Origin: a virus
IMG/VR virus record: IMGVR_UViG_3300020595_000065
Span: 1 to 44,812 of that record
Strand: one strand, 5' to 3'
DNA length: 44,812 nucleotides
Shown here in pieces: positions 1 to 44,812 of this stretch; the first letter of the stretch is position 1; each line of letters starts with the position of its first letter. Below the pieces are notes generated by a model. That model saw nothing but the letters and a program-made list of their open reading frames with translations, was not told the origin of the DNA and ran no database searches. The position numbers were made by a program, and so were the translations under genes.

Positions 1-59
1 TAAAAGAATTAGGATTACTACCAGCAGAGGAAGAACAACTACAAAAACCAGGAGCATAA
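1..59 (+). CDS. Portal protein, C-terminal end (partial)
   Basis: Read in the frame starting at base 3, the first 57 bases encode 18 residues ending in TAA (57-59). The peptide is acidic and Gln-rich (KELGLLPAEEEQLQKPGA). It lies one base before the S49 protease gene, exactly where the portal gene ends in lambda-type head operons. The N-terminal part of a portal gene runs off the other end of the window (43589-44812). The two pieces are therefore probably the ends of one gene in a circular or permuted genome. Too short to identify by itself. Confidence 0.6.
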   Translation, partial: KELGLLPAEEEQLQKPGA

Positions 60-60
60 T

Positions 61-1137
61 ATGCCAAATGTATGGGCAATTAGTCAAACACAAGAATTAT
101 TAGTTCAAAAAATAGAGGCCGCAGGAGATAGTTTATTTGATATTGATATAGAAACTGATATTTTAAAAATACAAGGCAATATAGCTATTATACAGATAAA
201 AGGCACTTTAGGCTTTACACCTTCACTTTTTAATAAATTAATGGGCAATAATGCAACATCATATGAAGATATTATTGCAGCAATAAACAACGCTAACAAT
301 ACCAGCGAAGTAGAGCATATTTATTTAGATATTGATAGCGACGGCGGTGTTGTACGGGACAGTATATGGGAGGCTAGCGATGCGATTTTTAATAGTGTTA
401 AACCCGTTACTTCTATAGCTACTAATCTATGTTGTAGTGCAGCTTATTTGTTAGCTAGTCAAGCTAGCGAAGGTATAACAGCAAAGCATGCACTTACAAA
501 TATAGGAAGCATAGGCGTGATGCTAAGGACGCAAAATGATAATGATGAAGAAGTTATTATTTTACGCTCTGAACACGCAGAAAACAAAAATCCAGATATT
601 TTAGAGAAGCCAGAACAATATCTAAACATAATAAATCGTACTGAAAAACACTTTATAGAACATATATCTAGAAGTTTAAACTTGACAAGTGAAAAAATAG
701 TTGCAACCTTTGGTAGTGGTGCTACAATTACAGCAGAAGAGGCTACAGAGCGTGGCATGATTAAAAATATTTATAACAATAATATGTTTAACAAAAGCAA
801 AGAACTAGAGGCAAAATCTCCAGAAATTCAAGTAGATGTAAAAGCATTGGAAGCGGCTGCATATGGCAAAGGTATACAAGCAGAACGTGAAAGAGTGCAA
901 GAGTTGCACGCATTTGCAAAAAATTATAATGCTCCAATGGCATGTGAAAAAGCAATATTAGAAGGCTTACAAGCTAAAGATATTTTAACTGAAATTTTAG
1001 AAGAACAAAAACGAGAATTGACAGCTAAAAAAATACAAAAAGAAGTTGAAGCAGTTCACGTACAATCTACAACTGATAACGCGTTAGCAACTGAAGAGCA
1101 GGAAAGAGCAGAAATTTTAAAACAAATAGGAAGTTAA
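61..1137 (+). CDS. S49/ClpP-fold capsid maturation protease, probably fused to scaffold
   Basis: 358 aa. The core is that of the S49 (SppA/lambda gpC) family: an acidic strand followed by a DGG motif (about residues 96-100), the putative nucleophile serine in CCSAAYLLAS (about 122-131), then the family motif NIGSIGVM (about 146-153). Phage members process the prohead and sit between portal and capsid genes, as here. From about residue 240 the sequence becomes charged and helical, like the scaffold part of lambda gpC/Nu3. An in-frame ATG at 784 could start a separate scaffold, but no good Shine-Dalgarno precedes it. ATG at 61 follows the portal stop by one base, so the genes are tightly coupled. 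Confidence 0.85.
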   Translation: MPNVWAISQTQELLVQKIEAAGDSLFDIDIETDILKIQGNIAIIQIKGTLGFTPSLFNKLMGNNATSYEDIIAAINNANNTSEVEHIYLDIDSDGGVVRDSIWEASDAIFNSVKPVTSIATNLCCSAAYLLASQASEGITAKHALTNIGSIGVMLRTQNDNDEEVIILRSEHAENKNPDILEKPEQYLNIINRTEKHFIEHISRSLNLTSEKIVATFGSGATITAEEATERGMIKNIYNNNMFNKSKELEAKSPEIQVDVKALEAAAYGKGIQAERERVQELHAFAKNYNAPMACEKAILEGLQAKDILTEILEEQKRELTAKKIQKEVEAVHVQSTTDNALATEEQERAEILKQIGS

Positions 1138-1138
1138 G

Positions 1139-1522
1139 ATGACAACTACAACTACAATTTTATACAAAGCTATTCTTAGTAATCTTGAGCTAAGAAGTGA
1201 ACTATTTACAGCAGCTATTAAAACTTACCCAGTTGGCACTTTACTAGCAAGAGACACAAGCACTAAAAAATTAGTGCCCTACGTGAAAGGCGGGGTAACA
1301 AATGGCAACGGTATAATTAATAGCATTCTAACAGCTGAACTAGTAGCTAGTGCAGTACAAGATTATAGTGTGGATGTAACTATCTCTGCTCGTGTTGACA
1401 AAGATTTATTAATTATTGATGCAGATGGTAACGCTAGTAATATAGATGCTGTGTTAGTAGATGAGATGGCAAAAATGAGTATATATGCTCAATCATATTC
1501 TAAATTATCTCAAACTTTTTAA
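1139..1522 (+). CDS. Head decoration protein, lambda gpD-like
   Basis: 127 aa. The order protease, this gene, major capsid matches lambda C-D-E. The protein carries the family's features: a short N-terminal arm, the stretch YPVGTLLARD (about 31-40) in which a capsid-bound 'added value' domain typically starts, a Gly-rich turn, and a C-terminal helix with VDEMAKMSIYAQ. Such proteins form trimers on the capsid surface and stabilise the expanded head. Start ATG lies one base after the protease stop, with AGGAAG inside the preceding gene as ribosome site. Assignment rests on position plus general resemblance, not on a catalytic motif. Confidence 0.7.
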   Translation: MTTTTTILYKAILSNLELRSELFTAAIKTYPVGTLLARDTSTKKLVPYVKGGVTNGNGIINSILTAELVASAVQDYSVDVTISARVDKDLLIIDADGNASNIDAVLVDEMAKMSIYAQSYSKLSQTF

Positions 1523-1537
1523 TTCTAAGGAAAAATA

Positions 1538-2602
1538 ATGGAACGTAAACTTTTAACTACCGCATACACCGAGCGACTCAACGAAAGAACTATTGCAAGA
1601 TCTTTTTTTACGAAAACGGAAGATATCGGTGCAGCAGGAACTGTAGAATTTGACAGCAGATTGTTAAGCAATAAAGCAGCACAACGTGGAAATCCAAAAA
1701 GCGGATACAATCAAAATACTGTTGGAGAATACGCAACTAAACACTATTCTCCAGTTGTATATAAAGAGTCGCTAGGCGTATCAGCAGATAGCATGTTAGT
1801 TAAACAATTTGGTGGCATAAGCTCAATATTAGGCAATGAGCAGTTAAAGATGTTGCCAGCGTTTATGAAAGATGTAGTAGTTCCAAGAACTCAAGAAATC
1901 GCTAATAAAATTGTTACTGATCTGGATTTACAAGCAATTGAGATTTTAACTACAGGCGGTGTTGCAGCTAGAAACGCTTTTGCAGGTGTATCATATATTG
2001 ATAGTTCAGATACTAATCATTTTAATACTGTAAGTACTCCTTGGACGGATGACTCTTCTAAACCAATAGAAAATTTAACAGCATTGGCTAAATTGATCAA
2101 AATAAATAGCATGAAGTCAATTAGTAACATTATAATGAATGATGCAACTTTTGAACTTTTAGTTAGTAATCCTTCTTTTAAAAAAGCATACGAAACTAGA
2201 AGAGTTGACCTCGGTTTAATTCAATTGCCATCTGACACCCGCAGTAGTGCAAATTACATGGGTGATGTTATGATTAATGCTAAACGTGTAAAAATTTGGT
2301 CTGAAAGTGCTTACTATGAAAACTCAGCAGGCGTTCAAACTCAATTTATACCTAATAACAAAGTCATTTTAATAGCAGATGATAACGAATTTGTGCAGTG
2401 GTTTGGTAGTATCGCAAGATTTAAAACTAACAACAATAATTTAATGGACTTTTTGTCGGGTGATTTTACACTTGAAAATAATCTAAAAATTAGCCAAATT
2501 GCTGTAGCAGATCGTTATGGATTGGGATTAGATATTGCTTTAGATTGTAGTGCTTTGTTAGTTGCAAAATCTAAAGGATTCGGTTGTTTAACAGTCGGTT
2601 AG
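1538..2602 (+). CDS. Major capsid protein, lambda gpE family (HK97 fold)
   Basis: 354 aa, close to the 341 aa of lambda gpE. It has the N-terminal arm with TERLNERTIARSFF, the conserved segment GYNQNTVGEYATKHYSPVVY (about 65-84) and a long helix with VVPRTQEIANKIV (about 111-123), all typical of the gpE-type HK97-fold capsid family. The gene follows the decoration protein with AAGGA 6 bases upstream of the ATG. No N-terminal delta domain is seen, consistent with scaffolding by the preceding protease/scaffold protein. This should be the most abundant structural protein of the virion. Confidence 0.88.
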   Translation: MERKLLTTAYTERLNERTIARSFFTKTEDIGAAGTVEFDSRLLSNKAAQRGNPKSGYNQNTVGEYATKHYSPVVYKESLGVSADSMLVKQFGGISSILGNEQLKMLPAFMKDVVVPRTQEIANKIVTDLDLQAIEILTTGGVAARNAFAGVSYIDSSDTNHFNTVSTPWTDDSSKPIENLTALAKLIKINSMKSISNIIMNDATFELLVSNPSFKKAYETRRVDLGLIQLPSDTRSSANYMGDVMINAKRVKIWSESAYYENSAGVQTQFIPNNKVILIADDNEFVQWFGSIARFKTNNNNLMDFLSGDFTLENNLKISQIAVADRYGLGLDIALDCSALLVAKSKGFGCLTVG

Positions 2603-2606
2603 TAAC

Positions 2607-2789
2607 GTGGCTAAGCATGTAGCAGCCAGCATAAAGAAACAAGAGCCTGTAGTAGTTGAACAAGAGGTGGAATATACTCTTGCTATCAGCATGCAAGGAT
2701 TTCAAAAAGGTCAAATTGTTAAGCCTACAGACTTTACAGAAAAAGCTTTTTCTTACTGGTTAAAAACTGGTGCAATTATTAAAAAATAA
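2607..2789 (+). CDS. Small head-region protein, unknown
   Basis: 60 aa, starting at GTG 2607, five bases after the capsid stop. Basic N-terminus, then a compact segment with KGQIVKPTDFTEKAF and a hydrophobic C-terminal end (SYWLKTGAIIKK). Short proteins of this shape (a strand, a 'G-x-x-V-x-P' turn and a final helix ending in 'L...GAI') often follow the capsid gene in phages and are usually left unnamed. It may be a connector or capsid-associated factor, but the sequence alone does not tell. Looks distantly like the next small ORF. Confidence 0.6.
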   Translation: MAKHVAASIKKQEPVVVEQEVEYTLAISMQGFQKGQIVKPTDFTEKAFSYWLKTGAIIKK

Positions 2790-2792
2790 TTT

Positions 2793-2945
2793 ATGTATAT
2801 AGTTAGCGTGTCATCTATTTTAACAGACAAAGGCATAAAATTAAAAGGTTCTAACATTTCAGAATCAGATTTTAATAGTAAAAATAAATTTGTAGCTTTA
2901 ATTAAAGATAAATTAATTACTAAGCAAAAACTTAACAAAGAATAA
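2793..2945 (+). CDS. Small head-region protein, unknown
   Basis: 50 aa, ATG 2793, stop TAA 2943-2945. It starts MYIVSVSSILTDKGIKLKG, continues with ISESDFNSKNKF, and ends in basic residues (LITKQKLNKE). It fills the gap between two other genes on the same strand and keeps their base composition. The order 'short strand, K-G-turn, helix' resembles the preceding 60-aa protein, so the pair may be an old tandem duplication. No ribosome site of note; translation may be coupled to the gene before it, whose stop lies three bases upstream. Confidence 0.5.
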   Translation: MYIVSVSSILTDKGIKLKGSNISESDFNSKNKFVALIKDKLITKQKLNKE

Positions 2946-2964
2946 CGCTTTTTAAATTTGTGTA

Positions 2965-3303
2965 ATGAGTATATTAGATATAGCTAACGCAGATTTAAAC
3001 AACTCTATTAAAGCAGATATGGAGTTAATTAATGTACAAGTTAAAGCAAACACGCCACAGACAGAAGTTAGTTGTTTAAAAAGTCATATAGGCGTTACAG
3101 CAGACGCTAACACAGGGCAACTTATAGCTAGTGAATCTATTACTATATCTTTTTTAGAAAAAGAGCTATTAGATAAAGGTATAACACTTGTAGCAGATGA
3201 GAGCATAGCAAACTGGAAAACATTTAGCTTTTTGTTAGTTGAGCAAATGCCAGATAAAACTTTAGGCTTAATAAAATGGCAGGCTGCAAGGTATGACACT
3301 TAA
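2965..3303 (+). CDS. Putative head-tail joining (neck) protein
   Basis: 112 aa. No diagnostic motif is visible. Position between the capsid gene and the tail terminator candidate, and a length close to lambda gpFII (117 aa), suggest a head-completion or neck protein. The centre (SLKS-like turn, IGVTADANTG, SITISFLEKELLDKGI) alternates hydrophobic and polar residues as in a small beta-sandwich. It overlaps the following gene by 11 bases, so the two are translationally coupled. Confidence 0.4.
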   Translation: MSILDIANADLNNSIKADMELINVQVKANTPQTEVSCLKSHIGVTADANTGQLIASESITISFLEKELLDKGITLVADESIANWKTFSFLLVEQMPDKTLGLIKWQAARYDT

Positions 3304-3928
3304 AATAATAGATAAAGAAATTACAGGGCAAAGCACGGCTCAGATCATCACTACGCAAATAGGCATAATTTTAAAAGCTGAATTTACAAATCAGTATGAT
3401 AGTTACAATCAGCAAGCTAAATTTGATGTTGATATATATTTAAACAGCCACAGCATATATAAAAAATACTTAGAAGACCCAACAAAAGTCAATTCTTTAA
3501 TTAACGTATTATTTACAAACGCAACTACAGATAGTTTATTATCAAACGGTACTTTAGATATTACCTACAATTATAAACTGCAATTAATTACACGTGCTAA
3601 TGCTAATACTACACTAGATGAAGCAGCAACAAAGATAGCAGCTGACAAAATGCAGGAATTGATATTTATTATCACACAGATCTTTACATATCATGCAAAT
3701 ATGAACCCACCTTTACAGCTCAACAATATACACAATTTAGCGTTATCTAGTTACGAAGTGGGAGCATTAGACGAAAACAACACAATAGATAAATATATAG
3801 GCTGCATGTTTGATTTAAAAATCACGGCTAGAGAATATCCACTACTTGCTAATATAAATATTTTACAAGGCTTCAATATAGAGTTAGACTACAACAACAA
3901 AATTATTAAATTAATTATAGACACATGA
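3293..3928 (+). CDS. Putative tail terminator / tail completion protein
   Basis: 211 aa. Located directly upstream of the sheath gene and overlapping it by four bases (ATGA). In Mu-like and other contractile-tail phages this slot holds the protein that caps the tail tube and sheath (Mu gp37 position). The protein is a mix of helices and strands, with a central helix DKMQELIFIITQIF (about 118-131) and a C-terminal strand ending NNKIIKLIIDT. No motif proves the function; assignment is from gene order and size. Confidence 0.4.
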   Translation: MTLKIIDKEITGQSTAQIITTQIGIILKAEFTNQYDSYNQQAKFDVDIYLNSHSIYKKYLEDPTKVNSLINVLFTNATTDSLLSNGTLDITYNYKLQLITRANANTTLDEAATKIAADKMQELIFIITQIFTYHANMNPPLQLNNIHNLALSSYEVGALDENNTIDKYIGCMFDLKITAREYPLLANINILQGFNIELDYNNKIIKLIIDT

Positions 3929-5400
3929 CTACAGCAGTTTCTCCGAGTGCCACAGTTTCGCAGGTTGGCATACAAACAGAATTTACTACAGCAAATCAAA
4001 CTAGTAGTCCTTTATTGCCGCAAGCCATATACGTGATGGGACAGGGTAACACGGGCATAGCTTATGTTAGTGACTCAATAAAAATAAATTCAGCAGCACA
4101 AGTCGCCACGAAGTATGGCAATGGCTCGCCACTACATTTAGCAGCTAAAGCTATACACGGCTTAACTAATGCTAAAGTTCCTGTTTATTTTTACGGTTTA
4201 CAAGAGGACGGTGCAGCAGTTGCAGCTAGCCATAATTTAATTATATCAGGATCGCAAACTGTAACAGCAGAATATCAAGTTGTTATAAATAATATAAAGT
4301 CTAATAAATTCTCCCTACTAGCCACCGATACAGCGAGTACAGCAGGTGATAAATTAGCAGCAGCAGTTAACGCAACTTTAGGTTACCCAGTAGGGGCAAT
4401 TAACGCAGTAGGAACAATTACTTTAACAGCAAAATCTAAAGGCAGCTGGGGAAATGAGTTATACGCAGATATAATGGATGGTAAAGGTGGCTTTGTGTTC
4501 GCGGGTGTTGCTGTTAAATTCACAAGTGGAGCTAGTAACGCAAATGTGCAGCCGGCACTATCAGCAATTGAAGATAGTGCATATAGAACTGTACTAGTTA
4601 ACACGTTCGACATGTCAGACTCAACAGCATTAGACGCTATAAAAGAAAAAGGTGAAGCAAGATGGTTGCCTACAATTAAAAAGCCGTTTATCTCATTTGT
4701 AGGAAGCAATGCAGATACCACCACAGCAATTACAGCTATAACAGCAACTAGAGCGTTGGATAAAATTAATGCAGTATTTGCAAACCCGTCAAGCCATGAT
4801 TTACCTTTAATTATTTCTTCTAGCATTGCTAAATATGTAGCAGAGAAAGCTAATACATCTCCAGCCGAAAACTATGCAGGTGCATTATCTCAACTAACAC
4901 CTGGTGCTATAGAATGGACGCTAGCAGACAAAGAAGACGCTAAAACGCAAGGTGTAGGCTTTGTGCGTATTGTATCGGGAGCTGTAAAAATACATGAAGT
5001 AGTTAGCATGTTTGATGATTCGCAGTACGCAGAAATATCAATGCCCTTTAGGAAAGTGTCAGATATTACAAGATTACAAAACGTTATGTACGCTTTAGAT
5101 TTAAAATTAAGCACTGATTTTTATAAAGAATCTGCATTAGTGGATGTTGGTCAAATAGTAGCTGCAGGCGTACAAGCTGTATCTGTTAAAGATGTAAAAG
5201 CTGCTGTTGTGGAAGTGGTAAAATCTTTAGTAGTAAAAGCTATCTTAACAAATCAAGCTGGAATACTTGCTAATTTAATTGTTGCAAAAGATAGCACTAA
5301 TGCAGATAGAGTAAATATACAACTACCTACCATTGTTAGTTCAAACACTTCCATATTTAGCATAGATGTAGGATATCAATTTAACACTGGGGCAGAATAA
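3925..5400 (+). CDS. Tail sheath protein (contractile tail)
   Basis: 491 aa, the size of Mu gpL (495 aa). The N-terminal region PLLPQAIYVMGQGNTGIAYV (about 30-49) matches the start of Mu/P2-type sheaths, where a strand leads into 'V-G-G-G' and then a segment setting which subunits join. The middle has LTAKSKGSWGNELYADI (about 167-183), the typical 'aks.G.wGN.l...i' of sheath domain insertions. The C-terminal domain (IVAAGVQAVSVKDVKAAVV onward) forms the conserved core. It marks the phage as a myovirus. The tube gene follows with a one-base overlap (TAATG). Confidence 0.85.
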   Translation: MTTAVSPSATVSQVGIQTEFTTANQTSSPLLPQAIYVMGQGNTGIAYVSDSIKINSAAQVATKYGNGSPLHLAAKAIHGLTNAKVPVYFYGLQEDGAAVAASHNLIISGSQTVTAEYQVVINNIKSNKFSLLATDTASTAGDKLAAAVNATLGYPVGAINAVGTITLTAKSKGSWGNELYADIMDGKGGFVFAGVAVKFTSGASNANVQPALSAIEDSAYRTVLVNTFDMSDSTALDAIKEKGEARWLPTIKKPFISFVGSNADTTTAITAITATRALDKINAVFANPSSHDLPLIISSSIAKYVAEKANTSPAENYAGALSQLTPGAIEWTLADKEDAKTQGVGFVRIVSGAVKIHEVVSMFDDSQYAEISMPFRKVSDITRLQNVMYALDLKLSTDFYKESALVDVGQIVAAGVQAVSVKDVKAAVVEVVKSLVVKAILTNQAGILANLIVAKDSTNADRVNIQLPTIVSSNTSIFSIDVGYQFNTGAE

Positions 5401-5789
5401 TGGCATTTTTACATAGATTAGTTGAGTTCAAACTAAATGCACAAGCTTATCCAACAGACGCAGAGGCAGGCATAGAGCTAGATAATAGAGTTTTTCAAAA
5501 TGCTAGTATAGCATTAAACGGAGGCGTACAGTCTACGCAGTCTAAACGCTTACCAAGCTTAAGCGGTATAACGTTAAAAGGCATAAATAAAGAGCAGTTA
5601 GACGCATTATATGTTCTTAATGACTTACCAAAAGGTTATGTTGTAAACTTTACACTTGCAGAAACAGAAGGCGAAGTTACTTATACAGGCACTGTAAATA
5701 TTGAAGGCGATCTAGTGTATAACTCACAAGCTGGCACTGTATCATTAAGTTTAATGAGCTCTGATGGATTGCCTTTTATACCTATCTAA
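5400..5789 (+). CDS. Tail tube protein, Mu gpM-like
   Basis: 129 aa (Mu gpM is 118 aa). Follows the sheath with a one-base stop/start overlap, the standard order in contractile tails. The sequence is beta-rich with a short N-terminal arm, RLPSLSGITLKGINKEQLDAL in the middle (a loop then helix, about 49-69) and a C-terminal strand pair GTVNIEGDLVYNSQAGTVSL. Hexameric rings of this protein form the inner tube. Identification is by position, length and general fold pattern. Confidence 0.75.
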   Translation: MAFLHRLVEFKLNAQAYPTDAEAGIELDNRVFQNASIALNGGVQSTQSKRLPSLSGITLKGINKEQLDALYVLNDLPKGYVVNFTLAETEGEVTYTGTVNIEGDLVYNSQAGTVSLSLMSSDGLPFIPI

Positions 5790-5822
5790 TATTTTTTTAA
5801 CATACCCATATAGGAATTTTCC

Positions 5823-6230
5823 ATGGCAAAAATATCGGCAGAAGTAGCAGAACAAGAGTATCAAAGATTTATAGATGCTTTAGATTTAGATGAGGAATTA
5901 GATAAAGATATCTTAGAAAATGAAGAATCTAAAGCTAGTTTAATAAAGGCTATAAGAAAAACAAGATTATTGATAGATGAAGATGGAACGCCTATTATTA
6001 ATTTTATCTACTCCAACAAATTAAGATCTAAAAGCAGTAAAGATATTAAACAACTAGAAAACGTAGAAATTAAAATTAGTGGAGAGTTATTTTTTGCATT
6101 AGCAAATGGCGGTATTACAGCAGAATCTATAGCAATCTGTACAGGATTAATGCAGAATCAAGTAAAGCAATTAGACCCACGTGATAATATTTTAATTGCA
6201 TGTATTATAGGTTTTTTTACCGCAAGCTAG
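5823..6230 (+). CDS. Tail assembly chaperone, short form
   Basis: 135 aa, ATG 5823 preceded by AGGAA. It lies between tube and tape measure, the slot for tail assembly chaperones (lambda gpG/gpGT, P2 gpE/E+E', Mu gp41 region). The body is helical and charged, with KLRSKSSKDIKQLENVEIKI then AIATGL-type helices. The frame ends in GGT TTT TTT ACC at 6210-6221. A T-TTT-TTT heptamer (6212-6218) precedes the stop, so a fraction of ribosomes should slip -1 into the overlapping ORF. Short form would be used in excess over the long form, as in other long-tailed phages. Confidence 0.75.
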   Translation: MAKISAEVAEQEYQRFIDALDLDEELDKDILENEESKASLIKAIRKTRLLIDEDGTPIINFIYSNKLRSKSSKDIKQLENVEIKISGELFFALANGGITAESIAICTGLMQNQVKQLDPRDNILIACIIGFFTAS

Positions 6231-6267
6231 CAGACGTTGAAATAATTAACGCAAGCACGGCTAGCTT
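6212..6267 (+). promoter_or_regulatory. Programmed -1 ribosomal frameshift signal
   Basis: A heptamer T TTT TTT (6212-6218) sits in the exact X XXY YYZ phase relative to the upstream frame. Five bases later begins an 8-bp perfect stem: AAGCTAGC (6224-6231) pairs with GCTAGCTT (6260-6267) across a 28-base loop. Slippery heptamer, 5-9 base spacer and downstream structure are the classic layout of a -1 site. Confidence 0.7.
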
Positions 6268-6424
6268 ACAAAGATATAATATGGCGTTTACTTATGCTAC
6301 AATGCACTACACGTGTTGTCTGGTGTATAACGCTGTATTTGATAGGGATATGACTTACAATGCTTTAAAGGGGTACTATTTATATATTAGAGATTCAAAA
6401 CTAAAAGAATTGCAAGATGGCTAA
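6212..6424 (+). CDS. Tail assembly chaperone, -1 frameshift extension
   Basis: This -1 frame is open from at least 6200 to TAA 6422-6424 and has no convincing start of its own: the ATG at 6200 has no ribosome site and lies inside the upstream gene. Slippage at 6212-6218 joins residue 132 of the short form to 68 residues of this frame, starting YRKLADVEI, giving a product of about 200 aa. The extension is aromatic and Met/Tyr-rich (YNMAFTYATMHYTCC), and ends eight bases inside the tape measure gene. In known systems the long form binds the tape measure during tail assembly. Confidence 0.7.
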   Translation, partial: FFYRKLADVEIINASTASLQRYNMAFTYATMHYTCCLVYNAVFDRDMTYNALKGYYLYIRDSKLKELQDG

Positions 6425-8102
6425 AGAGCTAGTAGTAAAAACAGTTTTCAAAGCAGTTGATAAAATAAGTCAGCCTTTACGTCGCATGCAGTCCAGCATG
6501 GGCAGGTTTAGTAATACATCTATGCGTTCCATGCGTATGTTAGAAATGCGTTTTAACCGTGTAAATCGCTCAATAGCAAGCATTGGTAAAACTGGGTTTG
6601 TAGCAGCAACGGCGGGTAGTGTGGCACTAGGATTGGGCATTAGCAAAGTAGTAAAAGAATTTAGCAAGTTAGAGAACGCAGAAGCAGCATTTACACCTCT
6701 ACTTAAAAGCGGCAAAAAAGCTAAAGAGATGGTGGAAGCCATACAAGCCACAGCGAGTACAACACCCTTTCAGTTTGAAAACTTGCAAAAATCAGTAGGA
6801 CAATTATTACCAGTAATGAATGGTGATATACAAAACACAATCAAGACTTTAAGAATGATAGGTGATACTGCTGGAGGTGATGCACAAAAATTAGAAGGAA
6901 TTACCAGAGGTTTCACTAAAGCTATGCTAAAAGGCAAGGTAGATATGGAAAGTTTCAACATGATTGTTGAGAAGGGTGTGCCTATATTGGATGATTTACG
7001 CAAAGTTGCAACAGATATAAATTTTAATAAATTTAAAGGTACAACAGACCAAGAGAAGTTTTTTTCAGCAATGAGACGTGGGTTAATCACAACAGACCAC
7101 CTTACTAAAGCCTTTGAACGTATAACTTCTAAAGGTGGGATATTCTTTAGAGGCATGGAGATTGCCAGTAAAACTACCACAGGTAAATTATCTACGATGA
7201 TGGATAACTTTAGCTTAATGTTAGCTAGAGTAGGTGGAGCAATAGCACCAGAGCTAAACAAGTTATTTGATAGTTTGAATAAACAGTTTATAGATTTATC
7301 TACTATTTTATCTCAATCTATCAATCAAAAAAAACTAGTACAAACCTTTAAAGATGTATTTGGAAGCATTATATCTATGCTAAATAATGTAGGTGCTACA
7401 GTAAAAGCATTATTAAATAATCCCAGCGGCTTAGATAATTTAAAAACAGTAATAGGAGGTATAGTCGGTTTAACTAAGTTTATTATTACTAATGCTACGG
7501 AGATAGTTTTTTTTGGTGCTGCATGGGTTGGATTAAGCATAGCAATTAAAGGTGCCGCAGTAGCTATGGGAGCTTACAACATGGTGTTAGTTATTACTAG
7601 CAAAATTAGTAAAGCAGTGTTACTTGTAACAACCGCATTAAATATTGCGATGCGAGCAAACCCGATAGGTTTATTAATAACTGGTGTAGCAGCATTAATA
7701 GCATTACCTCAACTTATTATTAATAATTGGGACAGTATAAAAAGCTTTTTTTCTAGTATTTGGGATGGCATAAAACGAGGCGTAGGTGTTGCTATAGATG
7801 CACTAAGCACTTTGGGTGATTATTTTAATAACTTGTTTAGCGGCATTTTTAGCAAATTTGGGAAACTACTAGGATTAACTAGTAATAAAGGCTTACAATT
7901 AAACACAAAGCACACGCAGCAACTACTAGCACCTAGTCCTATATCACAAAGACCAACAGCAGAAGGGTTAAATATTTTAGATAAAGTTACATCTACAAAA
8001 TCAACTACAGAAAACTTTGTTACTATCAGAGATGAAACAGGAAGAGCAGAAATGCAAGGCTTTCATAATCCCTTTGTTCAACTTTTACCAAGTGGAGCTT
8101 AG
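6417..8102 (+). CDS. Tail tape measure protein
   Basis: 561 aa. The N-terminal half has the tape-measure signature: a Gly/Ala-rich hydrophobic segment (GFVAATAGSVALGLGISKVV, about 59-78), then the conserved block FQFENLQKSVGQLLPVMNG and GDTAGGDAQKLEGITRGFTK (about 117-166). The second half has several hydrophobic segments (about 345-440), including NPIGLLITGVAALIALPQL followed by NNWDSIKSFFSSIWDGIK, typical of these proteins, which enter the host membrane during DNA delivery. The length, about 0.15 nm of tail per residue, would give a tail near 85 nm (inference). It overlaps the frameshifted chaperone by eight bases. Confidence 0.88.
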   Translation: MAKELVVKTVFKAVDKISQPLRRMQSSMGRFSNTSMRSMRMLEMRFNRVNRSIASIGKTGFVAATAGSVALGLGISKVVKEFSKLENAEAAFTPLLKSGKKAKEMVEAIQATASTTPFQFENLQKSVGQLLPVMNGDIQNTIKTLRMIGDTAGGDAQKLEGITRGFTKAMLKGKVDMESFNMIVEKGVPILDDLRKVATDINFNKFKGTTDQEKFFSAMRRGLITTDHLTKAFERITSKGGIFFRGMEIASKTTTGKLSTMMDNFSLMLARVGGAIAPELNKLFDSLNKQFIDLSTILSQSINQKKLVQTFKDVFGSIISMLNNVGATVKALLNNPSGLDNLKTVIGGIVGLTKFIITNATEIVFFGAAWVGLSIAIKGAAVAMGAYNMVLVITSKISKAVLLVTTALNIAMRANPIGLLITGVAALIALPQLIINNWDSIKSFFSSIWDGIKRGVGVAIDALSTLGDYFNNLFSGIFSKFGKLLGLTSNKGLQLNTKHTQQLLAPSPISQRPTAEGLNILDKVTSTKSTTENFVTIRDETGRAEMQGFHNPFVQLLPSGA

Positions 8103-8107
8103 CAATC

Positions 8108-9361
8108 ATGGCAGAACCTAAAGCCAGTTACAAAAGCGACGCGGGGGGCGTTATAGAAAGCTTTGCATATAAAGATGTTCGCAAAAGCAAAGAAAAACTA
8201 TCTACTACTTATGAGTTTAGCAATACAAATCAAACGTACGTTCAAACGCTAGGAAGTACAATGTTGCGTTTGCCAGTGGAAATGATTTTTACTAGTTCGG
8301 AATATTTGAAAGAAGCAGAAGAGGCTTTTAAAATATTAGATAGTTCAAGCTACGGAATACTAACGCATCCACTTTACGGAGATATTAATGTAGCCGTTGT
8401 TGGAAAAATAACAAAAGAAGACAGATTGTTAACAGGCATAGGCTCAAGTATAATTACAGTTACTTTTTACGAGTCTATCAAAAAAGCATACCCAGCTGTT
8501 AGCATAGATGCAAGAAGTTCAATTCTTGAAAAACAAGCCTTATTAAATAATGCAGCAGCAGAACAAGTTAGCAAAACTATAGATTTAACTAATCAGACAG
8601 ACGCAGCAAGTTGGAAAACAAACTTACAGAATGCAATAAAACAAACTAAAAAAAGAGTTAGCACTATAATAGATGGTACTCAAGCAATATCATCAGAAAT
8701 AAGCATTGTACAGCGTTCTGTAGAGAGCAATATAAACGCTATAGCAGGCGGTGCAGTTGATGCAGCAGGGCAACTATTAACAATAGGGAAACAAGTACAA
8801 ATCTTTATACAATTGCCAGCACGTTTAAAAATATCTATAGTAGATCGTGCTAATGCATTTATTGATAACTTAAATAGTTTATTAGGATTAAGTGGTAAAC
8901 CAGATTTAGTAACTAACACAAACAAAAATAATTTTGCTAACGCAGATCTGCAAGCAACAGCAACAATAGCAGCATTAGCAGAAGCAACAATTACAGAAAC
9001 AGAATTTACTACACAGCAACAAGCTATTGAATATATAGACATACTACTGAATCAAGCAGAAAACTATATTAGCTGGCGTGAAACTCAATACACAAATTTA
9101 GCACTTGCAGATGATGATTATCAAACTTACCAACAATTGCAAGAACTTGTAAATTTAACGGCTGGCTACTTGCTAGATTTATCTTTTACACTAAAACAAC
9201 AAAAAACCTTTGTATGTAATAAAGATTACTCAGTAGTTGAATTAGCTAGCATTTTGTATAGCTCTATAGAGCTTGAACAGCAAATAATTACAGATAATAA
9301 ATTAATAGGTGATGATCTATTTTTTGTAAATAAAGGTAAAGAAATAATTTATTATGCCTAA
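8108..9361 (+). CDS. Mu gpN-like baseplate/DNA circularisation protein
   Basis: 417 aa. The N-terminal 130 residues follow the DNA-circularisation N-terminal family (Mu gpN): an ESFAYKDVRKSKEKLSTTYEF block, then GSTMLRLPVEMIF and a segment ending GILTHPLYGDINV (about 79-98), the family's 'G.L.HP.yG' motif. The rest is helical with Gln/Ala-rich stretches. In Mu, gpN is part of the baseplate hub, between tape measure and gpP, and the order here is identical. The gene ends eight bases inside the next one. Confidence 0.75.
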   Translation: MAEPKASYKSDAGGVIESFAYKDVRKSKEKLSTTYEFSNTNQTYVQTLGSTMLRLPVEMIFTSSEYLKEAEEAFKILDSSSYGILTHPLYGDINVAVVGKITKEDRLLTGIGSSIITVTFYESIKKAYPAVSIDARSSILEKQALLNNAAAEQVSKTIDLTNQTDAASWKTNLQNAIKQTKKRVSTIIDGTQAISSEISIVQRSVESNINAIAGGAVDAAGQLLTIGKQVQIFIQLPARLKISIVDRANAFIDNLNSLLGLSGKPDLVTNTNKNNFANADLQATATIAALAEATITETEFTTQQQAIEYIDILLNQAENYISWRETQYTNLALADDDYQTYQQLQELVNLTAGYLLDLSFTLKQQKTFVCNKDYSVVELASILYSSIELEQQIITDNKLIGDDLFFVNKGKEIIYYA

Positions 9362-10571
9362 AATTTACACAGTAAAAAAGGGAGACACTTTACAACTAAT
9401 TAGCCAGGTAAGCTATGGCAGTAGTTCTTATACAAGTCTTTTAAACGCTGCAAACCCTAGCATTTTAGATGTTAACAAGCTGCAAGTAGGGCAAGTACTG
9501 CAAATCCCAGATAACCCAACACTAGCAGCAGTTACAGTTCCAGCACCTAAAATAAACAATCAAAATATTAGCGTAGTAATTGATGGGAAACTGTTAGAAA
9601 ATTGGGTAAGCATTGCAATAAATGACCCTCTAGATGGCTTTGACCAGATTACACTGGTAGGCGTGATTGATGACGCTATTCTAGCAGTACTAAAGCCGCT
9701 ACAGTTCCAAGTTTTACAGTTATTTATAGCTAATAGATTATATTTCACTGGCTACATTATTAATACAGCTAACAGCGTTACATCTAAAGCTAAAACTTTC
9801 ACAATTCAAGCGATTACTAAGAGTGCGATTATTGAATTTAGCACGGCTACACCGCAAGATTTTAATAATATTAATGTTATTTCTATAGCTCAAAAAATAA
9901 CGCAAGGACTAGGATTCTTAGTAACTAGCAATGTGATCACAAGCCCTTTTGATTTTGTAGCAAATACAGAAAACAATAAAACAATATTTGACTTATTGAA
10001 ACCTTTAGCACAAGCCAGAGGCTTAATTTTAAGTAATGACGAGCTGGGAAATTTAGTATTATTACAAGCGGCAAGCAGCACAATAGCAGTAGCAGAGCTA
10101 AAAGAAGGAGATGCACCAATTACCAATATATCTCCAAATTATTCAATACTTGAGTACTACAGCCATATCAAAGCAGGGCAAGATATAGAGATGGGAGATA
10201 TTGAAGCTAGTGAAGCAGTTTTTACTAATCCTTTTTTAAATTCAATTACTAAGACTAAAATAATTCAACTTGATAATATAGATGCCTCAGGTTCAGTTAG
10301 TGAGAAAGTGAAACAAGAAGCTAGCAGAATGTTCGGAAATGTATTTAGTTTGCCTATAGATTTGGCGACAATTTACACGCAAAGCGGTGCAGTATGGAAA
10401 ACAAATACTTTTGTAAATTTAACAGCTCCGAGTGCATTGATTAAAAATAAATATAAATTTATAGTTAAAAATGTTATTATAAACATAACAAGCTCAAGCC
10501 AGTCTGCAAGTTTAACATTAGGATTGCCAAATATTTATACAAACACAATACCTACAACATTACCAATTTAA
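9354..10571 (+). CDS. Baseplate hub protein (Mu gpP-like) with N-terminal LysM
   Basis: 405 aa. Residues 1-50 are a LysM module: YTVKKGDTLQLISQVSYG, then a central helix, then LQVGQVLQIPD. From about residue 65 begins a hub domain of the gpP/gp27 type: VVIDGKLLENWVSIAINDPLDGF with a following strand-rich region and FTIQAITKSAIIEFSTA. Mu gpP (about 380 aa) forms the trimeric hub that carries the spike. LysM usually binds peptidoglycan glycan; in P2-like phages it is a separate small protein (gpX) acting near the hub, and here the two are fused. The gene order gpN, gpP, gp45, gp46, gp47, gp48 is kept. Confidence 0.75.
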   Translation: MPKIYTVKKGDTLQLISQVSYGSSSYTSLLNAANPSILDVNKLQVGQVLQIPDNPTLAAVTVPAPKINNQNISVVIDGKLLENWVSIAINDPLDGFDQITLVGVIDDAILAVLKPLQFQVLQLFIANRLYFTGYIINTANSVTSKAKTFTIQAITKSAIIEFSTATPQDFNNINVISIAQKITQGLGFLVTSNVITSPFDFVANTENNKTIFDLLKPLAQARGLILSNDELGNLVLLQAASSTIAVAELKEGDAPITNISPNYSILEYYSHIKAGQDIEMGDIEASEAVFTNPFLNSITKTKIIQLDNIDASGSVSEKVKQEASRMFGNVFSLPIDLATIYTQSGAVWKTNTFVNLTAPSALIKNKYKFIVKNVIINITSSSQSASLTLGLPNIYTNTIPTTLPI

Positions 10572-10581
10572 TTAGAAAATT

Positions 10582-11076
10582 ATGAGTGGCAGGATAGGCA
10601 AAATTATAGAAGTATTAAATACTACTTTAAAAAACGGTGCTAAAGTGCTGGGATTTAGCGTAGATTTTCAAGGCAAAACACACAAAGCATTAAGTACTGG
10701 AATAGCTGGAATAGATGCAAAGCCGTTATTAATAGATTACGCAGTAACAATAAAACAAGAACATTCAGGAAATCAGCCGATAGTAGTAGGCACTAACGAC
10801 ACAGCAAGCATGTCGGAAACTGAAAAAGGCGAAATTCAAATATATTCAAGAAATAACGAAGGTATAAAACAAGCTGATATATTAATCAAATCAGACGGAA
10901 GCGTTAAAATAAAAAATAATAGTGGCAGCTTTGAATTGAAAGCAGACGGAACTTGTATTAGCAGCGGTGATATCGTGATAGGGGGTATATCATTTTTAGG
11001 GCATATGCATAACTACATAGATTCCCAAGGTGCAGCAGCAACACCAGTGCCATCTCAAACAGAGGTAGCTAACTAG
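10582..11076 (+). CDS. Baseplate spike, Mu gp45-like, with HxH tip
   Basis: 164 aa. N-terminal part (about 1-80) is an OB-type domain, with QEHSGNQPIVVGTNDTASM. The C-terminal part is a run of short strands (GEIQIYS, ADILIKSDGSVKIKNNSG, FELKADGTCI) that fits a triple-stranded beta-helix. Near the end, FLGHMHNYIDSQG (about 138-150) has the HxH motif that binds an iron ion at the tip of P2 gpV and related spikes. The spike punctures the outer membrane, supporting a Gram-negative host. ATG at 10582 follows the hub gene by ten bases. Confidence 0.8.
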   Translation: MSGRIGKIIEVLNTTLKNGAKVLGFSVDFQGKTHKALSTGIAGIDAKPLLIDYAVTIKQEHSGNQPIVVGTNDTASMSETEKGEIQIYSRNNEGIKQADILIKSDGSVKIKNNSGSFELKADGTCISSGDIVIGGISFLGHMHNYIDSQGAAATPVPSQTEVAN

Positions 11077-11471
11077 TGGACATTGCTTTACATGTAAATG
11101 AGAATAATGAAGCTGACATAGCAATCAGTAACGGCTTAGTTGCTACAGATACAGGCATAACAACAGCTATCAATCTAAGCCTATTTGGAGGCAATACAGA
11201 CGGTTCTAGCTGGTGGGCTGATGAGTTAGATAGTAATTTAGCTAATACTTTAACTAATGAGTTTTTAAGTTTGCAAGATAAAGTTTTAATATCTGCAAAT
11301 TTACCAGGTTTTCAAGCAGCATTAACAAAAAATTTGCAGTGGATAACAGATAATAGCATAGCTGGTAATTATGTTGTAGAATGCAGCATTATAGATATTA
11401 CTACTTTACAAATAGATATTTTAATATCAGATTTAGATTTTAAATATACAACATATGCCAAGTTTAAATAG
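11076..11471 (+). CDS. Baseplate wedge protein, Mu gp46 (W-like)
   Basis: 131 aa, GTG start at 11076 overlapping the spike's TAG by one base. Key motif: FGGNTDGSSWWADELD (about 36-51), the 'GG....WW.d' block of the gp46 family. Then LTNEFLSLQDKVLI and AALTKNLQWITD. This protein corresponds to P2 gpW and T4 gp25, a small LysM-independent wedge component that ties the baseplate to the sheath. It overlaps the next gene by 17 bases. Confidence 0.8.
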   Translation: MDIALHVNENNEADIAISNGLVATDTGITTAINLSLFGGNTDGSSWWADELDSNLANTLTNEFLSLQDKVLISANLPGFQAALTKNLQWITDNSIAGNYVVECSIIDITTLQIDILISDLDFKYTTYAKFK

Positions 11472-12642
11472 CTTATATGCAGAGATAAAAGCAAGCTTTG
11501 CAAGCACTTACAATCAAAATATCAGCCCTTTACCTAAAAGCTTTTTAAATATACTAAGTAAAGTCTTGGCTGGCTTGATGAACGGATTATATAAATATGC
11601 TAACTTTACACGTAAACAAATATTTTTGAAAACAGCAAGCTTTAAAGATATAGAATTAGAAGATGGCACAATTATAAATCCACTACGCGAAGCTGCACGT
11701 AAATATGGCATTGAAAATCCTATAGCAGCAAGTCAAGCAGAATTAGAAGCACAAGCCGTAATTATAGCACCTGGAACAATTCAAAGCGGTACTCAGCTAA
11801 CCAACGAATCTACAGGCATTATTTACACAACTACACAAGATTATACTGTAACCAGTGGCACTATTAATATAGCTATTCTAGCGAGCGGTGATGCAGCTAA
11901 TAAGGGTGGTTTTGGTGTAATTGGCAATATGTCAATTGGTGATATAGTTAAATTTATTAATCCCCAAATTACAGCAGCAGATGCTAGCATAGTAACTATT
12001 TTAACTACAGCAGCAGATGCAGAAAGTGAAGAAAGCTATAGAAATAAAGCAATTATAGCAGCTGCGTTAGAAAGATTGCCCAATAATTATTTATGGTATA
12101 GGAAAGAAGCTGAAGCCTTAGGAACAGTGCGTGTATATCCTTACACTAGCTCACAACCTGGGAAAATTGACATGTATGTAAAAAGTACTATAGGTTCTTC
12201 TGTAATACCAACGCAAACGCAACTAAATGAAGTTTTAAACGCAGTAACTTATGACCAGGCAGGTATTGAGCAATTGCCAGCAAATATTGGCGGCATCAAT
12301 GTATACACTATTACTTCATCAGATTTTACTATTCAAATTACATCTATTACTACAGAAAACGAAGTGTTAGCAGTGCAGTTAGCAATTACAGCAGCATTGC
12401 AAGACTTATTTGCAAGTTATGAGCCTTACAATTCAGCGACGGATGGCATAGCAAGTGCAAGAAAAGATATAATTGATATGCAGCAAATCAATGGCATTGT
12501 GTATACGGTTGCTAATAGTTTTGGTGCAACTGTTGGAAGCATTACATTAGTGCATGTACAAGATGGGAACAGCTCTACAGTATCTAAATACTTGCTAGAA
12601 AAAAATGAGTTAGCTAATCTATCTAGTGTTAATTATGTTTGA
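11455..12642 (+). CDS. Baseplate assembly protein, J family (Mu gp47)
   Basis: 395 aa (Mu gp47 is 381 aa). Helical N-terminus, then LREAARKYGIENPIAASQAE (about 77-96), a strand domain with GTIQSGTQLTNESTG (about 102-116), and the conserved core AAKSEESYRNKAIIA-like segment with AESEESYRNKAIIAAALERL (about 186-205), characteristic of baseplate J proteins. The C-terminal half ends in a second domain with ARKDIIDMQQINGIV. It forms the wedge. The gene ends eight bases inside the next. Confidence 0.8.
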   Translation: MPSLNSLYAEIKASFASTYNQNISPLPKSFLNILSKVLAGLMNGLYKYANFTRKQIFLKTASFKDIELEDGTIINPLREAARKYGIENPIAASQAELEAQAVIIAPGTIQSGTQLTNESTGIIYTTTQDYTVTSGTINIAILASGDAANKGGFGVIGNMSIGDIVKFINPQITAADASIVTILTTAADAESEESYRNKAIIAAALERLPNNYLWYRKEAEALGTVRVYPYTSSQPGKIDMYVKSTIGSSVIPTQTQLNEVLNAVTYDQAGIEQLPANIGGINVYTITSSDFTIQITSITTENEVLAVQLAITAALQDLFASYEPYNSATDGIASARKDIIDMQQINGIVYTVANSFGATVGSITLVHVQDGNSSTVSKYLLEKNELANLSSVNYV

Positions 12643-13423
12643 TAAGTTTTTAAGATTACTATTGCCAGCCTCCTGGTTTTGGCAGTCAAGCACAAGCAAT
12701 CTTGGGAAGTTGTGGGAATCTATAGCGGCCGTAGCAGATACTACTAAAAATTATTTACTGGGAAGCGTTACCGACTCTATACCTTTAAAAACTTTAGAAT
12801 TTGAAAAATGGGAAGAGGAGTTGTCTTTGCCAGCCAACACGACTTTAATAGATGAGCAGCGTAGGCAAAGGATAAGCGGCAAATTATTAGAAACAAATGT
12901 AGGCACAATAAATAGCATACAAACAAAATTACAACAATATGGCTTTGATCTATATGTACACTCACCTTTTCAGAATAATGTTTTAGTAAATCCAAGCAAT
13001 TATTTAAGTACTGCAAGCACTATACCTGAGATGATATCGTTAGGAGATGATGCCTGGGGATATTTAGGGCATGAAAATGCAGTATTAGGGTATAGTGCAG
13101 CTACTCCAAAAGGTTACCCTCTCGTTAATATTGATTACAAGATAGATAATGCCCTTATAAGCTTGGGCTGTGAGTGGGGATATTTAGGGCATGAAAATGC
13201 AGTATTAGGGTATAGTGCAGCATCTAGCATTGTAAATGAAAAAAGGGTAAAATACATTCTTCCGACTGATGCAAATCTATACCAATATTTTATTTATATT
13301 GGAGCTGCAAACTTCGGTGATTTTGTTACTATATCTAAAACTAGACGCAACGAGCTAGAACGGCTATTATTGCAAATAGTCCCCGCACATATTTGGATCG
13401 GCATGTTAATAACTTTTACATAA
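12635..13423 (+). CDS. Mu gp48-like tail/baseplate protein (DUF2313) with internal repeat
   Basis: 262 aa from ATG 12635; an upstream GTG (12626) is possible but gives only three more residues. The N-terminal 110 residues fit DUF2313 (YmfQ/Mu gp48): LRLLLPASWFW, then LKTLEFEKWEEELSLP (about 45-60), IDEQRRQRISGKLLET. These proteins join the baseplate to tail fibres. The middle holds two exact copies of WGYLGHENAVLGYSAA, 40 residues apart, encoded by a 47-bp perfect repeat (13055-13101, 13175-13221). The C-terminus ends in a typical LLLQIVPAHIWIGMLI stretch. Followed after seven bases by the tail fibre. Confidence 0.7.
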   Translation: MFDKFLRLLLPASWFWQSSTSNLGKLWESIAAVADTTKNYLLGSVTDSIPLKTLEFEKWEEELSLPANTTLIDEQRRQRISGKLLETNVGTINSIQTKLQQYGFDLYVHSPFQNNVLVNPSNYLSTASTIPEMISLGDDAWGYLGHENAVLGYSAATPKGYPLVNIDYKIDNALISLGCEWGYLGHENAVLGYSAASSIVNEKRVKYILPTDANLYQYFIYIGAANFGDFVTISKTRRNELERLLLQIVPAHIWIGMLITFT

Positions 13424-13430
13424 ATTAATT

Positions 13431-15011
13431 ATGACAACAACACCACAGGATTTAAATAACACCAATGCACCGATCGTTAGCACAAGTCCATATGGCACTG
13501 GTAAAAACTCTACGCAGCCAACAGTCAAAGACGGTACACCTATTACAGCCCTCTGGTTTAACCAGTTTATGAATGGCACAGCAGTATCACTATTAAGAGC
13601 CGCAGGTATTATTCCTAACAGCGTCGTAGATAACGCAGATATCTCACAAATATCACAGGCTATACAATCAGCAATAGCCAAAGGAAACTTAGTTAATGAT
13701 ATTTCTACGCAGGAAAATATTATAGTTTTAAGCAGCTTTAGAGATGCAGCAAACGGATACAATTTAACTCACCCTATAGCGGTTTTGCAAGATAAGCAGC
13801 AGTTTAGGTTTGTAGCGACGTTTACAAATACTAGCACAAGTGTAACACTAAAAGGCTCTCAAAATTTGCAAGCTAAACAAATTATAAATGTACAATCTGG
13901 TGATATATCGGCAGGAACTTTGTATATAGCTACATATTCGGGCAATGACACAACTGGAACTTTTGAAATTAGACCAGAAGTTTTTGCAGCTATTCAAGAT
14001 AATATTTTAGATAATGGTGATTTTGTTATAGCTCAACGTGGCACTAATTTTACAGCAGCTACAACATTCACAAATGCAGACGGAAATTATACGCTTGATA
14101 GATTTAAAGTTATAGATTCTAGAGCTGGCTCGGATGTTGTAGATATCTCACAAACTAAATTAGCGTCTGAATTGCCAGCAGAAGCAAGAGCAGCAATTAC
14201 ATTTACGCATCAACGTCAAAATGAGCAAGCTGGTCTAGTTCAATACTTAGATTACGACACAACACGTACTTTATTAAATAAAGATTTATCTTTATCTTTT
14301 GAAATTTATAATTCAGATTCTGTTACACGTAACTTTAGAGCTGCAATATTGAGCTGGCAAGGTACAGCAGATGATATGCCAAACGATCCAGTTAGCACGT
14401 GGCAGACCGCTGCAAATTTAGGCTTTGCGACTAATTTTACCACAGAAAATACTACTACAACATTAACAGCTAATGCAACATCATGGAATAGATTCACAAT
14501 TAATGGCGTAAATATTGACACAGCCAGCACTAATAATCTAGCTATTGCAATTTGGACTGATGAGACCATGGCTAATGGTTACGAGTGGCGAGCTACTAAA
14601 ATTAAGCTAGAGCAGTCTAATATAGCTACTACTTGGAAAGCTAAAGCTGTAAATGAAGAGCAATCTAATTGTGCGCTATTTGTAAGTACAAGTTTTAAAA
14701 ACGGAATTATCAATAGTTTGGCAAATACATTAAATTTCAGCAGTAAAGCGAATAGCGCTTTTTTATTGACTAACCCGACCATACAATTTCAATGTAAAAT
14801 GCGTGTGCCTCCAGTTGTAACAACATTTTCACCTATCAGCCAAGCTGCTAACAAAATGGCGAGGTATGACCTCGGTAGTGCTTACTTAGCCGATGAAGAT
14901 GTGTTTTACACACTTATCAGCGACCAGAGAGTAGAAATCTCAGGCAATGGAACTTTACCTTTGAATGATTTTTTCTATCGTTTACATTATTTTGCATCAG
15001 CAGATTTATAA
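13431..15011 (+). CDS. Tail fibre protein
   Basis: 526 aa. N-terminal part has KDGTPITALWFNQFMNG (about 32-48), the virion-attachment segment common in Mu/P2-type fibres. Around residue 190 begins NGDFVIAQRGTNFTA followed by NYTLDRFKV, a sequence found at the start of jelly-roll, carbohydrate-binding-like domains of many phage fibres. That domain runs to about residue 410 (SNIATTWKAKAVNEE). The C-terminus ends in DFFYRLHYFASADL. It should bind the host surface. The following genes are probable accessory fibre parts or chaperones. Confidence 0.75.
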   Translation: MTTTPQDLNNTNAPIVSTSPYGTGKNSTQPTVKDGTPITALWFNQFMNGTAVSLLRAAGIIPNSVVDNADISQISQAIQSAIAKGNLVNDISTQENIIVLSSFRDAANGYNLTHPIAVLQDKQQFRFVATFTNTSTSVTLKGSQNLQAKQIINVQSGDISAGTLYIATYSGNDTTGTFEIRPEVFAAIQDNILDNGDFVIAQRGTNFTAATTFTNADGNYTLDRFKVIDSRAGSDVVDISQTKLASELPAEARAAITFTHQRQNEQAGLVQYLDYDTTRTLLNKDLSLSFEIYNSDSVTRNFRAAILSWQGTADDMPNDPVSTWQTAANLGFATNFTTENTTTTLTANATSWNRFTINGVNIDTASTNNLAIAIWTDETMANGYEWRATKIKLEQSNIATTWKAKAVNEEQSNCALFVSTSFKNGIINSLANTLNFSSKANSAFLLTNPTIQFQCKMRVPPVVTTFSPISQAANKMARYDLGSAYLADEDVFYTLISDQRVEISGNGTLPLNDFFYRLHYFASADL

Positions 15012-15013
15012 TT

Positions 15014-15622
15014 ATGAGCGATTACAATTACTATATACGTTTAAATCCTGATAGCTTAATTACTTATGCGTATGTAAAGCCACGTAATCAAGATAAAGAA
15101 GATGCAGCCGATATACCTTACAAAGTAAATCAGGGCAAATATTGGGAGCTTCCAAGCGATATATATAACCAATACAACGAGTATAAATGGAAGTATATAT
15201 CTTACCAAGACCCAGACCTAGAAGAGCAAACAGAGCCAACTTTAGCGTGGTGGGAAAATGACTTGTTAGAGAAGTGCAAAGATTATTATTTAAATAATCA
15301 AAATATTAGGCAATGCACAATTACCAGAGCTGATATAAAGCCCGTTTATTATTCTGTAGATAGAGATGCGATAACAGACACTGGAAGTACAGCGGCGAGC
15401 GGTTCAGGTTACATTTATAAAGACGAAAGTACAGAGCAAGATATTAATTTAACTAATCTTGAAATAACTCAAATTTTTAAATTTATACATCATATAGCTA
15501 TTACAAATAAGCAGCACTATGTAGAGCATAAAAGAGCTATAAACGCACTAACTAGCAACTTAGAATATAATTACAAATCTAATTATTTAATTAATCAAGT
15601 AATTAATCTAGATGCAAATTAA
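15014..15622 (+). CDS. Unknown protein in fibre region
   Basis: 202 aa, acidic, Tyr-rich at the N-terminus (SDYNYYIRLNPDSL, then KYWELPSDIYNQYNEYKWKY). A central segment is charged and aromatic, and a C-terminal helix is KFIHHIAITNKQHYVEHKRA. I do not recognise a family. Its place right after a fibre gene is where Mu- and P2-type phages encode fibre assembly chaperones, so that role is possible. It overlaps the next gene by 11 bases. Confidence 0.45.
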   Translation: MSDYNYYIRLNPDSLITYAYVKPRNQDKEDAADIPYKVNQGKYWELPSDIYNQYNEYKWKYISYQDPDLEEQTEPTLAWWENDLLEKCKDYYLNNQNIRQCTITRADIKPVYYSVDRDAITDTGSTAASGSGYIYKDESTEQDINLTNLEITQIFKFIHHIAITNKQHYVEHKRAINALTSNLEYNYKSNYLINQVINLDAN

Positions 15623-16307
15623 AGCAGATTTTAGAGATATAAAAAAACTAGAGAACTTTTTAGAAAAATTTAATAGAACAGGCGTAAAATTTGCAACACG
15701 CAACACTTTAAATGCTTTGGCTTTTGATGCAATGCGTGAAGCTAAAAAAGTTGTCGGAGATAGTTTTATTAATAGGAATACTTTTACAGTACGCAGCATA
15801 CAAGTAAATAAAGCAGGCTTCGGAAATGTAAATAGTATGCAATCTGAAATAGGAAGTACGCAGCAGTATATGGAAAAACAAGAAGAGGGAGGCATAGTTA
15901 AAGCCAAACAAGGCTCTAAAAATTTAGCTATAGCAACAACAGCAGCAGCGAATCAAATAGGCAATAGACGCACCAGGCTAGTTACACGTGCTAACAAGTT
16001 AAGAAATATAGTACTACGAGATAAACACAAATTAAATTTTATACAAAATAAAAAGCAACGTGCAGTAGGAATTATAGCAAACGCAAAGAAAAATAAACTC
16101 AAGCATTTTTATCTCGATTTAGGTGATGCTAAGGGCATTTTTTCATTAAAATCTGGTAAGCTAAAAATGATTTACAGCTTAAAATATACGCAGCGAAAAA
16201 TAAAAGCCACGCACTGGCTAAGCAATTCTAGCGAAAAAGTTGCAAAAAATGCTTTACAGATTTATAATAAACAACTAGAGATCCAAATAGATAGAATTAT
16301 TTTTTGA
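15612..16307 (+). CDS. Putative minor tail protein, gpZ-like
   Basis: 231 aa, strongly basic. The N-terminal 70 residues (LENFLEKFNRTGVKFATRNT, then ALAFDAMREAKKVVGDSFI and FTVRSIQVNKA) resemble the start of tail completion proteins of the lambda gpZ/'minor tail protein Z' group. Basic middle with TRANKLRNIVLRDKHKLNF. If correct, it would join the tail to the head. Its location after the tail fibre, far from the neck genes, is unusual, so the assignment is tentative. Confidence 0.4.
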   Translation: MQIKADFRDIKKLENFLEKFNRTGVKFATRNTLNALAFDAMREAKKVVGDSFINRNTFTVRSIQVNKAGFGNVNSMQSEIGSTQQYMEKQEEGGIVKAKQGSKNLAIATTAAANQIGNRRTRLVTRANKLRNIVLRDKHKLNFIQNKKQRAVGIIANAKKNKLKHFYLDLGDAKGIFSLKSGKLKMIYSLKYTQRKIKATHWLSNSSEKVAKNALQIYNKQLEIQIDRIIF

Positions 16308-16310
16308 AAA

Positions 16311-16682
16311 ATGGCAACAAGATTTACACTAACCAATGCAGCTGTTAGCAGCGTTTATGACTTAAAAAAAGTGCCTTTGAATGATTTAGGTAATTCATTA
16401 GTTTTTAATGTTGCGAGTACTTCAAATTTTGATGGTGCTATTTTAAAAGTAAAATTGTATGATGATGCAGATAATACAAGCTATTTAAATAATTTTAGCA
16501 CTCAATTATCTGTAGCAGGTATAGCACAACCGCAGGGTGTTGCAATTACTCAAGCTGTAGGTGGTGTACGCTTAGAAGTATCGCAGCAGGGTTTTATTGA
16601 GTTTTATATAGATACTCCTACAGCTAATACTAGTATAAATATCTGGGTTGATAATCTAAATATAGATGCAGTAGTTTCATGA
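16311..16682 (+). CDS. Unknown beta-rich structural protein
   Basis: 123 aa. Almost entirely alternating hydrophobic/polar residues (LVFNVASTSNFDGAILKVKL, GFIEFYIDTPT, SINIWVDNL), as in a small beta-sandwich. Compact neighbours on both sides: three bases after the previous gene, ATGA overlap with the next. No family recognised. A virion accessory or fibre component is likely from context. Confidence 0.5.
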   Translation: MATRFTLTNAAVSSVYDLKKVPLNDLGNSLVFNVASTSNFDGAILKVKLYDDADNTSYLNNFSTQLSVAGIAQPQGVAITQAVGGVRLEVSQQGFIEFYIDTPTANTSINIWVDNLNIDAVVS

Positions 16683-16864
16683 TAACATCAGCAGTTTTAC
16701 CAATTGTTTCACCTATTAATTCTAGCATGCTAGGCAGCTCCACAGATAGCACACCCGTCGATGCTATAGTGAATTTATTGTTTAATGATAGCACGGGTTT
16801 AGCAAATGCATTACAAAATAATTTAGGCAGCATAGGCACCTTATTAATCAACGATAGAGAATAG
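16679..16864 (+). CDS. Small unknown protein in fibre region
   Basis: 61 aa. ATG at 16679 overlaps the previous stop by four bases, and the gene ends two bases before the next start, so it fits tightly into the operon. Sequence is Ser/Asn/Leu-rich (INSSMLGSSTDSTPVDAIVN, TGLANALQNNLGSIGTLL), with a possible amphipathic helix. The spacing supports coding; the function is unknown. Confidence 0.5.
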   Translation: MITSAVLPIVSPINSSMLGSSTDSTPVDAIVNLLFNDSTGLANALQNNLGSIGTLLINDRE

Positions 16865-16866
16865 TT

Positions 16867-17328
16867 ATGGCTGATAAGCAGATAGGGCAACTAGAAGATG
16901 AAAAAGTACAGCCGCTGGACACTGATTACTTAGTAGTTGACAGCAACACAGGCAGCACTGACCCAGCTACTAACCTGCCGATTTACGCAACTGCTAAATT
17001 GCCAGTTGCAGGTTTACAAGCTTATTTATTAGATCCGGCTATTACAAGCGTAACAAACAAAGCACCCACTTCTAATGCTATTAAAGAGCAACTAGATAAG
17101 CTAATACCGTTTGAATTTGCGTTAGTTGCTCCACAGTCAGTTTTTAATCTTGTACATAATCACAACGCAAATGTTATTAGTATTAAATTTACAGACGCAG
17201 CAAATCCTTTAAATGCTCTCGGTTCTGTACCAGATTATTTTGAATCTATAGATAAAAATAGCGTGTCTTTTACTACTGATATACCTTTAGAAACAGGAAC
17301 AAAAATAAAAATTTACTTTAACTTTTAA
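16867..17328 (+). CDS. Fibre-like protein with VHNHN C-terminal module
   Basis: 153 aa. N-terminal segment LEDEKVQPLDTDYLVVDS is common at the start of virion appendage proteins. The C-terminal 70 residues contain SVFNLVHNHNANVISIKF (about 91-108), then strand-rich sequence ending TGTKIKIYFNF. The same module type appears in the next gene (LTVVHNLNSAKISVKM). Likely a side fibre or adhesin adaptor. No enzyme motif. Confidence 0.55.
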   Translation: MADKQIGQLEDEKVQPLDTDYLVVDSNTGSTDPATNLPIYATAKLPVAGLQAYLLDPAITSVTNKAPTSNAIKEQLDKLIPFEFALVAPQSVFNLVHNHNANVISIKFTDAANPLNALGSVPDYFESIDKNSVSFTTDIPLETGTKIKIYFNF

Positions 17329-17334
17329 AAAATT

Positions 17335-18243
17335 ATGGCAAACAATATTCAACAAGTAAACTTAAACGATATACCACTTTTAAACTTAGTTACTGAATCT
17401 GTATCAACTAATTTTGCAGGCGTAGATTTGATAAATGGTAAACTTGGTTACAATGTTACAAATAATGAACTGATTACAGTAATAGCTGGTGCAGTAGTTA
17501 CAATGCTAACTAGCGGAGATATAGCAACTGGTGCAGATATAACAGCAGCTACAGCTGGCAAACTAATAGATGTATCTTTAATAGCTAGATCTGGCGATAC
17601 ACCTGCTAATTTCAACTTAGTCCTGCCCACTTTGCAACGTGTCATTGATGAAGTAGTTGCCAGCAACGTAGGAGACGTAAAAATTAGAGGGGGGCTAGTA
17701 GGTACTGCAAACTTAACGGGTAATTCCACAGGAAACGCATACCTAGACGCTGTATCAAACGTATTAGCAGGTGATAAATTCATTATTACTACTGATGGCA
17801 ATTTGACAGTTTCAGACGGAACTATAGCAGTTAAAACAGGCGATACAATTACAATGCTAAACGCTAAATCTAAAGCCACTTTACTAATTGCAGATGTATT
17901 ATTTGTTGATGCAGGAGTAATTCATGCTATAGATGTAGCTTTTGACAATTCAGGCAGTAATTTAGTAGCTATTAATTCTAGTGCAGCTATAAAAGAAGTT
18001 AATGCAAAATTTGCAAGTTCTTTTTATGAGCAAAATGGGTTGACATTTACAGCATCTCAAATACTTACAGTGGTGCATAATTTAAACTCTGCCAAAATTA
18101 GCGTAAAAATGGCGGTTACAGGCTCGGGCGTATTTAATGAAGTTGGTGTGAATAGTGCAAGCAGAACAGTAAACCAGTTTGCAATTCAAATTGATGTAGC
18201 GGGCACGTACGATATTTTAGTTACAAATTTAGTAAAAGTATAA
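17335..18243 (+). CDS. Fibre-like protein, strand repeats and VHNLN module
   Basis: 302 aa, rich in Val, Ala, Thr, Asn with many short strands (GKLGYNVTNNELITVIAGAV; ADVLFVDAGVIHAIDVAF). The C-terminal module has ILTVVHNLNSAKISVKMA (about 242-259) and ends AGTYDILVTNLVKV. The module is shared with the preceding gene, suggesting a common interaction site. No catalytic residues seen. A virion appendage is the best reading. Confidence 0.6.
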   Translation: MANNIQQVNLNDIPLLNLVTESVSTNFAGVDLINGKLGYNVTNNELITVIAGAVVTMLTSGDIATGADITAATAGKLIDVSLIARSGDTPANFNLVLPTLQRVIDEVVASNVGDVKIRGGLVGTANLTGNSTGNAYLDAVSNVLAGDKFIITTDGNLTVSDGTIAVKTGDTITMLNAKSKATLLIADVLFVDAGVIHAIDVAFDNSGSNLVAINSSAAIKEVNAKFASSFYEQNGLTFTASQILTVVHNLNSAKISVKMAVTGSGVFNEVGVNSASRTVNQFAIQIDVAGTYDILVTNLVKV

Positions 18244-18244
18244 T

Positions 18245-19141
18245 ATGAAGTTTTTGCAAACGATTGATGCTGCAGGTGGCATAATTGCGTTATCGCACAG
18301 CGGCAATCCCGAAAATTCTAAAATAGGGTCAGTAGGGCAACATTGCAGAAACACAATAAATGATGACGTATATTATAAAGCGACTGGGAATTATACAGCA
18401 ACAGGCTGGAAATTAATTACAGCAGGTGGTAGCAGTTCAAGTATCCCGCCCAAAGTTACGGCTTATTCGGCTGGCAGTTACTACTTTACTCCTTCAGCTG
18501 GAGCAGTTGCAACAAAAATTCAAATGCAGGCAGCAGGCGGCGGCGGCTCAGTAACTAGCGGTAATGGCTCGGCACTGGGCTGTGGTGCTGCTGCTGGTGC
18601 TGGTGGTGGGAATTACTACGAAGCCATGGTTAATCAAGCTTTTCCTATATCATCAATATCTATTACTGTGCCCTCAGCAGTACAACCGCCCGCGTCGACA
18701 GGAGACGGAGCCACGGGCGGTTCATGTACCTTTGGCAGTTATTTGTCAATCACGGGCGGCGGCGGCTCACGGCAAATTACAGGTGGATACGTGGCTTTAA
18801 TTTATCAAAGCTACGCTCCTAACGCGTCAGTGATAAATTGGGGCAATATAAATGTAACTGAAATACTAAACAAAATAGGGCAAGAGGGCGGTTCTCCCTT
18901 TGTTCCTTACTATAACGTTAACAGCTTAATTGTGGGCGGTCGTGGCGGCGACAGCCATTGGGGTTTTGGCTCAGGGTCGGAAGCAGCAATTTACAGTGCT
19001 TCCAGGGTGGGGTATGTGAGCATACAAAGAGCGGTGCAAGGATACGGCGGCGGCGGTGCAGGAGCAGCTGTCGGGAATAGAACAGCGACTGCAGGGACGC
19101 CTGGCGGAGCAGGTAGATTAGTTATCACTGAATATTTTTAA
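18245..19141 (+). CDS. Glycine-rich tail fibre adhesin
   Basis: 298 aa. The first 70 residues are ordinary (SGNPENSKIGSVGQHCR, then TATGWKLITAGG). The rest has several glycine-rich blocks: AAGGGGSVTSGNGSALG, AAAGAGGGNYYEAMVN, ITGGGGSRQITGGY, GYGGGGAGAAVGN, and ends TAGTPGGAGRLVITEYF. Such blocks form packed polyglycine helices in distal adhesins of the T4/S16 gp38 type, where loops between blocks recognise the host; that comparison is inference. The local GC content is clearly higher than in neighbouring genes, mainly because of GGC codons for glycine. Confidence 0.7.
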   Translation: MKFLQTIDAAGGIIALSHSGNPENSKIGSVGQHCRNTINDDVYYKATGNYTATGWKLITAGGSSSSIPPKVTAYSAGSYYFTPSAGAVATKIQMQAAGGGGSVTSGNGSALGCGAAAGAGGGNYYEAMVNQAFPISSISITVPSAVQPPASTGDGATGGSCTFGSYLSITGGGGSRQITGGYVALIYQSYAPNASVINWGNINVTEILNKIGQEGGSPFVPYYNVNSLIVGGRGGDSHWGFGSGSEAAIYSASRVGYVSIQRAVQGYGGGGAGAAVGNRTATAGTPGGAGRLVITEYF

Positions 19142-19158
19142 TACATATAACGTACAAC

Positions 19159-19578
19159 ATGGATACAGCATTAGAAGATGAAAAGGCTAGCAAAAAAGTA
19201 ATGGAGCAGCTGTTGCAAGCAAATAAAGCAGCGTATGACTTACAATGTCAAAAAACTTTAGACGCGGAAAAATTAATAGATGCTAACTCAGCTAAAGAAA
19301 TAGCAGTAGAAGAAATAAAAATACAAAGAAAAACAGAACAATATGCACCCGTTGAATACAAGGGTAATTTGTATGCTGCTACAGAAAGAGCGCAAAATAA
19401 TTTAGGACACGCTATTTCAATTTCAGATGCTAGTAGTTTCGAGTGGCTAGATGTTAACGGCAATCTTGTTGTTTTATCTCGTGCAGATATTCAAGCTATA
19501 AGATTATTCATACTTCAGCGAACTAAAAAACTTTATTTTAAAGAAGCTAACGATATAAAGATTTTAAATGCTATATAA
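19159..19578 (+). CDS. Putative tail fibre assembly protein (DUF4376-like)
   Basis: 139 aa. Helical charged N-terminus (KASKKVMEQLLQANKAAY). The C-terminal half has VEYKGNLYAATERAQNNLGH (about 68-87), then WLDVNGNLVVLSRADIQAI (about 101-119), matching the 'y.G..y.a....q..i......W.d.dn..v.lt' pattern of DUF4376, found in fibre assembly or fibre-associated proteins. Directly downstream of the adhesin gene, the usual place. It overlaps the next gene by 11 bases. Confidence 0.6.
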   Translation: MDTALEDEKASKKVMEQLLQANKAAYDLQCQKTLDAEKLIDANSAKEIAVEEIKIQRKTEQYAPVEYKGNLYAATERAQNNLGHAISISDASSFEWLDVNGNLVVLSRADIQAIRLFILQRTKKLYFKEANDIKILNAI

Positions 19579-20242
19579 AAACGAGTATACAGCACTTTGC
19601 AAACATGCTCAAAAACACCCTATTATTTTGCATGTCAAACGTAAAGGTACCGCTTTATTACCTGGAGTAATTCAATTTTTTAGCTATGTAGCTTGCACAT
19701 ATAGTTTATATTTTAAACTACGGTTAAAAGGAAATAAGAGAGCCTTTAGTTTAGCGTTTAAACGTGCCAAACGATTTAATGTAAATCACACTGCATGTAT
19801 ATTTTATTCTAACGAATTTAGAGAGCTATATGTATTTCAAAATAACAAATCTACTAATTGCCATATTTTACCTTTATCAAAATACTTAGAAACAATTGAT
19901 GCAGAAATTAGAGCAGATATTTTACTAGATAAAAAAATTAGTCAAGAGATTTTATATGAGCATATTAATTTTCTAAGTAAAAATATTAAATACAGTATTA
20001 AGTCTGCGATAGGCAGCTACTCAATATTTAAAAAAAGCGTAAACGAATTTAATAACTTACAACAATACTGCACCCAGTCAATTTTAGATCTTTATGAAAA
20101 AAGCTGCGTAGATTTAGAGTTCAGCAATTATACAAATATTAATAAACAAAACGATAAAATAACGCCGCGTGAATTATGTCAAGCTTTATATTTTAATAAT
20201 AAAAATTTACAAGGCACTATAAAAGTTGTAAAGTTACAATAA
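19568..20242 (+). CDS. Putative permuted papain-fold (YiiX/NlpC-like) protein
   Basis: 224 aa. The pattern is that of permuted papain-fold enzymes: an early GTALLPGVIQ strand/loop, a histidine in FNVNHTACIFY (His74) followed by a strand and ILPLSKYLE, then a cysteine at the start of a helix in YCTQSILDLYEK (Cys168), and TPREL (199-203) after it. In YiiX and related proteins Cys and His form the catalytic pair and act on cell-wall or lipid amides/esters. I infer this from motif order only; the Gly-Asp usually near the N-terminus is missing. It lies between fibre and holin genes, so a role in entry or lysis is possible. Confidence 0.45.
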   Translation: MLYKNEYTALCKHAQKHPIILHVKRKGTALLPGVIQFFSYVACTYSLYFKLRLKGNKRAFSLAFKRAKRFNVNHTACIFYSNEFRELYVFQNNKSTNCHILPLSKYLETIDAEIRADILLDKKISQEILYEHINFLSKNIKYSIKSAIGSYSIFKKSVNEFNNLQQYCTQSILDLYEKSCVDLEFSNYTNINKQNDKITPRELCQALYFNNKNLQGTIKVVKLQ

Positions 20243-20274
20243 TTTTAATTTTAATTTTAATTTTATGTTTCATT
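20243..20274. repeat. Short AATTTT tandem repeat
   Basis: Between two genes, the hexamer AATTTT is repeated four times without interruption. It is a low-complexity spacer just ahead of the holin start, may help keep the ribosome site unstructured, and could vary by slippage. Confidence 0.6.
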
Positions 20275-20652
20275 ATGTTTAGCTGGTTTGCTGGAAAGTC
20301 GGATTTATTAGATAAAGCTGCTGCTGGAATAGATGCGTTAATTTTAACAGATGAAGAACGCATTACATATAATTTAAAAAGACAAGAGGCATTTTTAGAG
20401 CTTGAAAAAGAAGTAAACAAGCAATCAATGCCACGGGCGTTAACTCGTAGATATTTAGCTTTGCTGGTTACAATACCTTACATTTTAGCTGTTATCATTA
20501 AATCTGCTATAGAGTTTTTATCAGCTTTGGCCATTATACCCCTTGTAGATTTATCCAACGTAGCTAGTACTTTAGAGCTTTACACAACGCCCTTTAGCTG
20601 CATTATAATTTTTTACTTCGGCACGCATATTGTAGACAGAATAAAAAAATGA
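20275..20652 (+). CDS. Putative holin, 3TM/phage holin family
   Basis: 125 aa. N-terminal soluble part (MFSWFAGKSDLLDKAAAGID) followed by charged helix, then PRALTRRYLALLVTIPYILA, and hydrophobic segments at about 63-88 and 100-118, ending in FYFGTHIVDRIKK. The basic 'pRp....' stretch before the membrane part and the final FYFG.R-like motif are typical of the 3TM holin family. It opens a group of three membrane proteins upstream of the endolysin. ATG 20275; the next gene overlaps by four bases. Confidence 0.65.
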   Translation: MFSWFAGKSDLLDKAAAGIDALILTDEERITYNLKRQEAFLELEKEVNKQSMPRALTRRYLALLVTIPYILAVIIKSAIEFLSALAIIPLVDLSNVASTLELYTTPFSCIIIFYFGTHIVDRIKK

Positions 20653-21047
20653 TTGATGTAAAATCTGCAACTATTTCAGTTCTGTCAGTATCAACATTAA
20701 CAACATATCTACAGCAAAATTTAAACGCAGAACTTGCACTTGTGATAGTCGGCATAAGTACTTTATTAGGCATGTGTTTGACTGTAATTTATCATCACGA
20801 TCGTATTAGTACGTTATTTGCAAGCGTCGGATTAGCTGCTGCATTGTTCGGATTCTTGCCAGCATACACTTTTTTATCATTACATCTTCAAGATATTACA
20901 GCATTTTGTACTAGTTTATTTCTATCTTTTATAACTCCCTTTCTCACTGTCTACTTGCTAAAAAGTAGGGTATGGTTAGATATTACTACATTATTAGAGC
21001 AAGTAATATTTGCAAAATTAAAAAAGATACTAAATAAATTATTATGA
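20649..21047 (+). CDS. Small membrane protein, possible holin/antiholin
   Basis: 132 aa with three to four hydrophobic segments (ELALVIVGISTLLGMCLTVI, about 29-48; LFASVGLAAALFGFLPAYTF, about 57-76; a third near 85-103) and a basic C-terminus (KLKKILNKLL). ATGA overlaps on both sides place it in one translational unit with the holin candidate. Several small membrane proteins in a lysis module usually form holin, antiholin or regulator, but which is which cannot be seen. Confidence 0.5.
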   Translation: MIDVKSATISVLSVSTLTTYLQQNLNAELALVIVGISTLLGMCLTVIYHHDRISTLFASVGLAAALFGFLPAYTFLSLHLQDITAFCTSLFLSFITPFLTVYLLKSRVWLDITTLLEQVIFAKLKKILNKLL

Positions 21048-21409
21048 TTACATGCTACTCTTTTATTGCAATTTGTTGCTTGCTCTGGATTGCGTTAACA
21101 GCAGATGCGATCGCAGGGCAATGGCATAATAAACAACGAGGCTTAAATTTTTGGATAAATATAATATTAATGTGCAACGCTAGTGTTTTAGCTGCGATGA
21201 TAGTGGGTGATGTAGTTTATAATATTCAGATGCAGCTATTAAGCTTTATAATTTTAATAACTAATCTGTTTATTTTTTACACTCTACGCAAATTAATGAG
21301 ACGCAGACAGTTAGCAAGCTGCGGTAAAAATTTTAATAAATTACTAAGCAGATGTCATTTAATATCACAAAAAAAACAAGGATTTATAAATAAAATTATT
21401 AGCTCTTAA
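21044..21409 (+). CDS. Small membrane protein of lysis module
   Basis: 121 aa, with an N-terminal hydrophobic segment (CYSFIAICCLLWIALTADAI, about 4-23), further segments at about 37-55 and 64-82, then a basic tail (RKLMRRRQLASCGKNFNKLL). Similar to many phage holin-class proteins with two or three membrane helices. Overlaps the previous gene by four bases. After it, an intergenic region carries a promoter for the endolysin group. Confidence 0.5.
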   Translation: MITCYSFIAICCLLWIALTADAIAGQWHNKQRGLNFWINIILMCNASVLAAMIVGDVVYNIQMQLLSFIILITNLFIFYTLRKLMRRRQLASCGKNFNKLLSRCHLISQKKQGFINKIISS

Positions 21410-21422
21410 TTGTATAAAGAAC

Positions 21423-21450
21423 TTGCTTTACTGAAAAATAAGGTTACAAT
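21423..21450 (+). promoter_or_regulatory. Promoter, TTGCTT-16-TACAAT
   Basis: TTGCTT (21423-21428), 16 bases, TACAAT (21445-21450). The leader that follows contains TATATAAATATAAGGAG just before the ATG at 21487. Same geometry and leader as the accessory promoters beyond 32 kb. It could transcribe the endolysin group separately from the main late operon. Confidence 0.6.
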
Positions 21451-21486
21451 TAATGTATAATTTATATAAATATAAGGAGTTAAAAA

Positions 21487-21687
21487 ATGATAAATAGCAT
21501 TACTAATGTTTTATTGCTTGCACAATCAGCAAAACACACAAGCAATAAAGATGCTTTGCAAAATATTTTACGATTAGTTGAAGGTGCAATATACTCAACA
21601 CTAGATAATAAGTTTTTAAACGAGAATTATAGACTAAAACTACATTATTATGCTTGCATGCTAGAAAAAAAATTATTAGGAATATAA
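21487..21687 (+). CDS. Small unknown protein upstream of endolysin
   Basis: 66 aa, ATG at 21487 with a strong AAGGAG ribosome site and its own promoter (21423-21450). Helical (SITNVLLLAQSAKHTSNKDA; NYRLKLHYYACMLEKKLLGI), no membrane segment or recognised motif. It is followed after one base by the endolysin, so it may be a regulator or partner in lysis. Confidence 0.6.
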   Translation: MINSITNVLLLAQSAKHTSNKDALQNILRLVEGAIYSTLDNKFLNENYRLKLHYYACMLEKKLLGI

Positions 21688-21688
21688 A

Positions 21689-22255
21689 ATGGATTTATTA
21701 ACTCAAATTATACAGCTAAATGAAGGCTATTGCAGCACTATTTATAAATGTCCAGCAGGCCGTGAAACGTTTGGTTATGGCACTTCATTAAATGAAGAGA
21801 GAAAAAAAGAAGTTGAAGCATGCAGGCAGGGCGAGTTAGAGGCATTAGCAACTAGTTATTTTCAAGATGATGTTACAGCACTATTAGTAAAGTTAAGAGC
21901 GTTTAGCTGGTTCACAGAGCTTTCTGAACTCAGGCGTGTAGTAATTGTAGATCTAGCGTATCAGATGGGAATTCATGGGTTGTTAGGATTCTCAAAAATG
22001 ATTGCAGCATTAAAAGAACAAAATTTTGGACATGCACACGATGAGCTTTTAGATAGTTTATATCATGCTCAACTAATAAAATATGCATATAAAGACGAGT
22101 GTCCAGGAATTTGTGAGATGCATAAAGGAGCTTTAATTCTCTGGTTTAACAATTTTTTAAATATTGATGAAAAACAGTTACGCAGTACCGCCAACGCTCA
22201 AACATTAATGTTTGATAAGCCGCTAGGCAAATATAAAGATTTAAATTTAGTATGA
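21689..22255 (+). CDS. Endolysin, GH24 lysozyme (T4/P22 type)
   Basis: 188 aa. The catalytic triad of the E-C-T lysozymes is at canonical spacing: Glu12 in LNEGY, Cys21 in YKCPAG and Thr27 in ETFGYG, equivalent to T4 lysozyme E11, D20, T26. It would cleave the glycan backbone of peptidoglycan. Later helices (WFTELSELRRVVIVDLAYQM; GLLGFSKMIAAL) match the second lobe. No signal peptide, so export depends on a holin. The C-terminal 40 residues (FNNFLNIDEKQLRSTANAQ) extend beyond the T4 fold. It overlaps the next gene by four bases. Confidence 0.88.
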   Translation: MDLLTQIIQLNEGYCSTIYKCPAGRETFGYGTSLNEERKKEVEACRQGELEALATSYFQDDVTALLVKLRAFSWFTELSELRRVVIVDLAYQMGIHGLLGFSKMIAALKEQNFGHAHDELLDSLYHAQLIKYAYKDECPGICEMHKGALILWFNNFLNIDEKQLRSTANAQTLMFDKPLGKYKDLNLV

Positions 22256-23031
22256 GCATATCATTTTACCCTCTTATTAAAAGGGCGTTAAAGCGTGAAT
22301 TAAAGAACGCAGTCAATATTGACTTAGGCAAGAAATTTATAACTGTCAGTGATTGGCATGCTGGCAAAAAAGACGGAGCTGATCAATTCAAACAGTGTGA
22401 GGAGAGCCTCCTTCTTGCACTCAAACACTACGAATATAAGGGATATTATCTTGTAATTGCTGGCGATTTGTTCGAAATGACGGAGCAAGACGATATAGGA
22501 AAAATAATAAAACTCTACGAACATATTTTTGCTTTCATAAAAGGGCACCAACGATTTAAAGGTGTTTGTATTTTAGATAGTAATCATAACCCGAAACTGC
22601 TGCAATGTGATTATGTTAAAAATATAATAACAAAAAATTTATACAAATCAATAAAATGTAATAACATTTTAATAACTCACGGGCATAGAGGAGAGATAAA
22701 TATTCCTTTTACTAATTTAGGTATACGCATTTTTGCCTGGCTGCAACGCAAAGATTATTTGAAATCTAGAGATCTTAAAAGAACAGCTAACGATATATCA
22801 CGCAGGCATTGCAATAATTTGCACAAAGCTCAGCAGGCATTAAAAATAAATTTAATATGCGGTCATACGCATAACCCACGGATTGAGCATACTTATATAA
22901 ATTTGCATAATAAAAAACCGATCACAAGTAAATTTTATGCTAACTCTGGATTTTGCAGTTATCTAAATGGCAGCGTTGACGTATTAGAATACACAGATGG
23001 AATGCTAATTTTACAAAAATTTAAAAAATAA
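22252..23031 (+). CDS. Calcineurin-like metallophosphoesterase
   Basis: 259 aa. Motifs in order: SDWHAG (Asp34, His36), AGDLFE (Asp72), a SNHN segment (Asn111, His112) in place of the usual GNHD/E, ITHGH (143-145) and GHTHNPR (204-210). The metal-binding set is thus nearly complete. These enzymes hydrolyse phosphoesters; substrate could be nucleic acid, nucleotides or phosphoprotein. It overlaps the endolysin by four bases (ATGA), so it is translated with the lysis genes. No signal peptide. Motif III lacks the acidic residue that usually follows His, which may change activity. Confidence 0.75.
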   Translation: MSISFYPLIKRALKRELKNAVNIDLGKKFITVSDWHAGKKDGADQFKQCEESLLLALKHYEYKGYYLVIAGDLFEMTEQDDIGKIIKLYEHIFAFIKGHQRFKGVCILDSNHNPKLLQCDYVKNIITKNLYKSIKCNNILITHGHRGEINIPFTNLGIRIFAWLQRKDYLKSRDLKRTANDISRRHCNNLHKAQQALKINLICGHTHNPRIEHTYINLHNKKPITSKFYANSGFCSYLNGSVDVLEYTDGMLILQKFKK

Positions 23032-23034
23032 AAC

Positions 23035-23472
23035 ATGAGAAAAATTATACTAACGTTATTGATCTGTTCACTAAGTACATCTAGCCAAGCTGATTTGTTC
23101 ACAGCTAAGTATCATGATTGCTATGACGGCGACACTTGTACAGTTGATTTACTACGCAATGAAACAAAAGGTTATGCAGTACCACACTTTTTTGGACAAC
23201 GTGTAAAAATAAGGTTTTCAGGCATTGACACGGCAGAAATTAGAGGCAAATGTATAAAAGAAAAGATATTAGCCAAAGCTGCTAAAGAGTTTACAAAAAA
23301 GCAACTTTCTAATGCTAAAAAAATATTCATAGATACGGATAAAGTTGATAGTTTTGGTAGATATGTAGGCGTGATATATGCAGATGATAGAATCAATAGT
23401 ATCAATCAAATGCTATTAAATAATGACCTGGCTGTAATTGAGAAAAAAGGGTATAACGACTGGTGTAGTTAG
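23035..23472 (+). CDS. Secreted thermonuclease (SNase family)
   Basis: 145 aa. Residues 1-19 are a Sec signal peptide (basic start, LTLLICSLS core, SSQA then cleavage). The mature part has the SNase signature: DCYDGDT (Asp31), VKIRFSGIDTAE (Arg60, Glu68) and VDSFGRYVGVIYAD (Arg109), equivalent to catalytic Arg35, Glu43, Arg87 of staphylococcal nuclease. It also has paired cysteines. Exported to the periplasm, it would degrade DNA or RNA. Being last in the lysis operon, it may act at lysis or against competing DNA. Starts three bases after the previous stop. Confidence 0.8.
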   Translation: MRKIILTLLICSLSTSSQADLFTAKYHDCYDGDTCTVDLLRNETKGYAVPHFFGQRVKIRFSGIDTAEIRGKCIKEKILAKAAKEFTKKQLSNAKKIFIDTDKVDSFGRYVGVIYADDRINSINQMLLNNDLAVIEKKGYNDWCS

Positions 23473-23480
23473 ATATAAAA

Positions 23481-23600
23481 TGCTATAATTTAAGCAGTGT
23501 ACAACCCCTTTAATCACCTAAACTCTGGGGAAATCTCTCCAGTGTGTACGCACATGTTCAAACCGTTTTTACGGTAAAAGTTATGGGGTAGGTGTAGGGT
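23481..23600 (+). ncRNA. Possible small structured RNA between convergent operons
   Basis: An extended -10 sequence TGCTATAAT (23481-23489) is followed by three hairpins in 50 bases: CTGGGGA/TCTCCAG (23525-23531 with 23536-23542, loop AATC, one G-T pair), a GTG..CAC stem near 23544-23553, and ACCGT/ACGGT (23562-23566 with 23571-23575). No ORF fits here. No U-run terminator is seen, so a transcript would continue antisense into the nuclease gene. Could equally be a bidirectional transcription-end region. No -35 element. Confidence 0.3.
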
Positions 23601-23605
23601 AGTAG

Positions 23606-24016
23606 TTAAAAGTGCTTAGATGTCAGACTATAAATGTAACTCCTAAACGCATCAATAGCAGCTTTATAACCTAATGCTATACAAGCATATCCACCACACG
23701 CTTTAAACGCTCTTAAGAACTCTAGTTGCTCTTTACTGATAGTGCTTTTAGTGTGATCTTGTCGTTTTAACTCACAAGCAAAGTTTCCTATAATTATATC
23801 ACTAGCCCCCGTTGTCATACCTGCAGCTTTTTCTTTAGATACTTGATATAGTGTACGTTTCCCTTCGTTCCGTGGGTGTAATGCAATTCTTCCGTATGTC
23901 GCAGGGTATAGTTTTCTAATTTCATTAAAGAAAGTAGATTGTTCTGCTGATTCGGGCGGGCATTTCCCACGGTGCGTAGTGTCTCCAAAAACTGCAATAT
24001 CACTCGGAATCTTCAT
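23606..24016 (-). CDS. VRR-NUC family nuclease
   Basis: 136 aa from ATG at 24016, which has AAGGA ten bases upstream; a GTG at 24049 would add 11 residues but overlaps the helicase by 50 bases. Motifs of VRR-NUC: ESAEQSTFFNEIRKLYPATY, HPRNEGKR, then AAGMTTGASDIIIGNFACEL with catalytic-type Asp and Glu-x-Lys (ELKRQD), and a C-terminal STISKEQLEFLRAFKACGG. Phage members act on recombination or replication intermediates such as branched DNA. Last gene of the leftward recombination operon. Confidence 0.8.
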   Translation of the reverse strand: MKIPSDIAVFGDTTHRGKCPPESAEQSTFFNEIRKLYPATYGRIALHPRNEGKRTLYQVSKEKAAGMTTGASDIIIGNFACELKRQDHTKSTISKEQLEFLRAFKACGGYACIALGYKAAIDAFRSYIYSLTSKHF

Positions 24017-25790
24017 CTCTGTTGTGTCCTTGAACTTTAAAAAAATCACTTGACTTGCGTTTAGAATAAGTTAGCGTTTTAGGGCATGTAAAAGAATTTA
24101 ATGCTATATCTGCATACTCTTCTACCGTGTCAAAAATTTTATTAGTTGTTTCGTAACAAAAATCTCTCCATACTTTTGATGCCTTGGGCTGATACCACGC
24201 TGTAAACTTGTGATAGTCTGTAACATACATTACTTTTATAGTGTTATTGCCAGCTTTTGAAACCCACTTTGTCCAGCTCGCACTAAGTACTTTATTTGTG
24301 CTTGAGGTGTGAGGGTCTTGCTTCATTTTTACAAAGTCTAGATGTAGTTTTTCGTTAGGGTCTATCAGTTCAGCTTTGCAGTGTTCGCAATATCTTGCAG
24401 CAATATCATTATCACCTTTACATTCAGGGCATTCTTTAGAACTCCATCTATGTTCGCACCTATAACTATTTAACCCTTGCATTATGTATCCACAGCACCT
24501 TCTGCCGTAGTGTGAGGGAACCTCTAGCCCGTTTTGATCTTGCAGTATATTGCCGGCTAGATCTATAAAATACCCTTCTGGTGAGACTTCAAATTCTTCT
24601 GGGTTATAACGTGAACTGAACTCATTAATACAAAAGCAAACAGAGCAAGCAACACTTACCAGAGCTGATTCTTTTTTGGATTTGTTTTTTACGTTAGGTT
24701 TAAATATGCTATCAAATAATTTATGTTCTTCTACGTTATTCGCATAATCTAACACTAAGAAGTTTTTTTTATCTTTGTGCAATCTAGTGCCACGACCTAT
24801 TATTTGTTGAAATAAACCAGCACTTTTTGTACTACGCAATACAGCAATTACATCAACATGCGAAGCGTCAAAGCCTGTCGTTAAAGTTCCAACGCTAACA
24901 AGATATTTAAATTTTTGTTGTTTGAAGTCGCTTATTATTTGCTCACGCTCTTTACTGTTAGTGTCTCCTATTACTATTCTGCTGCCATCTGGCAGACTCT
25001 CCAAACATTCTTGTGCATGTTTTACTGTAGCACTAAACACCATAACGCCTTTTCTCATTGCAGCATGTTTGACTATATCTTGTATTATGCTAGCTGTTTT
25101 ACGTCCTTGCCCCTCAAATACTTGCTCATATTCTGCTTGCGTGTGTTTGCTAATATTGCTTGTGTCATAGCTTGTAAAATGCTTAGGGTCTAGTAAAGGC
25201 GGTGTCAAATACCCAGCAGCTATAAGTTCTTCTGCCTGGATCTCGTATACTTTGCTATGAAAATATGGCTCACAATCGGACGCTATAGAATTATTTACTC
25301 CGTACTTATATATATAGCCTGAATTTAGTCTGTAAGGTGTTGCAGTCATGCCTATTACTCTAAGCTTAGGATTAGACTCAAGCATGGCAGTAAGAATAGT
25401 AGTTAGTGTAGGGGTTATGCCATGAGCTTCATCTATAATAACGCTTGCAAAATCGCCTTTTGTAAATTTGTTAATACTATTTTTTACAGATATAGGAGTG
25501 CCAAATATTGTGTTAAAACGCATAGACTTACCTAGGCTGGCACTAAAATAACTAGCTTTTTCTCCATACTCTTTTGTATATTTGTTGAAATTTTGCTCTG
25601 TTAATTCTTTGCTAGGTGCTAAACATAACACACGTTTGCCACTTTTCTTTTGTATGAACTTAGCTAGTTCTGCTACAATTAAGCTTTTACCTGCACCTGT
25701 TGCTAGCTCAAGAACACACGGCTCAACGGACTTCTTAAGATGACGTAACACAGCGTTTACAGCGTCTTGCTGATAGTATCTAAGTTTCAT
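24000..25790 (-). CDS. Superfamily 2 DNA helicase with zinc-binding C-terminus
   Basis: 596 aa. Walker A ELATGAGKSL (28-37), motif Ia CLAPSKELTEQ, DEAH box IIDEAHG (118-124), motif III GMTATPYR, then the C-terminal lobe: FSATVKHA, SVGTLTTGFDASHVDVI, QQIIGRGTRLHKDK (motif VI). Beyond residue 375 are Cys-rich segments: CSVCFC, then CCGY, CEH, ECPECKG, YCEHCKAE, likely two zinc-binding knuckles. It resembles phage UvsW/RadD-like helicases used for branch migration and recombination. Starts three bases after the exonuclease stop on the - strand. Confidence 0.85.
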   Translation of the reverse strand: MKLRYYQQDAVNAVLRHLKKSVEPCVLELATGAGKSLIVAELAKFIQKKSGKRVLCLAPSKELTEQNFNKYTKEYGEKASYFSASLGKSMRFNTIFGTPISVKNSINKFTKGDFASVIIDEAHGITPTLTTILTAMLESNPKLRVIGMTATPYRLNSGYIYKYGVNNSIASDCEPYFHSKVYEIQAEELIAAGYLTPPLLDPKHFTSYDTSNISKHTQAEYEQVFEGQGRKTASIIQDIVKHAAMRKGVMVFSATVKHAQECLESLPDGSRIVIGDTNSKEREQIISDFKQQKFKYLVSVGTLTTGFDASHVDVIAVLRSTKSAGLFQQIIGRGTRLHKDKKNFLVLDYANNVEEHKLFDSIFKPNVKNKSKKESALVSVACSVCFCINEFSSRYNPEEFEVSPEGYFIDLAGNILQDQNGLEVPSHYGRRCCGYIMQGLNSYRCEHRWSSKECPECKGDNDIAARYCEHCKAELIDPNEKLHLDFVKMKQDPHTSSTNKVLSASWTKWVSKAGNNTIKVMYVTDYHKFTAWYQPKASKVWRDFCYETTNKIFDTVEEYADIALNSFTCPKTLTYSKRKSSDFFKVQGHNRDEDSE

Positions 25791-25793
25791 ATA

Positions 25794-26633
25794 TTAAACG
25801 CTTATTTTCCAGTAACTACTACCAGGTTTTCTATACTCTTCCAAGTCAACATTTTTTAGCTCTTTAATTTTCTTATAGTCAATTGTGCCTTTTCTTTCTA
25901 CTTTTGTAATCTTGCCAAAAGTTCCTAAGTCTTTGCCGCGTTCGTCTGCTATTTTCACTATTATTTCTGCCATTTCTTTTTGCTTAACAGTTAATTCTTT
26001 TATATCTGCATTTAACTCTTTATATTCAACTAATAAACGTATAAGTTCTGTGTTGTCTTCTTCTCTTTCTGTTAAATATCTATCGTAAAATGCTTTTAGC
26101 TTTGGTATATTTGTTTCTAGCCATTTTTGATCTAGCTCAACACGTTCCAAGGATTCAGCGTACGGACTCCATTGATAAAAATCACACCATTTACGACCAG
26201 TGCAGTACATCTCTAGCTGGATTTGAGTATAGTAATGCTGTTGTTCGTGTACGCTTTTGAAAGTTTCAGCATCTTCTTTTCTTTTTCCAAACGGGCATTT
26301 AATCTCTAGCACTCCATCCTTCCCTAGTAAGCCATCAGGACTGGCACCCAGCCAAGGCAGCGTAGCGTGTATATGGAACCCTGTTTCTTCTACTTTATCT
26401 TTAGCGTGTAAAAAATTGTAATCAGTTAATGCGTATTCTTCAAAGTTATTGCCGTAGTCCATCGCTGGATTGCTTAGATTTTCACCTTCAGCACCTTTGT
26501 ATGCAGCTATCATATCACGCATCACGCTGGCAGCCGTAGCGAACGGACTAACACCTAATATAGCACCTGCACGGCTTCCAGTTATACGCCCTTGTCTCTT
26601 TTTGTGCCATTCTGTAGTTCTTTGCTGTTCCAT
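25794..26633 (-). CDS. YqaJ-type phage recombination exonuclease
   Basis: 279 aa. RTTEWHKKRQGRITGSRAGA (5-24) with ILGVSPF, NNFEEYALTDY, then the catalytic block LGASPDGLLGKDGVLEIKCP (Asp, Glu-x-Lys) and QHYYTQIQLEMYCTG, characteristic of YqaJ/lambda-Exo family. This enzyme degrades one strand of double-stranded DNA 5' to 3' to feed an annealing protein. A 30-residue helical extension follows. In the mRNA just upstream of the start, AGGGG/CCCCT (26640-26656) can form a small hairpin. No clear Shine-Dalgarno. Confidence 0.88.
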   Translation of the reverse strand: MEQQRTTEWHKKRQGRITGSRAGAILGVSPFATAASVMRDMIAAYKGAEGENLSNPAMDYGNNFEEYALTDYNFLHAKDKVEETGFHIHATLPWLGASPDGLLGKDGVLEIKCPFGKRKEDAETFKSVHEQQHYYTQIQLEMYCTGRKWCDFYQWSPYAESLERVELDQKWLETNIPKLKAFYDRYLTEREEDNTELIRLLVEYKELNADIKELTVKQKEMAEIIVKIADERGKDLGTFGKITKVERKGTIDYKKIKELKNVDLEEYRKPGSSYWKISV

Positions 26634-26663
26634 ATGGAAAGGGGCATTACACCCCTATTAAAT

Positions 26664-27158
26664 TTAAAATACTATATCTTCGTCATATGCTGGCTTTTCA
26701 GCTACTTGTGCTTTATGCACTGCTGGAGCTACTCCAGATACCCAGTTCCCTTTTTTATCTCCCATCTCCCAAATTTGTAAATTTATCATCATAGGTTTAT
26801 TAGCTAAAGCAAGCATTAACACGCTATCTCCTGGTTCTTTGCCAGACGCTAGTAACTTACCGCCACAATTTGCATCTATAGCGAGTAACATTTTTTTACT
26901 ACGTTCTACTACTGCATTCTCGGTGCCTTTTACTCTTGCTGTGGCATCTTCAAAGCATTTTATTTTCTGGTATACTGTTCTGTTTTCTGCAGCACCTTCT
27001 AAAATAACCCACTTAGCATTTACATAACTGCCTATTTTGTCATATTCAGCAAGTCCGATTTCTTCAATCATCGCTTTATATTGCCCCTCTGCTAACACTT
27101 CAAATGCATTGACACCGCTGTATTCTTTACTAACTTCTATTCCACTAAAAAAACTCAT
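26664..27158 (-). CDS. DUF669 single-strand DNA-binding protein
   Basis: 164 aa. The sequence follows DUF669: FEVLAEGQYKAMIEEIGLAE near the start, AKWVILEGAAENRTVYQKI with a strand pair, a central helix, then MMINLQIWEMGDKKGNWV. The C-terminus ends in acidic AYDEDIVF, similar to the acidic tip of bacterial SSB that recruits partners. It follows the Sak4-like gene with a TAATG overlap and a good AAGGAG site. Such proteins coat ssDNA for the annealing and exonuclease partners beside it. Confidence 0.8.
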   Translation of the reverse strand: MSFFSGIEVSKEYSGVNAFEVLAEGQYKAMIEEIGLAEYDKIGSYVNAKWVILEGAAENRTVYQKIKCFEDATARVKGTENAVVERSKKMLLAIDANCGGKLLASGKEPGDSVLMLALANKPMMINLQIWEMGDKKGNWVSGVAPAVHKAQVAEKPAYDEDIVF

Positions 27159-27940
27159 TACTTCACTCCTTGGTTATTATTAAAAAATGGTATTAGACCC
27201 AGTAACGGATTTTTCCCTTGCTCAACTAGCACAGATTCAGTAATTCCATATCTATTTTTAGAGACATTCTCTGCGACAACATGGCAAACTAATTCACGTT
27301 CTCCCGTAGCGATTCCTCTTTTAGTTTTTGAATTTGCACGAGTCTTAACAAAAGTACACAACTTAATAAAACCCACTAAATCCACGTCGTCTACATAAGG
27401 GCTAACGCTTTTTTTATTCAAACGCAAACAAAATCTAGTATATCCACTTTCTTGATCCGGTAACTCTATGTTTTCCGTGTCAGCATGTGCTATAAAGACT
27501 ATAGTCATTTTCTTTTTAGAGACTAAAAGACCTACACCTTTCCGCAATCTATTATGCAACGCAGTAACCGCAGCAATTCCACTACCGTAGCCTCCTAATG
27601 CCTGGTTTATGCTCGCTGGATTACTAGGATCTGATTCTAAAACATCTTGCATAAATATCTTATCTAATGCTGTAACACTATCAATTACAAGAGTTTTATA
27701 ATCATGCTCTTCTGCCATTAAGGCCTTTAGTTGTTGCCATAAGTCGGTAGCTGTTTTTACAGTCGGTAATGCGTCAGGCCTCACGTTTTCAGGTACAGAT
27801 TGTAGTCCCTCTTCTGCACAAATAAAAATGGGATGAGGAAAGCTTGCTGCGAGACTTGTTTTCCCTAGTCCTGCATCTCCTAGTATAGTTATGATCGGTG
27901 CGTTATCTTGCGGTTTAGCTGCTTGTTTTAATATACTCAT
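27158..27940 (-). CDS. Sak4-like RecA-fold recombination ATPase
   Basis: 260 aa. Walker A ITILGDAGLGKTSLAASF (17-34), then FICAEEGLQ, Walker B YKTLVIDSVTALDK (about 81-94), GGYGSGIAAV and a RecA-like core with MTIVFIAHAD. This matches the AAA_24/Sak4 group, single-strand annealing or pairing ATPases. With DUF669 and YqaJ it forms a typical phage recombination set. ATG 27940 has AAGGA upstream. Transcribed leftward from the symmetric promoter at 27951-28042. Confidence 0.82.
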   Translation of the reverse strand: MSILKQAAKPQDNAPIITILGDAGLGKTSLAASFPHPIFICAEEGLQSVPENVRPDALPTVKTATDLWQQLKALMAEEHDYKTLVIDSVTALDKIFMQDVLESDPSNPASINQALGGYGSGIAAVTALHNRLRKGVGLLVSKKKMTIVFIAHADTENIELPDQESGYTRFCLRLNKKSVSPYVDDVDLVGFIKLCTFVKTRANSKTKRGIATGERELVCHVVAENVSKNRYGITESVLVEQGKNPLLGLIPFFNNNQGVK

Positions 27941-27950
27941 TTTTTTCCTT

Positions 27951-28042
27951 TTAATTGTTAATCACTACGCATATATTAAGCTATCTTTGTTGACTAGTCA
28001 ATAAAAAAAAGCTACTATATGAATAAATTCATTAACAATTAA
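27951..28042. promoter_or_regulatory. Divergent, near-symmetric early promoter/operator
   Basis: A perfect palindrome TTGACTAGTCAA (27990-28001) gives a -35 hexamer TTGACT in both directions. Rightward -10 is TACTAT (28013-28018), leftward -10 is TAATAT (complement of 27973-27978), each with a 17-base spacer. A perfect 12-bp inverted repeat, TTAATTGTTAAT (27951-27962) and its complement (28031-28042), flanks the whole, one base off the same centre. It looks like a pair of operators just after each transcription start. The Cro/YdaS-like protein next to it is the likely ligand. Confidence 0.7.
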
Positions 28043-28051
28043 AAAAATATC

Positions 28052-28288
28052 ATGAGCTTAATACAACTAATAAGAGATAAACAAAAAAAAGAACTTTTAC
28101 GCTTAGTAGACCATTTTGGTAGTCAGTACATGTTAGCTAAAGAGTTGGGTGTATCTAAGCAGGTAGTGAATGGCTGGACAAAAAGAGGCCGTATATCAGC
28201 AACAGGAGCAAGAAAGATAGATAAGCTATTACACGGAGTATTTAAAAAAGAGGATTTAAGACCAGACGTGTATAACTGGGATAAGTAA
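28052..28288 (+). CDS. Cro/YdaS-like DNA-binding regulator
   Basis: 78 aa. Helix-turn-helix at about 24-45 (SQYMLAKELGVSKQVVNGWT), followed by KRGRISATGARKIDKLLHG and ending FKKEDLRPDVYNWDK. The terminal 'LRPDVYnW' block is characteristic of Cro/YdaS-type phage regulators. It should bind the adjacent symmetric operator and switch the rightward and leftward operons. No Shine-Dalgarno is seen before ATG 28052; its leader is only about 25 bases. It overlaps the primase gene by one base. Confidence 0.8.
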   Translation: MSLIQLIRDKQKKELLRLVDHFGSQYMLAKELGVSKQVVNGWTKRGRISATGARKIDKLLHGVFKKEDLRPDVYNWDK

Positions 28289-30525
28289 TGTATCAGGATT
28301 ATGTTGAAACGGGTATGCGTGTGTTTGCTTTGCACAAGGTGGAAGAGGGGGTGTGTGGTTGTGGTGATGTAAAGTGTAAAGCATTGTGCAAGCATCCGCG
28401 GGCTAGGAATTGGCAAGCTACACCTTTATGGGAGCCAGAGCAACTAGAGGCACAAGAAAGGTTCTTTAAAAGTGGATTTGGGGTATTAGTAGAGGGCTAT
28501 CTTGTTATAGATGTAGACGCTAGAAACGGAGGGTTACAGGGCTTAGAAGCTTTAGAATTAGCTTTCCCAGAATTATTAATGTCCTGTGAGTTTATTGTAA
28601 ATACGGGCAGCGGTGGAGGCTCTAAACACTTATATTTTAAACTACCCGCAAGCCAACAAAAACTAGTCCAGACGCACAAGAACTTTTTAGGAATTGACTT
28701 TAAAACAAGTGGATTTGTTGTAGGTGCTGGGTCTATTCATAAAAGCGGCAATAAGTATAAAGCTGTATTAGGCATGCCTGGTGATATAACAGAAGCTCCA
28801 CAAGTTTTAATAGAATTGTTACAGCGTCCACTTCACCACAAAGCAGAGTTTGACGGCTCTAAAATAGAGTTTACAGAGATACAGTTAAAAGAATTGTTGC
28901 AGTATATAACTAATCATGACGCGGCTTATGAAAAATGGATCCAGGTTGGCATGGCTTTGCATGATTGTACAGCTGGCACTGGCTTAGAGCTTTGGAATTC
29001 ATGGAGTAAAAGCACAACACCTACAAAACATGACGATAATACATCCCAGAAGTCCTGGCATAGTTTTGGCAAGTCTGTAAATAAAATAACCGCTGGAACA
29101 CTGATACATTTAGCACGTGAAAATGGTTATATTATGCATAGCAACACGCAGCCAGAAATTACTACTTCTAAGCCTTCTAGTGTAGATTTACAGAACCCCC
29201 CTGGCTTTGTGGGTGAACTGTGTGCATGGATTAATAATCAGTGCTTATATCCACGTAAAAACCTTGCTGTAGCGGCTGCACTGCAAATAGTTTCTAATCT
29301 TGCTGGCATGCGTTTTGCTGATGCGATGGACGGTGTAACCAGTAATTTGATAAGCTTCTGTGTGGCTGGAAGTGGCACTGGTAAAGAAAGTTTATTGAAA
29401 GCGTTTAGCGAGTGTATGCGATTAGTTGATTTACATCCTGCTATGTACGGCTCTTTTAAGTCAGAACAAGAGTTATACCGCAATTTGATAAGGCACCAGG
29501 GAGCTTTTTATGCTATAGATGAACTGGGCATCCACTTAAGCAAGATTAAAAACGCAAGCACTAAAGGAGGTGCTAGTTACTTAGAGGGCTTGCTAGGTGC
29601 TGTTATGAGTGCTTCTACTAAAGCAGATAGTTTTTTAGCAATTACGGGAGATTTAAAAGAGGAAATAAGAGCGTTGATTAGTCGTGAGCTGGTAAGTGTA
29701 AATAAGCAATTAGACGATAAGCCAAGCACTTATTTAGAAAGTAAATTAATATCTTTGGAGCGTCAACTAAAAACAATTGACAATGGTATTGAGAAACCTT
29801 TTTTGTCTATTTTAGGTTATACAACCCCCTCCACTTTTGATAATTTGTTTGATTTTGAAACTGCCACAAACGGCTTTTTATCTCGTGCTTTAATATTCAA
29901 GGAGCAAGACAATAACCCACGGCGTAAAGAAGATTTTAAAAAACAAGAGATGAGTGAGCAACTAAAAAGAGGTCTGCAACTTCTGGCAAATGGGGGAAAA
30001 TATAGTGTTACTGATGAGATGAAAGCACGTATTGAATTTTTAGACGAGAAAACACCCATTAGCACAACTCCAGACGCTAAGAATAAGCTGCAGGAAGTAT
30101 ATCGCCATTTTTGGAACCAGGCTGAAGAGTTAATGTCTAAAAGCGGCCTTGAAGCTATACCGCGTCGCGGCTGGGAATTAGTATCCAAAGTTAGTTTAAT
30201 TCTTGCTTTAAAAACTGGCGTTAGAGAGCTGCAAGATGTGGTATGGGCTTTTGAACTTGTGAAGTGCGATATTGACTCTAAAATCTCATTAGCTACTGCT
30301 AACACGTCCGACAATATGCTTGAACAGCTCTGTAATAAGATTGTAGGCAACTTAGGGAAAGAATGGACACTACAAGGTACGTTAAAGAATAAATGCCGCT
30401 CTTCAACAGCAGAGGAGTTCCAAGCTGCATTGGATTACTTAGTAGCTAACACGATCATCGCAAAACAAGAAGTACCACACTCCTCTAAAAAATCTATCTC
30501 AGTTACTAAATACCTCAAACTTTAG
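28288..30525 (+). CDS. Bifunctional Prim-Pol primase and helicase
   Basis: 745 aa. N-terminal Prim-Pol (AEP) domain: Cys/His set CGCGDVKCKALCKHPR (23-38), metal-binding LVIDVDARNGG (Asp75, Asp77), GGGSKHLYFKLP and GFVVGAGSIHKSG. A PriCT-like helical domain follows (LKELLQYITNHDAAYEKWIQ). Then a helicase domain: Walker A AGSGTGKESLL (about 358-368), Walker B FYAIDELG (about 408-415). It would both prime and unwind the phage DNA. No phage DNA polymerase is seen, so host replicase is probably recruited. The candidate origin lies immediately downstream. Confidence 0.85.
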   Translation: MYQDYVETGMRVFALHKVEEGVCGCGDVKCKALCKHPRARNWQATPLWEPEQLEAQERFFKSGFGVLVEGYLVIDVDARNGGLQGLEALELAFPELLMSCEFIVNTGSGGGSKHLYFKLPASQQKLVQTHKNFLGIDFKTSGFVVGAGSIHKSGNKYKAVLGMPGDITEAPQVLIELLQRPLHHKAEFDGSKIEFTEIQLKELLQYITNHDAAYEKWIQVGMALHDCTAGTGLELWNSWSKSTTPTKHDDNTSQKSWHSFGKSVNKITAGTLIHLARENGYIMHSNTQPEITTSKPSSVDLQNPPGFVGELCAWINNQCLYPRKNLAVAAALQIVSNLAGMRFADAMDGVTSNLISFCVAGSGTGKESLLKAFSECMRLVDLHPAMYGSFKSEQELYRNLIRHQGAFYAIDELGIHLSKIKNASTKGGASYLEGLLGAVMSASTKADSFLAITGDLKEEIRALISRELVSVNKQLDDKPSTYLESKLISLERQLKTIDNGIEKPFLSILGYTTPSTFDNLFDFETATNGFLSRALIFKEQDNNPRRKEDFKKQEMSEQLKRGLQLLANGGKYSVTDEMKARIEFLDEKTPISTTPDAKNKLQEVYRHFWNQAEELMSKSGLEAIPRRGWELVSKVSLILALKTGVRELQDVVWAFELVKCDIDSKISLATANTSDNMLEQLCNKIVGNLGKEWTLQGTLKNKCRSSTAEEFQAALDYLVANTIIAKQEVPHSSKKSISVTKYLKL

Positions 30526-30544
30526 AAAAAAACATATTGACTCT

Positions 30545-30562
30545 GGGTGCTTTTTGGCACTC
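30545..30562 (+). terminator. Possible terminator after primase
   Basis: GGGTGC (30545-30550) pairs with GCACTC (30557-30562) over a six-base loop, with one G-T pair. A T7 run comes 16 bases later, so this is not a textbook rho-independent terminator. Confidence 0.35.
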
Positions 30563-30597
30563 ATTGCATTTCTACGCTCTTTTTTTGCTTAAAATAT

Positions 30598-30902
30598 CTA
30601 GATAGTTCTAGATAGTGCTAGGTAGTAGGTAGATTACTATCTAGATATTTATGTTAGTAAGTGCTCACACACCCTACTACTACTAGTATATATACTTATA
30701 TATATATATATTTAAATATATATATATCTAGATAGTTAGATAGTAGAAAGTTTGGAGTTGAAATTTTTATTTTTTTTTTTTTTATATCTCTACTACCTAG
30801 CTATCTAGCTATCTAGACCCATTTTGGTGGTTGATCCCTTTGGTAGTACGGGTTTCTAGATAGTGAATGAGCTACTATCTAGGTTACTATCTAGCTATCT
30901 AG
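30598..30902. repeat. Iteron-like array around AT-rich DNA; candidate replication origin
   Basis: The 491-base gap between genes has 13 copies of a 9-mer CTAGATAGT or a one/two-base variant. Forward starts: 30598, 30608, 30618, 30728, 30736, 30856. Reverse copies start at 30636, 30792, 30800, 30808, 30874, 30886, 30894. The first three are spaced exactly 10 bp, others 8 bp or in inverted pairs (30856-30864 with 30874-30882). Between clusters lie about 40 bases of TA-repeats (30689-30727) and a T13 run (30771-30783). Iterons plus an easily melted segment, next to the primase-helicase, fit an origin; a partition or regulator site is the alternative. Confidence 0.65.
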
Positions 30903-31016
30903 GTATTTCACTCACTAAATATCAATTAAAACTTGCATTTATTATATTTATGCATTAGATTTGTACTTTCAAGAATATACACCTTCTCTAAAAACTCAAA
31001 GCATGATAAAAGTAGC

Positions 31017-32231
31017 ATGATAAAAGATAGAATTATAAGATCTGAAAAAATAGATTGGCAAAATATAAAAACGTTACAGCCAGATAATTTTAAGATTCCA
31101 GAACAACAAGAAGTATTAAAAAAATCTATAGTAGGCAATGGATTTGTTAGTCCGTTTTGTGTCTGGGAAGATGCAGAGGGCGTGATATGGTCAATAGATG
31201 GTGTGCATAGAATTAAGGCATTAAAAGAATTGCAAGAGCAAAAAGAAGACATTCCTAAGCTTTTAACAGCTAATTTTATTGATGCAAAAACACGCAAAGA
31301 GGCTGGCATAATTTTACTTGAAGTTTTCAACACTAAACAAAATAAAGCTACAGAAGATGGATTAGAGTTACTCAAAATTGATTTAAATATTTGTGAAGAT
31401 GATTTGCATGTAGATGTTGCAGATCTAGATTTAAAGCTAGATGAGCTATTAGACGCTGAAGTTTTACCGTTAGAAGAAGCAGACGAAGAGGCACCAACGC
31501 CACCAGTAGCACCTAAGACAGTAAAAGGCGACCTCTACGAATTAAACGGTCATAGGGTACTGTGTGGTGATAGTACTATGATTGATGATGTGGATAAGCT
31601 GATGCAAGGTGAAAAAGCAGATTTAGTATTTACTGATCCTATGTATGATGATAGCACTGCTGAATTTTTAAGCAATATATCGCTAATTTCTGATAATTAT
31701 TTGATAATGTGTACATTAAAACAAGGCTTTTCTATGTACAATGATAGCGGCTGGGAGTTTAATTTTGATATTGTTTTGAATCAGAAAATACCTTCATCAA
31801 TGCTTAATAAGAGGGTACCATATTATTTACATAAAAATATTTTATATTTCAGCAAAAATAATAATGTAGATAGCATTTTTAATTGTGATAACGCAAAAAA
31901 TATATTTTCAGATAGCGGCAAGGGATACTATCCTAGCGTGATAGAGTCTGCAAAACAAACAAATAACGAGCATGGTTTAGCAAAAAACCCAGAAGGAATA
32001 ATTAAAATTTTATCAGGGTTTAAAGCTCGTTTAATAGCTGATATATTCCTAGGCTCTGGCAGCACGTTAATAGCATGCGAGCAAACCAATAGAAAATGCT
32101 ACGGACTAGAGCTAGAAGAGCGTTACTGCGATGTTGTTGTTACAAGATGGGTAAATATGATGGAGCAGAACAAAAAAGAGTATAGCGTAAAATTAAATGG
32201 TGAAATAATAAACTGGAAAGATTTGCATTAA
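31017..32231 (+). CDS. ParB-like domain fused to DNA methyltransferase
   Basis: 404 aa from ATG 31017; the open frame extends upstream to a TTG at 30933 but that part looks non-coding. Residues about 15-75 are a ParB/sulfiredoxin-like domain (PDNFKIPEQQEVLKKSIVGN, then WSIDGVHRIKALKEL). After a linker, a beta-class N6/N4 methyltransferase: DLYELNGHRVLCGDS, motif IV VFTDPMYDD (Asp207-Tyr210) and motif I IFLGSGSTLIACEQT (about 343-357) with CYGLELEERYCDVVV. Canonical motif IV is DPPY; here it is DPMY. Such fusions are common in phages and may protect DNA from host restriction. Confidence 0.8.
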   Translation: MIKDRIIRSEKIDWQNIKTLQPDNFKIPEQQEVLKKSIVGNGFVSPFCVWEDAEGVIWSIDGVHRIKALKELQEQKEDIPKLLTANFIDAKTRKEAGIILLEVFNTKQNKATEDGLELLKIDLNICEDDLHVDVADLDLKLDELLDAEVLPLEEADEEAPTPPVAPKTVKGDLYELNGHRVLCGDSTMIDDVDKLMQGEKADLVFTDPMYDDSTAEFLSNISLISDNYLIMCTLKQGFSMYNDSGWEFNFDIVLNQKIPSSMLNKRVPYYLHKNILYFSKNNNVDSIFNCDNAKNIFSDSGKGYYPSVIESAKQTNNEHGLAKNPEGIIKILSGFKARLIADIFLGSGSTLIACEQTNRKCYGLELEERYCDVVVTRWVNMMEQNKKEYSVKLNGEIINWKDLH

Positions 32232-32235
32232 TAAC

Positions 32236-32263
32236 TTGCATAAATAAAAAATATAGGCATAAT
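32236..32263 (+). promoter_or_regulatory. Promoter, TTGCAT-16-CATAAT
   Basis: TTGCAT (32236-32241), 16 bases, CATAAT (32258-32263). Followed by AGCATAAG and a leader with four TATAAA-type repeats ending AAGGAATTAAAAA before ATG 32314. One of nine promoters with identical spacing. Confidence 0.7.
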
Positions 32264-32313
32264 AGGTAGCATAAGAAAATATAAATATAAATATAAATAT
32301 AAGGAATTAAAAA

Positions 32314-33003
32314 ATGAAAAATGTAGATGCAATAGAATTAGAGAATAAATTACATGATGTAGAGGATGAAATTACATCTTATGAAGAAGATCATACAACT
32401 GCTAAAGCATTAGCTAAATTTGTACAAGACGAAAAATTAACCGATGTTATTAAAAAAGAGCATAAAGAATTTTTATATTATCCAAACTATATTTATTCTT
32501 GTAACTCTATAGAGGTATTAGAAAGTTTTGAGAAAAATAAAATTGATTCTTATGCTAAGTTTTTAAGCGTTTATTTTGTTGAAAATTTAACACTAGATGA
32601 GGATATTCAAAAACAATTAGAGAGACGTTATTTTTATGTCGCTCAATTCATAACAGAGTGGCAAGAATGTATAACGGAAGCAATGGGTTTAGAATATTTA
32701 TTGGAAGAACAAAAAAATGCTTTTAATGTTCATCAAGCTGCGGATTATTACTTAAGTGATTTAAATGAAGAATATCCTGAAGCTTTTTTTGAAGAAGTAG
32801 AAAAGCATTCTGGCAATTACCCTTCTATCTTAAAAAGTGATCATCCTGATGCTTTTAAAAATAAAATAGTTGTTTTTTCTTATATGAATTCTGATGAAGA
32901 TATAGTTGTTAAGTACGTAGATCTGGAAGACTGCGAGCATGCCGGGGATGTTAGATTTAGTATTAATCATGCTATAGATTTTGAAAATTTAAATGAATAT
33001 TAG
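32314..33003 (+). CDS. Unknown acidic accessory protein
   Basis: 229 aa, strongly acidic (many DE pairs), helical in its first two thirds: LENKLHDVEDEITSYEEDHT, FYVAQFITEWQECITEAMGL. The C-terminal third has shorter strands (NKIVVFSYMNSDEDIVVKYV). No family recognised. It has its own promoter and leader and a good AAGGA site, and no partner in an operon. High negative charge is frequent among phage proteins that mimic DNA or inhibit host enzymes, but nothing in the sequence proves this. Confidence 0.6.
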   Translation: MKNVDAIELENKLHDVEDEITSYEEDHTTAKALAKFVQDEKLTDVIKKEHKEFLYYPNYIYSCNSIEVLESFEKNKIDSYAKFLSVYFVENLTLDEDIQKQLERRYFYVAQFITEWQECITEAMGLEYLLEEQKNAFNVHQAADYYLSDLNEEYPEAFFEEVEKHSGNYPSILKSDHPDAFKNKIVVFSYMNSDEDIVVKYVDLEDCEHAGDVRFSINHAIDFENLNEY

Positions 33004-33027
33004 ATTGGAAAGATTTGTTTGAAACCC

Positions 33028-33055
33028 TTGCAATAGATAAAAATATAGGTATAAT
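33028..33055 (+). promoter_or_regulatory. Promoter, TTGCAA-16-TATAAT
   Basis: TTGCAA (33028-33033), 16 bases, TATAAT (33050-33055), the best match of the set. It is followed by a 170-base leader without a clear ORF (only a 13-codon one at 33063, without ribosome site), ending in TATAAATATAAGGAGG before ATG 33235. Confidence 0.7.
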
Positions 33056-33234
33056 AAGTAGCATGAGACAATTAGGGTTCGTTATTAGATGTAGGGTATT
33101 TTAATTAGTTGATTAGCTAAAAGCGTTTTAATAATTATGAGGTTATTGCTTAAATATTGTTGCAAACTTTGGAAAGTAGTAGCTTAGTAATTGTTAGAAC
33201 GTTATTAGTTTTTATAAATATAAGGAGGCATAAA

Positions 33235-33324
33235 ATGGAAGATAAAAGTGTAGAGACAGAATGTTATCACGATTTTGGTGGCTTTGGTGTTGAGTGTATA
33301 AAGTGTGGTGAAGATGGGATATAA
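33235..33324 (+). CDS. Tiny Cys/His (zinc-knuckle-like) protein
   Basis: 29 aa, ATG 33235 with a near-perfect AAGGAGG seven bases upstream, stop TAA 33322-33324. Sequence contains ECYHDFGGFGVECIKCGED: C-x-H, then C-x2-C, a layout able to bind one zinc ion, similar to mini zinc ribbons in other phages. It overlaps the next gene by 11 bases and shares its promoter. The strong ribosome site is the main evidence that it is made. Confidence 0.6.
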   Translation: MEDKSVETECYHDFGGFGVECIKCGEDGI

Positions 33325-33745
33325 AAAAGAACTTCCGACACGTAAAGCATTAGATAAATTAATTACAGAAGGGCAAGGAACTATAAGTGTAGCAGTTGCT
33401 GGCATACTAGAGCAACCAGCTAGACGGTTACCTTGTAGGAAAAAATTACACAACGGTGAGCACGTAGAAATGGACATAATAAAAGTTGGCTTTTGTGCAT
33501 CTACACCTTTTTATAACTTGAAAACAAAAAAAACAAGTGTAAATCACTATAATTGTGTAGCGTACAATGAGAATGCAGAAAGTATTCTAAATGCTCCAGT
33601 TGGAGCGGCTGTATCGTTTAACAACGCAAGAGTGCATTTTATGAATTACAATAAAATAACAGTAGATGGTAGTTGCGTTCCTACAAAAACCTTTGAATTT
33701 GTGGTTCAAAATAATAGCAATTTATTAATAGATATAATGGAATGA
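33314..33745 (+). CDS. Putative OB-fold, SSB-like protein
   Basis: 143 aa from ATG 33314; a GTG at 33305 would add three residues. The order of strands resembles a single-strand DNA-binding OB fold: TISVAVAGILEQPARRLP near the start, VEMDIIKVGFCASTPF, then HYNCVAYNENAESILNAPVG and a final strand TKTFEFVVQ. 'YNCVAYNENAE' is like the conserved 'n.VafgklAE' strand of SSB proteins. No acidic tip is present. It would be a second ssDNA-binding candidate beside DUF669. Moderate confidence; no search was possible. Confidence 0.45.
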   Translation: MGYKKELPTRKALDKLITEGQGTISVAVAGILEQPARRLPCRKKLHNGEHVEMDIIKVGFCASTPFYNLKTKKTSVNHYNCVAYNENAESILNAPVGAAVSFNNARVHFMNYNKITVDGSCVPTKTFEFVVQNNSNLLIDIME

Positions 33746-34200
33746 TGACAAAATATATTACTTTTGAGATAGCAGAGTCTAACGTTAAAAAATCATTGAT
33801 AGATGTAGCGTTTCATGTTATAGCAAATAAAGAAAAATCAAAGCATATTAATATAAGAGAATCACAAATTTTAATTGCTGAATACTTTGAAAAAGAAGGT
33901 GTAGAAGCATTTAACAAAAAAAAGATAGAAACTGGATGCGAGGTGATAAAAAATATGGATCATTTTTACAAATTTGGGATGTTATATATTTTGTATGATC
34001 TTAATAATTTAACTACTACCGACGCCAGAAAATTAGTAATAGAAGTATGCAAATTACAATCTACACAATTTAGCAAGCAATTAGTACAATTTGCAACAGA
34101 TTCACATTTTATAAATAAAAGACAAAAATATCCCAAAATTACAAAGGCGTTGTGTTCATTAATGTATGACAAACCTGGTAGACCTAAAAAAAATAAGTAA
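33742..34200 (+). CDS. Unknown protein with AT-hook-like tail
   Basis: 152 aa, overlapping the previous gene by ATGA. Mostly helical: NVKKSLIDVAFHVIANKEKS, ESQILIAEYFEKEGVEAFNK, TDARKLVIEVCKLQSTQFSK. The C-terminus is basic, DKPGRPKKNK, with the GRP core of AT-hook DNA-binding peptides, which bind the minor groove of AT-rich DNA. It shares an mRNA with the zinc-knuckle and SSB-like proteins. A DNA-associated role is thus likely but not proven. Confidence 0.5.
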   Translation: MMTKYITFEIAESNVKKSLIDVAFHVIANKEKSKHINIRESQILIAEYFEKEGVEAFNKKKIETGCEVIKNMDHFYKFGMLYILYDLNNLTTTDARKLVIEVCKLQSTQFSKQLVQFATDSHFINKRQKYPKITKALCSLMYDKPGRPKKNK

Positions 34201-34208
34201 TTAATAAC

Positions 34209-34236
34209 TTGCTATAGATAAATAAAATGTTAGAAT
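34209..34236 (+). promoter_or_regulatory. Promoter, TTGCTA-16-TAGAAT, with no ORF behind it
   Basis: TTGCTA (34209-34214), 16 bases, TAGAAT (34231-34236). It has the same geometry as the other accessory promoters, but no coding region follows; the strong hairpin at 34291-34331 lies about 50 bases after the predicted start. Confidence 0.55.
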
Positions 34237-34242
34237 AGTATA

Positions 34243-34340
34243 CTTGAGGATTTGTACTACGGGGGGGTAACTACAAATTAGTCAACCCTCAATAAAGCGG
34301 GTTGCCTTCTTGCTGGGGGGCTCGCTTTATTTATTATTAG
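34243..34340 (+). ncRNA. Candidate small regulatory RNA
   Basis: Between the promoter 34209-34236 and the hairpin at 34291-34331 there is no ATG-led ORF. The 5' part can fold TTTGTA (34251-34256) with TACAAA (34272-34277), displaying a G7 loop (34261-34267). The 3' part has two exclusive options: CAACCC/GGGTTG (34283-34288 with 34299-34304), or the long terminator stem. About 95 bases in all. Promoter plus structured RNA plus terminator-like end suggests an sRNA gene. It might instead be an attenuated leader of the next gene. Confidence 0.45.
34291..34340 (+). terminator. Strong hairpin, probable terminator
   Basis: AATAAAGCG (34291-34299) pairs perfectly with CGCTTTATT (34323-34331), extended inward by four more pairs (three of them G-T). 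The sequence after it is U-rich (TTATTATTAG) rather than a pure U-run. It would end the candidate sRNA. Confidence 0.55.
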
Positions 34341-34476
34341 ATCTAGCACTACTGCTAAAAAAGCTTATTTCATAAAAATAGGGTTCAATTTAATAAACAT
34401 AAGTTCAATTGCTTCTTTAATAAATGGTATATATTGCGCTTTTTTTATTATTTAAAATAAATACAAGGATATAAAA

Positions 34477-35361
34477 ATGAATATACGAAAATTAAAAAAA
34501 GATAAAAAGGTTTGTTTCCAGTTGCATGAATATGTAAAAAATCCTGTGGCATTAGGACGTATATCAGAAGGAATTACACAAGAAGCATTGGCAAAAAGAA
34601 TGAATGTATCACAGGCCTATATTAGTAAATTAGAATCTAAAAATGTTGTTAGTGATAAAGCATTAAAAGAATTCTACAAAGTGTTAAATATGCCAAAAAA
34701 AACTAAAGATGTTGATCTTAAACTGTATAAACATGCAAAATACAGTCCGATTGTACATATGCCAAAAAATAATAATTTTATATTTTATTTTATATTTTCT
34801 TTATCAATGATTCTGTTGGGTTTAGCATTATCTTTAATGCCTCCTACTTTTACAAAAGCACACGCTGCAAGCGTAGAAGGTAACATTAGTAAATATAATA
34901 ATCAGATACGCTACAACTATAAAATTCAAGCATTCCATACAACAGTACAAGAAAAGCTCAACTCTAGATTTGGGATGTTTAGTATTAAGTATGTGCATAA
35001 AGCAGACAAAATGAGATATTATGCAAAGCTGCAAAAACACAGTAGTAGCATGTTAAAACTAGAACGTACGTTTAGTGCAGGCTATGCGATAACTAAGCAT
35101 TGCGATGCGTTTAGTGGCTTGCGTAAAGACATAGTAGGAAGTGCAATTTTAGCAATGGGCAAATGTGGCGTAGTGTATGATAATGTACAGTTATCGTCTT
35201 CGTACTTGTATACACATTTGCAGCAAATCATGAGTAATAAGTTCAAAATATTTATTACACAAAAAATCTTTATAAGTTACGAGTTTCAAAATTACAAAAC
35301 TGAACAAGAAAAATATAACTGGAATCTTCAGCAGCTAAATTTTGGCTACAAATTTGATTAA
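34477..35361 (+). CDS. Membrane-anchored XRE regulator with periplasmic domain
   Basis: 294 aa. Residues 27-60 form an XRE-type helix-turn-helix (ITQEALAKRMNVSQAYISKL at 33-52). A linker leads to one hydrophobic segment, FIFYFIFSLSMILLGLALSL (101-120), then PPTFTKAHAAS (122-132), in which AHA|AS resembles a signal-peptidase I site. The remaining about 160 residues are outside: FGMFSIKYVHKADKMRYYAK, AILAMGKCGVVYDNV, ending QLNFGYKFD, strand-rich. So a DNA-binding domain inside and a sensory or beta-barrel-like domain outside. ATG has AAGGA upstream; weak TTGCTT-15-TATATT lies at 34409-34435. Confidence 0.7.
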   Translation: MNIRKLKKDKKVCFQLHEYVKNPVALGRISEGITQEALAKRMNVSQAYISKLESKNVVSDKALKEFYKVLNMPKKTKDVDLKLYKHAKYSPIVHMPKNNNFIFYFIFSLSMILLGLALSLMPPTFTKAHAASVEGNISKYNNQIRYNYKIQAFHTTVQEKLNSRFGMFSIKYVHKADKMRYYAKLQKHSSSMLKLERTFSAGYAITKHCDAFSGLRKDIVGSAILAMGKCGVVYDNVQLSSSYLYTHLQQIMSNKFKIFITQKIFISYEFQNYKTEQEKYNWNLQQLNFGYKFD

Positions 35362-35382
35362 GTAATTTGGATGTAGTATAAT
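35354..35382 (+). promoter_or_regulatory. Possible promoter, TTGATT-17-TATAAT
   Basis: TTGATT (35354-35359), 17 bases, TATAAT (35377-35382), overlapping the end of the HTH gene. It would drive the fibre-like gene at 35449. A hairpin lies right after the predicted start. Confidence 0.45.
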
Positions 35383-35390
35383 GTTTAGAA

Positions 35391-35427
35391 GTTATCTATA
35401 TAGTATTTACAGATAACATTTTTCTTT
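35391..35427 (+). terminator. Hairpin with T-run: terminator or attenuator
   Basis: GTTATCT (35391-35397) pairs with AGATAAC (35411-35417), followed by ATTTTTCTTT. It has the form of a rho-independent terminator for the HTH gene. Because it lies after the predicted start from 35377-35382, it may also attenuate the fibre-like gene. Confidence 0.6.
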
Positions 35428-35448
35428 CATTATTACAAAAAAAATATC

Positions 35449-36045
35449 ATGTCAATTATTACTACAGATTATATCGCTGCTAATACTTTAACGAAAGACA
35501 CACTACTAGCCATCTTTCAAAACATAGCTAGCTATATAGATCAACAAGACGCTTTAGGCTCAAGCAGTGCAACTGCTGCATTAAATGGCTTAAGTTCTAC
35601 TTTGCAAGCTAGCATTACTGCTTTAGAACTGAGTACTGCAGCTAACTTAGCAGCTTCAGAGTTAAATGCTGCCACTAATTTAACTAATTCTCAAACTGCT
35701 GCTACTGCTGTAACTGATGCATTAACTGTTTCAGTAACTGCATTGGAAGCTTTAACAAGCACTTCTAATTCAGATTTAAATGATTGGGAAGAAATTGTTA
35801 CTTTCATTACAGCTACTCGTACGCAACTTGAAACAATTTTAGTTAATGATTTGGTTACAGGCGGCGTTACTAAAGCTTTATCAGCGGAGCAAGGTAAAGT
35901 TCTAAAAGGATTAATTGATGCATTAGCTGCACGCGTTACAATTGCGGAATCTAATGTAGTAAATTTAGATGCAGGTGTTGTTGATTTGAATGTTAAAATC
36001 ACAAGCATTGCAGCACAAACTGGCGTAATGTTTCCACTTATCTAA
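35449..36045 (+). CDS. Fibre-like coiled-coil protein
   Basis: 198 aa, Ala/Thr/Leu-rich with heptad-like helices (TLQASITALELSTAANLAAS; VSVTALEALTSTSNSDLNDW). Contains VTGGVTKALSAEQGKVLKGL (about 136-155), the 'GG..k.LSA.QG..L' motif of phage fibres, which usually precedes a trimeric coiled coil. Its end (VVDLNVKITSIAAQTGVMF) is short for a fibre. It lies far from the other fibre genes, under its own promoter. It could be an alternative fibre piece or fibre adaptor. Confidence 0.6.
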   Translation: MSIITTDYIAANTLTKDTLLAIFQNIASYIDQQDALGSSSATAALNGLSSTLQASITALELSTAANLAASELNAATNLTNSQTAATAVTDALTVSVTALEALTSTSNSDLNDWEEIVTFITATRTQLETILVNDLVTGGVTKALSAEQGKVLKGLIDALAARVTIAESNVVNLDAGVVDLNVKITSIAAQTGVMFPLI

Positions 36046-36205
36046 ATTAAATTTTTTTACAGATTCATATTATGCTAGTAATCCTATTTTACAAAATGCA
36101 GAAGTTAATATGACTATTCAAACTAGTACAGCTACATCAACATTAGAGCAAATTAATAGTACAGCTGAACGCGATGTAGTTTCTTCTAGTATCTGGGTAG
36201 CATAA
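36029..36205 (+). pseudogene. Possible fibre remnant or very small gene
   Basis: A frame shifted from the preceding gene is open for 58 codons up to TAA 36203-36205. It includes FTDSYYASNPILQNAEVNM, then TSTATSTLEQINSTAERDVV, and ends SSSIWVA. The composition (Thr, Ser, Asn) is that of the fibre proteins around it. The only ATG is at 36110 (31 codons) and has no ribosome site. It may be the displaced C-terminal part of a longer fibre gene. Confidence 0.35.
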
Positions 36206-36206
36206 T

Positions 36207-36566
36207 ATGCGTTTTAATTTTTCTTATAATCAATACGCTGGAGAAACCGTAGTAGTAAATTTTTCTATAGAGAATTTAGAAGAGGATATTGCAGCAACTT
36301 CTCCAGTTTATTTTATAGCTGCGACAATTATTATTAATAATAAAGAAATTAATGGCAATCATATATCACCTTCAGAAGTTGGAGTTAAAGATGTAAAAGG
36401 CATTTTGTCAAGCTTGTATAATTTTAAAATATTGCCATCACTGGGACTTTTATTGTCATCCGATGCTAAAGCGATTATAGATTTAAAATTTACACACAAA
36501 ACACATGCAAATTACGTTAAAATTAAAAGAATTATTATAAATTATAGCTCACAATATACTAATTAA
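36207..36566 (+). CDS. Unknown beta-rich protein
   Basis: 119 aa, starting one base after the previous frame's stop. Alternating strand-like residues (MRFNFSYNQYAGETVVVNFS; SPVYFIAATIIINNKEI; YVKIKRIIINYSSQY). No recognised family. Position after the fibre-like gene suggests a role with it. No ribosome site other than the overlapping context. Confidence 0.5.
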   Translation: MRFNFSYNQYAGETVVVNFSIENLEEDIAATSPVYFIAATIIINNKEINGNHISPSEVGVKDVKGILSSLYNFKILPSLGLLLSSDAKAIIDLKFTHKTHANYVKIKRIIINYSSQYTN

Positions 36567-36570
36567 ACAC

Positions 36571-36598
36571 TTGTAATACATAAAAATATAGTTATAAT
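36571..36598 (+). promoter_or_regulatory. Promoter, TTGTAA-16-TATAAT
   Basis: TTGTAA (36571-36576), 16 bases, TATAAT (36593-36598), followed by AACATAAG, TATAAA repeats and AAGGAATTAAAA before ATG 36645. Confidence 0.7.
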
Positions 36599-36644
36599 AA
36601 GTAACATAAGAAAATATAAATATAAACATAAGGAATTAAAAAAA

Positions 36645-37055
36645 ATGAATACAGAAATTAAAATAGATTACGACTTGGCAGCAGAGCCTTTTACATATGA
36701 TGCAGAAGCAGAATGTAATATGTTTGATATGTCTAAAACAGCTTTAGGTCAGGAGATGGCACGATTAGAAGAAGTAAGAAAAGAAAAAGAAGAGGAAAAG
36801 AAAGCCATAGCAGACAGTGAAAGATGGTTTAATGAACATGAATTAAGTAATATTTGTCATATTGCAACAATGCAGTACATAGAATATTCAAAAAAACCTA
36901 ATGAAGTTAGTACTGTAGTTTTAAAGGATATTTTTAATCTTTATGTTGATAGTTTAAAAGATAATCAAAAACCAACTTCAGATGATTTTATTACTTATAT
37001 TTATAATTTAAATGATGAAGATACAGCGGAAATTTATGAGGAGTCAGAATATTAA
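36645..37055 (+). CDS. Unknown acidic helical protein
   Basis: 136 aa, very acidic, with a charged coiled-coil-like centre (ARLEEVRKEKEEEKKAIADS, about 39-58), then NEHELSNICHIATMQYIEYS and an acidic end (NLNDEDTAEIYEESEY). Own promoter and a good AAGGA site. No family recognised. A short repeat array lies directly after it. Confidence 0.6.
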   Translation: MNTEIKIDYDLAAEPFTYDAEAECNMFDMSKTALGQEMARLEEVRKEKEEEKKAIADSERWFNEHELSNICHIATMQYIEYSKKPNEVSTVVLKDIFNLYVDSLKDNQKPTSDDFITYIYNLNDEDTAEIYEESEY

Positions 37056-37070
37056 AAAACTACTACCAAA

Positions 37071-37198
37071 CTGCTGAATAAGCAGCTTAGAAAATATAAT
37101 ACATATTATTAACAATTTACTACTGAACAAGTAGCTTAGAAAACATAATACATAATATTGACAATTTACTACTGAATAAGTAGCTATATAAATATAAG
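37071..37198. repeat. 49-bp tandem repeats with covarying hairpins
   Basis: Two full 49-bp units (37071-37119 and 37120-37168) and a partial third (from 37169). Each begins with a hairpin: CTGCT-gaata-AGCAG, CTACT-gaaca-AGTAG, CTACT-gaata-AGTAG. The G-C pair in unit 1 is replaced by an A-T pair in units 2 and 3 on both arms, so the stem is kept. TTGACA lies at 37158-37163. The array directly precedes the gene at 37210, with ATATAAG as ribosome-site region. Likely a regulatory array: operators or RNA hairpins. Confidence 0.6.
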
Positions 37199-37209
37199 AA
37201 ATTACAAAA

Positions 37210-37497
37210 ATGGATGCAGATGCTAAACTATTTAACAAAACAATCTCGCAAGCTTACAGAGAATTACAGCTTAAAAAAAGCAAAACGATTGTCTATATAA
37301 ATATATATGATCATGAGTTTGAAGATGAATACCAAATAAAAATGCAAAAAACTACAGCAGGAATTGGGATATTATGCAGATTAAATGGTCAATTATCTTA
37401 TCAAGCTCAAGCTAATTCTGCGGGCGGTTCAAGAGTATATGAAATTATAAACGATATCGCAGCTGGCAAAATAGCAAATGCAAAAGGCTGGATATAA
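37210..37497 (+). CDS. Unknown small protein, family A (intact copy)
   Basis: 95 aa. Pattern: LFNKTISQAYRELQLKKSKT, a strand TIVYINIY, QIKMQKTTAGIGILCRLNGQ, and a final helix IINDIAAGKIANAKGWI. A diverged paralogue with the same order of elements and a similar ending ('A..GW') lies at 38541-38816, but is interrupted by a stop. Function unknown. Downstream of the hairpin array, weak ribosome site. Confidence 0.6.
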   Translation: MDADAKLFNKTISQAYRELQLKKSKTIVYINIYDHEFEDEYQIKMQKTTAGIGILCRLNGQLSYQAQANSAGGSRVYEIINDIAAGKIANAKGWI

Positions 37498-37510
37498 GTA
37501 CAGTAATCAC

Positions 37511-37538
37511 TTGCAATACATAAAAATATAACTATAAT
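37511..37538 (+). promoter_or_regulatory. Promoter, TTGCAA-16-TATAAT
   Basis: TTGCAA (37511-37516), 16 bases, TATAAT (37533-37538). Followed by TTATATAAATATAAGGAAATAAA before ATG 37574. Confidence 0.72.
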
Positions 37539-37573
37539 AAGTTATATAAATTATATAAATATAAGGAAATAAA

Positions 37574-38233
37574 ATGAAAATATTCAAAACATCTAATAAA
37601 TTCAAACAAATGAGATTAGCAAAGTTTGAAAGTGCCAGACAAGCTATAGGGAAGATTGAAAAAAATACAGATACTTTTTGCTTGACGTTTGGTCAATTTA
37701 GCCTTATCGATGCGTTAGAAGCGATTTTAAAGCAAACAGGTAAAGCACATGTAGTAGTAAGCAGTTGGACGGCGGCACAAGCTCACTTAGCAAGAGCTAA
37801 AGAGATGATGGCTAGACTAGATGTAGAGAGTTTTAGGATGATAATTGACAGATCATTTAAAACAAGACAGCCAGACTATTACAAATTTTTATTAGAACAT
37901 TTTGGTGCTGAATGTATTAGACAGATAAATACACATGCTAAATTCATGGTTATACATAATGACAAGTGTAATATAGTTGTAAGAACATCTATGAATTTTA
38001 ATGAAAATCCAAGACTAGAAAATATAGAGATAAGTGAAAACAAAAACTTTACAGACTTTTTTCTTTCATTAACTGATGAAATTTTTAAGGAAGTACAGCA
38101 AAATGAAACTAAATCATCAGATCTAAAATTAATCGGTTTAAAGACTACATGCGAAGTAAAAGAGGTAGAGATGGGGAAAGTGGATTACAAAAATTTAAAT
38201 GAAGTGGAGGCAAGTTATGGGTATTCCAATTAA
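37574..38233 (+). CDS. PLD-family (HKD) protein
   Basis: 219 aa. One PLD motif: NTHAKFMVIHNDKCNIVVRT (about 118-137), with His and Lys at the right spacing (HAK) and a Asp later, then SMNFNENPR, the usual 'S.N....pr' strand after it. Earlier segment AHVVVSSWTAAQAHLA fits the strand and helix before the motif. A single HKD motif implies a dimeric enzyme. Phage members can cut DNA or phospholipid; which is not visible. It has its own promoter and AAGGA, and overlaps the next gene by 17 bases. Confidence 0.65.
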   Translation: MKIFKTSNKFKQMRLAKFESARQAIGKIEKNTDTFCLTFGQFSLIDALEAILKQTGKAHVVVSSWTAAQAHLARAKEMMARLDVESFRMIIDRSFKTRQPDYYKFLLEHFGAECIRQINTHAKFMVIHNDKCNIVVRTSMNFNENPRLENIEISENKNFTDFFLSLTDEIFKEVQQNETKSSDLKLIGLKTTCEVKEVEMGKVDYKNLNEVEASYGYSN

Positions 38234-38453
38234 TGAAGACTGGTTTTCAAGCGATGCAAGTTCAAAGATGCCAAAAAATGTAGAAAAAATTCTAAATGCA
38301 AATATAAAAATTTTTGATGCTGCTGTTGAAAAAATAACAAAAGAGGGCTGCGTAGTTAGAGATTCAAAAGGCAATGTATTAATACACCCATCTTTAGAAA
38401 TACAATTAAAAACCTCTAAAATTATCCTGGAAATATCTTTTAAATATCCATAG
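38217..38453 (+). CDS. Short protein resembling P27-family small terminase C-terminus
   Basis: 78 aa. ATG 38217 is chosen because GGAGG lies six bases upstream; an ATG at 38199 has none. The segment FDAAVEKITKEGCVVRDSKG then NVLIHPSLEIQLKTSKIILE matches the pattern 'a...l.keG.vv....G....hP......a...i..l' of the P27 small terminase group. It is only half the usual length, so it may be a remnant or serve another role. It overlaps the PLD gene. Confidence 0.45.
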   Translation: MGIPINEDWFSSDASSKMPKNVEKILNANIKIFDAAVEKITKEGCVVRDSKGNVLIHPSLEIQLKTSKIILEISFKYP

Positions 38454-38469
38454 TATATGCATTAAACAC

Positions 38470-38497
38470 TTGCATTAGATAAAAATAAGGTTATAAT
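38470..38497 (+). promoter_or_regulatory. Promoter, TTGCAT-16-TATAAT
   Basis: TTGCAT (38470-38475), 16 bases, TATAAT (38492-38497), then AGCATAAG, AAACATAAGGAATTAAAA before ATG 38541. Confidence 0.7.
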
Positions 38498-38540
38498 AGG
38501 TAGCATAAGAAATTAAACATAAACATAAGGAATTAAAAAA

Positions 38541-38816
38541 ATGCAAATATTCAATAAACAGCTAAAGGAAGTATACAATCAAGCATGCGAAGGCGTAGAA
38601 AAAACTAGCGTGAGTATACAAGTTTAAAATAAATGGAAAACTAATTATTATATATTAGAGCTGCAAAAAAATGATAGCGGTATATGCATTGTAATAAAAT
38701 ATAAAGGCAAAATATTAGATGCAACTACATATATAAAAAACGATAAAATGATTTTACATGTTTTGTTTAATAAAATCAAAGGCAGAGGAATAGCAGGGTA
38801 TTCGGGATGGCTATAA
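38541..38816 (+). pseudogene. Family A small protein, interrupted by in-frame TAA
   Basis: Reading from ATG 38541 gives IFNKQLKEVYNQACEGVEK and a strand, then TAA at 38625-38627 (codon 29). The same frame continues with NKWKTNYYILELQKNDSGI, KGKILDATTYIKNDKMI and ends IAGYSGWL at TAA 38814-38816. Both halves align in order with the 95-aa protein at 37210-37497. The ribosome site and promoter are intact. Only one nonsense codon breaks it and no frameshift is present. It may be a recent pseudogene or a stop codon that is sometimes read through. Confidence 0.65.
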
Positions 38817-38837
38817 CTTTACAAAAACAAGTATAAA

Positions 38838-39077
38838 ATGAAAAACAAAACATGTAGCATAATAAAAAATGAACTTAAACAGGTAGCTAAACTCCAGCGG
38901 GTTCGGGTAGCAGCATGTACAACAATCCCTTTTCTTATTTTTTGCAGCATCTTTGTTATTCCTGCCCTGTCTGTAAGCTTTAAACTATTTTTTGGGATTA
39001 TAGCGGGAGCATTAAGTATATTTATTGTTACGTTATTTATATTTGTAGTTGCAGAAGGAATTTATAAAGATTTATAA
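38838..39077 (+). CDS. Small two-helix membrane protein
   Basis: 79 aa. Basic N-terminus (IIKNELKQVAKLQRVRVAAC), then two hydrophobic segments (about 28-46: TTIPFLIFCSIFVIPALSV; about 50-72: LFFGIIAGALSIFIVTLFIF). No signal peptide cleavage site. Function unknown; superinfection exclusion or a holin-like role are possibilities for small phage membrane proteins. It has no promoter of its own and follows the interrupted gene by 22 bases. Confidence 0.5.
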   Translation: MKNKTCSIIKNELKQVAKLQRVRVAACTTIPFLIFCSIFVIPALSVSFKLFFGIIAGALSIFIVTLFIFVVAEGIYKDL

Positions 39078-39111
39078 GATAAATAAATAAATAAGCATAT
39101 TGAATAATTAC

Positions 39112-39139
39112 TTGCAATAATTAAAACTGTAGGCATAAT
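39112..39139 (+). promoter_or_regulatory. Promoter, TTGCAA-16-CATAAT
   Basis: TTGCAA (39112-39117), 16 bases, CATAAT (39134-39139), then AGCATAAG, TATAAATATAAATATAAG repeats, AAGGAATTAAAAA before ATG 39189. Confidence 0.7.
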
Positions 39140-39188
39140 AATAGCATAAGAAAATATAAATATAAATATAAGTATAAGGAATTAAAAA

Positions 39189-39650
39189 ATGCAATTAGTA
39201 AAATATTATAGAGCTCCAAACGTTTACACTTTAGCAACTACAAAGATATTAAAAGCAGACGAAATAGTGGACTACACTACAAGATATGGCAAAAGCATAG
39301 AGTTAACTATTTGCAATCTAATAGAAACTGCTAAAGATGGCACAAACTACTATTCTTATACTAAAGGAAATAAAATGTCTATTATAAAAATAATGTTGCT
39401 ATGTGTAAATGGGTTTCTTGCACTTTGTTTGTTTGTAAGTTGTCTAGAAAGTGAAAAGAAGATTAAGCATGCTAATATTATGTCAAAAGCAGTCAGCAAG
39501 TATCATCAAAATCTTGTTGAAGCATGTGTAAAAGAACCCAACGGAAATCATGTTGCAGACTGTCAGTATATCATTAACAACGGGATAGAGTTACCCTATA
39601 AAAGATTAGATGTCAATTATTATTCACAATACACAAAATACACAAATTAA
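39189..39650 (+). CDS. Unknown protein with internal membrane/lipoprotein-like start
   Basis: 153 aa. The first 62 residues are soluble (NVYTLATTKILKADEIVDYT). Met63 (ATG 39375) begins a signal-like segment MSIIKIMLLCVNGFLALCLF then VSCLES, with a Cys in a lipobox-like place. AAGGA lies six bases upstream of 39375, as good as the main ribosome site. The 91-residue product from 39375 would be a small exported or lipid-anchored protein. The gene could thus be a fusion of two genes or have two starts. Confidence 0.55.
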   Translation: MQLVKYYRAPNVYTLATTKILKADEIVDYTTRYGKSIELTICNLIETAKDGTNYYSYTKGNKMSIIKIMLLCVNGFLALCLFVSCLESEKKIKHANIMSKAVSKYHQNLVEACVKEPNGNHVADCQYIINNGIELPYKRLDVNYYSQYTKYTN

Positions 39651-39654
39651 ACAC

Positions 39655-39682
39655 TTGCAACACTTAAAAATATAGTTATAAT
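39655..39682 (+). promoter_or_regulatory. Promoter, TTGCAA-16-TATAAT
   Basis: TTGCAA (39655-39660), 16 bases, TATAAT (39677-39682), followed by AGCATAAGG, TATATAAATATAAGGG before ATG 39721. Confidence 0.72.
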
Positions 39683-39720
39683 AATAGCATAAGGATATAT
39701 AAATATAAGGGAATAAAAAA

Positions 39721-39972
39721 ATGGCAAAATTAAAATTTACTTTAAATAAATTAACTAAATTAGGCTTTAAATTCACTCAAGCCACAGGAAATTCATATGT
39801 GTGCAAATTAAAAAACAATGCTATTTTTAGCTTGAATGTAATTGATGAAAACACTGTGTACTCTTTATGTTCTGAATCCTTTTGTAAAGAAATGGATAGA
39901 TATACGAAACCTACATTTTATCACGACATAAATTCAGCTGTCATGTGCTTATCAGATGATATAATTAAATAA
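39721..39972 (+). CDS. Unknown small protein
   Basis: 83 aa. N-terminal KLKFTLNKLTKLGFKFTQAT, then CKLKNNAIFSLNVIDENTVY and YHDINSAVMCLSDDI at the end. No family recognised. Own promoter and AAGGG ribosome site; the following hairpin probably ends the transcript. Last of the series of accessory genes before packaging. Confidence 0.6.
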   Translation: MAKLKFTLNKLTKLGFKFTQATGNSYVCKLKNNAIFSLNVIDENTVYSLCSESFCKEMDRYTKPTFYHDINSAVMCLSDDIIK

Positions 39973-39982
39973 AAATACCTAC

Positions 39983-40023
39983 ATTAACCGTTTTATATAG
40001 ACAATTAAGACGGTTAATTTTCT
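39983..40023 (+). terminator. Rho-independent-like terminator before packaging region
   Basis: ATTAACCGT (39983-39991) pairs perfectly with ACGGTTAAT (40010-40018) over an 18-base loop, and TTTTCT follows. It separates the accessory genes from the packaging/head operon. Confidence 0.65.
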
Positions 40024-40032
40024 ATTGACTTT

Positions 40033-40038
40033 TATAAT
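40033..40038 (+). promoter_or_regulatory. Possible late -10 element
   Basis: TATAAT without a -35 at proper distance (TTGACT at 40025 is too close). It follows the terminator and precedes the packaging genes, so an activator-dependent late promoter is conceivable. Confidence 0.25.
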
Positions 40039-40084
40039 AAAAAAAGGTACTCCCAGGGGTTTTAGTAGTGTTTGGGGTTTATTA

Positions 40085-40248
40085 GCCGACGGCGGCAATT
40101 TAAAAAACACACCACTTTTTCAAGATATAACATTCAAAATACAGTTAGGCCGCTGGTTTTTGCTAAGTTTTTACACTTATCTAGTTGATTGTTATGTAGT
40201 TTTATATAACATGCTCTATATTGTTATATTATTTTATTGTCGTTATAT
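40085..40248 (+). other. Candidate cos/packaging region
   Basis: GCCGACGGCGGC (40085-40096) is an isolated GC-only block (one A) in otherwise AT-rich DNA, 150 bp upstream of the small terminase start. Lambda cosN is a similar GC-rich 12-mer about 190 bp before Nu1. GTTATRT or its complement is repeated five times behind it (40124-40133, 40191-40197, 40204-40212, 40223-40229, 40242-40248), possible terminase-binding sites like lambda R sites. Upstream are two GGGGTTT repeats. A TTG-led frame (from 40025) crosses this region but seems non-coding. Confidence 0.45.
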
Positions 40249-40954
40249 GCAGCTAATTAAACGTGCAGATTTTACAAGGGTATTCAAGCTGCAAAGGGCT
40301 AATGTATCAGTTTATTTAAAAAAAGGCGGTAAATTTGTAAAGTGTACGCACGAAATTGATAGCAAGCAGTATATAAATGTTATGCACCCTCTTTTCATAT
40401 CTCACTACAATCAAAATTTATCAAAAAAAATAGGGTTATCATTAGATGAAGTGATAGAACAGCATAACAGCTTATTTTTAGAGATATCAAGCAGTACTGA
40501 AGTAGAGCAGAAAGACATTGTAAATAAAAACAGCGTACTAGATAAAACTACAGTACTGACACGCAGTAAAATTGACGCTTTAGGGCATTTAACATTACAG
40601 CAGGTAGTTGAAGAATATGGTAGTCAGTACAATTTTAATCTTGAAATGCAAGGTTTTAAAGAGCTGTTAGAAGTGCAAAAACTTGCTAATCAAGTATGTA
40701 AGCAGCGTGGCGAACTAGTGGGCGTGGAGCTATTAACAAAAACAACAAAAGGTTATTTAGATAGTTTATCTACTGCATTATTAACAGACTTTACAAATTG
40801 GACGGTACTAGAAGTGGCAGCAATCACAGATTGTAGCAAAGAAAAACAGCTAACAATGCGGGAGAAATTAAAAGCAGAACTAAGCAGGCATTTAAAAGCA
40901 ACACAAAACAGCATAATAAAACAAGTCAATAAAGCTCAACAAGCATATGCATAA
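40247..40954 (+). CDS. Putative terminase small subunit
   Basis: 235 aa from ATG 40247; an open frame reaches back to a TTG at 40025, but that 74-residue part is hydrophobic and covers the candidate cos region. The N-terminus, LIKRADFTRVFKLQRANVSV (3-22) with YLKKGGKFV, looks like a Nu1-type winged helix-turn-helix, followed by HEIDSKQYINVMHPLF. Middle to end is helical and basic. Direct contact with the GpA-family large subunit (start at the next base after the stop) supports the role: recognition of the packaging site. Confidence 0.6.
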   Translation: MQLIKRADFTRVFKLQRANVSVYLKKGGKFVKCTHEIDSKQYINVMHPLFISHYNQNLSKKIGLSLDEVIEQHNSLFLEISSSTEVEQKDIVNKNSVLDKTTVLTRSKIDALGHLTLQQVVEEYGSQYNFNLEMQGFKELLEVQKLANQVCKQRGELVGVELLTKTTKGYLDSLSTALLTDFTNWTVLEVAAITDCSKEKQLTMREKLKAELSRHLKATQNSIIKQVNKAQQAYA

Positions 40955-43345
40955 ATGAAGCTTAGCATTACACTAAAAGAATTGGCTAGTGTTGCTAGCA
41001 ATGGAAGCTTAACGTATGAGCAAGCTAGTTTTTACGCAACGCTATATAAGCTCCTTTCCTCGTGTCTGCAGCAAGATAGTAATATTATTAACAACGCTAA
41101 AAAGATAATAGATCTATTAGTTTCATATGGCTTAGAAAGTGAATTAGAACATAGTTACCACAATTTAAAATCAAAAACACCTTTGCAGGTGCAAGAGGAA
41201 ATAAGTAATAATAAATTTGTAAATAATCTGATTATTTTTGTGTGGTTTAAATTTTGTCAGCAAAAAAGCCAATCAATACACTTGTTAAATTTTGAGCAGT
41301 CTGATGTTGATATAGATGAGAATAAAAAAGAACAGCAAACAGAAAAAAGGACAATCTGGGTAGCTCCAGAGTTTGACACGCATAACTTATTAGATGTATT
41401 TTCTAACTTAGTAAATAAAAGCGTTACTTTATCTGTAAGTGCGTGGAGTGAACAAAACAGAATTCTAGGTGCTACGAGCAATAAAGCCAACAGTTTATAT
41501 GATTATAGCGTAGTTCCCTATTTGCGTGAAATTGTAGATCAATTAAGCGTTAACAGTGCAACGAAAGAAGTAGTCTTGATGAAAGGCGTGCAGCTAGGAG
41601 CTACGACAGGAATATTAGAAAACTTTATAGGTTATGGCATAGAACACGTATCTAACGCGTCGATGCTGATGGTAACAGCTACGGAAGATTTGGCAAAAGA
41701 AAGAATGGATAAGTTTATAAAGCCTATGGTTCTTGACGCTAAAATGGAGCATAGAATTATTAGTCAAGATTTTTTTTCTAGGAATAAAAAGAGCGGTGCA
41801 ACGGCGAAACAGATGGAATGGGTAGGAGGTGGCTTTTTAAAAGCTATAGGGTCAAATAGTGGCAGTAGTTTGCGTTCATTGCCTGTTAAATTTTTATTAT
41901 TAGATGAAGTAGATAGTTATCCTGCTAAAGTGGGCAAAGAAGGTGATACTCTGGGTTTGGCAGTAGCTAGAACGCATACCTACGGCTCAAGTAAAAAAAT
42001 ACTATATATAAGTACGCCATTAATTCAAGAGACTAGCCAAATTTACAAAGCTTTTTTAATGGGAGACCAACGCAAGTACTATGTGCCATGTTTAAAATGT
42101 AATGAGTATCAAGAATTATTGTTTAACAAAGCAGATGAAGAAACAGGGTTAGTTTATGGCTTAATTTTCAAGACTTTAGAAAACGGCAACTTAGATTATG
42201 ACTCGGTTCGGTACTTGTGTAAATTTTGCCAGCATGAACATAAAAATCACGATAAAACCAAGATGTTAAAGTTAGGCAAATGGAAAGCTACAGCAGAGCC
42301 GCAAAAACAAGGAGCGGTAAGTTACCAGATCAGCGGCTTATACTCTCCAGCGAGCTTCAAAAGCTGGGAAGATATTTGTTATGATTGGTTGCAATGCTGG
42401 GACGTGGTTACTAATAAGCCTAAGGATTTAGATAAATTACAAGTATTTTATAATAATAATTTGGGTAAGCCGTTTAGAGAATTAAGAGAAAAATTACAGC
42501 TTAGCGTCATCAGTAAACATAAACGCAACTACAAAAAAAGCACACTTCCGAACGCATACGCAGAAAAACACGCAGGGCAAAAAATTAGACTAATTACAGC
42601 GGCGGTAGATGTACATGCTGATAACTTAGCAGTCGTAATAGTTGGGTGGGCAAAAGGTCGCTGTTTTCTACTTGACTACCAACGCATAGAGGGTGATTGT
42701 TTAAAATCTACGGATAAAAGTTGGGGTAAGCTGTGGGAGTTGATGGAGAAGAAATACACAGATACAGATGCAGTACATAAGTTTGCAGTAGCACAAATAT
42801 TTATAGATACAGGATATAAGCAGTACACGGTAGCAGAAGCAGCAGCAAAAGCACCAGCAGCGGTACGCAAAAAAATACAGCTAATAAAAGGCGAGAGCAG
42901 CGGAAAAGCTCAACAAATCAACTTCAAATATGGAACTAAAAGTCTTGCCAATTACAGGCAATTAATAATATATATAGATAATTATAAAAATTACATACAC
43001 GGCAAACTGCACTATACTTGGGAGCAAGGAGATATTATGCCAGAGGGACATTTTAATACTTATAACTCTATCTCTAGCTCACAACTAAAAGAGCTAACAA
43101 ATGAAAGTAAACAGGAAGTAGTTGATAGCTTGACAGGCAAAGTAGTAGGGTATAAATGGCATAGAGCAGGCAAGAATGAACTTTTTGACGGATTAGTATA
43201 TAATTATTGTGCTATTGAGTTTATGGCACAGATGTACTATAATCAGTTTAAAGAACGCTACACAAATATAGATATGACTTTTAGTATGTCTTATTTTTGG
43301 AGTGAATTATTTCCTCGAATTGAACAACAAGTTATTGATGACTAG
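40955..43345 (+). CDS. Terminase large subunit, GpA family
   Basis: 796 aa, versus 641 in lambda gpA; about 130 extra residues at the N-terminus. Family start RTIWVAPEFDT at about 130. ATPase: Walker A MKGVQLGATTG (about 209-219), Walker B FLLLDEVDSYP (about 312-322), motif III YISTPLIQ. A Cys-pair zinc-like segment VPCLKCNEYQ. Nuclease domain: ITAAVDVHADNLAVVIVGW (about 548-566) with acidic residue and IFIDTGYK later. It cuts concatemers at cos and drives DNA into the head. The next gene overlaps it by eight bases. Confidence 0.87.
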   Translation: MKLSITLKELASVASNGSLTYEQASFYATLYKLLSSCLQQDSNIINNAKKIIDLLVSYGLESELEHSYHNLKSKTPLQVQEEISNNKFVNNLIIFVWFKFCQQKSQSIHLLNFEQSDVDIDENKKEQQTEKRTIWVAPEFDTHNLLDVFSNLVNKSVTLSVSAWSEQNRILGATSNKANSLYDYSVVPYLREIVDQLSVNSATKEVVLMKGVQLGATTGILENFIGYGIEHVSNASMLMVTATEDLAKERMDKFIKPMVLDAKMEHRIISQDFFSRNKKSGATAKQMEWVGGGFLKAIGSNSGSSLRSLPVKFLLLDEVDSYPAKVGKEGDTLGLAVARTHTYGSSKKILYISTPLIQETSQIYKAFLMGDQRKYYVPCLKCNEYQELLFNKADEETGLVYGLIFKTLENGNLDYDSVRYLCKFCQHEHKNHDKTKMLKLGKWKATAEPQKQGAVSYQISGLYSPASFKSWEDICYDWLQCWDVVTNKPKDLDKLQVFYNNNLGKPFRELREKLQLSVISKHKRNYKKSTLPNAYAEKHAGQKIRLITAAVDVHADNLAVVIVGWAKGRCFLLDYQRIEGDCLKSTDKSWGKLWELMEKKYTDTDAVHKFAVAQIFIDTGYKQYTVAEAAAKAPAAVRKKIQLIKGESSGKAQQINFKYGTKSLANYRQLIIYIDNYKNYIHGKLHYTWEQGDIMPEGHFNTYNSISSSQLKELTNESKQEVVDSLTGKVVGYKWHRAGKNELFDGLVYNYCAIEFMAQMYYNQFKERYTNIDMTFSMSYFWSELFPRIEQQVIDD

Positions 43346-43589
43346 CACATTTTGGACAGATCAAAAAATAGCAATAACAAAGCAACTGACAGAACTTAGA
43401 GCATCTATATCAGCTATAGTTATTGGCGGTGTAGAGAGTTACTCAATTGATGATGGGCAAAGCAGGCAGCAAGTAACTAAACAAAATATAGCTTATTTAC
43501 ATAAGCTTGAAGTGCAGTATATAGCACAATTAAAAGCAATTGATAAGCAAGAAAAGCCATACACAACAACTGTAGGAGTAGCATATTAA
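43338..43589 (+). CDS. Head-tail connector, lambda gpW-like
   Basis: 83 aa from ATG 43338; a GTG at 43302 lies within the terminase and would add 12 residues. Helix-turn pattern of gpW: TDQKIAITKQLTELRASISA, then VIGGVESYSIDDGQSRQQV and IAYLHKLEVQYIAQLKAI. In lambda gpW (68 aa) lies between the terminase and portal genes, as here. It closes the head below the portal. It ends with TAATG overlap on the portal gene. Confidence 0.7.
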   Translation: MTSTFWTDQKIAITKQLTELRASISAIVIGGVESYSIDDGQSRQQVTKQNIAYLHKLEVQYIAQLKAIDKQEKPYTTTVGVAY

Positions 43590-44812
43590 TGTATACTGAA
43601 GAAGAAAAAAACAACGCAAATAGCACTACAGCACAGCAAGCAGCTAAAGAGTTCAACATAAGTAACGGTACAATTAACAATTGTTTCACTGATTCACAGC
43701 CAAAAATTGAAGCTTACAATAAAGGTAGTAGCAACATAGGAAGTTCTGATTTTGGCAATCTATTTGAGTTTAAATTATTTGATAACGACACTGTAAATAC
43801 AGCAAATGCAAGCGGCTCAAGAATGGACTATGGCAGATGGGCAAATCTTGCTTACGGTGCTGTAGAGGTATATAAAAGTAATGGGATCGCAGCTACTTTA
43901 GTGGATAGATTAGTGGCAAGCGTAATAAATACGGGCTTAAAGCTGCAAGCTATTACAGAAAATATCACTGATAGTAAAGCTATAGAGCAAGATTTTAAGG
44001 TATGGAGTGATAACGCTTATTTATGCGATTACTCCAGACAGCGAAGCTGGAGCGAATTGCAAGCACAAATATATCAATTAGCATTAGTGTATGGAGATGT
44101 TTTAGTAGTAGCACACGCAAGTACACAAAATAATTTGCCTTTGCTTCAAGTAATCAGTACTGATAAGCTTACAAATCCAGATCAATCCAGGTTAAACGGT
44201 GATAATTATGTACAGGAGGGAGTAGAAATAGACCGCTACGGCAAACAGGTAGCATTTTGGGTAACTAATGCAAAAGGAGAAGCAAAAAGAATAAACGCAT
44301 ACGGGCGTGTTAGTGGTATTAAACGTACAGCATGGCTAGTATACGGACATAGAACAAGACGCGTAAATGGCGTAAGGGGCTACCCTGTGTTAAATGCAGT
44401 ATATGAGTTTATAAAAGACATTGATAAGCTTAGTAAAGCAAACTTAAAAAAGGGCATAATTTCATCTTCTATAGCAGCTTTTGTTAAAAAAAGCATGGTT
44501 GAAAGTAATAGTATGCCAGATTATAACCCACTTTCCGAAGCAGCTGGAAAAATTGAGAACAAAACAATAGCACAAACTGGCACTGACATAAATTACAAAC
44601 AGCACGATGTAATGAATGGCACAGTAGTTACTGGCTTAAACGCTGGCGAGGAGATAGTGCAGATTAAACAAGAAGGCATGGGTACGGATTATATTAGTTA
44701 TCAAGACGCTCAAATAAAAATATGTGCATACGCTTTAGAAGTTCCTCCGAATGTGTTTAAGATGGAATACGACCAAAGCTTTAATGCAACGCAGGCAACT
44801 AACAATCAATTT
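43589..44812 (+). CDS. Portal protein, lambda gpB family (5' part, runs off the window)
   Basis: The frame from ATG 43589 is open for 408 codons to the last base. Segments include RMDYGRWANLAYGAVEVYKS, YQLALVYGDVLVV, GVEIDRYGKQVAFWV, KRTAWLVYGHRTRRVNG, RGYPVLNAVYEFIKDIDKL and YALEVPPNVFKMEYDQSF then NATQA, the family's 'Y....FN.tq' region near the C-terminal part. Lambda gpB is 533 aa, so about 100 residues are missing. The C-terminal tail at 1-59 probably belongs to it. The portal is the dodecameric entry ring of the head. Confidence 0.85.
   Translation, partial: MYTEEEKNNANSTTAQQAAKEFNISNGTINNCFTDSQPKIEAYNKGSSNIGSSDFGNLFEFKLFDNDTVNTANASGSRMDYGRWANLAYGAVEVYKSNGIAATLVDRLVASVINTGLKLQAITENITDSKAIEQDFKVWSDNAYLCDYSRQRSWSELQAQIYQLALVYGDVLVVAHASTQNNLPLLQVISTDKLTNPDQSRLNGDNYVQEGVEIDRYGKQVAFWVTNAKGEAKRINAYGRVSGIKRTAWLVYGHRTRRVNGVRGYPVLNAVYEFIKDIDKLSKANLKKGIISSSIAAFVKKSMVESNSMPDYNPLSEAAGKIENKTIAQTGTDINYKQHDVMNGTVVTGLNAGEEIVQIKQEGMGTDYISYQDAQIKICAYALEVPPNVFKMEYDQSFNATQATNNQF

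Follow-up and report, generated by a model that had tools for sequence, protein, structure and literature searches.

Transmembrane regulators and phage outer-membrane proteins

A transmembrane transcription regulator is a single protein that combines a DNA-binding domain with one or more membrane segments (PMC10269533). In the ToxR, TcpP and CadC type surveyed there, an N-terminal DNA-binding domain is followed by one membrane segment and an extracytoplasmic C-terminal half, and the phage ORF described here shares this layout. What sets it apart from these regulators is its segment, which resembles a cleavable signal peptide, and its outside half, which relatives encode as an independent exported protein rather than as a dedicated sensor. 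With an HTH_3 domain and a hydrophobic segment in one frame, the ORF formally qualifies as a transmembrane transcription regulator; homology and a conserved cut site argue against stable attachment of the outside domain.

The outside half itself can be compared with small outer-membrane barrels of the OMP_b-brl family (PF13505), with which it shares its size, a signal peptide, a Phe or Leu at the C-terminus and, in its relatives, a sub-threshold profile match; in contrast to that family, the score lies below the family cut-off and the window copy bears an HTH. Phage-encoded outer-membrane proteins exist, for example Lom of phage lambda. Lom was compared as such a protein, but no Ail_Lom (PF06316) profile match was obtained here at an E limit of 10, although most hits beyond about 0.1 are lost to HMMER filtering. 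A limited literature search yielded no account of an XRE domain joined to an outer-membrane-like protein that bears a signal peptide, nor of one gene yielding a surface protein together with a tethered regulator; the search for precedents led no further than the general survey cited above.

The phage and its fusion ORF

The window, which is the whole 44.8-kb virus record, encodes a GpA-type terminase, a tape measure protein, DNA_circ_N and Mu-Gp48-like tail proteins, together with a primase, a YqaJ recombinase and a DNA methylase. The nearest named matches of the terminase are from Vibrio phages (~40% identity) and that of the primase is a Pseudoalteromonas phage primase (43% identity), affinities from which a Gram-negative host is likely. 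No Rfam family matched within the window. Directly upstream of the primase gene, and divergent from the recombination genes, positions 28053-28289 encode a 78-residue HTH-like protein, which falls below the 80-residue minimum of the ORF list and is likely a Cro-like regulator.

The fusion ORF runs on the plus strand from the ATG at 34477 to the TAA at 35361 (34477..35361; 294 residues, no internal stop). A Shine–Dalgarno sequence, AAGGA (34465..34469), lies 7 nt before the ATG with a duplex energy of -5.2 kcal/mol, and codon usage trained on the other genes of the window supports this frame throughout, from the HTH and the linker to the signal and C-terminal sections. The helix-turn-helix core at residues 28-70 (34558..34686) belongs to HTH_3/XRE (PF01381; E 2.6e-7, 31 bits versus a curated cut-off of 23), and the same residues are hit by PHROG transcriptional-regulator families; from these matches the HTH of the fusion protein would be expected to bind DNA. 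A lysine-rich linker follows at residues 73-94 (34693..34758), with no domain match above cut-off in its translation.

Residues 95-130 (MPKNNNFIFYFIFSLSMILLGLALSLMPPTFTKAHA; 34759..34866) form a signal peptide-like segment, assigned from hydropathy and alignments and, in the fusion, preceded by 94 residues. The hydropathy profile has a single strong peak (best 19-residue KD mean 2.33 at residue 102; sampled profile elsewhere below 1), and the hydrophobic segment spans about residues 101-121. An A-x-A site, AHA/AS, is found at residues 128-132 with the putative cut between 130 and 131, so that the segment combines the features of a type I signal peptide: a basic MPKNNN start, a hydrophobic core (FIFYFIFSLSMILLGLALSLM) and AHA at positions -3 to -1. 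The remaining 164 residues (131-294; 34867..35358) make up the exported domain, assigned by homology to proteins of related phages, and end in LNFGYKFD, one residue beyond the terminal Phe. The sequence-only reading had described an XRE helix-turn-helix joined through one hydrophobic segment, with AHA/AS behind it, to an outside half of about 160 residues that ends like a barrel strand, and this description agrees with the uninterrupted frame, the above-threshold HTH_3 match, the single hydropathy peak and the C-terminus found here.

The intergenic stretch 34205-34331 upstream of the fusion gene contains a promoter-like site on the plus strand (TTGCTA-16-TAGAAT, the second hexamer preceded by TG; 34209..34236), identified by consensus match only. 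The 38 bp around this site (34201-34238) recur with a 79% match at 38462-38499, ahead of an ORF-poor region, and the repeat is possibly a phage-specific promoter motif. A strongly folding stretch (z -4.3) follows, with a strong GC-rich, terminator-like 13-bp hairpin on the plus strand at its end (34291..34331). The region 34205-34331 is possibly a small RNA or an attenuator leader; it gave no match in Rfam or in the phage collection.

Stand-alone relatives of the exported half

Relatives of the phage were sought through the terminase. Five viral contigs carry a TerL with 72-73% identity, and only two of them, L002 and L003, reach the locus. In both, the C-terminal domain is encoded as a separate gene of 183-197 residues that has a signal peptide of its own but lacks an HTH (L002 3410-3961; L003 4696-5289). 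The matches of these two proteins to the window protein begin at about its residue 120 and run to its end, with E values of 4e-24 and 2e-20, respectively, and 28-29% identity (25-29% over residues 95-294), and the homology is limited to the region behind the HTH. Both stand-alone genes lie downstream of a homologue of the window gene at 33742-34200 (L002 2406-2888; L003 2399-2869), and each starts at, or just past, the stop of the preceding gene, with no Shine–Dalgarno sequence before its start codon.

Several further genes were noted in L003. A pentapeptide-repeat protein (2964-3704) is encoded beside the stand-alone gene, and two small hydrophobic proteins that are missing from L002 are encoded right before it (4250-4695). 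At 6913-7662, a TET-associated glycosyltransferase (TAGT) is found where the DNA methylase gene of the window matched over a short stretch only.

The stand-alone proteins share with the fusion the cut site, two cysteines and a similar locus, but not the 94-residue HTH front. In the alignment with both relatives, Ala at -1 and Ser at +2 of the cut site are invariant and position -3 is Ala or Ser; Cys209 and Cys230 (window numbering) and the final F-G are also conserved. Met95-Pro-Lys of the window protein aligns with the N-termini of the relatives, Met-Leu-Lys and Met-Phe-Lys, a correspondence (Met95-x-Lys97 with Met1-x-Lys3) in which alignment end effects are possible. Taken at the level of the alignments, these findings support the hydrophobic segment and AHA as the export signal of an exported-protein family.

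This homology bears directly on the proposal of the sequence-only reading that the protein senses the envelope. In such a ToxR-like regulator the segment would remain uncleaved as an anchor, with the C-terminal half sensing the envelope and signalling to the HTH. An HTH, one membrane segment and an outside domain are indeed the standard layout of transmembrane transcription regulators, a common class in bacteria (PMC10269533), and the hydrophobic stretch of ~21 residues is long. However, in sister phages the outside half is an exported protein on its own, with the shared cut site and no HTH; an outer-membrane barrel, if that is what it is, could not remain tied to an inner-membrane anchor by only ~10 residues. 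A trans-envelope sensor is therefore unlikely, since the outside half is export cargo in the relatives. The accompanying suggestion of a cleavage that separates the halves is a better fit than intact transmembrane sensing, with cleavage predicted from the conserved site; release and export of the outside half is more likely than a role as an attached sensor.

Separate genes for the HTH region and the outer domain in relatives would, by the sequence-only reading's own criterion, count against it, and for the outer domain this is the case: it is a separate gene in both relatives. No relative of the HTH half was found anywhere in their records, an absence that carries little weight for L002, a 21.7-kb fragment, the L003 record being 47 kb. 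HTH_3 matches in these records lie below cut-off inside ORFs of 438-562 residues, directly after TerL where they could be placed, and were read as chance. Searches with the HTH alone returned nothing but generic phage repressor-like matches, and the full-length fusion protein found no relative in viral contigs, phages and plasmids beyond one generic HTH match. An alignment search of bacterial genomes with the fusion protein gave no relative, and a TerL search of genomes gave no match. A wider TerL search reached more distant phages, none of which has the exported domain.

The exported half is probably a small outer-membrane beta-barrel, as judged from the properties of the family. Its mature length of about 163 residues, its aromatic content (15-16%), the cysteine pair and the C-terminal Phe or Leu all agree with such a fold. 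Both relatives align with OMP_b-brl over nearly its whole length, with E values of 0.007 and 0.013 (9e-5 and 2.5e-4 per genome), but at 17.0 and 16.1 bits they stay below the curated cut-off of 28.7; being 75% identical to each other, they do not provide independent evidence. The window protein has no OMP_b-brl match at all. Beta-like alternation of hydrophobic residues is weakly above shuffled sequences for the window copy (p 0.018) and not significant for the relatives. AlphaFold models built with the three sequences were unreliable (mean pLDDT 36 and 31), and a PDB profile search returned weak chance matches only.

Proposed origin and processing of the fusion protein

The simplest reading of the alignments is that an HTH was joined in frame ahead of a complete exported-protein gene, whose old start codon would be kept as Met95 (or nearby). 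We propose a lineage-specific fusion, in which an XRE domain precedes a signal-peptide-bearing exported protein and signal peptidase splits the exported barrel from an HTH stub in the inner membrane, and give this proposal about an even chance. Translation of the whole protein would begin at 34477 with its good Shine–Dalgarno sequence. As hydropathy and positive charges suggest, the hydrophobic segment would enter Sec and the HTH would stay in the cytoplasm; signal peptidase I would probably cut after AHA, at residue 130, and the 164-residue C-terminal half would then pass to its predicted location in the outer membrane. By analogy with phage-encoded outer-membrane proteins, the exported half would most likely change the host surface, for example by excluding other phages. 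The HTH, left at the inner membrane on the signal-peptide stub, may be a membrane-tethered regulator or a short-lived by-product. It is quite improbable that the cut also reports barrel export to gene expression, such that each exported barrel would leave one HTH at the inner membrane, or would free the HTH after decay of the stub.

The fusion could instead be accidental and recent, or a sequence error: an upstream HTH gene would have lost its stop, in reality or in the assembly, and would run into the exported-protein gene, the barrel being exported as before and the HTH having no role in the fusion. The fusion is known from one example, with no second assembly found (near-identical records may escape the searches), and the locus is variable among the relatives. 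At the junction, 9 of 30 codons are one substitution away from a stop, and the two halves differ in third-position GC (0.18 versus 0.31), a gap that fits a mosaic origin of the ORF, albeit in a small sample. Set against these points, typical codon use continues through the linker, the HTH is undecayed and the start codon of the barrel lacks its own ribosome site, and we consider an accident or error somewhat unlikely.

Two products might also arise from one ORF, a full-length or HTH protein from 34477 and, separately, the exported protein from the internal Met95 (34759). A classical signal peptide begins at Met95, which lines up with the first residue of the relatives, and their starts likewise lack a Shine–Dalgarno sequence. 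However, no ribosome site precedes Met95 (duplex energy 0.3 kcal/mol), and coupling to an upstream stop, which could serve the relatives, has no stop to act from in the window copy. Separate initiation at Met95 is accordingly held to be very unlikely.

If the fusion protein is indeed produced and processed as proposed, a single phage gene would supply both a surface protein and a regulator anchored in the membrane, their ratio being fixed by an ordinary signal peptidase cleavage. An HTH with a membrane segment need not imply an envelope sensor; the layout is no proof of one here, because the relatives show the outside half as export cargo.
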